From: a virus
Length of the DNA: 45,184 bases
Virus record (IMG/VR): IMGVR_UViG_3300032246_002410
Coordinates: 1-45,184 of that record
Reading direction: 5' to 3' (one strand)
Shown here one piece after another: positions 1-45,184 of this stretch (positions within the stretch are counted from its first letter, which is position 1; each line of letters begins with the position of its first letter). Made by a program: the position numbers and the translations under genes. The notes beneath the pieces are model-generated. The model saw nothing but the letters and a program-made list of their open reading frames with translations, ran no database searches and was not told the DNA's origin.

Positions 1-1484
1 GTTCCGCTAGTTCCCGATGAACCATCTGTACCACTTGAACCTGAAGTTCCTGAAGAACCGTCAGTACCGCTTGTTCCTGAACTTCCGTCAGTTCCGCTTG
101 TACCTGAAGAACCATCTGTACCACTTGAACCTGAAGTTCCCGAACTACCATCTATACCACTCGTACCAGATGAACCATCTGTTCCGCTAGTTCCCGATGA
201 ACCATCTGTTCCGCTAGTTCCTGAAGAACCATCTGTTCCGCTAGTTCCTGATGAACCGTCTATACCACTTGTTCCTGATGAACCGTCTGCACCATCTAAA
301 CCATTAACACCACTCAATCCTGAAGTTCCTGATGAACCATTAGTACCATCAGTACCACTAGAACCTGAAGTTCCCGAACTACCATCTATTCCACTTGTTC
401 CTGAGGAACCATCCGTTCCGCTTGTTCCCGAACTACCGTCAGCACCACTTGTTCCAGAAGAGCCATCTGTTCCACTTGTTCCAGAAGAGCCATCTGTTCC
501 ACTTGTTCCAGAAGAGCCATCTGTTCCGCTTGTTCCTGAAGAACCATCCGTACCGCTTGTTCCTGAAGAACCATCCGTACCACTTGTACCTGAAGAACCA
601 TCCGTACCACTTGTACCTGAAGAACCGTCTGTTCCGCTAGAACCCGAAGTTCCCGAACTACCATCTATACCACTCGTACCAGATGAACCATCTGTTCCGC
701 TTGTTCCTGAAGAACCATCCGTACCACTTGTACCTGAAGAACCATCCGTACCACTTGAGCCAGATGTTCCTGAAGAACCGTCTGTTCCGCTAGTTCCTGA
801 ACTACCATCTGCACCACTTGAACCAGAAGTACCTGAACTTCCGTCAGTTCCACTTATACCTGAAGAACCATCTGTTCCGCTAGTTCCAGAACTTCCATTT
901 GTACCTGAGGTTCCGTCTATACCACTAACTCCCGAAGTTCCACTTGTACCTGAACTACCGTCCGTACCACTAGTTCCGCTTGAACCATCTGTACCTGAAC
1001 TTCCGTCAGTTCCACTTGTACCTGATGAACCATCTGAACCACTAGTTCCCGAGCTACCGTCCGTACCGCTAGTACCCGAGCTACCGTCCGTACCGCTAGT
1101 TCCCGAGCTACCGTCAGCACCACTTGTTCCTGAAGAACCATCTGAACCACTAGTTCCAGAAGAACCATCTGTTCCACTTGTTCCTGATGAACCATCCGTA
1201 CCGCTAGTTCCTGATGAACCATCAGTACCTGAAGTACCAGAAGAGCCATCTGTTCCACTTGTACCAGAAGAGCCATCTGTTCCACTTGTACCAGAAGAAC
1301 CATCTGTACCATTACTTCCACTTGTTCCTGAAGAACCTGAGCTTCCACTAGTTCCTGAAGAACCTGAGCTACCACTAGTTCCTGAAGAACCTGAGCTACC
1401 ACTAGTTCCTGAAGAACCTGAGCTACCACTAGTTCCTGAAGAACCGCTTGAGCCAGATGTTCCTGATGAACCAGAAGTTCCGCC
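1..1484 (-). repeat. collagen-like Gly-X-Y coding tract
   Basis: About 490 codons in which every third residue is Gly. The dominant period is 30 bases, encoding GTDGSSGTSG. Copies differ at synonymous positions (for example Gly as GGT, GGA or GGC and Ser as TCA, TCT, AGT or AGC), which argues for selection on the protein rather than very recent duplication. The absence of stops opens long spurious frames on both strands here. Confidence 0.9.
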
Positions 1485-2327
1485 TGTAATTGTGACAGTA
1501 ATATTTCCACCACCGTTATTTGTCACAGTTGCACCATTAAAAGTAATTCCAGAAACAGGATTCACCGTTGTTACACCATCACTAACTTGTAATGCTGAGC
1601 CTGACCCTGAAGTTATACCTGTAATTGATACCGCAGTACCATCACTATTATTTAAAGTTAAAGTTGAAGTTCCACTATTATAAGTTCCACCAGTTACAGT
1701 TCCCGTAAATCCTGTAATTGATATTGTTCCGCCAGTATTATTAAATAAATCTAAGGTTGTTGTTCCACTATTATAGGTTCCACCTGTAATTTGCCAATCA
1801 GTACCATAAAATATTTTCCATCTAGCAGTTTCGTGTGTAGCCCCACTAACACCTTCAACTGATGAATTAAACCATGCATTAACAAAGTTCGTACCTGCAA
1901 CAGTATCATCATAACACTGATATCCACCACCAACAGGAATCAAAGAACCTGAAGTTTCAGCAGCATCCCATAACGCAACGTAATTATCAATTACGTATTG
2001 ATAAACTGTGTCGTCTTCAATAACATAAACTGACATGCCCAATCTTCTTCTACCAGAAGAAATTTGGTCATTATTAATTGTAACAGCATTGGGTGCTGAA
2101 ATAGGTGTACCATATTGGTAGTTGATTGGAATCGTATTTCCTGAATACAGGATAGTACCTGAATCACCAGGAGGGATTACGAAGTCTAAATCGCTTATTG
2201 AGTAGACTTCCATGTATCCACCAATATTATAGACACTGAAATTAGTACCCGTATTATTATTAAGCGAGACACTATCTGGTCCATTTAATACAACGTCGGA
2301 TGTGGGGTTTTGATATTTGAAACTCAT
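1..2327 (-). CDS. collagen-like Gly-X-Y repeat tail fibre protein (C-terminus beyond window)
   Basis: An uninterrupted reading frame starts at an ATG at 2327 (MSFKYQNPTSDVV) and stays open for 775 codons to the left edge, so the C-terminus is missing. Residues 1-280 are non-repetitive at first. They then carry two copies of a roughly 30-residue motif of the form TGGTYNSGT-TL-L-N-G-ITG (near residues 182 and 212), a style I associate with flavobacterial phage fibres. From about residue 282 everything is Gly-X-Y, mostly the 10-residue unit GTDGSSGTSG, with a few variant triplets near 290-350 (GLN, GVN, GLD, GAD). Such tracts form collagen-like triple-helical stalks in phage fibres, so a trimeric host-recognition fibre is inferred. 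The receptor-binding tip would lie outside the window. It follows the Thr/Pro-repeat gene by 23 nt. Coding is certain; the fibre role is likely. Confidence 0.85.
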   Translation of the reverse strand, partial: MSFKYQNPTSDVVLNGPDSVSLNNNTGTNFSVYNIGGYMEVYSISDLDFVIPPGDSGTILYSGNTIPINYQYGTPISAPNAVTINNDQISSGRRRLGMSVYVIEDDTVYQYVIDNYVALWDAAETSGSLIPVGGGYQCYDDTVAGTNFVNAWFNSSVEGVSGATHETARWKIFYGTDWQITGGTYNSGTTTLDLFNNTGGTISITGFTGTVTGGTYNSGTSTLTLNNSDGTAVSITGITSGSGSALQVSDGVTTVNPVSGITFNGATVTNNGGGNITVTITGGTSGSSGTSGSSGSSGTSGSSGSSGTSGSSGSSGTSGSSGSSGTSGSSGSSGTSGSNGTDGSSGTSGTDGSSGTSGTDGSSGTSGTDGSSGTSGTDGSSGTSGTDGSSGTSGSDGSSGTSGADGSSGTSGTDGSSGTSGTDGSSGTSGSDGSSGTSGTDGSSGTDGSSGTSGTDGSSGTSGTSGVSGIDGTSGTNGSSGTSGTDGSSGISGTDGSSGTSGSSGADGSSGTSGTDGSSGTSGSSGTDGSSGTSGTDGSSGTSGTDGSSGTSGIDGSSGTSGSSGTDGSSGTSGTDGSSGTSGTDGSSGTSGTDGSSGTSGTDGSSGTSGTDGSSGTSGTDGSSGTSGADGSSGTSGTDGSSGTSGIDGSSGTSGSSGTDGTNGSSGTSGLSGVNGLDGADGSSGTSGIDGSSGTSGTDGSSGTSGTDGSSGTSGTDGSSGTSGIDGSSGTSGSSGTDGSSGTSGTDGSSGTSGTDGSSGTSGSSGTDGSSGTSG
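1321..1455 (-). repeat. 27-bp tandem repeat, five units
   Basis: Five consecutive 27-bp units encode the nonapeptide GSSGSSGTS at the N-terminal end of the collagen-like tract. Units at 1348-1374, 1375-1401 and 1402-1428 are identical; the outer two differ at a few bases. The identity suggests recent expansion by slippage or unequal recombination, unlike the more diverged 30-bp repeats downstream. Confidence 0.85.
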
Positions 2328-2350
2328 TTCTTAGTTTATTTTTTTATTCT

Positions 2351-3577
2351 TTATATTAATGTATTACCTTTAAAGTAAATATCGTTTACTGAACCGTTTA
2401 TTCTAAATGTTGGTGAAGTATATGTTGAGTAAACTCTATACACACCAACTGGTATCGTTGAGCCAGTTGTTGTAACAGTTAAATTGTAAATTGATGACTG
2501 TGTATTTACGGCTGTTAATGAATTTGGATTACCAGCATTGTTATAACCAACTTGAGAAATTATCTGATTATTTGTTGATGCTGTCGGTACAATCCATGTA
2601 TACCAAGCATCTCCCGCCACAGTTCCTGCAGGAACTCTATATGTTTGGAATAGATATGCTGTAATTGGATTACCGTATGCATCGTTTCCTCCTGAAACAC
2701 TTGATGTTGTTCCTGTTCCAATCAATGGAGCAGTTCCACCCCATCCTGAAAACTGAATATAGTTATTCATTTGTGTATTATAGGTAATAGGATTTGTTGA
2801 AAGAGCTAAACCATTTGAGAATCCACGGAATACTCCAGGTGAGCTAACCGATAAGAAATATCCTGAGAATTGTGTATTTGCCGATGTCGGTTCAATGAAT
2901 AAATAAGCAGGTAATGATTGCGGTGCACTAGGCGATGGAGTTTGAGTATATGTTGGAGTTGGGGTTTGAGTCTTCGTTGGAGTCGGACTTTGAGTTTGTG
3001 ATGCCGTTATACTAGGTGTAGGTGTTTGAGTTTGTGTTGCAGTTATGCTAGGTGTAGGTGTTTGAGTTTGGCTCGCAGTAATCGATGGTGTAGGTGTTTG
3101 CGTTTGTGATGGAGTTTGTGATGCTGTTATACTTGGTGTTGGTGTTTGTGTTTGACTTGCCGTGATTGATGGAGTAGGTGTTTGTGTTTGACTAGCAGTT
3201 ATACTTGGTGTTGGTGTTTGAGTCGGTGTTTCACTTGGCGTTGCAGAATTCGTTGGTGTTACTGTTGGTGTTTCCGTATTTGTTGGAGTGTTTGTTGGTG
3301 TTACCGCAGCGGATGTTGGAGTTGGTGTTGGAGTAGGAGTTGGCGTAACACATTCAAATGTAACAACAACACCATTCAACATTTGTGTTCTTGTTTGGGC
3401 AGAATAAATAGGAGTTGTTAGAATTGAATCTATGTATACATTAAATGGTCCGAGAGCATTTGAAGTTGATGAAAGTCTTACAATATAAGATGAACAACCT
3501 GAAACAGATAGTTGTTGTGTAATATCGTTATTACAACCAGGAGCGTTATTAGTTACAATTATGGAATAAGTTGACAT
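2351..3577 (-). CDS. Thr/Pro-repeat tail fibre or appendage protein
   Basis: The 408-residue product has three parts. Residues 1-77 form a small N-terminal domain with three Cys (positions 15, 28, 76) and a GPFNVYIDS motif. Residues 78-217 are a mucin-like stretch of Thr, Pro, Ser and Gln with six copies of TPTPSITA. Residues 218-408 form a C-terminal domain rich in Gly, Asn, Ser and Thr, probably beta-structured (SGYFLSVSSPGVF, FSGWGG). The layout suggests an attachment domain, an extended linker and an outer binding domain, fitting a virion appendage. No catalytic motif is visible. The ATG at 3577 is preceded by TATTTATT with a 16-nt gap, which supports this start and an independent transcript. 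I do not recognise a named family; the fibre role is inferred from neighbours and architecture. Confidence 0.75.
   Translation of the reverse strand: MSTYSIIVTNNAPGCNNDITQQLSVSGCSSYIVRLSSTSNALGPFNVYIDSILTTPIYSAQTRTQMLNGVVVTFECVTPTPTPTPTPTSAAVTPTNTPTNTETPTVTPTNSATPSETPTQTPTPSITASQTQTPTPSITASQTQTPTPSITASQTPSQTQTPTPSITASQTQTPTPSITATQTQTPTPSITASQTQSPTPTKTQTPTPTYTQTPSPSAPQSLPAYLFIEPTSANTQFSGYFLSVSSPGVFRGFSNGLALSTNPITYNTQMNNYIQFSGWGGTAPLIGTGTTSSVSGGNDAYGNPITAYLFQTYRVPAGTVAGDAWYTWIVPTASTNNQIISQVGYNNAGNPNSLTAVNTQSSIYNLTVTTTGSTIPVGVYRVYSTYTSPTFRINGSVNDIYFKGNTLI
2926..3346 (-). repeat. Thr/Pro-rich repeat, 36-bp period
   Basis: This codes for residues 78-217 of the fibre protein. It begins with a run of TP dipeptides, passes through TPTNTPTNTETP-like sequence, and then holds six copies of the 12-residue unit TQTPTPSITASQ with small insertions and substitutions. 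Codons vary between copies. Confidence 0.85.
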
Positions 3578-3593
3578 CCGCAGATTTTTATTT

Positions 3594-3601
3594 AATAAAT
3601 A
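3594..3601 (-). promoter_or_regulatory. TATTTATT element before the Thr/Pro-repeat gene
   Basis: Coding strand reads TATTTATT with 16 nt between it and the ATG at 3577. It belongs to a family of such elements at non-overlapping gene starts in this window. A promoter or initiation role is inferred from recurrence and spacing. Confidence 0.5.
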
Positions 3602-3656
3602 CCACGGATATATTATTTGAGTAGAATTATTTAATTAAAAATAAGTATATTATTTT

Positions 3657-4037
3657 TTACACCTCAATTGTAAAAATAGAACATTCACAAGACTCACCTT
3701 CAACGTTTAAACTAAACGAACAATTTGCCTCCTGAATATTAATATCAACCACACAAGAAACAAGATTAACGGTGATTTCAAAAGCACATCCAAATGTACA
3801 ATCAAGAATTTTGAATACTTGACACCCATTCGCATCTGTCAATAATAACATTATTTGAGGTGCATTATTGAATATTGCAGGAATTGTTGTATTACCCGAA
3901 TTATACGTTTCAGTTGGTGGTACAGGGCCTGTTGTAATTGTGGCAATGTTTGTTAAATTATTACCGTAAACATCAGCAATACTAACAGTTATAGGGTAAG
4001 TACCCCCCGATATCAAGTCAATTCTTATCTGCGTCAT
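3657..4037 (-). CDS. small Cys-rich Ig/SprB-like structural protein
   Basis: 126 residues if started at the ATG at 4037 (MTQIRIDLISGGTYPITVSI). That start overlaps the stop of the upstream SprB-repeat gene as ATGA, a typical coupling arrangement; a GTG at 4046 would add three residues. The N-terminal half resembles one adhesin repeat (GGTYPITVSIADVYG, then LLLTDANGCQVF). The C-terminal half has regularly spaced Cys residues and beta-like strands. No signal peptide or membrane segment is visible. It is probably a small partner or continuation of the upstream adhesin, perhaps a tip or joint of the same fibre. The function is unknown. Confidence 0.7.
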   Translation of the reverse strand: MTQIRIDLISGGTYPITVSIADVYGNNLTNIATITTGPVPPTETYNSGNTTIPAIFNNAPQIMLLLTDANGCQVFKILDCTFGCAFEITVNLVSCVVDINIQEANCSFSLNVEGESCECSIFTIEV

Positions 4038-6166
4038 GTTAAACACATTATATCATAGACAATACTCAATTTAATAATGATTTCCTGTCCGTTTAATGAA
4101 TTATTAGTTCGGCTTGTTTCAATTGTTATTTGATTATTAAGTTGGTCAATTGTAACATTACCAACACCATTAATACCTAACAATATTCCTCTAATTGTGT
4201 CATACCATAAATTATCACTTGGTGCAACATTTAATGATGTTGAAGTGAAGAATGGGACTGTGACTGAAGTTCCTAATGGATTAACAAGTACTTGAGCATT
4301 GAATGTTGCGGTAACCAAATCACAATTAGTGTTTCCTGTTGTGAGGTCTGCAAATCCTTCGTTCATCATTTGAAGTAAACCATACTTAGTTGGTGACTGA
4401 ACTTGAATAACTTCAGCACCCATTACGTAAGTTTCATAAGAAACATATGATGTTGCACAATCAATTGTAGTACTTCTAGTTAATGTACACCCACCCGCAT
4501 CTGTAATATTCAAACTATATGTTCCTGCAGTTAATCCTGATACTTGTATTTGTTGTGGATTACCTGAAACATTATTTGACCATCTGTATGTGAACGGTGG
4601 AGTTCCTGATGTAATAAAAGCTGTAATTGTACCACTTGAACCATCCCCACATGAAGTAGAATATAATGAAAAATCTAATTGTGCACTTGGTTGAACATAA
4701 ACAACTGAAGTTTGAGTACAACCTGTAGCATCGGTAACAGTAACAATATGTTGTCCTGACACTACATTAGAAAATGTGACAGCAGTTAAACTTGTATCTA
4801 AAATATTTGTTATTCCGTCCAAAGAAAAATCAAAAGGTTCTGTTCCACCTGTAGTTCTTGTAACTACAATTTTTCCGTTTCGTTGATTACAGGATGTACC
4901 TGTAACATTTGTTGTGATAGTGAACTTGTTTTCGGCATAAATAGTTTTTTCATCCATATAGTAACAACCTGATGTGTCACTTACAGCAACTGTGTAGGTA
5001 CCTGTTGTAAGACTTGGAAATACAAAACTTGTTTGAGAATTTGTAAATGCACTTGTACTTCCATCAGGCTTAACTAAGGTATATGTATATGGTAATGTCC
5101 CCCCAACAACTGTTATAAGAATTGAACCATCTGTACTTGAGCAAGTTGAATTAGATGCTATTACTGACACACTTGTTATACCTTGAGGGGTTTGTAATGT
5201 AGTTCCTGCACTTACCGTACAAAATGCCGCGTCGGTAACCAAAAAATTATATTGACCCGCAGTTAAATTACTAAGAGTATATTCTTGAGAATACGAAATC
5301 AAAACGTCTCCTGTTGACGCGGAGTAGTAATATGGCGCAGTCCCTCCTGTAATAGTTAAGGTAACACTTCCGTTTTGCTGTAAACAAGTTGGTGTTGTTG
5401 CAGTAAATGAACCAAACCCTAAGGTTGATACATCAGTAATATTTGTACCGTGAGCAACAACACAACCTTTACTATCGGTTATTTGAACAGAATATGCACC
5501 AGCAGTTAGTCCCGTTAATGTACTTCCCGTTGTTCCATCACTCCAAAGGTATGAATACGGTGCAACACCTGTCATACCTGTGACTAAAATTTTACCTATT
5601 GGTGTCCCTCCACAACTTGAGTTAGGAACGGCATATAATCCAAAATCAAATGGTAAAGATTCTTCAATTATAATTGTTTCACTTCTTCCCGTACATCCCC
5701 CTAAATCTTGAGCCTCTAAAAAATAAGTTCCCACAGATAGATTATTAAAAACAACTGTAGATATATTTGTCGATGCGGAAGTGATGTAATTTTCGGAACC
5801 ATCAAATAAATAATAATTTGTTGATGAGTAATCCGATGTTGAAGTTCCTGTAATCGAACCATTGTTAAGTTGGCAAGTAGTATTTGAAATACCAAGAATG
5901 CTTGCACAAACACCATCTGAAACAGGTATGTTAATGTAAAACTCTTGGTTTGTTGGCAACGTAGAGTCATTAACTCTAATAACATATGTATCAGGATATA
6001 ATCCAGTTCTTGTTGAAGATAAAACCGCTTGGTCTTCTCCTAAGTCAGGTGTTGTCCATTGGACAGTGTAAGGTGATGTACCTCCTGTTGGTATTATGGT
6101 AATTGCACCAGCACCTACCGATTGGCAGTCACCAGTAATTTGTAATATGTAATTGAATTGTGCCAT
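4034..6166 (-). CDS. SprB-repeat adhesin-like tail protein
   Basis: The 710-residue product has about seven Ig-like repeats of roughly 80 residues (residues 1-570) and then a unique C-terminal domain (about 571-710). The repeats carry the SprB pattern known from flavobacterial gliding adhesins: GGT-PY-Y-W-G early, G-L-AGTYS-V-TD in the middle and GC at the end. The clearest are near residues 190-240 (GVAPYSYLWSDG, LTAGAYSVQITDSKGC) and 510-565 (GTPPFTYRWSNN, LTAGTYSLNITDAGGC). Most repeats hold two Cys, perhaps disulfide-bonded. There is no secretion signal or T9SS sorting domain, as expected for a virion protein. It starts at a TAATG junction with the 999-aa gene and ends in an ATGA overlap, so it belongs to one tail unit. 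A host-binding role is inferred. Confidence 0.8.
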   Translation of the reverse strand: MAQFNYILQITGDCQSVGAGAITIIPTGGTSPYTVQWTTPDLGEDQAVLSSTRTGLYPDTYVIRVNDSTLPTNQEFYINIPVSDGVCASILGISNTTCQLNNGSITGTSTSDYSSTNYYLFDGSENYITSASTNISTVVFNNLSVGTYFLEAQDLGGCTGRSETIIIEESLPFDFGLYAVPNSSCGGTPIGKILVTGMTGVAPYSYLWSDGTTGSTLTGLTAGAYSVQITDSKGCVVAHGTNITDVSTLGFGSFTATTPTCLQQNGSVTLTITGGTAPYYYSASTGDVLISYSQEYTLSNLTAGQYNFLVTDAAFCTVSAGTTLQTPQGITSVSVIASNSTCSSTDGSILITVVGGTLPYTYTLVKPDGSTSAFTNSQTSFVFPSLTTGTYTVAVSDTSGCYYMDEKTIYAENKFTITTNVTGTSCNQRNGKIVVTRTTGGTEPFDFSLDGITNILDTSLTAVTFSNVVSGQHIVTVTDATGCTQTSVVYVQPSAQLDFSLYSTSCGDGSSGTITAFITSGTPPFTYRWSNNVSGNPQQIQVSGLTAGTYSLNITDAGGCTLTRSTTIDCATSYVSYETYVMGAEVIQVQSPTKYGLLQMMNEGFADLTTGNTNCDLVTATFNAQVLVNPLGTSVTVPFFTSTSLNVAPSDNLWYDTIRGILLGINGVGNVTIDQLNNQITIETSRTNNSLNGQEIIIKLSIVYDIMCLT

Positions 6167-9165
6167 TAATTATTGTTACAATTTATATTTATCATTATAC
6201 CAGTATTTAAACTTATTATTTCCTCTAAATTTCTTGGTTCACACGTTAAACTTGTAATTCTTAAATTATTACCATTTAAGAAGTATGTAAACCCATAATC
6301 ATATAAACTTGGTAAAGTCGCAATTAAAGCATTTCTCCATTGTCTATTTGTTGGTACATCAGTACTTCCGTATCCTGTATAAAATAATTGATGTATTACT
6401 GTGTCGGTTCCAATCTTTAAATCCACATACCAATTTGATTCAATTGAATCCGCAATACATTGTGTTGGAGATAAATTATTTTGAACTAATAGCGCTGTAA
6501 CTCTATTATTCAATATCGCACTAAAGTTAGATACGTTTGTATCACCATTTAACCACGGATATATGTAAAAATCAACATACTCAATTGCACAATTATATTG
6601 GAATATGTTTCCAATAATATAACAAGGGTCAACAGGCACAGGTATGAATTGACAACCGCGTTGTCTTCTATACACAAACTTTTGTTTTTGTAAAATAGAG
6701 TTTTCATATCTGATACCACCATTCCAAATTGTTGTTGCAGGAATCATTTGTTCCACCAATTTTAACCAATAAGGTCCAATACCTTCAACATAATCAATAA
6801 GTTTTTGATAAGTGTATTGGTTTGTAGGAACATCAGCATCTCTAGATTGAATATATTTCCACCATAACGATTGTAATGTAGGATATCCACCTGTTTTACC
6901 ATCGGTAATGTATTGTCTATTTCTAACATTAATCATATTCTCCCAAAAAGTTTGTGAGAACTCAAAGAATGTTTTTTTCTTTGGCTTAGGGTCAACATAA
7001 GTCCAATCCACTCCACCTGGAACAGGATATCCAACAGTTAATCCTGATTCAGGAATAGGATAATCATATTGTCTTGATGTATCCCAAATAGCATAAGTTA
7101 AACCTTGTCCTGGATTCATAAAGATATCCACATTTTTAACATTCAAAACAAGTTTCTCATTATCAACAAAGTAATACGCATTATAATCTCCTTGAGTTGA
7201 TACTCTAATCTTTTCATCATCTTTTAACCAAGACTTATTATTATCAACAATCTTTCTCAATTTAAATCCTTCCGTCATGTAAGGGAAATCTCTAAATCTA
7301 TCCAAGTATGTTTGACCATAAGTGAATGGTTGTAACTGAGTTTGAATATCATAGTTTTGACCTGTGTAAATATTTCCTGTAACTACCACATTATCAGGAC
7401 TCCTATGTTGTGGAGTTGTTTCATACCAACCCGCACCAATTTGGAAGAAGAAAGATTCTGTATCAACAGGTGCCTTAGGATAACCTTCAGCATCCATTGG
7501 ATAATCTTCCAATCTTATTGTTGTGTCCTCATAAACGGTACTTGTTGTGAAGGCCGTATATGTTTTTCCCTTAACTTTATAGGTTGCACCAGGGATGTAA
7601 GATGGATATTCGTTTACATAAGTTCCTCCCGATATTTGAGCGAATTGTGTTTCAAATTGGTCAAGATTAATTCTTTGGTCGGCTAAATAAATGTGCTCAT
7701 TATATTCAATTAACGAGTCAGGAGCGCCTATCAATCTCATAATAAATTCAACCGACCTTCTTGTTCCTTTAGATTTAAACAAATAAGCGGCATTCAAAAT
7801 AAGATTTCTATAAAAGGCGTAATTTATTTCTGTTGGTGTCAACGCCCTTGCATAACCAGGGTAAGTTGGTGTATTAGTGTTACCAAATATAGACTCTAAA
7901 AAATTCTCTTCTGTAATTGGTGAGAAATTAGATGTCCAACCTAATGTTTGAGCCAAGTTAACTAATAATTGAGATGGTATATCATTCTCAGGATTGTAGT
8001 TAACTGAGTTCATATAAGCCAACGCATCAATGAATTGTTTAACCTCATCAAAACTTCTACCGTAAATTTGAAATACCTTTTCAACCTTTCTTCCAAGAGT
8101 ATCAAACTCTTTTAATGAGTCACTCACTAAGAATCTTGAAATTAAATTAGTTTTAAAACTATCTAAATTAACCGCAATATCTTGAAGTTGCGTTAAATAA
8201 TCATCAAAACTAAATGACCTAATATCCAAATTCCACAAACCGTCTTTTGGCCATGTCACTTGTTGATTATTTGTATAAAATTGTCCTGCTTCGTTTTGTT
8301 GTGGTACTTGGAATGTCGCAGTATATTCAGGAGTAACTAATCTATTAACAAGAAACTTTTCAACTTCATCAAACGCTTCTAAAAATACTTTATCAACAAT
8401 ATAATCGTTTGGTCTAATTACATAATTCAAATATGTGTCAGTATTTCCTGTACCAAACGGAGACCCTTGAACATAAAATTCAAGATGTCCGCTTGTCAAA
8501 CTTTCCGAAGGTGTAAATCCAACAACTTTAAACAAATTGTTTTCTCCTTGGTCATTTGTGAACGCAATACAATAATCAAGATAAGTGTTGTATAAATTTC
8601 TGTAGGGAGAAACCTCTAATTCTCTCACACTTAAATTAGTTGAAGCACTAAAAGAATAATCTATATCAAACGGATTGTTAAATCTATCAACATCAACTTT
8701 AAATCGCGTTTCATCCTGAACTGAATCATACACTACATCGTAGGCTGTTGCTCCAGTAACAAATGAAGTATTGTTAAACAACACGTCAATTGATGCTGGA
8801 AAATAATTAATGATTTTTAATACGGAAACACTAAATCTTTTAGATAACGCACCATACATTGAAAAGTTAAGAACCTGAGAAACGTCGTAGTTAGGATATA
8901 CTCTAAACTGAGTAGCCATAATTCGTCTACTTTCTGCCAAATCCTCGATATTCATACTGTCGAGAGTCATTGGTTCTGAGAATGCCCCAACGTTAAACTT
9001 TCTATTAACCTTTTCAGTTATTCCCGTAGTGAATTCAAAATTACCTTGCGTTAGACCACCACCTTGTACGGTTTGTAAACCAACAATGTTGTCCGAGAAA
9101 GTCGCTGCTCCACTACCTGGTCTCGGCGGATAAAAATATTTGGTACTTTTTATCGATGTTGCCAT
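6166..9165 (-). CDS. baseplate protein with P2 gpI/T4 gp7-like central region
   Basis: 999 residues. The centre has a helical stretch (GRSFDEVKQFIDALAYMN, then LLVNLAQTLGW), followed by YRNLILNAAYLFKSKGTRR and SVEFIMRLIG. That layout matches P2 gpI-type tail proteins, where a 'K-G-T-x-x-x-V-x-x-x-L-x-x-x-G' motif follows a helical bundle. Such proteins join baseplate wedges to tail fibres. The C-terminal 150 residues are rich in Cys (RGCQFIPVPVDPCY, FQYNCAIEY, SPTQC, SLTCEPR, ININCNNN). The start is ATG at 9165, sharing one base with the preceding stop (TAATG), and the stop shares one base with the next start. Its place between gp6-like and fibre genes fits a wedge or fibre-attachment role. 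The gpI resemblance was judged by eye. Confidence 0.72.
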   Translation of the reverse strand: MATSIKSTKYFYPPRPGSGAATFSDNIVGLQTVQGGGLTQGNFEFTTGITEKVNRKFNVGAFSEPMTLDSMNIEDLAESRRIMATQFRVYPNYDVSQVLNFSMYGALSKRFSVSVLKIINYFPASIDVLFNNTSFVTGATAYDVVYDSVQDETRFKVDVDRFNNPFDIDYSFSASTNLSVRELEVSPYRNLYNTYLDYCIAFTNDQGENNLFKVVGFTPSESLTSGHLEFYVQGSPFGTGNTDTYLNYVIRPNDYIVDKVFLEAFDEVEKFLVNRLVTPEYTATFQVPQQNEAGQFYTNNQQVTWPKDGLWNLDIRSFSFDDYLTQLQDIAVNLDSFKTNLISRFLVSDSLKEFDTLGRKVEKVFQIYGRSFDEVKQFIDALAYMNSVNYNPENDIPSQLLVNLAQTLGWTSNFSPITEENFLESIFGNTNTPTYPGYARALTPTEINYAFYRNLILNAAYLFKSKGTRRSVEFIMRLIGAPDSLIEYNEHIYLADQRINLDQFETQFAQISGGTYVNEYPSYIPGATYKVKGKTYTAFTTSTVYEDTTIRLEDYPMDAEGYPKAPVDTESFFFQIGAGWYETTPQHRSPDNVVVTGNIYTGQNYDIQTQLQPFTYGQTYLDRFRDFPYMTEGFKLRKIVDNNKSWLKDDEKIRVSTQGDYNAYYFVDNEKLVLNVKNVDIFMNPGQGLTYAIWDTSRQYDYPIPESGLTVGYPVPGGVDWTYVDPKPKKKTFFEFSQTFWENMINVRNRQYITDGKTGGYPTLQSLWWKYIQSRDADVPTNQYTYQKLIDYVEGIGPYWLKLVEQMIPATTIWNGGIRYENSILQKQKFVYRRQRGCQFIPVPVDPCYIIGNIFQYNCAIEYVDFYIYPWLNGDTNVSNFSAILNNRVTALLVQNNLSPTQCIADSIESNWYVDLKIGTDTVIHQLFYTGYGSTDVPTNRQWRNALIATLPSLYDYGFTYFLNGNNLRITSLTCEPRNLEEIISLNTGIMININCNNN

Positions 9166-10073
9166 TATCCTGTTATGTTTGTAAAGTTCTTACTGAAATC
9201 AATATTATTACCTCTACTTTGTCTAACCTCATATAACAACGCATTGTATTGGTCTCTAATTTCATAAAGATTGTACTGTCTGTAGATGTTATTTTGAGCA
9301 TCGTAAATAGTGTAGATACCGTCATCAATAGATTTAGTTTGATTACCAAATAGAGCAATCGCAAGAGATGAAATATCGTATTCAACCATTTCTACTTCAA
9401 GTGAAATTGGATTGAAGTATGTGTTTGAAATAATAATACTTTGATTTGGCTGTCCAATAAATGGTGTAGCGTTTGGTTTGTTTGTTGGTGATGACGATGG
9501 TGATAATGTTAAGAATAACAAGTTTGCACTTCCATCAACATATCTATATCTAACAGATTTTTGAGTAGTATTAACTTCATTAGTTACAACTGGTTCACAG
9601 AAAAAACTTGAAGTAACAACTCTAAAGAAGTTAGGTATTTTAGAACCGTCAGGATTCAAATATTCAATTCTAAATCCAACAAGTCCTTGGGGTACAAATT
9701 TGTTTTGATATTGTACTGGCACATTTGTTAAATCAATCACAATACCTTTAACATTAGGTAAAGCACTTAACACACCACAATCCGTAATTACTGTTCTTAT
9801 TTGTGCAGGTCTTAAATATAATGTATAAATCCCAAGAGCATTAAATTGTTCTGCCGGTAATGTAAGATTATACAATCCACCCAATACTTCAACACCAGCA
9901 TTTCCACCTGTTTCAGAATTATTGAAGTAGGGTTTTAAGACGCTCTGAGCATCTAATGTAGTAAGGGTATAGTTATCGGTCACATCTCTTGTAGGAGTGT
10001 AAGTCATAATGATATCCACATCTTGAGGTGAAACATCACTTGGTCTTATAGTACCGTATGAACCTATTGCCAT
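9165..10073 (-). CDS. structural protein of unknown function (baseplate/fibre region)
   Basis: 302 residues beginning MAIGSYGTIRPSDVSPQDVD. I do not recognise a family. The sequence looks like a soluble beta-rich protein with no signal peptide, membrane segment or catalytic motif. It has a Ser/Pro/Asn-rich stretch near residue 200 (LSPSSSPTNKPN) and a polar C-terminus (YEVRQSRGNNIDFSKN). A TATTTATT element lies 13 nt before the ATG at 10073, and the stop overlaps the next start by one base. It therefore heads a unit of four coupled genes (302-aa, 999-aa, SprB-repeat and 126-aa proteins). A baseplate-periphery or fibre-connector role is inferred from position only. Confidence 0.72.
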   Translation of the reverse strand: MAIGSYGTIRPSDVSPQDVDIIMTYTPTRDVTDNYTLTTLDAQSVLKPYFNNSETGGNAGVEVLGGLYNLTLPAEQFNALGIYTLYLRPAQIRTVITDCGVLSALPNVKGIVIDLTNVPVQYQNKFVPQGLVGFRIEYLNPDGSKIPNFFRVVTSSFFCEPVVTNEVNTTQKSVRYRYVDGSANLLFLTLSPSSSPTNKPNATPFIGQPNQSIIISNTYFNPISLEVEMVEYDISSLAIALFGNQTKSIDDGIYTIYDAQNNIYRQYNLYEIRDQYNALLYEVRQSRGNNIDFSKNFTNITG

Positions 10074-10086
10074 AATTTAGTTTTTT

Positions 10087-10094
10087 AATAAATA
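10087..10094 (-). promoter_or_regulatory. TATTTATT element before the 302-aa gene
   Basis: Coding strand reads CTATTTATT followed by an A-rich stretch. It ends 13 nt before the ATG at 10073 and matches the elements at 18365, 41821 and 43710. It is the only signal in the 23-nt gap. Confidence 0.55.
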
Positions 10095-10096
10095 GT

Positions 10097-11176
10097 TTAA
10101 GGTGCCTTTTGCACATCGAAAAATCCATACCCATAATTTAACATGTCCCCCAAATTATCCACCTCTCCAAGTCTTTGGATTCTTTCGTATGCACTATTCT
10201 TTCCTCTTTCCAAAAATACGTTTGTTTGTATTTGAGGTTGGTCCATTACCTTAAGTAATGATTCCAATTTTGTTATTGGTACTGCTGTTAAATTATTATC
10301 AGTAAATCCTGATGACTCTTCAAAGAATATGCTCGTACCATCGGCATAATCATAAAAGTTTATTCCTGTTATCGTATACGCCGTATAGATAGCGCTCATA
10401 TTCGTTATAGCACCCCAAATTTCACCGTTCTTTATCACAGGAACTCCTACTTGGTATTTTGGACTACCGTACAAGGCGAGTTCCGTAACCCTTGATTTAG
10501 TCAAACCTGAAACAACAAATGGAACATTAACATAATTGTTTGATGTTTGAGCAGAAACTACGTTCACAGCGTCACCTGAAAATATGTAATCGTAACTCAC
10601 CGGTGTTCCAAACCAATTACCGCCCGCAGGTGTAAAATAAGCAGTGCCTTGTTGATTATAAATTGTAACCGCAGAATAAGGTAAAGTAACGTTCTTCTCA
10701 ACTTTAATAACACCCCACGGATTAACTTGTTCTAATTTTATTGTATATGTTTTATTAGCCGAAGGATAAACATGTGAAATAGAATTAGGAGTATAGGTTG
10801 TAATTGCTTGAGGTTGTGAATTATCTCCCCAATGAATCACATACTTAGATAAATCCAAAAACTTTTGAAACTCACTTGAAGTATTATAAACGTAAACTCT
10901 GTATGGGTCATCGGTTGTAGATGAGAATATAAAATTAGATACCACATCTTTTTGCATCACCGCTCCGTCAAATGGTGTGTAATAACCAGCATCAACCGCA
11001 GTTTGTGTTAAAACAATATTAAGTGTAAGACCTGTTAACAAAGAAGTACCATAAGTGTTTCCACTTAATACTTTACTCATACCAGAATAAACACCAACAC
11101 TTTCACCTCTCCAATCAACAACTGATAGGTCTCCTATTATATTTTCTGGTGATACTATAAATCTATAATCTGCCAT
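10097..11176 (-). CDS. structural protein with PKD-like domain
   Basis: 359 residues. At about 115-160 there is a PKD-type Ig fold: VIHWGDNSQPQ, then ISHVYPSANKTYTIKLEQ and NPWG. This is the W-G-D-G ... H-x-Y ... T-Y-x-I ... N-x-x-G signature of PKD domains, which are common in Bacteroidota surface proteins and phage tails and mediate protein or glycan contacts. The rest is beta-rich and unassigned; the C-terminus (LGEVDNLGDMLNYGYGFFD) looks like an interaction tail. The ATG at 11176 overlaps the upstream stop by one base (TAATG), so it is translationally coupled. No enzyme motif is seen. A baseplate or fibre accessory is the best guess. Confidence 0.75.
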   Translation of the reverse strand: MADYRFIVSPENIIGDLSVVDWRGESVGVYSGMSKVLSGNTYGTSLLTGLTLNIVLTQTAVDAGYYTPFDGAVMQKDVVSNFIFSSTTDDPYRVYVYNTSSEFQKFLDLSKYVIHWGDNSQPQAITTYTPNSISHVYPSANKTYTIKLEQVNPWGVIKVEKNVTLPYSAVTIYNQQGTAYFTPAGGNWFGTPVSYDYIFSGDAVNVVSAQTSNNYVNVPFVVSGLTKSRVTELALYGSPKYQVGVPVIKNGEIWGAITNMSAIYTAYTITGINFYDYADGTSIFFEESSGFTDNNLTAVPITKLESLLKVMDQPQIQTNVFLERGKNSAYERIQRLGEVDNLGDMLNYGYGFFDVQKAP

Positions 11177-11967
11177 TATGCGTTAACGTATTCATACCAT
11201 TTTATTGGGAGTGGTGTTCCCTCTCTGTTGCCTGTGATTGTATTAAACACTTGATATGTTCTTTTATCGTAATCTAACTTAACCTGATAATAGAAATATG
11301 TTAGATTATCGAAATTATGTTCTCCTTGAAGTGTAGATTGTGGCACTGTCATCATTTTTGTAAAGGTTCCTGTGTCCGCATTATAGAATTTTGCTGACAT
11401 GTAAAAAGTATCTAAGTCAATGAAAGTTCTTTTCTTTAACCAATAAATAAAATAACCCTCTTTATCTCCAACATAATCCAAAACAAAATCGGGAATATTA
11501 ATTGTAACTGGAGTTCTTTGCATTATTGCATCTTTCTTTAATCCTTGTTGTGTTGGAATTATTATTGTAATATAATTCTTTTGTCTCTTATCATCCGTTG
11601 TATCATACAAATCCAATTTGAAAAATGAGTTTGCAAAATTATTTTCGTAGTAAAATATGTTTCCTGTAGAAAATCCCTCACTTCTATAGTCTAATCTCCA
11701 ATTTGTTGGGTCAGTTAATGTTCCGCCAGAATAAAAATAAAACTGATACTTGATTGCAGTTTCTTGAGATGCTCCCGAAAACGGAGCGTTGGCAAATCTA
11801 TCAACTTCAAAGTCTCTACCCACACCAATAACTTCGGTAATAATTTCTTGCTCATACAAATCAATACTTTGGTCAAGACCCAGATAATCCCAATCTAACC
11901 TAACGGGGATGTTAACTTGTTTGTCAGTAAAGTTATCCCCCCTCATAATATATTTATTCACATCCAT
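11176..11967 (-). CDS. structural protein of unknown function
   Basis: 263 residues starting MDVNKYIMRGDNFTDKQVNI. There is an internal Met at residue 8 (MRGDN), but the upstream start gives the usual overlap of this cluster: 14 bases with the end of the 565-aa gene. The sequence is rich in Tyr, Phe, Asp and Thr and appears beta-structured (FYFYSGGTL, YFYYQVKLDYDKRTYQV). No named domain, signal peptide or catalytic residues are recognised. It is the third gene of the unit that starts at 18350 and is probably a virion component of the baseplate periphery. Confidence 0.7.
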   Translation of the reverse strand: MDVNKYIMRGDNFTDKQVNIPVRLDWDYLGLDQSIDLYEQEIITEVIGVGRDFEVDRFANAPFSGASQETAIKYQFYFYSGGTLTDPTNWRLDYRSEGFSTGNIFYYENNFANSFFKLDLYDTTDDKRQKNYITIIIPTQQGLKKDAIMQRTPVTINIPDFVLDYVGDKEGYFIYWLKKRTFIDLDTFYMSAKFYNADTGTFTKMMTVPQSTLQGEHNFDNLTYFYYQVKLDYDKRTYQVFNTITGNREGTPLPIKWYEYVNA

Positions 11968-13651
11968 CTATCAACGGTTTAATAGGGTAATCAATTCCAA
12001 GTAATGATGAATTGAAGTTTATTCCTTCGGGTATTAATCTGAAAACAATATCCGTGAATGGATATTGGGCGGTATTGAAGAATGGATAGTCTACTCCTCG
12101 TTTTAAATTATCTTTAAATCCAAAACCATACAAATCTCTCCATCTAAATTGTTGGTCAGAATTTGAGAAATAAGAATACGATGGAACTTGGTCTATAAAT
12201 TTAACATCTCCTGTTTCAACATAGTCGGAAAATACTCTAAGAGTCATCTTATTATGAGGAGTATAATAAAATCCTGGCGAGTTTTGGTCCGTTTCTCTTG
12301 TTGTTTGAAAAATTCTTTGATTATACTTTATTTTATGATAATAAGGTGAGATAACTCTTTCCGTTTGTTCGTAATCATTCCACTCACAAAAATCACCATC
12401 AATTAAATCATCTTTCTTTAAGTCCGTATTGAAATAAAATGTATACGTTCTTCCATTCTCACTTCTTGTGTAAGAAGAGACAGGAATGTTAGAATTTGAT
12501 TTATCGTTAGTTGTACTCCAATAACTGTTAGATACTTTAGTTAAATTAAATTCCCATCCTTGTTTCAGTCCCACATTATTGAACGGAGCGTTAAAGTATC
12601 CACTATAACCTTTATTAATAATAGTTAAGAACAATTCACTAATTGGTCGTTTTTGATTATCTAATACATTACGTAAATTTAAATCATAATTTACAGTAGC
12701 ACTATATGCATTACTACTTGTTAATTGTGATATTCTTGTAACATTATCAGGAGTAATTGAACTATATTCTAATTTTTTAATTTCGCTAAACACGTTCTTT
12801 TCAAATCCAGCCTTAACCATAACCATATCGTCGATATTTGTTAGAATCTTATGTGTTCTAACATAATACTTAGATTTAGTTTCTATAATATTATCAGGAT
12901 TAGTAACTCTTTTAAATGTTCCAACGGTTTTATTTTGAAATGTGTTTCCCGTATATCCAATATTATAGATACTAAAGATATATTCATCACTACTGAATAA
13001 ATCATTACCTAACGAATATACCTGAAATAAATTTTTACCGTTGTAAGATATTGATAATTCAACATACTCTCCAACAGTAAGTCCATGAGGAGCAATACAT
13101 TGAAACGCAACTATTGGACTTCCGTTTTGTGTACTATTATTAATAACAAATGGAATCCCTGTGGATGCCGTCCAAGTTAAGTTTGTATTGTTTAAAGAAT
13201 AATATAACTGCTTATCATAATTATTACTATGACCATAACTTAAATAATAAGTCCAATTATATGTATAAGCACTTTTTGCTTTGTAGTCTACATGTTGGTC
13301 AGTAATACTAGGTCTGAAGAAATCAAATTCATAATATTGAGGTAATCCTTTCCATGTTCCACTACCTTTAGATACTTCAGGTTGAGTATAATATAAATTG
13401 TATTGAAACGGAGTATAGGTTGTTGTTCCTGTGTAAGTATTCCCATAAAGATATGTTACTTTAAAAGTGGGTCTAAAAATCAAACAATCTTGTCTTTCGT
13501 CATCATATACTTGGGCCAAATTAATAGTACTACTTCTATCATATTCTATAATACCCTGACTTTTTTCTTCTAATGAAATAGAAATTTCTTGGTCAACAGA
13601 TGGTGCTGATTGGTACTCTAAATTACTTGGTATGATTTTATAGTTATTCAA
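11954..13651 (-). CDS. structural protein of unknown function (565 aa)
   Basis: 565 residues starting MNNYKIIPSNLEYQSAP. The start lies inside the end of the 1568-aa gene (8-base overlap), which implies coupled translation. Composition is dominated by Tyr, Asn, Ser, Thr and Phe, typical of phage tail beta-structures. A notable segment is IAPHGLTVGEYVELSI (about residues 190-205), a motif style seen in fibre and baseplate beta domains. There are no membrane segments and only a few Cys. No family is recognised; the role is inferred from the company of baseplate genes. Confidence 0.7.
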   Translation of the reverse strand: MNNYKIIPSNLEYQSAPSVDQEISISLEEKSQGIIEYDRSSTINLAQVYDDERQDCLIFRPTFKVTYLYGNTYTGTTTYTPFQYNLYYTQPEVSKGSGTWKGLPQYYEFDFFRPSITDQHVDYKAKSAYTYNWTYYLSYGHSNNYDKQLYYSLNNTNLTWTASTGIPFVINNSTQNGSPIVAFQCIAPHGLTVGEYVELSISYNGKNLFQVYSLGNDLFSSDEYIFSIYNIGYTGNTFQNKTVGTFKRVTNPDNIIETKSKYYVRTHKILTNIDDMVMVKAGFEKNVFSEIKKLEYSSITPDNVTRISQLTSSNAYSATVNYDLNLRNVLDNQKRPISELFLTIINKGYSGYFNAPFNNVGLKQGWEFNLTKVSNSYWSTTNDKSNSNIPVSSYTRSENGRTYTFYFNTDLKKDDLIDGDFCEWNDYEQTERVISPYYHKIKYNQRIFQTTRETDQNSPGFYYTPHNKMTLRVFSDYVETGDVKFIDQVPSYSYFSNSDQQFRWRDLYGFGFKDNLKRGVDYPFFNTAQYPFTDIVFRLIPEGINFNSSLLGIDYPIKPLIDGCE

Positions 13652-16600
13652 TTATAGAATATTTTGTTTTGAATTTATCTAATGCTGATTCTCCTTTAAT
13701 AACACCAAAATAAAATTGGAAAGGTGCTCCAACAATAAATTTATCGCTTGTGGCACCAACCGTTGAGTAAACTCCATTAGAATCCACACTGAATATGTAT
13801 CCTCTCGCATATAAATCATTAACACTTGATGTTGATGGTCTAAAATAATTTGGTTGAGTTAACTTAGTTCTATCTAAAGATTGATATCTTTGGTTTTGAA
13901 CTATGTCTTCAAGACCAGTTGCCCAACTATTATATTGGTTACCAAATATCGTTGTTGTATTATTTAATTTCCATTGGTAGAATGGAACTACTTGTGATTT
14001 AATACCATAAGGATATGGGTAATAGTTAGAATTATCATCAGTTCTGAAGTCAATTCTTCCAGGTGTAACATAATCTTTAAATTGAATGTCGTTTGTTGAT
14101 GATGAAAACCATACGGCAATTGTTGGGTCATTAGCGGTACCTAATATATTTGTTGGGTCTGTTGTTGAGCCTGGGACATTGTCGTAATATTCAGGAGAAA
14201 ACTTAATCACCCCTTCTTCAGAGTTAATTGACATTAATTGAGCCAAATCACCATCAATTCTTCTAGCTTGATTAAATAAACTAACATTATTTCTACTAAA
14301 TAACTGATTTAACGCATTATCTCCAACAGCAATTATTTGACTCAAAAAACCTTCATCTGTAATTCTTGAAATCACAAACAAATTAACCAAATCCGACACA
14401 TCACCATAACTTGTTGAGTCCAAGTTTTGCATAATATATCCTTTGGTTGTTGGGTCAAAACTAACTTCTTGATAGAAATAATCTTTCATTCCCAAATTGA
14501 TAATAGTTGTTGGAAATAACAAATTCCTAACATTTACACTTCCATCAGGTCCATTAATACCAATAAATTTCTTACTACTATTATTAAATGGGCTACTTCT
14601 ATAATAGAAATTATTTGTTTCACTATTAAAATGAACTAAATCCGTACAAAATAATGAATATGGTTGATTTCTACTATTATATCTAGTGTCAACTTGTACT
14701 GGGAACATATACAAACTACCATTAACCCAATTATTCATAAATGATTGGGAGAGAACTCCTCTACATAAACCATAGAAAAATCTAAATCTAAAGCCCCACT
14801 CACCAAACGTACCTAAATCTTTAACTAAATCTGTTAATGGTCTTCTCATAAATAAATAACAACCATTTTCAACCGCATCATCCACAGTACATTGTTGATT
14901 TATTTCAAAATTAGTCCCAAATCCTTGATAACATTTCAAACCCACCATGGATTCACAGTTGAAACTTTCCAAAACCTTTACTGAATTAGTAAGACCTCCC
15001 AAATCAGGTGTTACTATATTTGCACCTGTTGTAAATACAGAACTTTGTACATCGTCACTATCTGTGTTAAGAGAGTATATTGCAAAGTTATTATTCTGTT
15101 GTAATAATGAAGGGTTAGTACTAAAACTTCCACCATCTAACGAATCTGAAGATGGTAATCTATCTGTTCTCATTACATTCAATTGAGAAGTACTAATTGT
15201 TATCGAATTAGCAAAATTAGAAAATATACTGTTGGTATAATATGAATATGCAAAATAATTTTGAAACTCAAAAGGGGTATAACCACTTCTTACATAATCA
15301 ACACATCCCATTAGCGCCGCACCTGATAAATCTTCAGAACTATCATAGAAACCACTATTTGGACTATTATCATAGAACCCATTAGATGTTTTTGAAATTA
15401 TTTCTCCACTATTTGTTGTACCATATGTAGTGCTTATTTCAGAACTCAAAATACCGTAATATGCGGTATTGGTTGTTGTATATCCTGTGAATTGGCCTCC
15501 CGCAACAGTACTTCCACTAATACCAGGACTAAAGAAATATGATTGATAAAAAATATCACTTTGATTATTGTATCCTTGTATTGATGTTGATGTATTTGTT
15601 AATTGTTGTATTGGTATATTAAGCCTTGTTTCAGCAGTAAAAGTCCAATTAGAATCCGATTCATTAGTTCCAAATATATTACCCAAACTATATTCATTTT
15701 TGTATTTTGGAGAATAGGGGTCAACACCTCTTTGTAAGACTAAAACATATTGATTCTCAAAATCATAATAGAAGTTTGAAGCCTTTAAACTAACACTATG
15801 TGCACTATCATATGCAAATCTAGTACCATTTGTTTCTTTGACCCAAAAATCAACATCCGTAGTTGATTCAAAAAGATTTGGAAATGATTGTGAGTCATTA
15901 CTATTCCAAATTGCCGCTGCTTGAGATACCGTCAATGCAGTTACTACTTGAAAATATTCTACGTCTGCAGGAAATTTATAATTGTTTTCCACAGACCCGT
16001 ACGGAAGATTGTAAACTATTGTAGATGAATTAGTATATTGTGAAGTTGCATAACTAACATTAATTGTTGTCGCGCCTGGACCATTATATGAGGTACCACT
16101 TATTCCTGTTTCAATACCATTAATTGTATCCGCAGTATACAAGTAGTTTGTATCCGTTGTTCCACTTATATTAACAAAAGTTAATAAATCACCAGCAGTA
16201 AATTGTTGTGTTGATAACACGGTCAAAGTGTTATCATAATGATATTTTCCGTTATTAGAATCTTTGGCAAAAGTTACTTTAATTTTGTTTTTGCCCGTGA
16301 AATAATTTTTTCGTTGATTGAATAGATTCACTCGTTCTCCCAATGGTAATGATTTTGATGATGCGTGTGCCGGCAAACTCAAATCCGCATTAATAATTGT
16401 TACACTTTGCGATAAAGGTAACTTATACACATTAGGATTATTAATAAACGCCGCAGTGTTTTGACCCGCCAATGCTTCACTATAAGCTATCGCCGCTGAA
16501 CTTGAATTAGAAGTATAGGCTGAAAAATAATCTGTCAATGAATTTTCATAACTTGATGGGGATGAAAGATAACTCAAGAATCCTGACGAATTAGTACTTT

Positions 16601-18350
16601 GATTTAAAGCAGGCATTGTTTGTGTACTTGAACTACAATCACACGCCTGACAATCAGGATATGTAATCATTGGCAATTTTATTGTAAAATCTCTTTTACT
16701 ACAATATTTTTTCCATTTTGAAAAAGGATACCAATTAATTGGTCTTCCGATTCCAATACCGGATATCCAACATAAAAATTCTAAAACTAAATTATACAAC
16801 CAAATTAAAATATGCGCAATAATTAAAACCGAAATACCGATTGGTTGAATTATTGTAAATAAAATAGAAAACACAAAGAATAACAAATCAAAGTTTCTAA
16901 ATCCGTCATTTACAGGGAATTTATTAACTGAACTTGCACAATCTTCGTTATCTATTTCTTTAATTCCAATAAATCTACCTTTAGCCCCTTTTTTATACTC
17001 ATCAATTAATCCGGCAACAGTATAAACTCGATTAAATTTAAACTCATAAAATGTATCCTCACAATCAATCGCTTCATTTAATCTGTCTATTTTTTGAGTT
17101 CCTGTAAATCCATTTGTATATCCACTCCAAGCCAATCCAAAATAATAAGAACTTTCCAACTGTCTACTATCGGGACCATATTCTTTAATATTTGGAACTA
17201 AATAATTTGGTCTTCTTGTTTGAGTGGTTAAAGCCGTCGGTTGTTGCCATTTTATTTTAAATCTATACTTTGCCTTTGTTGGAATACCAATAGTTGGGTC
17301 ATTAGATAAAACTTTTTCACCAAATTGATTTGTCACCAAGTAATCTAAATTCATTGGTAATTCAATTAACCACGTTCCACTACCGTCAATCACATTTCCA
17401 GCCTGTTCTAATTGATATAGTTCCAATATTGGATTACCATCTGAGTCTTGTTGTATTGTTTGTCTTATTGCTAAAATTTGGCCAGGCCCCGCAAGTAGCG
17501 AACATAAATTACCCATGTTATCTCTTGGCTTACAATTTCTTCTAACCCTGTAGGCATCCGAAGTAGAATATACAGAACCCATAAATGTCGATGTGGGTTG
17601 GATATCGATATTTGCATCGTTCCTTAAATCAAAATCAATTCTATTAATTGCTATTTGACATATATCGGGGTCACCCCACAATGGAGATATCTCAGCATTT
17701 GTTGTTAAATTAACTATTTGTGGTAATGAATTAAGGTCTGTTGAGGTTCTAAACTGATTTCCAGCAACTTGAGCTTCAGTTGCTCTACCCATTCTGATTA
17801 AATCTTGAGGGGTCAACGAAAACTCACCAATATCAGATAAGTCAACATCCATTACAATAGTTTGGTTACCTAATGGAACACCCATAATCATATAGTCACC
17901 ACTCTCATTTGTCTTGGCAGTAAACTTGTAATATTTGTCGTATATTTCAACCGCAGTTGCACCCGTTAACGCATCAGTTCTTGATGGTAAGGTACCTGTG
18001 GCAGCGTGTTTTGAATATGATTTTTCGTATGGTAATAAATTGTATCTATATCCATCATCATTTCTATCCGTAATTGATTTATATGGATAGATACTTTGAA
18101 TAATTGGATTAGATTCGTCAACACTTTCGATAGGAATAAAAATAGAGACTCTGGCATTTGGAAGACCAAAACCATTATTAGCACTAACCCTTCCCACTAT
18201 AACACCATAATCAGCACAACTTCTTGTATAGATATCAGACTGTTGTATCTTTAAAGAAAGTATTTCAAGAAATTCAAATTCTTGGTCTAACTGAACATTG
18301 ATTGTTTTATTAACCCCGAGCTCCGTTGGTATTCTATATGATTGACCCAT
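13644..18350 (-). CDS. giant baseplate-region protein with regulatory-like domain and hydrophobic hairpin
   Basis: 1568 residues. Residues 45-170 resemble a carboxypeptidase-regulatory-like beta sandwich with an insertion: VIVGRVSANNGFGLPNARVS, later KFTAKTNESGDYMIMGVPLG. Residues 487-535 form a strongly hydrophobic stretch of about 49 residues (FDLLFFVFSILFTIIQPIG, then VLIIAHILIWLYNLVLEFL) that would be called two membrane helices in a cellular protein. A Cys-rich knot follows (residue 550 and the PDCQACDC motif at 566-572). Residues 575-1000 are low-complexity Ser/Thr/Asn/Tyr-rich. A second folded block with paired Cys lies around 1100-1400. The ATG at 18350 is preceded by TATTTATA with a 14-nt gap, so this gene heads a unit of four. 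It is probably a structural wedge or tail component; the hydrophobic part is unexplained. Confidence 0.75.
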   Translation of the reverse strand: MGQSYRIPTELGVNKTINVQLDQEFEFLEILSLKIQQSDIYTRSCADYGVIVGRVSANNGFGLPNARVSIFIPIESVDESNPIIQSIYPYKSITDRNDDGYRYNLLPYEKSYSKHAATGTLPSRTDALTGATAVEIYDKYYKFTAKTNESGDYMIMGVPLGNQTIVMDVDLSDIGEFSLTPQDLIRMGRATEAQVAGNQFRTSTDLNSLPQIVNLTTNAEISPLWGDPDICQIAINRIDFDLRNDANIDIQPTSTFMGSVYSTSDAYRVRRNCKPRDNMGNLCSLLAGPGQILAIRQTIQQDSDGNPILELYQLEQAGNVIDGSGTWLIELPMNLDYLVTNQFGEKVLSNDPTIGIPTKAKYRFKIKWQQPTALTTQTRRPNYLVPNIKEYGPDSRQLESSYYFGLAWSGYTNGFTGTQKIDRLNEAIDCEDTFYEFKFNRVYTVAGLIDEYKKGAKGRFIGIKEIDNEDCASSVNKFPVNDGFRNFDLLFFVFSILFTIIQPIGISVLIIAHILIWLYNLVLEFLCWISGIGIGRPINWYPFSKWKKYCSKRDFTIKLPMITYPDCQACDCSSSTQTMPALNQSTNSSGFLSYLSSPSSYENSLTDYFSAYTSNSSSAAIAYSEALAGQNTAAFINNPNVYKLPLSQSVTIINADLSLPAHASSKSLPLGERVNLFNQRKNYFTGKNKIKVTFAKDSNNGKYHYDNTLTVLSTQQFTAGDLLTFVNISGTTDTNYLYTADTINGIETGISGTSYNGPGATTINVSYATSQYTNSSTIVYNLPYGSVENNYKFPADVEYFQVVTALTVSQAAAIWNSNDSQSFPNLFESTTDVDFWVKETNGTRFAYDSAHSVSLKASNFYYDFENQYVLVLQRGVDPYSPKYKNEYSLGNIFGTNESDSNWTFTAETRLNIPIQQLTNTSTSIQGYNNQSDIFYQSYFFSPGISGSTVAGGQFTGYTTTNTAYYGILSSEISTTYGTTNSGEIISKTSNGFYDNSPNSGFYDSSEDLSGAALMGCVDYVRSGYTPFEFQNYFAYSYYTNSIFSNFANSITISTSQLNVMRTDRLPSSDSLDGGSFSTNPSLLQQNNNFAIYSLNTDSDDVQSSVFTTGANIVTPDLGGLTNSVKVLESFNCESMVGLKCYQGFGTNFEINQQCTVDDAVENGCYLFMRRPLTDLVKDLGTFGEWGFRFRFFYGLCRGVLSQSFMNNWVNGSLYMFPVQVDTRYNSRNQPYSLFCTDLVHFNSETNNFYYRSSPFNNSSKKFIGINGPDGSVNVRNLLFPTTIINLGMKDYFYQEVSFDPTTKGYIMQNLDSTSYGDVSDLVNLFVISRITDEGFLSQIIAVGDNALNQLFSRNNVSLFNQARRIDGDLAQLMSINSEEGVIKFSPEYYDNVPGSTTDPTNILGTANDPTIAVWFSSSTNDIQFKDYVTPGRIDFRTDDNSNYYPYPYGIKSQVVPFYQWKLNNTTTIFGNQYNSWATGLEDIVQNQRYQSLDRTKLTQPNYFRPSTSSVNDLYARGYIFSVDSNGVYSTVGATSDKFIVGAPFQFYFGVIKGESALDKFKTKYSIIE

Positions 18351-18361
18351 TAAATGGTTTT

Positions 18362-18420
18362 AACTATAAATAGTTTATGTGGTATTTTATCAAGAAAATA
18401 CACCACATTAAATTATAGTT
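18362..18420. repeat. imperfect inverted repeat in intergenic gap
   Basis: Outer arms AACTATAA (18362-18369) and TTATAGTT (18413-18420) are perfect. Inner arms ATGTGGTATTTT (18377-18388) and AAAATA plus CCACAT (395-400 and 403-408 of the same kilobase) pair with a two-base bulge around a six-base loop. It fills most of the 90-nt gap between the gp6-like and 1568-aa genes and contains the TATTTATA element in one arm. It could end the upstream transcript or bind a regulator. There is no long U tract. Confidence 0.5.
18365..18372 (-). promoter_or_regulatory. TATTTATA element before the 1568-aa gene
   Basis: Coding strand reads CTATTTATAG, ending 14 nt before the ATG at 18350. It is an exact match to the recurrent element and lies inside the inverted repeat at 18362-18420. 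Confidence 0.55.
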
Positions 18421-18440
18421 CAAAGAAGGTAAAAATAAAC

Positions 18441-20279
18441 TTATGAGAACGTAACAGATTGGAAGTTCTTAACAGATACTCTAATATCCTTATTTGGATA
18501 TCTAATTTGATAGACTTGTGAAGGTTGTGCAAAGATTGTATCGTCAACTGGTCCGATTAATTTTGTTTCAGGGTCAGCATAAACCATTGAAGTTTCAGCG
18601 GAAGAATATTGTCCTCCAACTTCATTATAGATATCAAGACCGGCAACCGTTAAGACACCATTCAAATTTTGAATAATACTTCTTATTTCAGACAGATAAA
18701 CATTCTGACCAAGTTGCCTTGTTTGAGGGTTGAAGTATGTTGACACAGCGTCAATAACAGATGAAATAATTTGTCCTGAGTTTTGAGCAGCGTCTAAAAC
18801 AATTGAAACATCAACGCTCACATCAATTACTTCAGCAGTAAAGATTGAAATGTAATCGTTCATCATTCTATAGTTAGATAGATAATTTGCAATATTTTGT
18901 TTCAAGGTATTAGAAACAATGTTTGTTAACTTACCTGAAGTATCGTATGATAATATTTGAATCATTATTTTATTATCGTTTTCAGTTATCGATACTTTTG
19001 CTGGTGCTCCGAATTGAGCTGGCATGTTTCTAATAATAGATTCATAATCTTGTACTGTTACCGCTCTCTTTTGTGCCGAGAAGTTAAATGATACATAGTT
19101 TCTAATTTCTTCAATTGTTGGTACACCTGCCCCACCAATAGCAGCAGTTACGTTATTACATCTTAAAGAACTTACCACTGATGAGTTAGTTGCCTCTGAA
19201 GGTCCGTTAACAAAAAATGATACAGTACCAATTTGATTAATTACGTTTGTACCTAAGTTAGTTTGTAATCCACCACCAACTCTATACTGAATGAATAATG
19301 TTGAGTTAGGTGTTAACGCGGCACCTAAAGAAACGTTGTTAGAATATTTTTGAATTTCTAATGTTGTACCTAAAGTGGTAAACTGGTCTAAAGCATCTTG
19401 AGCCGTGTTAGTTCCTCCACCGAAGGTCATTTTCTTAAACCCTTCTGCAGTATATTCACTAATAAATCTATTTTGTGTTTGAATATATCTACCAACTTTA
19501 ATACCTGGTTGGTCTGAAACTTTTGTTGGGTCTTCAATAAAAACTCTATCTTCAGCCAACGCATCCACTTCATACCATCTATTAGTTGCACCCATGAATT
19601 CAGCTGATGTTGGTACATTTGTATATTCTGTTCCGTCTTTTAATAAAACACTTGTAATACCTAATACATTTTTTTCAGGTAAAAATAATTCAAAGAATGG
19701 TTTTACATCGTTTGGTGTAATAACTCTTTTGAATACTTTGGTAATACCATTAACAACAACTTCTCTTTTAGTGATTGTGTAATTTATTAATATACCATTG
19801 GCATTAAAATTAGGAACTTTTAATCTATTTGGAAATCCTTGTGCGTTATATGGTGATGTGAAATCAATGTCGTATTGATTTTCAAAAACTAATCCAGCCC
19901 CGATAACTTGAGAGCCTCTTAATAAAGTACCAAGGTATCTTTCATCTTCTTTATCTCCGTAAGCCGGTACTGTAATTGAAAAATCAACTAAAGAAACTGA
20001 AGGTCTTTGTCCCGGTAACTTTAAACCATACGTTCTGGCAATGTTGTAAATTGATGACTTTTGTTGAGCGTACTGAAGAACTGTCTCTTGTATACTTCTA
20101 TCAATGTGATAGTGTAAGTTATCCGCAACCGCCGCATTCAAATCTAAAAATACCGAGAAAACTGATGCGTCATTAAAATCCTGTATTAACTCAGGATAGT
20201 AGGTTCTAACATAGTTTAACAGTTCGGTTCTTATTCCTTCGAAATCTCGGGTTGTATATGATATTTTACGATTAGCCAT
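18441..20279 (-). CDS. baseplate wedge protein, T4 gp6-like (baseplate J family)
   Basis: 612 residues. The N-terminus (YTTRDFEGIRTELLNYVRTY, then ASVFSVFLDLNAAVADNLHY and HIDRSIQETVLQYAQ) is the characteristic start of gp6/baseplate J-like wedge proteins. The middle is the beta-rich J domain. The region around residues 385-420 (GVPTIEEIRNYVSFNF, then RAVTVQDYESIIRNMP) carries the typical 'R-A-V-T-x-x-D-Y' motif. In T4, gp6 dimers form the inner wedge ring that controls sheath contraction. The gene begins 5 nt after the gp25-like gene, the usual T4-type neighbour. Length is close to T4 gp6. Identification is confident. Confidence 0.9.
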   Translation of the reverse strand: MANRKISYTTRDFEGIRTELLNYVRTYYPELIQDFNDASVFSVFLDLNAAVADNLHYHIDRSIQETVLQYAQQKSSIYNIARTYGLKLPGQRPSVSLVDFSITVPAYGDKEDERYLGTLLRGSQVIGAGLVFENQYDIDFTSPYNAQGFPNRLKVPNFNANGILINYTITKREVVVNGITKVFKRVITPNDVKPFFELFLPEKNVLGITSVLLKDGTEYTNVPTSAEFMGATNRWYEVDALAEDRVFIEDPTKVSDQPGIKVGRYIQTQNRFISEYTAEGFKKMTFGGGTNTAQDALDQFTTLGTTLEIQKYSNNVSLGAALTPNSTLFIQYRVGGGLQTNLGTNVINQIGTVSFFVNGPSEATNSSVVSSLRCNNVTAAIGGAGVPTIEEIRNYVSFNFSAQKRAVTVQDYESIIRNMPAQFGAPAKVSITENDNKIMIQILSYDTSGKLTNIVSNTLKQNIANYLSNYRMMNDYISIFTAEVIDVSVDVSIVLDAAQNSGQIISSVIDAVSTYFNPQTRQLGQNVYLSEIRSIIQNLNGVLTVAGLDIYNEVGGQYSSAETSMVYADPETKLIGPVDDTIFAQPSQVYQIRYPNKDIRVSVKNFQSVTFS

Positions 20280-20284
20280 CTATC

Positions 20285-20755
20285 TTAAATATTGATAATT
20301 AGAAAATCACTCTGAGAAAACGTTTGGGCATTAATTGAGTAATCTATTTTTATTTTTGCAGTATATTCTGATGTTCCTTTTCCAGGTAATCGGTATACTG
20401 AAGATTCACTAGTTCCAACAAAATTTTGACCTGTTGCAATATCCACTTCTTCTTGTGGGTCAGCCGGTGTAATTGTTATATTGTTGAGTAAAAGATTTGG
20501 CATAAAATTCTCAACTGCATCTCTAATATCTGATTCAATTGCATTAAAGGTAAGTCCATCGAATGGTTCAAAAAGAAATTCATATAATCTTGTACCAAAA
20601 GTTGGTAGATAATATCTTGAACCTTTTCTAGTTAAAAGTAGATGTAATAAGTCAGACTTAATTTCATCTCTTTGGAATTCTGTTAATCTTAAGTAATCCC
20701 CTCTAAGTGAGTCCGCGAATGGGAACTGAAGACCATATGTAATACCATTTGCCAT
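20285..20755 (-). CDS. baseplate wedge protein, T4 gp25-like
   Basis: 156 residues from the ATG at 20755 (MANGITYGLQFPFADS). The frame could extend 28 residues further to an ATG at 20839, but that would run into the DUF5522 gene, and the extra residues do not look like the family. The core matches the gpW/gp25 fold: LRGDYLRLTEFQRDEIKSDL, LHLLLTRKGSRYYLPTFGTR, LYEFLFEPFD. The catalytic function once proposed for T4 gp25 is doubtful; its known role is the trimeric wedge core with gp6 and gp7 that links baseplate to sheath. A 20-nt gap precedes it. The degenerate TATTTATG here lies only 4 nt from the start and so does not fit the spacing rule. Confidence 0.9.
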   Translation of the reverse strand: MANGITYGLQFPFADSLRGDYLRLTEFQRDEIKSDLLHLLLTRKGSRYYLPTFGTRLYEFLFEPFDGLTFNAIESDIRDAVENFMPNLLLNNITITPADPQEEVDIATGQNFVGTSESSVYRLPGKGTSEYTAKIKIDYSINAQTFSQSDFLIINI

Positions 20756-20775
20756 ATCACATAAATATACATGGA

Positions 20776-20994
20776 TTAATTTTTTCTTAAAGAGATAGTC
20801 CCTTTCGTATGTTTTGGGTCGTAAGGACAATGTCTGCAATAATTACCACAACATGTTCCTCTTCTTATGTGAAATTCTTCAGTAAATATAACTCTATCAC
20901 CTTCCATATAATAATCAGAAGGGAGGAGTTTTTTTGACCCCTCCCTCTTATTATCATCTATTTCTTTTGTTTGAACTAAATAGTTATTTCCCAT
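20776..20994 (-). CDS. DUF5522-like small Cys-rich protein
   Basis: 72 residues. The core LLPSDYYMEGDRVIFTEEFH followed by IRRGTCCGNYCRHCPYDPKH matches the DUF5522 pattern (D-Y-Y ... F-T ... H-x-x-R-G-x-C-C-G-x-x-C-R-H-C-P-Y) that I associate with Bacteroidota genomes. The four Cys (CC-x3-C-x2-C) suggest a metal or Fe-S site, but no function is established to my knowledge. It starts 4 nt after the RNR stop and ends 20 nt before gp25, so it bridges the replication and baseplate blocks. An internal ATG at residue 30 exists but would cut into the conserved domain. A role linked to the neighbouring RNR is only a guess. Confidence 0.8.
   Translation of the reverse strand: MGNNYLVQTKEIDDNKREGSKKLLPSDYYMEGDRVIFTEEFHIRRGTCCGNYCRHCPYDPKHTKGTISLRKN
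20920..20946 (-). other. GC-rich hairpin inside the DUF5522 gene
   Basis: Arms AGGGAGGGGT and ACTCCTCCCT on the coding strand form a 10-bp stem (one G-U pair) with loop CAAAAAA. It is conspicuous in AT-rich DNA. It codes for residues around REGSKKLLP. The following bases (TCTGATTATTAT) are not a good U tract, so a classical terminator is unlikely; an RNA processing or pausing site is possible. Confidence 0.5.
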
Positions 20995-20998
20995 CCTA

Positions 20999-22855
20999 TT
21001 ATTTTATCTCACAAGCTCCGCCAGCACATGCTAACTCACCACTTAAATCTGTATCATCGTTTAATTCTACAATTTCAGATAAATCAACATCATGAAGAGT
21101 TTTCATTAGTTCTTCATATTTTTCTTTATTACAATCTTCAAACGGTGCTTGAATGTAAGTGCCTCCGTCATATGGTAAACAAGATAAACCATTGTAGTAT
21201 TCTTTGTTATCCCACATCCACTCACCAACTGCCGGCCACTCGTGTTCTCTAATTGAGATAGTTGCCGATACGTTATGAGCATTTGAGCCAGTTCTATGTC
21301 CTGGTTTAATCCACTCTTGTTGAACTTTCTTTACTCTCTCCAATAATTGAATTGGTGATTCATTTCTTAAGATTGACTTTTCAGGTGCTTTTTGTGGAAT
21401 ACCAATAACAGCAGTATCATGTGGTCTGAAGTATTCATCTTCAACTAATTCAGGGTGGTTAGTTTTTAAGTGTGAATAAATTGCTTCGTTCTTACCAACT
21501 CTAACTCTTCTGATATAATAATCATTATGCCAAGCATGAATACCTGATGATGTACCTAAAGTTAAAGATGTTGTTCCTGCCGGTTTAACTGTTGTTGTTC
21601 TTGCTGCTGGATTAATTTTTAATAACTCAGCAACTCTTTTGTTTTCTTCTTTAACAACTTTAGACCCCGCCTTCATATTCAAACCTAAAACAGCACCTGA
21701 ACCGATACCTGTCATAGAAATTCCAATCAACGCATCTTTTTCAGTTGTTCTTTGCCATATTGGTCTCAAATAGTGGAAGTTTGTATATCCTGCTTGTAAT
21801 GTTCCAATGAATGAAGCCGCTCTAACTCTAATTTCGTAGTCTTCTTGAGATACAACATTAGACACGTTTACCTCTGTAAGATTACAGAATTGGAATGGTC
21901 TTAAAGCAATTTCACAACAAGGGTTAGTCCCCCAATCTTTATCGTTACTTAAGTAGATACCAGGTTCACCCGCTCCACTCGCTTCAATTCTCTTCCATAA
22001 ATCCATGAAGTAATCTTTAGTAATTTTGTGTCTCATCAAAACTGCGGAGTTATTAGCTCTACCTCTTTGTGGATTTGTTTCCCACCAAGCTCCACTTTTA
22101 CATCCAATCATTTCTTCGTCAGTTGCCGAGAATAATGAGATAAGTGCTGCTCTTCTGATACCACCAGCTAATACTGCGTCTGCAATATGACAAACGATAT
22201 CATGTACTTCAATTGGTTTTAATTTTTCACCATCTTCTTTTGAATCCAAGATTCCTTCAACTTTAATTAAACATTCTTTTAATGGTTGAGGACCAGGAGC
22301 TTTACCACCTGATGTGATAAGTCTTGCACCTTTTGGTCTGATGTCTGAAAAATCAAATTCTATTTTTGAACCACCATAAAAGTATGATTTAACCAATACT
22401 TTAACAGCGTCAGCCCATCCTTCGATTGAGTCAGCAACTAACCATCTTCTTCCTCTTTCTTTATTTGGTTTTCTGATTTCAGGTAAAGCATCAACGTGAT
22501 GTTTTTGTACTGAATAACCAACTCCTGTTCCACCTAAAAGTAAGAACATAATTTCTGAAAACACTCTCCAATCATCAATCGGGGCAAATGCACAGTTGTA
22601 GATTCTGTTTGGTGAAATCTCAATAGGTTTTCCTGCAAATTGCATTGACCTCATTGATGGAAGAACTTCTTTGTTATAAACAAATTTGTAGTTCTTTCTA
22701 ATTTCTTCTTCTAATTGTGGATACTGCTTAATATGCATCTCCATGTTTCTTGTCACTAACTCGTGCCAAGTTTCTCTTCTCTTTAACTCAGGGATATACT
22801 TCGCGTATTTCATATACACTGTAATATCCGATAAAATCCTGTTTGAAATGTCCAT
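20999..22855 (-). CDS. nrdJ: ribonucleotide reductase, class II (adenosylcobalamin-dependent), monomeric type
   Basis: 618 residues from the ATG at 22855 (MDISNRILSDITVYMKYAKY); an ATG at 22930 would add 25 AT-coded residues and is rejected. It reduces ribonucleotides, probably triphosphates, for phage DNA synthesis. Landmarks are RIYNCAFAPIDDW with the first redox Cys; LLLGGTGVGYSV; the thiyl-radical loop NPCCEIALRPFQFCNLTEVN with the C-x-E and second redox Cys; VKPAGTTSLTLG; and the C-terminal redox pair CAGGAC in the last residues. No separate radical subunit gene or glycyl-radical motif is present, which supports class II. It is shorter than the 739-residue Lactobacillus RTPR, so some insertion is missing. 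The 133-nt leader holds a TATTTATC element and an inverted repeat. Cobalamin must come from the host or environment. Confidence 0.88.
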   Translation of the reverse strand: MDISNRILSDITVYMKYAKYIPELKRRETWHELVTRNMEMHIKQYPQLEEEIRKNYKFVYNKEVLPSMRSMQFAGKPIEISPNRIYNCAFAPIDDWRVFSEIMFLLLGGTGVGYSVQKHHVDALPEIRKPNKERGRRWLVADSIEGWADAVKVLVKSYFYGGSKIEFDFSDIRPKGARLITSGGKAPGPQPLKECLIKVEGILDSKEDGEKLKPIEVHDIVCHIADAVLAGGIRRAALISLFSATDEEMIGCKSGAWWETNPQRGRANNSAVLMRHKITKDYFMDLWKRIEASGAGEPGIYLSNDKDWGTNPCCEIALRPFQFCNLTEVNVSNVVSQEDYEIRVRAASFIGTLQAGYTNFHYLRPIWQRTTEKDALIGISMTGIGSGAVLGLNMKAGSKVVKEENKRVAELLKINPAARTTTVKPAGTTSLTLGTSSGIHAWHNDYYIRRVRVGKNEAIYSHLKTNHPELVEDEYFRPHDTAVIGIPQKAPEKSILRNESPIQLLERVKKVQQEWIKPGHRTGSNAHNVSATISIREHEWPAVGEWMWDNKEYYNGLSCLPYDGGTYIQAPFEDCNKEKYEELMKTLHDVDLSEIVELNDDTDLSGELACAGGACEIK

Positions 22856-22906
22856 TTTGTAAATTTTTGGGTGTAGATATTTTATTAAAAAATCGTTGAT
22901 TTTTAT

Positions 22907-22914
22907 GATAAATA
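22907..22914 (-). promoter_or_regulatory. TATTTATC element in the RNR leader
   Basis: Coding strand reads ATATTTATCATAAAAATC. It lies 51 nt before the ATG at 22855, much farther than at structural genes, so any transcript from it would have a longer leader. Confidence 0.4.
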
Positions 22915-22916
22915 TG

Positions 22917-22937
22917 TGACCGTACACCATTCGGTCA
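22917..22937. promoter_or_regulatory. inverted repeat TGACCG-N9-CGGTCA upstream of RNR
   Basis: Perfect 6-bp arms with a 9-base spacer lie immediately upstream of the TATTTATC element in an otherwise AT-rich gap. The position, next to a likely promoter and ahead of a metabolic gene, suits an operator or RNA hairpin. It is not a recognised NrdR box. Confidence 0.4.
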
Positions 22938-22949
22938 ACATTTTTCCTA

Positions 22950-22957
22950 CAAAAATA
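22950..22957 (-). promoter_or_regulatory. possible Bacteroidota -7 box (TATTTTTG) upstream of RNR
   Basis: Coding strand TATTTTTG fits the host consensus TAnnTTTG. No convincing TTTG -33 box is found at the expected distance upstream. If used, transcription would start about 90 nt before the ATG at 22855. Confidence 0.3.
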
Positions 22958-22988
22958 TAAGTTTTTTTTAGAAAAAGTAGATATTTAA

Positions 22989-24371
22989 TTAATTAGTTTT
23001 TTGTTGAGACTCTCTTTCTTTTCTCTTTTCAAGAAGTTCTTTAACTCTATCTCTTTTTCTTTCCTCTTGTTGTCCCTCAAAACCTAAGAATGTTACTGAG
23101 GATTCTGTATCTATTTCAAGAAGTTCATTGTTGAATTTACAATTTTCAAAGACAACCCCGTCTTTACCAAGACGTGACTTTGTAATGGCAATCGTTGCTA
23201 AATTCATCTCTTTTTGTTGTAATGATTTAGCTACAGTGATGATTACGTGACCTACTTGAGCCTTCTTGATTGAACCTCCCATTTGGTCTGTAGTTACAAC
23301 CTCAGATGAGATTGAACTTCTATTACCTTGAGTTGCTGTCCAACCTGCAATGTCCAATTCGTGACACATAGCCTCAAATCCTCTCATTATAGAACCCTCA
23401 GCTTTCCATTCATCTTTAGCACTTGATTCAGGGAGAACACAATCAATATAATCCAATAGAATCATATCAATCTTTGTACCATCAGCAATAATCTTTCTAA
23501 CTTGATTCTTGATTTGATTCATGGTCATGCTATCAGAAGCTAACTTCTTCAAGATTAACTCATTCTTCATTGTCTCTTTAATCTCAGTTATTTTACTCAT
23601 TACGGTATCTTTATGAAGAACCAAGTTATCTGGTTCGATACCTGTCCACATCGTGAAATGTTTTCTTTGAATAATCTTTGGGTTGTCCTCAAAAAATATT
23701 TGAAGAACGTTATAACCCATGTTAAATGCTGTGTTGGCAATTTTACATAAGACAGTGGTTTTACCGACCCCCGTAGGAGCTAATATAACCCCAATCTCAC
23801 CCTTTGCAAGTCCACCCTTAAGTAGTTTGTCAATTCCACCGATACCCATTGGAATGGGGTGTCTGTAGTCTTCGTCAAGGACTGTGTCCAAGTTATCGAA
23901 TATATCTGTCTGACCTTTCTCAACCTCACCAACTTGTAAAGCCTCTCTAATAAGTCCTTCAACCTTATCATAAGATTCGAAGTCACCTTCAGTAATAATC
24001 TTTTGTGATTTGTCCATCGCCTTCTGTAACTCTTGTTGTTTACAGAATTTCAATGCTTTTTCTTGTACAAAAGATGTTCCCTCAAAAGGAGCATCTTTAA
24101 CTTGTTTAAGTGTGTCCAAAACAATCTTGGCAACAAGTTCTTGTGAAATCTCAGATTTTACAATCTGTTCTAAGGTATCAAAAGTAGGTGTTGACTCATA
24201 CTTTGTATGGTACTCTTTAATCATCTGTATGATGATTTTAAAGTATTTGTTGTCGAAATATGAACTCTCAATTACATCCATGATTGAATGTGAAAAGTCC
24301 TTGTCGACAACTATTTGGTTGAGTAACTGTACCTGGAATGTGTTACCTAAATAATCAAAATTCTTGTTCAT
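22989..24371 (-). CDS. replicative DNA helicase, DnaB/T4 gp41-like
   Basis: 460 residues. Residues 1-150 are a helical N-terminal region of the kind that binds primase and forms the ring collar. The RecA-like motor follows, with Walker A APTGVGKTT at residues 198-206, the acidic H1a-like segment QIFFEDN at about 224-230, Walker B MILLDYID at 303-310 and motif H3-like TATQGNRSS at about 343-351. The C-terminus is a charged tail (RKRDRVKELLEKRKERE). It would form a hexamer that unwinds the phage replication fork. It follows the 150-aa gene with a 35-nt gap holding a TATTTAAT variant. No primase gene is visible in the window. Assignment to the DnaB superfamily is strong; gp41 equivalence is inferred from the T4-like setting. 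Confidence 0.87.
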   Translation of the reverse strand: MNKNFDYLGNTFQVQLLNQIVVDKDFSHSIMDVIESSYFDNKYFKIIIQMIKEYHTKYESTPTFDTLEQIVKSEISQELVAKIVLDTLKQVKDAPFEGTSFVQEKALKFCKQQELQKAMDKSQKIITEGDFESYDKVEGLIREALQVGEVEKGQTDIFDNLDTVLDEDYRHPIPMGIGGIDKLLKGGLAKGEIGVILAPTGVGKTTVLCKIANTAFNMGYNVLQIFFEDNPKIIQRKHFTMWTGIEPDNLVLHKDTVMSKITEIKETMKNELILKKLASDSMTMNQIKNQVRKIIADGTKIDMILLDYIDCVLPESSAKDEWKAEGSIMRGFEAMCHELDIAGWTATQGNRSSISSEVVTTDQMGGSIKKAQVGHVIITVAKSLQQKEMNLATIAITKSRLGKDGVVFENCKFNNELLEIDTESSVTFLGFEGQQEERKRDRVKELLEKRKERESQQKTN

Positions 24372-24397
24372 AGTTGTTTTAAAATATCCCCTCTTTT

Positions 24398-24405
24398 ATT
24401 AAATA
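24398..24405 (-). promoter_or_regulatory. degenerate TATTTAAT element before the helicase gene
   Basis: Coding strand AGTATTTAATAAAAG, ending 26 nt before the ATG at 24371. It differs from the main element at positions 7 and 8 and in spacing, so support is weak. Confidence 0.25.
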
Positions 24406-24406
24406 C

Positions 24407-24859
24407 TTACTTACTTAAGTCAAAATCCAAATATTGATAAGATAATTTGGTATTTGAAAAAATGTCAGTCAATTCTCTTAACACATCTTTCAAAAATGGT
24501 CGTACGTCCACCGTATAACGAACTTTTGGTGGAAACAATTTTCCATCGAATTGTCTATGACAAATTGTCTGCTCTCCAACTTTCACAAAAAGGTTAAATA
24601 TTTCAGGACCATCTGTGAAGGATGTGTCCATAATTTTTGGGTCATGACTGATTGCATCTCTGTTGTCCATCATGTAAACAACTGTCTTCATTTTAAGATA
24701 ATACTGTAACTCTTCTTTCAAAGCTTTGATATACTCATACAAGTCCACCGAGTTCTTCGCATTAGGGTTAAAACCTCTAACGTTAAAGAATCTTTGTACA
24801 ACGATGTTGTCATTCAAAGTCAAAAGGAATTCCATTTTGGTACTGTCCATTTCTTTCAT
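24407..24859 (-). CDS. hypothetical protein in replication block
   Basis: 150 residues (MKEMDSTKMEFLLTLNDNIV). Visible features are FLLTLNDNIVVQRFFNVRGF, YIKALKEELQYYLKMKTVVY and a Pro/Val segment FPPKVRYTVDVRPFLKDVLR. There are no nucleotide-binding motifs and a single Cys. It begins 5 nt after the exonuclease stop and precedes the helicase, so a replication accessory role (helicase loading, polymerase or SSB contact) is conceivable but not shown. I do not recognise the family. Nearby Met codons (residues 4 and 9) offer alternative starts; the first gives the tightest spacing. Confidence 0.7.
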   Translation of the reverse strand: MKEMDSTKMEFLLTLNDNIVVQRFFNVRGFNPNAKNSVDLYEYIKALKEELQYYLKMKTVVYMMDNRDAISHDPKIMDTSFTDGPEIFNLFVKVGEQTICHRQFDGKLFPPKVRYTVDVRPFLKDVLRELTDIFSNTKLSYQYLDFDLSK

Positions 24860-24864
24860 TGCGT

Positions 24865-25860
24865 TTAATTTTTGTTTGTGTTTCGTTTTTCTTTTCTTAT
24901 TAATTTTGTGAATGGTGTTAGAAAGTTAACCCAAGCCTCGTCATCTTTAGGGAGGTACTTGAATAACCCATCTTCCATCATCATTCTCATTAGGTTTTTA
25001 TATCCCCTGTCTGTGGGGTCAATTGAATCTTTATAAATTTGTTCTACTAAGGTCTTTCCATCATCTGTAATTAACGGGTTTGAAAGGTCTACAATTTGTT
25101 TGTTTGTGTTATAAAACACTTCTCCAAGAATAGTTGATTTTGTCTTTCCAGTCAAAATATTTGATAAAGTTTTAATTGGTTTTTTTTGCGGGATATTTCG
25201 TGCAACATCGAGTAATTCTTCGATAGTGCATGGTTTTTCCTGCACTTGAGGAAAGTACTTTATTAAAGTTTTTTCACCAAGACCTTCAATACCATCTATG
25301 TTGTCCGATTTATCACCTGTAAAGATTTTACAAAGTAATACGTTGTAGTGGGGTATTTCTACCTTATTGATAGTAATATTATCCCCATGCTTGAAGTATT
25401 GTTTTGATATAGGTGAATAGATACTAATGTTCTCATTAATCAATTGAGTTAGGTCTTTGTCTGCAGAGAAGATAATAATCTCCTCATTAGTAGCAACCTT
25501 ACAATAGTAAGCAATAAGGTCATCCGCCTCATTGTTAATCATTTCAACTTGTCTTACAAAAATTTCTTCAAGATACTCTTTAACCCTTGATTGTTGGTTA
25601 AGATATGATTGGTACTTATCCTCATTCATATCTTGTCGTCTATTAGCCTTATATTGTGGGTAGATTGATTTACGAATAGAGGAATTAGAATCCCAAAACA
25701 CCACCACTTTATCGTGGTCATGCTCCTCCAAGAATCTTCTGAGAATGTTTATAAAGTGATAGATTCCACCTAAATGGTCTCCATCACTGTATAAATCTCT
25801 GACTCCGTGAAATCCTATTTTAAATAAATTGTTTCCGTCTACTAAAAGTGTTTTAGTCAC
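24865..25860 (-). CDS. 5'-3' exonuclease / FEN-like nuclease (T4 RNase H type)
   Basis: 331 residues, starting with GTG at 25860. Family landmarks with acidic metal ligands are: LLVDGNNLFKIGF at the N-terminus; VVFWDSNSS followed by IYPQYKANR (helical arch); NNEADDLIAYY at about residue 110; IIFSADKDLTQL at about 135; FTGDKSDNIDGIEGLGEKT at about 181, the last including the helix-3-turn-helix that holds DNA. It would remove RNA primers and process 5' flaps at the replication fork, as T4 RNase H does. It lies between the recombinase and helicase genes, with a 32-nt gap upstream lacking a TATTTATA element. The assignment is strong; whether it acts as RNase H or a general flap nuclease cannot be told. 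Confidence 0.9.
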   Translation of the reverse strand: MTKTLLVDGNNLFKIGFHGVRDLYSDGDHLGGIYHFINILRRFLEEHDHDKVVVFWDSNSSIRKSIYPQYKANRRQDMNEDKYQSYLNQQSRVKEYLEEIFVRQVEMINNEADDLIAYYCKVATNEEIIIFSADKDLTQLINENISIYSPISKQYFKHGDNITINKVEIPHYNVLLCKIFTGDKSDNIDGIEGLGEKTLIKYFPQVQEKPCTIEELLDVARNIPQKKPIKTLSNILTGKTKSTILGEVFYNTNKQIVDLSNPLITDDGKTLVEQIYKDSIDPTDRGYKNLMRMMMEDGLFKYLPKDDEAWVNFLTPFTKLIRKEKRNTNKN

Positions 25861-25892
25861 TTTGTTAAATTAGAGGTGATAAAAATTGTTTC

Positions 25893-26879
25893 CTATTCGC
25901 TAATATCGTCTGTTGTTTCTTCTAATGTTAACTCGCCAGTTCCTGACAAGATACCATTCCAATATTGTGAATACTCTTTCTTGTAAGCTTCTAAAGCTTC
26001 TTTAGTATCCTCAATATATCCTTGTGGTACAGCAATTAACTTTCCATCATTATATCCCAAACCATTTACGTGGTTCTTCAAAATTGAAATCTTAGTTCTA
26101 ATTGCATATCTCACAGTTCTTCCTCCTTTGGTTGCTGTGATGTGGTTAATACCAGCACTTGCTTGGTTACCAAACAAAAACACTAATGAAGACGCTAACC
26201 ATAATGCTTCACCACCCTTTGCTTTAATTGTTGGTTGTCCAAATGGATTATCAGGAAGAGCAACCCAAGGTTGATTAACCACAACTAAAGTATTGTAGTA
26301 TGCATAATCTTCTTTCTTTGATTTAGAAATTCTTGAGTGAACTCCCATACCAATCTTATCAGCAAGTGTTGCAGCATTGTGTTGTTTACCACCCTTACCA
26401 TCAAAGGTCATCTTACAAGGAATTGAACCTACTGAATCCCAAAGGAATAAAATTGATTGTTGAATCTCTCCTTTCTCTTGAGCATCCAATACTTCATTGA
26501 TGAAGTCGGTAACTTGTTCGATATAATCGAATCCATCATTAAAAATGAAGTCACCGTCCCACTCTCCGTCAGAGTTCTTCTTGGCATCTAAACCTAATTC
26601 AACAGCGTGTTCCCAACTCCATTTCTTTTCAGTAATAATAAAGACAGGTAAGTGTCCTTTCTTTTGAGCGTCAGCCGCAGCTAATATCATAGCGGTTGTT
26701 TTAGAACTATTACTATGTCCTAAGAACATATTAATACCTCCCATAACAGGACCTGGTAATCCACTAGCACTTAAGAAAGCATCTCCACAAAAGTAGTAGC
26801 TAGTTTCTTTATACTTTGTTTTGGTTGAGAACTTATCTTTAAATCCTCCTACACCTTCTTTTTTCTTAATTCCCGCCAT
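25893..26879 (-). CDS. uvsX: UvsX/RecA-like recombinase
   Basis: 328 residues. RecA-type ATPase core: Walker A GHSNSSKTT at 54-62, where the usual Gly before Lys is Ser (T4 UvsX also departs from the consensus here); FIITEKKWSWEHA at 80-92; Walker B ILFLWDS at 143-149; a RecA motif 3-like NTLVVVNQPW; KGGEALWLASSLVFLF as the loop L2 and following strand. It would form filaments on ssDNA and drive recombination-dependent replication with the SSB encoded nearby. The ATG at 26879 overlaps the 98-aa gene by 14 bases. The acidic C-terminus (LTLEETTDDISE) is typical of RecA-like proteins. It is close in length to T4 UvsX, and there is no N-terminal helical RecA extension. Confidence 0.88.
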   Translation of the reverse strand: MAGIKKKEGVGGFKDKFSTKTKYKETSYYFCGDAFLSASGLPGPVMGGINMFLGHSNSSKTTAMILAAADAQKKGHLPVFIITEKKWSWEHAVELGLDAKKNSDGEWDGDFIFNDGFDYIEQVTDFINEVLDAQEKGEIQQSILFLWDSVGSIPCKMTFDGKGGKQHNAATLADKIGMGVHSRISKSKKEDYAYYNTLVVVNQPWVALPDNPFGQPTIKAKGGEALWLASSLVFLFGNQASAGINHITATKGGRTVRYAIRTKISILKNHVNGLGYNDGKLIAVPQGYIEDTKEALEAYKKEYSQYWNGILSGTGELTLEETTDDISE

Positions 26880-27162
26880 TTTCTATTCTTTTAATGTTTG
26901 GTAATTTATTCTGTTTTTGTCCTTTATAAAATGTTTCGTCTTGTTCATACAAAACTCCAACTTCTTCTTCGTGAAAAGTGATTAGACTAAATGTCATTTG
27001 ACCCTTGTCGTCTACTTCTTTCATCATCCCAAACAGAACTGTATCACCAATTTGCTTACTTCTACCTGAGAAGTATCCTTTATCTTTTAATTGACTCAAT
27101 ATTTCATAAGACAATGTTTTATTGTCTTTTAGTTGTAATTCAATCTCTTCTTTAAATGTCAT
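26866..27162 (-). CDS. small hypothetical protein upstream of uvsX
   Basis: 98 residues (MTFKEEIELQLKDNKTLSYE). The N-terminal third is helical and charged. The middle (GDTVLFGMMKEVDDKG, then FSLITFHEEEVGVLYEQDET) looks like a small beta barrel. No motif is recognised. It overlaps uvsX by 14 bases, implying coupled translation, and starts 10 nt after the hairpin terminator that follows the SSB gene. A recombinase-mediator role is possible by position but unsupported by sequence. Confidence 0.7.
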   Translation of the reverse strand: MTFKEEIELQLKDNKTLSYEILSQLKDKGYFSGRSKQIGDTVLFGMMKEVDDKGQMTFSLITFHEEEVGVLYEQDETFYKGQKQNKLPNIKRIENGGN

Positions 27163-27172
27163 ATAATAAATT

Positions 27173-27199
27173 AAAAAGGGTGGAGTATTACCTCCACCC
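27173..27199 (-). terminator. hairpin terminator between SSB and the recombinase unit
   Basis: Coding strand GGGTGGAG, loop GTAATA, CTCCACCC, then TTTTTAATTT. The 8-bp GC-rich stem plus U tract is a classical intrinsic terminator 7 nt after the SSB stop. The next gene starts only 10 nt beyond, with no TATTTATA element between, so some readthrough is needed. Confidence 0.85.
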
Positions 27200-27206
27200 G
27201 TATAAA

Positions 27207-28067
27207 TTAGAATGGTAAATCTGAATCAGCCTCAGCCTCAGCTTGAGGGTCAACAGCCTTTGCAGGTGCCGCCTTTTTGCCCCCACCGAAAGTTTCTTCA
27301 GCAACCGTTGCGTCACCGTAAACGTATCCACCTTTTTCAGTGTCCCATTTTGGTGTCTCACCTCTTGCAATCGCCTCAAGGTATTCAACAGGTTTTTTAG
27401 AATAAACATCCAACCAAGTCAACTCATCGTTAATCCATGCATTTGCTTGCTCTTTTTCTGCGTGAACAGGAGCTTGGTCTTCGTACATAATTGTAGATAC
27501 ACTTGTGTACTCTTTACCTGCCGGTGTTTTAGATTTTGTTAACTCAATAATTAAATCACGTCCTGTTGTAGGGTCAGTGATATCACCTTTGTTTCTCCAA
27601 ATTGGAATAATTTTGTCCAAGATACCGTCGTTCTTGTAATTGTGTTTGAATCTCCAAAACTTTGGTCCGTCTTCTTCACGGTCTCTGTCAATTACTTTTA
27701 CGATATAGAACTTACGAGACTTATATTGTTTCGCCAATTCTTTATCTGATTCTTTACCCGTAGACATTAACTCTTCGTAAACCTCATTTAAAGGTGAACG
27801 TTCGTTGTCATTCTTTCCTGGGTCATAGAACTTTTGCCATTGACCACCAACTTGAATTTCGTGGTACCAAGCTTCTTTAAACGGTGATGAACCGTCTTGA
27901 GTAGGAAGGATTCTTACTCTTCTTTGTCCTGACTTCTCTTTATCACCAAGGATTAAAGCGAAATACTTTTTCATTCTTTCGTCTTGCGACATTTTACTTT
28001 GGGCCCCGCCCGATGAATTCTGTGATTTCTCATACTGTGCCAATACGGCGTCTAATACGTTACTCAT
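27207..28067 (-). CDS. single-stranded DNA-binding protein, T4 gp32-like
   Basis: 286 residues. The N-terminus (MSNVLDAVLAQYEKSQ, ending in a basic KMSQDERMKKYF) suits cooperative self-association. The core has KSGQRRVRILPTQDG, YHEIQVGGQWQKFYDPGKND, SRKFYIVKVIDRDRE and PKFWRFKHNYKNDGILDKI, a pattern of aromatic and basic residues typical of the gp32 OB fold. The C-terminus is acidic and ends DSDLPF, similar to bacterial SSB tips. The protein has no Cys at all, so the zinc site of T4 gp32 is absent. It sits alone between two terminators, with a TATTTATA element 42 nt upstream, which suits strong separate expression. It protects ssDNA and recruits recombinase and helicase. Confidence 0.85.
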   Translation of the reverse strand: MSNVLDAVLAQYEKSQNSSGGAQSKMSQDERMKKYFALILGDKEKSGQRRVRILPTQDGSSPFKEAWYHEIQVGGQWQKFYDPGKNDNERSPLNEVYEELMSTGKESDKELAKQYKSRKFYIVKVIDRDREEDGPKFWRFKHNYKNDGILDKIIPIWRNKGDITDPTTGRDLIIELTKSKTPAGKEYTSVSTIMYEDQAPVHAEKEQANAWINDELTWLDVYSKKPVEYLEAIARGETPKWDTEKGGYVYGDATVAEETFGGGKKAAPAKAVDPQAEAEADSDLPF

Positions 28068-28109
28068 GTTTTTTTGATTAAAATTATTAAATTGTTTATT
28101 AAATATAGG

Positions 28110-28117
28110 TATAAATA
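28110..28117 (-). promoter_or_regulatory. TATTTATA element before the SSB gene
   Basis: Coding strand CCTATTTATACC, downstream of the terminator at 28133-28159 and 42 nt before the ATG at 28067. Because a terminator lies just upstream, a promoter is needed here, which supports the promoter reading of the element. Confidence 0.55.
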
Positions 28118-28132
28118 GGTTCTATGTCAAAT

Positions 28133-28159
28133 AAAAAAAGGTCATCTTTCGATGACCTT
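28133..28159 (-). terminator. hairpin terminator with GAAA tetraloop
   Basis: Coding strand AAGGTCATC, loop GAAA, GATGACCTT, then TTTTTAT. The perfect 9-bp stem with a GNRA loop and U tract lies 19 nt after the stop of the acidic/proline-rich gene. It ends the tail-core unit. Confidence 0.88.
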
Positions 28160-28178
28160 CTCATTATTATTTTTTTAA

Positions 28179-28856
28179 TTACATTAAATCGTCTTCTGTT
28201 GGTTGGAATGATTTTTTGATATCATTTTGATTAATATCAGTGACATCGTCAGATGTTAATACATAATCTTTCTTACCTGTTAACTCCATCTCTTCTTTCT
28301 TATCATCAAAGAAATCAGATAGTTTTTGGTTGAATGGATATGAATCGTAAGACCTTAACTCTAATTTTTCTTGTGGTGTTTTTTCTCTATACTTTTCAAT
28401 CTTAGCTTCAAGAGTATTCAGTTTAGACATGATTTGGTCCATCTCACCTAATCTTGATTCTAATTTAGTTAATTGACCAAACAAGTTTTCAAAATAATCT
28501 TCTTGTTTTTGTTCAATACTTTTTTGAGAATCAACAAGTTCAGTGATATCTAATTCTTCACTACTACTTTCTTCTTTATCATCTTTCTTATCTTCAGATT
28601 TACCATCGTCATCAATCTTCTCAACATCAGGGTCGTTTTCAACATCAATTGGTTGAGGTGCCGCATCCGCTGGTGCTGGTGGTGGGGGTGCCGCCGCTGC
28701 AGGGTCTGTAGGTGGTGGTGGTGCTACCGCCCCTAAGTTAGCCGCTGGGTCAGCAGGTGGTGGGGGTGCAGCAGCATCTAAAGCCTGCTCTATTATGTAT
28801 TTGTTGATATTTCTATATCTTTCAATTTCGCTGATAATTTTTCTATCTAAGCTCAT
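28179..28856 (-). CDS. proline/alanine-rich acidic protein with coiled coil
   Basis: 225 residues. Residues 1-28 form a charged helix (SLDRKIISEIERYRNINKYI). Residues 29-70 are low complexity with four PPPP blocks separated by Ala and Asp. Residues 71-105 are very acidic with Lys and Ser runs. Residues 110-165 predict as coiled coil (ENLFGQLTKLESRLGEMDQI, then MSKLNTLEAKIEKYREK). A charged C-terminus follows. I do not recognise the family. It starts 4 nt after the 74-aa gene and is followed by a terminator, so it is the last gene of the tail-core unit. A scaffold, chaperone or flexible tail component is possible. Confidence 0.75.
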   Translation of the reverse strand: MSLDRKIISEIERYRNINKYIIEQALDAAAPPPPADPAANLGAVAPPPPTDPAAAAPPPPAPADAAPQPIDVENDPDVEKIDDDGKSEDKKDDKEESSSEELDITELVDSQKSIEQKQEDYFENLFGQLTKLESRLGEMDQIMSKLNTLEAKIEKYREKTPQEKLELRSYDSYPFNQKLSDFFDDKKEEMELTGKKDYVLTSDDVTDINQNDIKKSFQPTEDDLM

Positions 28857-28860
28857 AATG

Positions 28861-29085
28861 TTATCCGTTTAAAAGTTGTTTTATTCCTTTGGCAGTTTCT
28901 ACTCTAACTTTTCTGTTAGCCGTTGTTTGATGACCTACTCTTTCAATTAGTCCGTCCCTTTCTCTTACTGTATAACAGTCACCAGTATCCAAGTCACAAA
29001 CTTGTTTACTTCCGTCACCGTTATCTTCTTCAGAATATCTTACCGATTTTCCAAGGTAATTGTTCAATGCTGATTTTAAATCCAT
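28861..29085 (-). CDS. small hypothetical protein (74 aa)
   Basis: MDLKSALNNYLGKSVRYSEE and then DTGDCYTVRERDGLIERVGH. It contains two Cys, a run that looks like a short beta hairpin, and a basic C-terminus (ANRKVRVETAKGIKQLLNG). It is preceded by TATTTATA with a 14-nt gap, the same arrangement as at larger structural genes, and followed 4 nt later by the coiled-coil gene. Small size and position suggest an accessory virion or assembly protein. No family is recognised. Confidence 0.7.
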   Translation of the reverse strand: MDLKSALNNYLGKSVRYSEEDNGDGSKQVCDLDTGDCYTVRERDGLIERVGHQTTANRKVRVETAKGIKQLLNG

Positions 29086-29099
29086 AAAAATCTTTTTAT

Positions 29100-29107
29100 T
29101 ATAAATA
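29100..29107 (-). promoter_or_regulatory. TATTTATA element before the 74-aa gene
   Basis: Coding strand ATATTTATAATAAAAAG, ending 14 nt before the ATG at 29085, in the 35-nt gap after the 2445-aa gene. Confidence 0.55.
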
Positions 29108-29120
29108 TACCGTTAGTATG

Positions 29121-32100
29121 TTAAGTGTTAAAATAGATTACTAATGACGCAGTATAATATGTTTGAGGATTGCCTGAGTTAGCTGAAATAGCAATAACGT
29201 CAACTTGTCCATTAAGATATGATGCCGCGTTTAATTCTTCCTGAGTAAAGTAATCTAGAGCGATATTAATAACTTCAAGATTATTAATTTTGAATTCTTG
29301 TAAATTATCCGTAACATATCCTGGTAGTGCAGTTTTCTTAATATCACTTTTACTTTGTATTTGAGTATTGTTTGGTCCTTTTTTATTTGTTACTAATTGA
29401 AGTTTTAGGTCTGCTTGTGAGTTTAATCTCCAACCAGTAGTTTCAGGGTTAATTGATATAACCAATTTCTCCATACCCTTTAATCCATTAGTTTCAGTTT
29501 CTAATAGAACCTTAGAACCCGTTTGTCCGTCCTGTCTTGTTGAACTTGTAGAAGTAGAAATTTCTTTTTGTGTGTTTTCACTTGCCTTAGTTGTGTCTGT
29601 TGGGATAGCGGGAGCATTTGTTGTTGTGGTTGCAGGATTGTATGTAAATTTATTAGTACTTGTTCCTTCACCAAACTGACCTTTTACTGAAATTTGAATT
29701 CCTTGGGTTGTAGTGATTGAAATTTTAGGTATGGTAACAATGATTTGAATCCCGTTTTGAGACTTAATAAGTCCGTTTATTACATTCACATTATTGTTAA
29801 ATGTAACCGCAGTAACTGAATCAAGCTGTTTTCCTTTGATAGTTAAAATCGTATTTTCACCTCCAAACGTTGGAGTAAATGATGTTATGGACGGCGGTAA
29901 GCATGCACTAGTTCCTGAACTTCCTGATGTTCCTGAACTTCCTGATGTTCCTGAACTTCCCGATGTTCCTGAACTTCCTGATGTACCGGATGTTCCTGAA
30001 CTTCCTGATGTGCCTGATGTTCCTGAACTTCCATTTGTACCATCTAAATCAGGTAATCCTAATGAGTTTGCGGATTTAATTGCCTTCTCAAAAGTCGCCT
30101 GTACTGTTGTAAATTCTTTGTCTTTATTTGTATCGTAATATTGTTCAGTTAAATTTGTTAACGGCCAGTAACAAACATAGTATTTAGTTAACCCCATTTG
30201 TGTTATTCTTGTAAGGTTAGGTTGCAATTTAGAAATCATAAAATCAATAAATCTGCCTACGTTTTCAAAGTTTGCAATAGGTAAAACATTAGGTGTTGTT
30301 TTGGTTGTTGAATTAGTCTTAGCTACATCTAAACAAGCATATTTCTTTTGTGCTTGGGTAAAGTAAATGTTGTTATTACCATAATCTAAATCCAATGTTA
30401 CAGAAGCAAAGTTATTGTTAACACCAACAAATGCCGAAGTTTTAGGTCCTGTTTGATGGGTTCTAACGTAACAAATACAGTAAATAATTGTCTGAAGTAT
30501 TGTATTAGTTGTTTTTTGAACAATAGCGTCTTTAAATTCTTTTTCAGATAAAGAAGTTGTTTGTGCAACATCGGTAACCCATCCTTGCTCACTGTATATT
30601 GGATTCAGTTTCGCAGTACAAGAATTTTGAGCTGCAGTTGTTGCCGCCGCCTCTTGAACTATTTTAGCCGCTTTTCCATTATCTGTTGTTGCCACTGCCG
30701 GATTAGGTGCCTCATCTTTCTTATTTAATACCGCTTGTTCAATTTTACTTAAAAGGTTTTTGTTGATACTTTGTAAGAAACTATCTATCGCCGGTAAATC
30801 AAACATACCTTGTCTAACTCCCGTAAGTGTTGTTTCAAATGTACCGGGTGTAATCACGTGCTCAACATCTTGTATCATGTACGGTCCATTAAACATAGGT
30901 ACATGTTGTAGGTTAAAGTACATCATTGGTTGTAATAGTGCGTTACCTAAACATTGTATTTGACACTTATAACTTCTTTGTTTATACAAATTATACAAGC
31001 TAACGTTTTGAGTTGCAACATTCCTACCATTTGCCTGATTAATCATATTCAATTCAGTATTAATTGATTCTGATGTTGCTTTACCGGCATCTTGGGAGAC
31101 TTGAAATGAATAAAAAACATTTTGGTTTCGTATTCCAATCTCAACATTAAACCCAACACATCTATTAGATAATCCAAAATCTTTTTTATCTTGTATGTTT
31201 TCTATCAATGGATTTTCAGAAGCTCTTCTCATTTCAAAACTGTCATCTCTAAATCTGAAATTACCTTTTGGTAAATTCAAATATTCGGAAGGTTTACCAG
31301 CATAAAAACAAATCATTTTTGGACCCGAGTCTCTATAATCAACGTTTAAAAATGTACCCCACATATTATTTGCAAAGGATAATGAACCTTCACTCTTTGC
31401 AACATTAACACCTGTAACATCTTGTACATTATAAAAGTTAACATATGCAGGTAACGGCATAACATTAAAGTTATTTTTAATTAAAATTCCGCTAATTAAT
31501 GTGAATACACTCATTGATTCGTTATAAGCATTTTGATTTAAAACATTTTGTAAATCAAATATGTCGATAATAACTGTATCCCCAATGTTTCTTGATGCTC
31601 TATCTAAAAACAATATATCCTCAAATAATGTTTTTGTTTTATAGTCTCCTCCCGCAATCCACTTATCATTAACCGCTTTGAAAATTTCATAGTTCTCAAC
31701 TTTGGATTGTTGTCCATCAATAACCGATTGAATTACTTTTTCAGGTAATTCTGAATATGGTTTAAGAGCGGTTCTAATTGAAGACATTGTATCATTAATG
31801 ATTAGGCCTTGTAAGTTGTTACCATCATTTATAAACGTATTAATTTGATTCTTGAATACCGTACTGTTTATTGTTGGGTCCAACAATTTACGAGTTGCAT
31901 ATATCTTAATTAATTGTGATAATAGTGTGATATTTGGGACAGTGAAATCGATGTTGTTATCCACAAAGAAATCAGTAATATATGAACCTCTATCGGAATA
32001 TCTAAGATTTTGTATTGTAGAAAATCCTACTTCAGTTTTAAGCGCCACCCATTGTAGTGGGTATTTCGCCTGACTTTGTGCAAGAGTAATAGTTCCACCA

Positions 32101-35100
32101 GATGTTGGTAAACTTCCTGTTTGATAGAACCCAAAATTAATTGGGTCTGTCACTTTATTTATGAATGAATTAAACACTCTTCTATTGTAATTTCCAGGAT
32201 TACCATATCTCAAAAGAACATCATACTCCATGAAGCTCTTAATATTAGACGCGAACACTTGAGCTTGTGTATTTGCTGTATTTTTAAAGTATTGTTCCTC
32301 GGTTCCTCCATTTTGAGCAGGAACGGTCATTAATGTCCTCATTAACGCTTGGAAATTCTTAAAGTTAGAATTAATGTCAATTGGAGATTGTCCAAGACCT
32401 ACAATACTTAAAGTAGCATTTAAAGTATTATTTGGTTTACAAAAATTCAAAAACTCCTGCTCAAACTGATTTAAAATTGTTTTATCAAAAACAGAAAAAA
32501 CTTCCTCTATTTTAGAGTAGGTATCACCTGAAAGAAGTGTCATCGGTGATTGACTTGAATTTAACGGATTAATATAATTCATGTAAGAATCCGGCTTTGG
32601 TTTGACAATTGTTGTCTCATCAAAATAACCATAGTTAGGTGCCGCCCATAACGACCTAACCGTTCCATTGTACATCGATTGATTATTACTTAAATCAATT
32701 ACTGTTTGATTATTGTTAATACATTGTGCAACCGTTTGATTAAGAGCTGTTCCAAAAGATGGCACTACATAATATTCTAATCCAACACTATTATTTGTAG
32801 GAACACAATCAACTTGACTCTGATTTGAATTTTTAATTAAATCAGGTAACATGACACTAAAAGGTTGAACATCAACATATCTATTCCCTTGAAGAACCGA
32901 ATTAATATTTGATTCTTTAATTGAGAATAATCTCATTCCATTGTTTAGACTTTTTTGTATTTCTTCATTTGTATAGTTTTGATATAAATCATAACCATTG
33001 TAGAAATAGTTGAAATCATTAACAAGTTTAGGATAGAATCCATTTTGTATTTGAACTTTAGAAGTTGTTTCACTTTGAAGAACAATGTTATCTGTTCTAA
33101 TTTGTCCATCAATACCTTTAACCTTATAACTATATTGATGAGCAACTGAACCTCCTACTGGGTCGTAGTTGGTAATGTAATCAAAGTTTTTCCATGCGGT
33201 ATCTAATATATCTATACCTGTATCAGTATATTTTTTATATCTATGCCAAATAGAACCCATCTTTAATACCCAAGCATATGGTACTTTATGAAGTGCTCCA
33301 AATTTTTTAAACACAGAAGCCATGTAATCCAAATCAGTTGTATTACCATCAGCATATGTCTTATATCTTTCCCTTAATGAAATCAATGGTAAAGAATTAA
33401 TAAACAAATAGGCCCCCTGAACATAAGGATATGGGTCACTTTTTCTTGAATTATAAACACCATTCTGAATTGCATTTACAAAGAATGGCGTGTTGATAAT
33501 TGATGTTGTTGTTTGGGCTGTGAATGTTGATATTGGCGAAGGAAAATAACAATATCCTTCGGTTGGAAAAAAGTTTTTAGTTTCTCTGAATGTATAAAAA
33601 TTATTCAAAGTGTTATTGGATAATCCGTCTGAAGGGTTTGAAACTTTTAAATATGAAAAATTTGTTACGGGTCTGTTAACACTATAGTTTGTTATATCAT
33701 TAAAATTCGCAATAACATTGTTATCTGAAAAAACCTTATAAGTTTTATTTGTGTTATAAACTAAATCATTTGTATTAAATAAAGAACTACTCATATTCAA
33801 CAAACACCACACTGGATTAGTAAACGGATATGTATCTAAAAATATTGGCGAATTGTATGCACCACTAATGATTTCATTCAACGCTTTTGGCTCTGGTGCC
33901 GCTTGTGGTATTTTTCCTGTATTATTTACATCTAAAATAGAAAACGAAATTTCTGTAATTGCTTTAAGATAAGGTGTAACATAAAAATCCCTTATGAAAT
34001 CTTGATAAGCTCTACCTGTTCCTTGGTTAGAAATTGTTTCTAGTGTTGATGGAAAATTAACAGCATTGATTGCCAAGTTTTTTAATTTCACATTCAAGTA
34101 TGGCGAACTAGCACCTAAACTTTTTACGATATTTGATGATTCACAAAGTGTATTGTATTTTTGAAATACATCGGTACCATTATTATTTCCTAATAATCTA
34201 ACATAGTTTGAATAGAATGCGGTAACGTATTGTCTTTCCCAAATCTCATAAAAGAATTTAATTTCTTCTTTATTGACATATGCAATACCTTCATTTGGAA
34301 ATTCAATTACATTAACGTTTGTTATTATTGTTTTGTTCTCTGTACCAATTGATGGTTGACTAAGAGGGTTTTGGAATTTTTGAGTCAATCCTCTCATATA
34401 TTCCTCAACAAACTCAACTTCAGGCCATTTATCATAGAGATATCCCTTTGTTACATTAACAACTGAAGGGTCTGCAATGTATTTCAATTGGAATCTTCCT
34501 TTTTTGTCTTCAGGTGTTTCAACAAAGAATTGAGGCCATGGGTAAACAGGTATTTGAGATGTTGATAATCCTTGGTTTGATTGTTGTGCCGATGTTGATA
34601 TATTAACTTTTTGTACTGTATCTGAGCCTGGCGCTGAAGATGGATTATCTAATATTGCCGCCTTTCTAATTGGGTCGTATTTCACATTCCAAGCATTAGT
34701 ATGAACGTCATCCATTAATCTAATGAACGCCTCTGCTGATGCCATAAGAACCGCAATAACATTTCTTACCGTAGGTTTGAAACCTAACCCTGTGGACTTG
34801 TCTTCAATTTTTCTTGCCAAGTCCGCAGACAATATACCCTCCACTTCAGATAATTTAGCATTGGCTTGTGTCTCCATGTCGGCAATATTCTTATCGAATT
34901 TTTTATCACCTTCAAATACAATATATTGTGGAAAAACAATACTCTTAAATGAATCAAGAGTTGAATTTTTTTCAACCTCAAATGTTGGTTTTAATTGTTT
35001 GAGTAATTTAGTTACAACATTTAATGTGTCTGCCGTTGTTGGTTGGACAATTCCTGTTTGACTTCTTACTGTGTCATCTAATGAAATATCACTATAATTT

Positions 35101-36458
35101 ACGTCTTTAAAAAAATCATCGTATTTTATCGGATTTGTTATTGGTGATGTTCCGGTTTTACCTAATGTTGGATTTTCCGCTAGTGCAATATTATATCTTG
35201 CAACTAAATCTGAAAGTTTTGATTTTGCTTCCGCCTTTGCTGCCTCATCTATGTTCGCTTTGAATGCATAAACATTTTGTCCCCCCTTTAAAACTATTGG
35301 TCTTATTTCACAATAGGTGTTGAACCACGATGATTCAGAACCTCTTACATTTGCAAAATAGTCTGTAAGTTTTTGTTTGTAAGTTCTAATATTTGTTAAT
35401 GGTTCAACATTTGACTTCTTGTATGAATTAACAATTGCCTGTTCAAAGTTCGAAAGTTTGTTCATTAATTGTTGAACCGTCAATTCAGGAAAATCAGGTG
35501 AAACCAATCCTTTGGCTTTATATTCACTGTAAATCTCAACAACTTTTTGATACCCTCTTTCAGAAACAATTTCTGCGGTGACATTATTAGTACTTGTTGT
35601 TCCAACACCAGACTTACCCAATTGAGTTGCGTCTTTTGATTCATTGGCATTTTGTCCCTCAGTTGGAGATTGTGTAATTTGAAATCTTTGAGAATACATG
35701 TGTGGAGCCGCCAATAAATGACCAAAAGCAATTTCATTTAAAATATTAAACTTATAACCCTTAAATTCCAATCTAACAACATAGTTACCACTATTTGTGT
35801 TGAATGACGCATTGAATGTTTGTAAATTTAATTGATATCTAATTGCCTGACCATAATAACCTTTTAGAGTCAAATAAAAAGGACAATATGGTAAGTTAAA
35901 AAAAGCAGAATATGGAGAATTGTTTCCAAGTTGAAATAAGGCTTTCCCTTGAATGTCTTCAAGCGTAATTGAAACACTTGGAATAAAGGATGTACTAGTT
36001 CTAATGTTAATACTTGTAATACCTAACAATCCTGTATCAATTACATTTGTTTCGTCTGCAACGCTATTTTTAAAATACGGTTTTTCTCCATTACCAAAAT
36101 TAATGACCGTTTCTTTAGGTTGATTAACTGCTTGAAATTTTGTGGCGTTTTCTCCTGTTAATTCATCATAATAACCTGTACCTAAAGAATTATTTTTAGT
36201 TGGTTTTAGAAAATTAATTTTAGCAACAGATATTGTTCTAATTCTATCCTCAGGACTTCCTCCTACCGATAATTTTGTTCTTGGGATAATTTCGGCTTCA
36301 AGATTTGCATACATAACCAAATTCTCGTGGTCTACAAGTCTTTCTCGGATTCTACCCATATTATCAATAGTCTTATTGGGGTCAACCACAATAAGATTAT
36401 TATAATCAAAATCCACCAATATATTCCCGCTGTTATCAGCTTGTAGATTACCTGCCAT
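29121..36458 (-). CDS. giant baseplate hub-like protein with GSSGTSG linker and IPT/TIG domain
   Basis: 2445 residues. An N-terminal block (about 100-240) has ITSINIRTSTSFIPSVSITL, PFYLTLKGYYG and VRLEFKGYKFNILNEIAFGH, the style of phage hub beta domains. Near residues 1840-1900 comes CLGNALLQPMMYFNLQHVPM, then GPYMIQDVEHVITPGTFETT and GVRQG, matching the C-terminal pattern of gp27/gpD-like hubs ('position, result, H-x-I-x-x-G-x-x-x-T'). Residues 2139-2184 are a (GSSGTSG) linker, and 2188-2271 form an IPT/TIG Ig fold (PSITSFTPTFGGENTILTIK). A last domain of about 170 residues follows. It overlaps the gp53-like gene by 11 bases. The size is far above T4 gp27, so several hub or spike functions may be fused. 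No lysozyme motif is evident. Confidence 0.78.
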   Translation of the reverse strand: MAGNLQADNSGNILVDFDYNNLIVVDPNKTIDNMGRIRERLVDHENLVMYANLEAEIIPRTKLSVGGSPEDRIRTISVAKINFLKPTKNNSLGTGYYDELTGENATKFQAVNQPKETVINFGNGEKPYFKNSVADETNVIDTGLLGITSINIRTSTSFIPSVSITLEDIQGKALFQLGNNSPYSAFFNLPYCPFYLTLKGYYGQAIRYQLNLQTFNASFNTNSGNYVVRLEFKGYKFNILNEIAFGHLLAAPHMYSQRFQITQSPTEGQNANESKDATQLGKSGVGTTSTNNVTAEIVSERGYQKVVEIYSEYKAKGLVSPDFPELTVQQLMNKLSNFEQAIVNSYKKSNVEPLTNIRTYKQKLTDYFANVRGSESSWFNTYCEIRPIVLKGGQNVYAFKANIDEAAKAEAKSKLSDLVARYNIALAENPTLGKTGTSPITNPIKYDDFFKDVNYSDISLDDTVRSQTGIVQPTTADTLNVVTKLLKQLKPTFEVEKNSTLDSFKSIVFPQYIVFEGDKKFDKNIADMETQANAKLSEVEGILSADLARKIEDKSTGLGFKPTVRNVIAVLMASAEAFIRLMDDVHTNAWNVKYDPIRKAAILDNPSSAPGSDTVQKVNISTSAQQSNQGLSTSQIPVYPWPQFFVETPEDKKGRFQLKYIADPSVVNVTKGYLYDKWPEVEFVEEYMRGLTQKFQNPLSQPSIGTENKTIITNVNVIEFPNEGIAYVNKEEIKFFYEIWERQYVTAFYSNYVRLLGNNNGTDVFQKYNTLCESSNIVKSLGASSPYLNVKLKNLAINAVNFPSTLETISNQGTGRAYQDFIRDFYVTPYLKAITEISFSILDVNNTGKIPQAAPEPKALNEIISGAYNSPIFLDTYPFTNPVWCLLNMSSSLFNTNDLVYNTNKTYKVFSDNNVIANFNDITNYSVNRPVTNFSYLKVSNPSDGLSNNTLNNFYTFRETKNFFPTEGYCYFPSPISTFTAQTTTSIINTPFFVNAIQNGVYNSRKSDPYPYVQGAYLFINSLPLISLRERYKTYADGNTTDLDYMASVFKKFGALHKVPYAWVLKMGSIWHRYKKYTDTGIDILDTAWKNFDYITNYDPVGGSVAHQYSYKVKGIDGQIRTDNIVLQSETTSKVQIQNGFYPKLVNDFNYFYNGYDLYQNYTNEEIQKSLNNGMRLFSIKESNINSVLQGNRYVDVQPFSVMLPDLIKNSNQSQVDCVPTNNSVGLEYYVVPSFGTALNQTVAQCINNNQTVIDLSNNQSMYNGTVRSLWAAPNYGYFDETTIVKPKPDSYMNYINPLNSSQSPMTLLSGDTYSKIEEVFSVFDKTILNQFEQEFLNFCKPNNTLNATLSIVGLGQSPIDINSNFKNFQALMRTLMTVPAQNGGTEEQYFKNTANTQAQVFASNIKSFMEYDVLLRYGNPGNYNRRVFNSFINKVTDPINFGFYQTGSLPTSGGTITLAQSQAKYPLQWVALKTEVGFSTIQNLRYSDRGSYITDFFVDNNIDFTVPNITLLSQLIKIYATRKLLDPTINSTVFKNQINTFINDGNNLQGLIINDTMSSIRTALKPYSELPEKVIQSVIDGQQSKVENYEIFKAVNDKWIAGGDYKTKTLFEDILFLDRASRNIGDTVIIDIFDLQNVLNQNAYNESMSVFTLISGILIKNNFNVMPLPAYVNFYNVQDVTGVNVAKSEGSLSFANNMWGTFLNVDYRDSGPKMICFYAGKPSEYLNLPKGNFRFRDDSFEMRRASENPLIENIQDKKDFGLSNRCVGFNVEIGIRNQNVFYSFQVSQDAGKATSESINTELNMINQANGRNVATQNVSLYNLYKQRSYKCQIQCLGNALLQPMMYFNLQHVPMFNGPYMIQDVEHVITPGTFETTLTGVRQGMFDLPAIDSFLQSINKNLLSKIEQAVLNKKDEAPNPAVATTDNGKAAKIVQEAAATTAAQNSCTAKLNPIYSEQGWVTDVAQTTSLSEKEFKDAIVQKTTNTILQTIIYCICYVRTHQTGPKTSAFVGVNNNFASVTLDLDYGNNNIYFTQAQKKYACLDVAKTNSTTKTTPNVLPIANFENVGRFIDFMISKLQPNLTRITQMGLTKYYVCYWPLTNLTEQYYDTNKDKEFTTVQATFEKAIKSANSLGLPDLDGTNGSSGTSGTSGSSGTSGTSGSSGTSGSSGTSGSSGTSGSSGTSACLPPSITSFTPTFGGENTILTIKGKQLDSVTAVTFNNNVNVINGLIKSQNGIQIIVTIPKISITTTQGIQISVKGQFGEGTSTNKFTYNPATTTTNAPAIPTDTTKASENTQKEISTSTSSTRQDGQTGSKVLLETETNGLKGMEKLVISINPETTGWRLNSQADLKLQLVTNKKGPNNTQIQSKSDIKKTALPGYVTDNLQEFKINNLEVINIALDYFTQEELNAASYLNGQVDVIAISANSGNPQTYYTASLVIYFNT
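29910..30034 (-). repeat. GSSGTSG linker repeat in hub-like protein
   Basis: About 40 codons of alternating GSSG and TSG units, the same peptide repertoire as the fibre tract at 1-1484 and in the same orientation. It joins the hub-like body to an IPT/TIG domain. Confidence 0.85.
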
Positions 36459-36771
36459 AATAATAAAAATAATTTTCTAACGCACCTTTATAGTCTTGTA
36501 ATGAAGCTATGAGAGGAAATGGAATAATCAATACTGCACCATCATAAATATTATTTTCTAACCCACCAAACTGAGGATTAGCTTGTAATATCAACCAACT
36601 AAAATATGGGGCATTATAAAATTCTTGAGAGACTTTATCCAACCTACTTTTAGCAACTTTATAAATATAAGTTTGGTCTGTTGGTTTTGATGGTATGTTA
36701 ACAAAAGGCACAACAGTTTGTTCACCGTTGATGATAAATTCACTGTATCGATTATAGTATGAATATGCCAT
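36448..36771 (-). CDS. LysM-like baseplate wedge protein, T4 gp53-like
   Basis: 107 residues. The middle has a LysM-like pattern: SRLDKVSQEFYNAPYFSWLI, then LQANPQFGGLENNIYDGAVL and IIPFPL. In T4, gp53 carries such a fold and links baseplate wedges. The start at ATG 36771 shares one base with the preceding stop (TAATG), and the end overlaps the hub-like gene by 11 bases. The C-terminus is Tyr-rich (ENYFYYYGR). The alternative is a P2 gpX-like tail protein, which has the same fold and a similar place. Confidence 0.78.
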   Translation of the reverse strand: MAYSYYNRYSEFIINGEQTVVPFVNIPSKPTDQTYIYKVAKSRLDKVSQEFYNAPYFSWLILQANPQFGGLENNIYDGAVLIIPFPLIASLQDYKGALENYFYYYGR

Positions 36772-39700
36772 TAGTTAAGTTTTAATTTTGCTACGTATAC
36801 TTGAGCCTTATCTTCGTTATTCCAACTTATTTTATTCGTATTTGCTAAAACTCGTCCCAAACCATTAATTAGTTCTTTTTGACTATCAGTTGGGGATGTT
36901 GATTTTTCATACGTAAATTCTCTTGCCTTAGAAGGGAATGGGGTATATTTTATGAAGTCTTTCAATACACCTTTTTCCATATTATCAATGAACGTATTTG
37001 TTATTGTATTTTCCTCGGTGAACTTAGGCTTTGCAATTTGCAACCAATATCCGTCAAACTGCGCTTCAACATCCATACTTCCAGTACCAAGTATATCCGT
37101 ATTCTTAATTATATTACCAATTATTGCATTCTTAAAGGTTTGATATCTTTTATCATCAGTTATTTCTGGAGATAATATCATATACATTCTTCTAAATGAT
37201 TTATAATCAAATTCGGTATCCAAACTAAATGGTATAAAGACATTTGGTTTTAAGTACTTTTCATAAGTTGTTTGTTCACCATCATCACCGTATAATAATT
37301 TACCTTTAAATGTTTTAGAACCATAAGTAAAACTATTTTCTTTTATTACCGCAACATAATATGCGGAAACGCTTACACCAATTTTTCTTATATCTTGTTC
37401 TAATTCAATAAATGTATTGGCTGCTTCATCAGTTTTATAAACATTTTTTGTTGTTCCACTAATGTTGTATATTTTAACATTACCATTTTTTTCTTGTAAT
37501 CCATCAGTACCAACACCAGACCCTGTCGATACCTCAAAGGGTAAGACGTTAGCTCTTGTAAGATATTGAATATAAGTTTGTTGTTGGTTAGTAATATCTT
37601 GATTTAAAGTTGAAACCGCATTTTGATAACTACCCTTTTTACCAATCACAAAATTTTTCAAATTCATTCTTAATTGTCTTATTACTTTAGGACTGAATCC
37701 CTTGTTAGTGGACATAAAATTGATAAATCTATCTTGAGTCGTTTTGTCATCACTTTCGATATCAGCAACGTAGTCATTGAAAATATTATCAACTCTGTTT
37801 TGTATGTTTGCTGGTTTACCTACTATTAAAACATCTTTCGATGTGTCAGACAACAATTTTCCGTTAGTATAATTTCTTTCACAAGTCCAATTCTGTAACA
37901 TAGCATTGTTATATTGCTTCACGCATTCTTTACTCTTATTGACAAATGTTTGGAAATAGGTTTGTGTTTGAGCAACAAACTCATCCATATATTTTTTGTA
38001 ATTAATAGTACCCGTTTCTCCTGTTGTTGTAATTAAATTTAACGTTACTTCACCAATCGTATTTTCATTTGTTTGTGGGTTGTTGTCTTGGGTTTGATTA
38101 ACTGTTGGTGGTGGTGGTTGTGCTCCAATAGATTTTAAGAAGTCTTTATCAATAACTTTATAACTATCATCGGTAACATCCGCTCTTTCGTCATACATTT
38201 CTGTGTTAGCATAGTAGTTGAATGTTAACGCGTTTTGTAATTTGTCCACAGATTCTTTTAGTCCACTACCTCCAACAAAATTAAAACCCATTGTTACATT
38301 GGCAATCATTGGCTGAATACCAATACCTTCTGGATTGATGTCTAATTCCTCATAAGTAAGTGCCAATGATGTTGGAATAATTTTTGTATTATAAAAATCA
38401 CCAATTCTTAAAACACAAACTGGTGGAGCACCAAACGCTGTATTAACCGCATTATTATATTGAAGTTCGTTTGTTTGTCCAACGGTTTTGATTGTTGGGA
38501 TTGTATCACCAGGTCTCATACATTGTTGTAGGAATGTTAATCTTGTATTTAAACCTTCTGGTGTCATTGAGTGAAACGCTGGTTGGAAAAACTTTAACTT
38601 CTCTTTAAGGTTATCGTAAACCATCGGTGTTTCTTCTTTGATAGTTTCAAAGTAGTTACACTCAGATAATAAAGACCTCAGCACTCTTTTGGTTATATTA
38701 TCTTTTTCAACCCATTTTTCTTCGACTTTTTGGACAGTTGTTGTTACAGGGGTCACTGTACCAACAAGAACATCTTGTGTAGTACCTGGTTGTTTTTGTT
38801 GTACAGGTTCGGCCGGTGGTTGCGCTGGCGTTTGATTTAAATTTGTAGCATTCACTTTAATAGACGCTCTTCTACAAGCCATTGCATTTGTTGTATAAAC
38901 CTCAGTAGATGACATACTATCACCTCCTTTAGCCTTTGAATCATTATCCGTACAACTTAATGTGGGCCCCTTTATAAATTTTTTAGCTTGGTCATCATAT
39001 TGTAAAACACTTGTTACCGATTCACCCGCTCCAACACCAGCAACAACAAGTAACTTTTTATCATCATACAATTTACTTGTTGCGGCATTTGTCTTGAAAT
39101 ATTGTATTACAGCATTAATTCTTCTTTGTGATAAATCTTTATTATATTGTATTGTTGCAGGTGCAGAACAACTAGAATCCACCGTAATTGTCATAGTTGA
39201 TTCAGGGGTTGCATTAATAAAATCCTTTGCAATTAAATTACATAATTCTTGAATTTTGGTATAGTTAGTGGTAACCACACTATTAAAGAATGATGTTGTT
39301 TCCTTTGTTGTTGATTGTTTTGTGTAAGCCCCACTTAAAACATTAGTACTATATGCCGCGTATTCTGTCGCAAAATTTGCTGGTAGTTCGCCTTTCTTTG
39401 GTACATCATTTTCAAAATAAAATCCCATATTATTATATTCGTCAAATGTGATTTTTGGATTGTTTGGTGATACAGGTTGTGTACTAGGTGTTGAATTATT
39501 TCCAGTTTCAATTGTTTTAATTGCGTAAGTCAATTGTTCCTTTGTCATTTCTTTTGAAGAAATCATTTGTTGTAACTGATACAAATCATTTGGATTGATT
39601 GTATAATATTTCTTAGCTAATTCATATAAATCATAAGTTCTACATCCCGCAAAGAATGAATCAATAATACTATCTATTCTTCCTTTGTTTGATTCGTTCT

Positions 39701-41807
39701 TTAATACTTTATCAACAATAACATTTAATACTGATGGGTGGTCAACAACGATTTTCCAAGTAAGACTACCTGTTCTATTTGTATTAATATATGTATAAAT
39801 TGGTTCAGGTCTTCCAAGGAAATCATTACCTTTCCATTGAGCTTGGACGTTTTCATTGAAAGTTAAACCATAAGGTGGAAACCACATTACTCTACCACCA
39901 TTAGGTCCTCTCTCACAAACCGCCAAGTCTGCAACAGAAAAACCAGGTGTATTTGATGTTCTCCACGCCAAATTTTCAATTGAGAACATATATTTTTTGG
40001 CGTAGGCGTCGTTAACTGTTCCAATAAGGTTAGTTGAATCTTGTCCTCCTTCTTGTTTGTTAGGATAGATATTTAAGTTCCAAGTCTTATCCATAACAGA
40101 ATAAGCAAACCTTCTACCCTCGGTTGTCATCCCGTTCTTTTTCTGTAAATCATTATACTGTAAGTAAGGAGTATCTTTAGCAAAAATACGACAATATTCA
40201 GTTCCCACTTCTTGTCCAATCGCACCAACATAGGTTAATACTTTAGAACCCTTCGTAATCTCTTTATAACCGTCATGGAAGACCTTACTCACTTGGTCAA
40301 TGGCATTACCGACATGTTGTAATCTCCTTCCTCCTTGAGGTTGGCTGTTGATAAGTCTTTGAGTGTCATCAAGGATTGAACCTTCTCTATAAGTTCTATT
40401 TGTTGATTCTGTGCTGTCGTAAGATGAAGGTTTAAAGTCTTGGTCTTGAGACATAATCTCTCCACCAATACCAACGTGTTTACCAGCATTACCTTTATAC
40501 TTTGGAGATACCCAAGTAAATCCACCTTCAATACCACCACCACTACTATATGTCGGTCCGTTAGCACCAAGTCTCACATCCTTACTTGGTCCCTCATATA
40601 ACTGAGCTAACTCCTGTGGACCATACACCGGTGATTGTTGTTCTTGACCAAACTGATTAACAGGAATATCACCACCTGGTGAAAATACTCTTGATGGGTC
40701 AGATGTTGTCGAACCTACGTAGAAGTTACTATTGTTTGTTGTTGAACCAACAAGGGCTCCAGCAACTCTATCAAATAAAGTTCTATCATAACTTGGCTTA
40801 TACTTGTTGTAGTCAATGTTTCCGAATAATCTCGACTTTTGACCACCACCCGTATTGTTTAAAAATAATTGTGAACCTGTCTTATCCCCACCTAATAATC
40901 TACTAAATGATTTACCTACAGATGTTTTAAGGAAAGCAGCGCTTAATTGTTGAATTGTTGTTGGTTGACCTGAATTGATACTTGCATCGAAGTATGAACC
41001 AGGGATTGTAGATGTTGGGATGGTACTACCCGCAAGTCTTAAAGCAAAGTCTGTTGCCGCTATTAGTGGGTTTGCCGGTGATGTGATGGTGTAATTAGGT
41101 TCAATCAAAGGAACTCTACCTGTAACCAAATTCAATACATCAGTACCACTTCTTACATTAAACGCATTGGCTCTACCTACAGTTTGTTGGATAATACCTG
41201 TTGCAATTCTTTCTTCAAAACCCTTTCTTAAGGTGTAAGCACCCAAACGAGCAAGATAAGAGTCAGAACTTAATAGACCGTTACTACCTTGAGGGTCTGG
41301 TGATAATAATATCCCCACAGGTCCATAAGATGATGGATTAAAGTTGGGGTATGGTTGGTTGTTATAATATCTTAAACTACCGTTGGCATCAATTGTTTCA
41401 AATGTTTGAATAAATTCGGCACTATCATATAGTTGTTCCGCACCACTACCGAAGGCGTTAACCTTTCTCCAATTCTTTGATTCAGGTGCTGCTTCATCAA
41501 GAATTTTAGCGTCTTGGAAACCATATTCACCCTCGTTAGATTTGGTATTTAAATTACCGTTGGGGTCAGGAACTTGTTGATACCCACCCTCATTACCATA
41601 TTGGTTTAACGGGTACAACTTATTTGCAAATGATGGCTCATCTATAAGTTGGTCAGGACTATCTACAACTGAAGTATCAGACTGAACATATTCATAGTTA
41701 GTCCCAAACGTAGGTCTATTTGGCGCCTTAGCATAAGGGGTCAAATTTCTCGTGATGAGTTTCTTTCTGAACGCTTCCGAACTAACTAAATCTAAGGGAC
41801 TACCCAT
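36771..41807 (-). CDS. giant tail tube-baseplate junction protein with OmpA-like domain
   Basis: 1678 residues. Residues 1-560 are Gly/Ser/Asn-rich. At about 640-690 the segment MWFPPYGLTFNENVQAQW, then FLGRPEPIYTYINTNRTGSL resembles the 'F-P-P ... W ... G-R-x-x-P-I ... T-x-R' motif of gp48-type tube initiators. A second similar block lies near 1160-1230 (VCVLRIGDFYNTKIIPTSLA, then NVTMGFNFVGG). Between them, residues 850-987 form an OmpA C-terminal-like domain: TITVDSSCSAPATIQYNKDL, SQRRINAVIQYF, LVVAGVGAGES, ending ACRRASIKV. OmpA domains bind peptidoglycan, and the Asp and Arg positions of the binding site appear kept. TATTTATA lies 13 nt before the ATG at 41807. The gene heads a three-gene unit. 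The junction role is inferred. Confidence 0.75.
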   Translation of the reverse strand: MGSPLDLVSSEAFRKKLITRNLTPYAKAPNRPTFGTNYEYVQSDTSVVDSPDQLIDEPSFANKLYPLNQYGNEGGYQQVPDPNGNLNTKSNEGEYGFQDAKILDEAAPESKNWRKVNAFGSGAEQLYDSAEFIQTFETIDANGSLRYYNNQPYPNFNPSSYGPVGILLSPDPQGSNGLLSSDSYLARLGAYTLRKGFEERIATGIIQQTVGRANAFNVRSGTDVLNLVTGRVPLIEPNYTITSPANPLIAATDFALRLAGSTIPTSTIPGSYFDASINSGQPTTIQQLSAAFLKTSVGKSFSRLLGGDKTGSQLFLNNTGGGQKSRLFGNIDYNKYKPSYDRTLFDRVAGALVGSTTNNSNFYVGSTTSDPSRVFSPGGDIPVNQFGQEQQSPVYGPQELAQLYEGPSKDVRLGANGPTYSSGGGIEGGFTWVSPKYKGNAGKHVGIGGEIMSQDQDFKPSSYDSTESTNRTYREGSILDDTQRLINSQPQGGRRLQHVGNAIDQVSKVFHDGYKEITKGSKVLTYVGAIGQEVGTEYCRIFAKDTPYLQYNDLQKKNGMTTEGRRFAYSVMDKTWNLNIYPNKQEGGQDSTNLIGTVNDAYAKKYMFSIENLAWRTSNTPGFSVADLAVCERGPNGGRVMWFPPYGLTFNENVQAQWKGNDFLGRPEPIYTYINTNRTGSLTWKIVVDHPSVLNVIVDKVLKNESNKGRIDSIIDSFFAGCRTYDLYELAKKYYTINPNDLYQLQQMISSKEMTKEQLTYAIKTIETGNNSTPSTQPVSPNNPKITFDEYNNMGFYFENDVPKKGELPANFATEYAAYSTNVLSGAYTKQSTTKETTSFFNSVVTTNYTKIQELCNLIAKDFINATPESTMTITVDSSCSAPATIQYNKDLSQRRINAVIQYFKTNAATSKLYDDKKLLVVAGVGAGESVTSVLQYDDQAKKFIKGPTLSCTDNDSKAKGGDSMSSTEVYTTNAMACRRASIKVNATNLNQTPAQPPAEPVQQKQPGTTQDVLVGTVTPVTTTVQKVEEKWVEKDNITKRVLRSLLSECNYFETIKEETPMVYDNLKEKLKFFQPAFHSMTPEGLNTRLTFLQQCMRPGDTIPTIKTVGQTNELQYNNAVNTAFGAPPVCVLRIGDFYNTKIIPTSLALTYEELDINPEGIGIQPMIANVTMGFNFVGGSGLKESVDKLQNALTFNYYANTEMYDERADVTDDSYKVIDKDFLKSIGAQPPPPTVNQTQDNNPQTNENTIGEVTLNLITTTGETGTINYKKYMDEFVAQTQTYFQTFVNKSKECVKQYNNAMLQNWTCERNYTNGKLLSDTSKDVLIVGKPANIQNRVDNIFNDYVADIESDDKTTQDRFINFMSTNKGFSPKVIRQLRMNLKNFVIGKKGSYQNAVSTLNQDITNQQQTYIQYLTRANVLPFEVSTGSGVGTDGLQEKNGNVKIYNISGTTKNVYKTDEAANTFIELEQDIRKIGVSVSAYYVAVIKENSFTYGSKTFKGKLLYGDDGEQTTYEKYLKPNVFIPFSLDTEFDYKSFRRMYMILSPEITDDKRYQTFKNAIIGNIIKNTDILGTGSMDVEAQFDGYWLQIAKPKFTEENTITNTFIDNMEKGVLKDFIKYTPFPSKAREFTYEKSTSPTDSQKELINGLGRVLANTNKISWNNEDKAQVYVAKLKLN

Positions 41808-41820
41808 TCAATACTTTTAT

Positions 41821-41828
41821 TATAAATA
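41821..41828 (-). promoter_or_regulatory. TATTTATA element before the 1678-aa gene
   Basis: Coding strand CCTATTTATAATAAAAG, ending 13 nt before the ATG at 41807. Confidence 0.55.
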
Positions 41829-41856
41829 GGTTAATTGATAATTTTCTGAAGTGAAA

Positions 41857-43695
41857 TTACTTCGTCTTTTCTTTTTGTCTGTTTTTTTCTTGAACATAGT
41901 TGTATATCTGCTCTTTGAATTTTTCACTATTCAAGAAGTCTGTAAGGTATTGTGTACTAACACCAGGTGGGGCATCTACTTTGAAGGTAATCGTTCCGCT
42001 ATAATCAACAGTTTGATTTACCGTTGATGTTAATGTTTTGTCTTTGCTTGTAACATTTGTAAACTCGTCTGTTCCCTCAAGTAAGGCCGATTTTCCGCTG
42101 GCAGGTTTTACTGTTACCCCGCTTTTGGTTCCCGTTGTTGTTGCGGCTTTCTTACCAAAATCAGTTTTATCAACATATGACTCAAGGCCTCTTAACGCTT
42201 TATTTGCTAAGTCACCAATTTCTGAAGACCTGTAACTCACATCTTTACCCTTAATATCTTTATAAACAGAAATACCAAGTTGTTCAACAATTTTTTTAAC
42301 TTCATCACCTTGTTTTCCAAACTTAGTACCTAAATCTTTCATTACATCACCCATAGATTTACCATCAGTTTTCACTAATTCTTTAGCAGCATCTCTGATT
42401 GAATTAGAAACAGTCTCAAATTGTTTATTAAAAATTTCGGTTCTACCAACTTTATCAGATAAAATTCCTGTTGGTGTTGTTGTAATTTTTCTAAACGCTT
42501 CAAGGTTATCTTTAACCACTGATGTTCCAACAGCACCTCTAATAATCGCACCTTTAATTGCCGCAACATCATTTTTAATAACTTCACTTGTTGTCATACC
42601 AGCTCTGGCAATTTCTTCCATTGTTTTGGGCTGATTCTTTTGTTCAGTAATTAACTTATTAAATTCTTCTTGTGTTACATCCGCAAGGTTTTTAGTTTGT
42701 TGGTCATTAATTTTAACAACATAGTTACCTGTTGAATCCATTTCAGCCAAATTACTTAAGAATTGCTTATCTGATTCATCTTTGAATGTGATGCTAGGGC
42801 TAATTTGTGATAATCTCTTATCGAGTTCTGCTGCCGCCAATCCAGTTTTAGTTAAACTTTCATAGCTCATATTAGTTTCTGTAGCTAACTGTCTAAGAGT
42901 TAACATCCCTTGAGGGTTAATTCTAAATGATTTTGTTTTTTCATCGAAGTAAGTGTATTGCTTACTTATTTTTGAAATACTTTCTTGTAATGCACCGGGG
43001 TCGTTAATTGATTGATTCATTAACGCAAATGGGTCAACAAGGTTTCCGGCAGTAACACCCAATCTTTGAAATGCGGATGCCATTTCAATTGCATTTTCAG
43101 GGTTCATCATCCTATCAGCAAAATCAAGAGTTGTACGCATATCACTCTTCAATTGTGCCGCTCTTGCCGCCATTTTTGATAACCCTTGAACCCCTCCGTC
43201 AAAATTAAACTTATTGAGTGCTGACGCGTTATTAACAACGTCTGTCATCACCTCTCTTGCATTCAAACCTAAATCCCTAACATTCATTGTCGCCTCTTCC
43301 AACTGACCACCAATGACTCCAAATTGGATTCCAACGCTTTCAAAACTTTTAACAATGTTTCCAACATCACCACCTATCGCCTTTGTTGTAGCATATAATT
43401 TAGCAACACTATCCGCAGATGCTAAGGTATTTTTACCTGTTGCAACCGCAATATCTTTCATTACTTCGAGGGTCTGTTGGAAGTTAGCACCAAGTCTTCT
43501 CATTCTTGGAGCGGCTTCATTAACAGCACTCATCATCTCACTTACTCTGGCACGAGATTGTGAAAAAGCTTTGGTAAGTTCATTACCCGCTTCAATCATT
43601 TGCCCAACAGCACCTATCCATTCGTCTGTGCCAAAGGATATCGCTTTCGACATTTCTTTACCATAATCTTCCGCGGATTGTTTGTTATCTGCCAT
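41857..43695 (-). CDS. tape measure protein candidate
   Basis: 612 residues, mostly helical and Ala/Lys/Asp-rich. The N-terminal 130 residues look like a continuous coiled coil (MIEAGNELTKAFSQSRARVS, MMSAVNEAAPRMRRLGANFQ). The pattern in DLGLNAREVMTDVVNNASAL and QGLSKMAARAAQLKSDMRTT resembles tape measure proteins. The C-terminus is Lys-rich (KEQIYNYVQEKNRQKEKTK). It follows tail tube and chaperone genes, the canonical site. No membrane segment or peptidase motif is visible. Using the usual 0.15 nm per residue, the tail would be about 90 nm. TATTTATA ends 14 nt before the ATG at 43695. The main alternative is a T4 gp29-like hub protein, the same functional class. Confidence 0.75.
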   Translation of the reverse strand: MADNKQSAEDYGKEMSKAISFGTDEWIGAVGQMIEAGNELTKAFSQSRARVSEMMSAVNEAAPRMRRLGANFQQTLEVMKDIAVATGKNTLASADSVAKLYATTKAIGGDVGNIVKSFESVGIQFGVIGGQLEEATMNVRDLGLNAREVMTDVVNNASALNKFNFDGGVQGLSKMAARAAQLKSDMRTTLDFADRMMNPENAIEMASAFQRLGVTAGNLVDPFALMNQSINDPGALQESISKISKQYTYFDEKTKSFRINPQGMLTLRQLATETNMSYESLTKTGLAAAELDKRLSQISPSITFKDESDKQFLSNLAEMDSTGNYVVKINDQQTKNLADVTQEEFNKLITEQKNQPKTMEEIARAGMTTSEVIKNDVAAIKGAIIRGAVGTSVVKDNLEAFRKITTTPTGILSDKVGRTEIFNKQFETVSNSIRDAAKELVKTDGKSMGDVMKDLGTKFGKQGDEVKKIVEQLGISVYKDIKGKDVSYRSSEIGDLANKALRGLESYVDKTDFGKKAATTTGTKSGVTVKPASGKSALLEGTDEFTNVTSKDKTLTSTVNQTVDYSGTITFKVDAPPGVSTQYLTDFLNSEKFKEQIYNYVQEKNRQKEKTK

Positions 43696-43709
43696 TCAAG
43701 TGTTTTTCT

Positions 43710-43717
43710 TATAAATA
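43710..43717 (-). promoter_or_regulatory. TATTTATA element before the tape measure gene
   Basis: Coding strand TCTATTTATAAGAAAAAC, ending 14 nt before the ATG at 43695, in the short gap after the small +1-frame gene. Confidence 0.55.
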
Positions 43718-43734
43718 GAAGAAGGACTATTTTT

Positions 43735-43905
43735 TTAATTTCCCTTGTGTTCTTCAATCCATTTATCCAACAAATATTTTCTTACAAAAATTGGCATTTT
43801 TTCAAAATCTTGCCATGCAACATTCATTAATGTACTTAAATAATAAAATTCGTCTAATTGACCTTTTCTATAATCAGAAGAAAGGACGAAAAAATTCCAC
43901 CCCAA
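43735..43905 (-). CDS. small +1-frame tail chaperone segment (gp51-like position), frameshift product or separate gene
   Basis: A reading frame in the +1 frame relative to the gp26-like gene opens after a TGA upstream of 43905 and ends with TAA at 43735-43737. It reads GWNFFVLSSDYRKGQLDEFY, then YLSTLMNVAWQDFEKMPIFV and RKYLLDKWIEEHKGN. The composition is protein-like, with an amphipathic charged end. The first ATG (43827) would give only 30 residues; a TTG at 43905 gives 56. More likely it is reached from the gp26-like frame by a +1 shift at TTTTTTC (43894-43888), giving a 293-residue fusion. Tailed phages commonly make two tail chaperones by frameshifting exactly between tail tube and tape measure. 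An alternative is a homopolymer assembly error splitting one gene. Confidence 0.65.
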   Translation of the reverse strand: MGWNFFVLSSDYRKGQLDEFYYLSTLMNVAWQDFEKMPIFVRKYLLDKWIEEHKGN

Positions 43906-44617
43906 AACCGACGTTAACTGTCAGTCTATCTCCTGATGGGGTTGTTACTACTCTATTCATGTTTAATCTTGGTTCATTCTCATCCATAAATTTTCTTATG
44001 AATTTGGAATCCATGATTGGCATTTGTTCAATAAATTTGGCAATCTCTCCTTTATCTTGATTTCCATTTATTTCAACAATTTGTTTGTTTAATCTCCAAG
44101 TTACTCTTGGGATTGTTCTTCCTTGAGGATATTGTTCCGACATTTTATTTATCTCCATCATTTCACCATATGTCATTGGTCTTATCTTGATTGTTGCCTC
44201 TGATTTTGGTAATGTAATCATAAATGTCCCATCCTCTAACGGTTCTTGACCATTAATAATAGTTAACTCATCTAAAACTACAGTTGTTTCAAATACCTTT
44301 CTTGTGTTAGGGTCTGTTACATTCAATGTAATTTCGGGGCCAAATGAAGTGTTTCTTAAGAAGACAAGAATCGCCTCAACATCTCCTTCTAATAAATCTT
44401 CAACTCTAATATCTGGTTCATATAATTTAGTTCTAATTAAATTAGTAGTAATATCTTCGTTACCAGATAAAAGAATGTTTTCATCCGCAGCTGTAAGATA
44501 ACCTACCTTAACAGATTTCTTTTTGTTTTTATAAAATACTCCTTGAGATGGTAAAGGAACCACGTCATGAGGGAGTGTAAAATTAGATTGTGCGTAATTT
44601 GATGTTTGATTGTCCAT
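43874..44617 (-). CDS. tail assembly chaperone, T4 gp26-like
   Basis: 247 residues. Landmarks are LPSQGVFYKNKKKSVKVGYL, TAADENILLSGNEDITTNLI, GDVEAILVFLRNTSFGPEIT and IRPMTYGEMMEINKMSEQYP. The 'L-T-A-A-D-E-x-x-L' and 'D-x-x-x-I-L-x-x-L-R' elements match gp26-type proteins of T4-like phages, which assist hub and tape-measure assembly. It lies between the tail tube and tape measure. The end (VEFFRPFF then TGA) overlaps a +1-frame coding segment, described separately. A TATTTATA element and then a hairpin terminator lie between it and the tail tube gene; the ATG is only 3 nt after the U tract. Confidence 0.8.
   Translation of the reverse strand: MDNQTSNYAQSNFTLPHDVVPLPSQGVFYKNKKKSVKVGYLTAADENILLSGNEDITTNLIRTKLYEPDIRVEDLLEGDVEAILVFLRNTSFGPEITLNVTDPNTRKVFETTVVLDELTIINGQEPLEDGTFMITLPKSEATIKIRPMTYGEMMEINKMSEQYPQGRTIPRVTWRLNKQIVEINGNQDKGEIAKFIEQMPIMDSKFIRKFMDENEPRLNMNRVVTTPSGDRLTVNVGFGVEFFRPFF
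43888..43894 (-). other. candidate +1 frameshift site TTTTTTC
   Basis: In the gp26-like frame the codons are GAA TTT TTT CGT. A Phe tRNA on the second TTT can slip forward one base onto TTC, its better partner, and enter the +1 frame. The zero-frame TGA follows 12 nt later. A -2 shift would also reach the frame and cannot be excluded. Confidence 0.5.
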
Positions 44618-44620
44618 ATA

Positions 44621-44654
44621 AAAAAATAACCGTAAAGTTTATGTCTTTACGGTT
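44621..44654 (-). terminator. hairpin terminator after the tail tube gene
   Basis: Coding strand AACCGTAAAG, loop ACATAAA, CTTTACGGTT, then ATTTTTT. The perfect 10-bp stem and U tract are a classical intrinsic terminator. It lies 34 nt after the tail tube stop and ends 3 nt before the chaperone ATG. Confidence 0.88.
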
Positions 44655-44677
44655 AAATATAGTTTCTATTGATTTTT

Positions 44678-44685
44678 TATAAATA
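44678..44685 (-). promoter_or_regulatory. TATTTATA element after the tail tube gene
   Basis: Coding strand ACTATTTATAAAAAATC, 3 nt after the tail tube stop and 60 nt before the chaperone ATG at 44617. The terminator hairpin lies between element and gene, so a transcript starting here would carry the hairpin in its leader. Confidence 0.45.
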
Positions 44686-44688
44686 GTA

Positions 44689-45177
44689 TTAGTAAACCAA
44701 TACACAACGGTCAGGACGAAGACTAGCTGTGATGTCTGCTAAAGCGTCTGTTGAATATCCTAAAGAACCAAAGTCCACACTTGTTAGGAAGGTTCCGTAA
44801 AGAATCCATTTTTCAACAACAACACCTGTCGGGTCTAACATCTCCAAGTCAATGTCTTTTTTATAACCTGCCGCATATCCCATACGACCTGTCACAGATT
44901 CTGCGTGTAAACGAACCCACTCCATAAGAGCCTGAGCCGCTGACGGTCCGATTGGGTCTCTAAACTTAACTGTCATTTCGTCCCAGTTAAATCTACCTGC
45001 AACATATGTTGATGTATTTAAAAATTGTATTTCTGTTGAAACAATTTTGATAGATGGTCTTTTCGTACTTTCCACGAACCACTCATTAATTCCCAAACTT
45101 GAAGGAAACCTCAAGATGAATCGGTTCTGACGTTTCGGTTCGTAAGGAATCGGCATTTTCATTAGTAAATCAGCCAT
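44689..45177 (-). CDS. tail tube protein, T4 gp19-like
   Basis: 162 residues, complete (MADLLMKMPIPYEPKRQNRF to VLVY). The N-terminal PYEPKRQNRFILRFPSSLGI, the VESTKRPSIKIVSTEI strand and FNWDEMTVKFRDPIGPSAAQ are the signature of gp19-type tubes ('K-R-Q-N-R-F', 'W-x-x-x-x-x-x-F-x-D-P'). LMEWVRLHAESVTGRMGYAA is the conserved helix and GTFLTSVDFGSLGY the inner strand. It forms the stacked hexameric rings of the inner tail tube. Length agrees with T4 gp19 (about 163). Only 7 bases remain upstream, so its promoter and the expected sheath gene lie outside the window. Confidence 0.92.
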   Translation of the reverse strand: MADLLMKMPIPYEPKRQNRFILRFPSSLGINEWFVESTKRPSIKIVSTEIQFLNTSTYVAGRFNWDEMTVKFRDPIGPSAAQALMEWVRLHAESVTGRMGYAAGYKKDIDLEMLDPTGVVVEKWILYGTFLTSVDFGSLGYSTDALADITASLRPDRCVLVY

Positions 45178-45184
45178 GTTATTA

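Follow-up and report, generated by a model that had tools for sequence, protein, structure and literature searches.

The locus described here raises the question of how a protein-like stretch of 50 codons, lying in the +1 frame beyond the stop codon of a T4 gp26-like gene, comes to be expressed. The locus is entirely on the minus strand of the window, the name used here for the whole 45,184-base virus contig record that was analyzed. The reading that we favor, with a probability of roughly 0.88, is that +1 slippage of tRNA-Phe at UUU_Y gives rise to a G/GT chaperone pair in the window phage, the gp26-like protein being G and the additional C-terminal domain being designated T.

Overlapping frames between the tail tube and probable tape-measure genes

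The zero-frame product of the gp26-like gene (43874-44617, minus strand) has 247 amino acids, ends in ...VNVGFGV EFF RPFF, and is closed by a TGA codon at 43874-43876. The overlapping +1 ORF (43735-43905, minus strand) has a TTG at 43903-43905 as its sole opening codon and reads ...FF VLSSDYRKGQLDEFYYLSTLMNVAWQDFEKMPIFVRKYLLDKWIEEHKGN before its TAA stop at 43735-43737. The T domain within it (43738-43887, minus strand) comprises the 50 residues that would follow the slip and is predicted to contain three helices. If TTTC is read once as Phe, a step used only once, a single open frame of exactly 293 residues results; the proposed G-T fusion (43735-44617, minus strand) is thus inferred, without peptide proof. 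The initial annotation had described both frames with their stops, a run of six T at 43889-43894, and a 293-residue fusion; all of these coordinates were confirmed, and the length of the fusion was reproduced by read-through of the window DNA.

The gene had also been placed between those of the tail tube and the tape measure, and this position is upheld by the neighbors on both sides. The upstream gene (44689-45177, minus strand) encodes a tail tube protein that matches phrog_4542 with an E-value of 1.4e-24. The downstream gene (41857-43695, minus strand), whose start at 43695 is just past the stop of the T frame, encodes a probable tape-measure protein of 612 amino acids, an assignment that rests on its position and on a weak match to PhageMin_Tail (E 4.9e-4, under the curated cut-off); a tape measure is annotated at the equivalent place in Immutovirus, SP-15, LIS04, and phiXF1. 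Such a location is that expected of G/GT chaperone genes. Farther along the minus strand, at 36771-41807, there is a 1678-residue protein of the tail region, residues 864-932 of which weakly match OmpA-like sequences (E 0.034, below the cut-off).

The T4-like gp26 identity proposed for the gene is borne out by matches of its product to PF12322 (E 3.7e-9; 37 bits, above the curated cut-off of 24.5) and to phrog_150 (PHROG 150, "baseplate hub"; E 1.3e-14). The AF2 model of the zero-frame protein (pLDDT 85.9), which was folded separately from the +1 ORF and not as a fusion, matches the SP-15 baseplate hub protein (E 1e-17) and gp26 of Aeromonas phage 25 (E 1.6e-5) among BFVD structures, so that it shares its fold with named gp26 proteins. 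A sequence search of the PDB found no relative of the protein, and none of the PDB structural matches of the zero-frame model is significant by E-value; the match of highest probability (0.47, with an E-value of 1.4) is the HK97 tail assembly chaperone 2ob9, and the others among the 50 listed have probabilities of 0.08 or less. In the AF2 model of the +1 ORF (pLDDT 79.5), helices are formed by residues 8-24, 29-33, and 37-51, and T looks, in this model, like a separate small helical domain. No significant match to T alone was found among BFVD structures.

The relation between the two frames is widespread. In a profile search with an HMM of the T domain, T proved to be out of frame with gp26 at 183 of the 189 gp26 loci, 180 of them having it in the +1 frame and 3 in the -1 frame, and no locus had it in frame, so that a homologue with a single continuous frame, which would have refuted the initial interpretation, was not encountered at these loci by this HMM. 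It should be recognized that the HMM was built from 25 loci, that these seeds are counted among the 189, and that the loci are related, so that the counts do not represent independent events. The T frame is also under selection. Among 54 distinct close relatives, pN/pS for the 50 codons that extend beyond the gp26-like stop to 43735 is 0.22 in the frame of T itself, compared with 0.81 and 1.71 for the remaining frames, and it is 0.24 for gp26. Purifying selection constrains T no less than gp26, and the effect is far beyond chance. Within T, synonymous variation is depressed over just the first six codons, most of which are dual-coded, and is normal soon after the overlap; variation along T gave no indication of a conserved downstream stimulatory RNA element, and a search of Rfam returned nothing relevant at the locus (HrrF, E 0.19, is below its threshold).

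The proposed slip site

The proposed +1 slip site is TTT_CGT (43886-43891, minus strand), in which TTT at 43889-43891 would occupy the P site and CGT at 43886-43888 the A site; it consists of the second half of the run of six T and the codon that follows. A scan of viral contigs gave 338 relatives; 80 of these were retained, several on contigs of 137-321 kb, and both frames persist in all of the retained close relatives with enough sequence. TTT_CGY is present in 54/54 distinct close relatives, and zero-frame TTT CGY CCT TTC TTC closes gp26 in every one. The initial annotation had called for conservation of both frames and of the six-T run; the former holds, and the latter does not, as loci L031-L036 have TTC TTT CGY. 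The preceding Phe codon may therefore be TTC, a run of six T is not needed, and the invariant element is the second TTT with CGY.

More distant relatives were collected by using gp26 of two other phages as search seeds; they are mostly 38-59% identical to these seeds, and their gp26 proteins are 22-30% identical to that of the window. In almost all, the T domain is in the +1 frame over TTT TTT TGG CCT, and the same frame relation is found in cultured phages, namely Microcystis phage Mel-JY01, Flavobacterium phage Immutovirus, Bacillus phage SP-15, and GXN1. The P-site codon is TTT at 144 of 145 distinct +1 loci and CTT at the remaining one (Immutovirus, CTT_TGG); the A-site codon is TGG at 84, CGY at 55, and one of a few others elsewhere, TTT_TGG occurring at 83 loci and TTT_CGY at 55. 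The nine bases TTTTGGCCT are invariant in the 83 distinct TGG-type sequences, the preceding Phe codon being TTC in about 14%. The sites across relatives include UUU_CGY, UUU_UGG, UUU_UAC, UUU_CCC, CUU_UGG, and others; QdP_Psa3 and phiXF1 (TTT_CCC_TAA) are included among the 145 by position only, their T lacking HMM support. Ribosomes probably slip +1 near the end of gp26 in the window phage and in more than 100 distinct relatives.

The A-site codon is rare in the window, where CGT is used 1.4 times and CGC 0.07 times per 1000 codons, compared with 26 for AGA. The slip site is the single in-frame case of TTT_CGN among 14,541 window codons; the chance expectation for TTT_CGY is only 0.7, and avoidance of TTT_CGN is therefore not demonstrated. 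A possible stimulator is TTT GGG at gp26 codons 238-239 (43901-43906, minus strand), which lies upstream of the overlap translated in two frames and is synonymous-invariant, varying in 0/54 distinct relatives. The invariant GGGG element here is spaced 8 nt from the P site, off the optimum for RF2, and doubles as the coding sequence of the recurrent TTG of the +1 ORF.

In the proposed mechanism, most ribosomes would terminate at the zero-frame stop (43876-43874) and release the 247-residue G-like protein. A minority would stall while peptidyl-tRNA-Phe occupies UUU in the P site and the A site presents a codon that is read slowly, this being the rare CGU in the window and UGG in the larger sister group; tRNA-Phe could then move +1 from UUU to UUC (or UUU), with which its GAA anticodon should pair equally well or better, and continued reading in the +1 frame would generate the 293-residue fusion with the three-helix T domain at its C terminus. 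By analogy with phage lambda, the role of G would be to coat the tape measure and that of GT, the less abundant product, to bring in tail-tube subunits; neither need remain in the virion. The shift itself, its efficiency, and the chaperone roles are inferences, and there is no peptide, ribosome-profiling, or reporter evidence behind the proposed shift.

Schwartz and Curran (1997; cited in PMC3789692) reportedly studied frameshifting in Escherichia coli at UUU codons with a pyrimidine as the next base. The identical UUU_CGN motif, again with an Arg codon in the A site that is rare or slowly decoded, is used for +1 shifts in influenza PA-X, where the site is UCC_UUU_CGU and the change of UUU_CGU to UUC_AGA abolishes the shift (PMC3498833), and in plant amalgaviruses (PMC5052127), but these are RNA viruses translated by eukaryotic ribosomes and the proteins are unrelated. 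Slippage by +1 in the P site is also a feature of RF2 (CUU_UGA), Listeria PSA (CCC_UGA), and a rhizobial ICE, which shifts at UUU (PMC5009743), but other genes are involved and the A site in the window holds a sense codon. The window also differs from RF2 in that no internal Shine-Dalgarno sequence of the RF2 type is evident at optimal spacing. The P-site CTT of Immutovirus is an RF2-type slip codon. In yopN of Yersinia, UUU-UGG was proposed as a slip site, but its mutation did not abolish the hybrid protein (PMC3789692), so that a slip motif alone is no proof.

Other routes to the T frame

The frame of T could also be reached by a -2 shift, as in phage Mu, or by a later shift at CCT_TTC or TTC_TGA, and the codons CCT TTC TTC are as invariant as the slip site, although this is attributable to their location inside the dual-coded overlap. 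Either route is very unlikely. At TTC TTT CGY a -2 shift would place tRNA-Phe on UCU; in L038 and L071-L080 the stop is two codons further on and does not adjoin the site that a later shift would use; and what the lineages have in common is TTT with T or C as the next base. The routes would differ in the trans-frame product, for which the predicted tryptic peptide is LTVNVGFGVEFFVLSSDYR in the case of a +1 shift at TTT; a -2 shift would add one residue, and a later shift would retain FFR or FFRP.

A second alternative is that T is a separate gene with its own start inside the end of gp26, either the TTG at 43905 or a coupled re-initiation near the gp26 stop. In its favor, most members of the window clade have a TTG at -29 and about half have an ATG at -38, the TTT GGG that encodes the TTG is synonymous-invariant, and T does exist as an ATG-started ORF in two loci, L098 and L103. 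However, an in-frame TAG separates the TTG from T in L009, L028, L038, and L059, and no ATG, GTG, or TTG is available at 29 of 84 TGG-type loci, or at 35 of the 145 distinct loci overall. The second frame was originally perceived to lack a good start, and no start codon is conserved for it: in place of the conserved ATG that would have been damaging to the frameshift reading, the window clade has only the recurrent TTG. A Shine-Dalgarno motif is also missing from the window leaders save 1 of 21, and an independent start leaves the invariance of TTT_CGY or TTT_TGG unexplained. We consider this possibility very doubtful.

Slippage of RNA polymerase on the T run, producing mRNAs that have gained or lost bases and so carry T in frame, might be entertained for the window, with its six T, and for most TGG-type relatives, with seven. 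It is rendered highly improbable by loci in which both frames are intact and the T run is no longer than three or four bases, namely TTC TTT CGY (L031-L036), TTC TTT TGG (12 distinct loci), and TTT CTT TGG (Immutovirus). Loci that have no start for T and others that have no T run therefore argue against an independent start and transcriptional slippage, respectively. A sequencing or assembly indel, for which a six-base homopolymer in a metagenomic contig gives some cause and which could be tested only through relatives, or decay of the gene, is hardly credible, since the frame relation persists at 180 loci on independent contigs and in cultured phages, and purifying selection is strong in both frames. 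On the counts of start codons, run lengths, and frames, an independent start, transcriptional slippage, and assembly error were rejected as general explanations, and +1 slippage at UUU_Y is retained as the preferred reading.

Direction of the proposed shift and the T4 gp26 and gp51 proteins

In several jumbo phages the shift would take the opposite direction. PA5oct, PBECO4, GAP32, Atu_ph07, and K64-1 have T_TTT_TTC at the end of gp26, and RAS14 and XacN1 have T_TTT_TTT; in these seven a T-like ORF, not annotated as a frameshift, lies in the -1 frame over the equivalent Phe-Phe codons. Support from the T HMM is good for PBECO4, GAP32, K64-1, and XacN1 and weak for RAS14, and the match is not significant for PA5oct and Atu_ph07. 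From these sequences it is probable that some proteobacterial jumbo phages make a -1 version of the gp26 frameshift at U_UUU_UUY. In a tree of 60 proteins, which carries long-branch warnings, these -1 phages form one clade (98/99), the window CGY type forms another (100/100), and gp26 and gp51 of the Straboviridae cluster together (99/98). The Streptococcus phage vB_SagM-GXN1 has TTC TTT_CGT around position 5700 of its locus (L191), yet its gp26 groups with those of SP-15 and LIS04; given this grouping, UUU_CGU probably arose twice, to judge from the sequences. In L098 (around 3727) and L103 (around 3715), T is a separate ATG-started ORF right after the gp26 stop. These two loci adjoin the +1 Immutovirus in the tree, so that the frameshift looks secondarily lost, and they indicate that not every lineage strictly needs the fusion.

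In one listing (PMC3004832), T4 gp26 and gp51 are classed as hub assembly chaperones, and gp51 is described as essential, missing from the particle, and of unknown function. Both match PF12322 and phrog_150, the family to which the window gene belongs, and when they are compared profile to profile (hhalign) the E-value is 4e-23. The approximately 45 extra residues of gp51 have a profile that matches T in register, with E-values of 6e-4 to 3e-5 and scores of 21.5 to 28.1, compared with 17.5 or less for 100 column shuffles. The match rests on short profiles and is of moderate strength, and a profile-profile comparison was needed to detect it, the T HMM giving no significant match to the single T4 gp51 sequence. 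T4 gp51 is a gp26 paralogue and, with moderate confidence, can be regarded as having a C-terminal homologue of T in the right place. T4 differs from the window phage in having two separate genes and no frameshift, its gp26 lacking T; it probably encodes G (gp26) and GT (gp51, with T fused) as duplicated genes. The homology of gp26 and gp51 is a result of the comparison, whereas the identification of gp51 as GT is an inference. From the paralogy and the T-like tail of gp51, the Straboviridae are inferred to have split one frameshifted gene into two.

The gene resembles lambda gpG/gpGT and its counterparts in other long-tailed phages in having overlapping frames between the tail tube and tape measure, a G protein and, by inference, a G-T fusion, and a small T. 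It differs in that the usual shift is -1 at an X_XXY_YYZ heptamer, whereas that proposed here is +1 at UUU_Y and G belongs to the T4 gp26 family (PF12322). On this analogy, the window gene is very probably the T4-type counterpart of the lambda gene for the G/GT tail-assembly chaperones. A somewhat favored, less secure view of the whole family is that G-T frameshifting is ancestral, that its direction depends on lineage (+1 at UUU_CGN, UUU_UGG, and others; -1 at U_UUU_UUY), and that duplication in the Straboviridae gave gp26 (G) and gp51 (GT). According to a 2016 review (PMC5009743), long-tailed phages share a conserved G/GT frameshift "except T4", and no report of frameshifting in the gp26 family was found in the openly accessible literature that was searched. 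If the present interpretation is correct, T4-type phages would be no exception, since most of the sampled distant relatives would frameshift and T4 would have paralogues instead, and gp51, an essential hub assembly protein without a known function, would acquire a testable one. The gp26 loci would also provide a rich collection of naturally occurring bacterial +1 sites, along with an example of a gene whose shift has opposite directions in different lineages.

Although the frameshift reading of the initial annotation is supported, the shift itself, in the absence of peptides or a reporter, and the Bacteroidota host are not established. The breadth of the arrangement among phages and the connection to T4 gp26 and gp51 had escaped that annotation. 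No relative turned up when bacterial genomes were scanned, and the host is therefore not fixed. Few Shine-Dalgarno leaders are expected for phages of Bacteroidota; the proportion of window leaders with such a motif (1/21) is below the background of 9%, and a more distant Flavobacterium phage has an equivalent architecture. These are the sole pointers to a Bacteroidota host, and they do point that way.

All of the isolates that were inspected are annotated without the fusion, T being absent, a remnant, or a separate hypothetical protein. No ORF is annotated where T lies in LIS04, and in three other cultured phages the annotations at T are short hypothetical ORFs of 36, 39, and 78 amino acids (L188, 5848-5958; L190, 5812-5931; and L086, 3989-4225, respectively).
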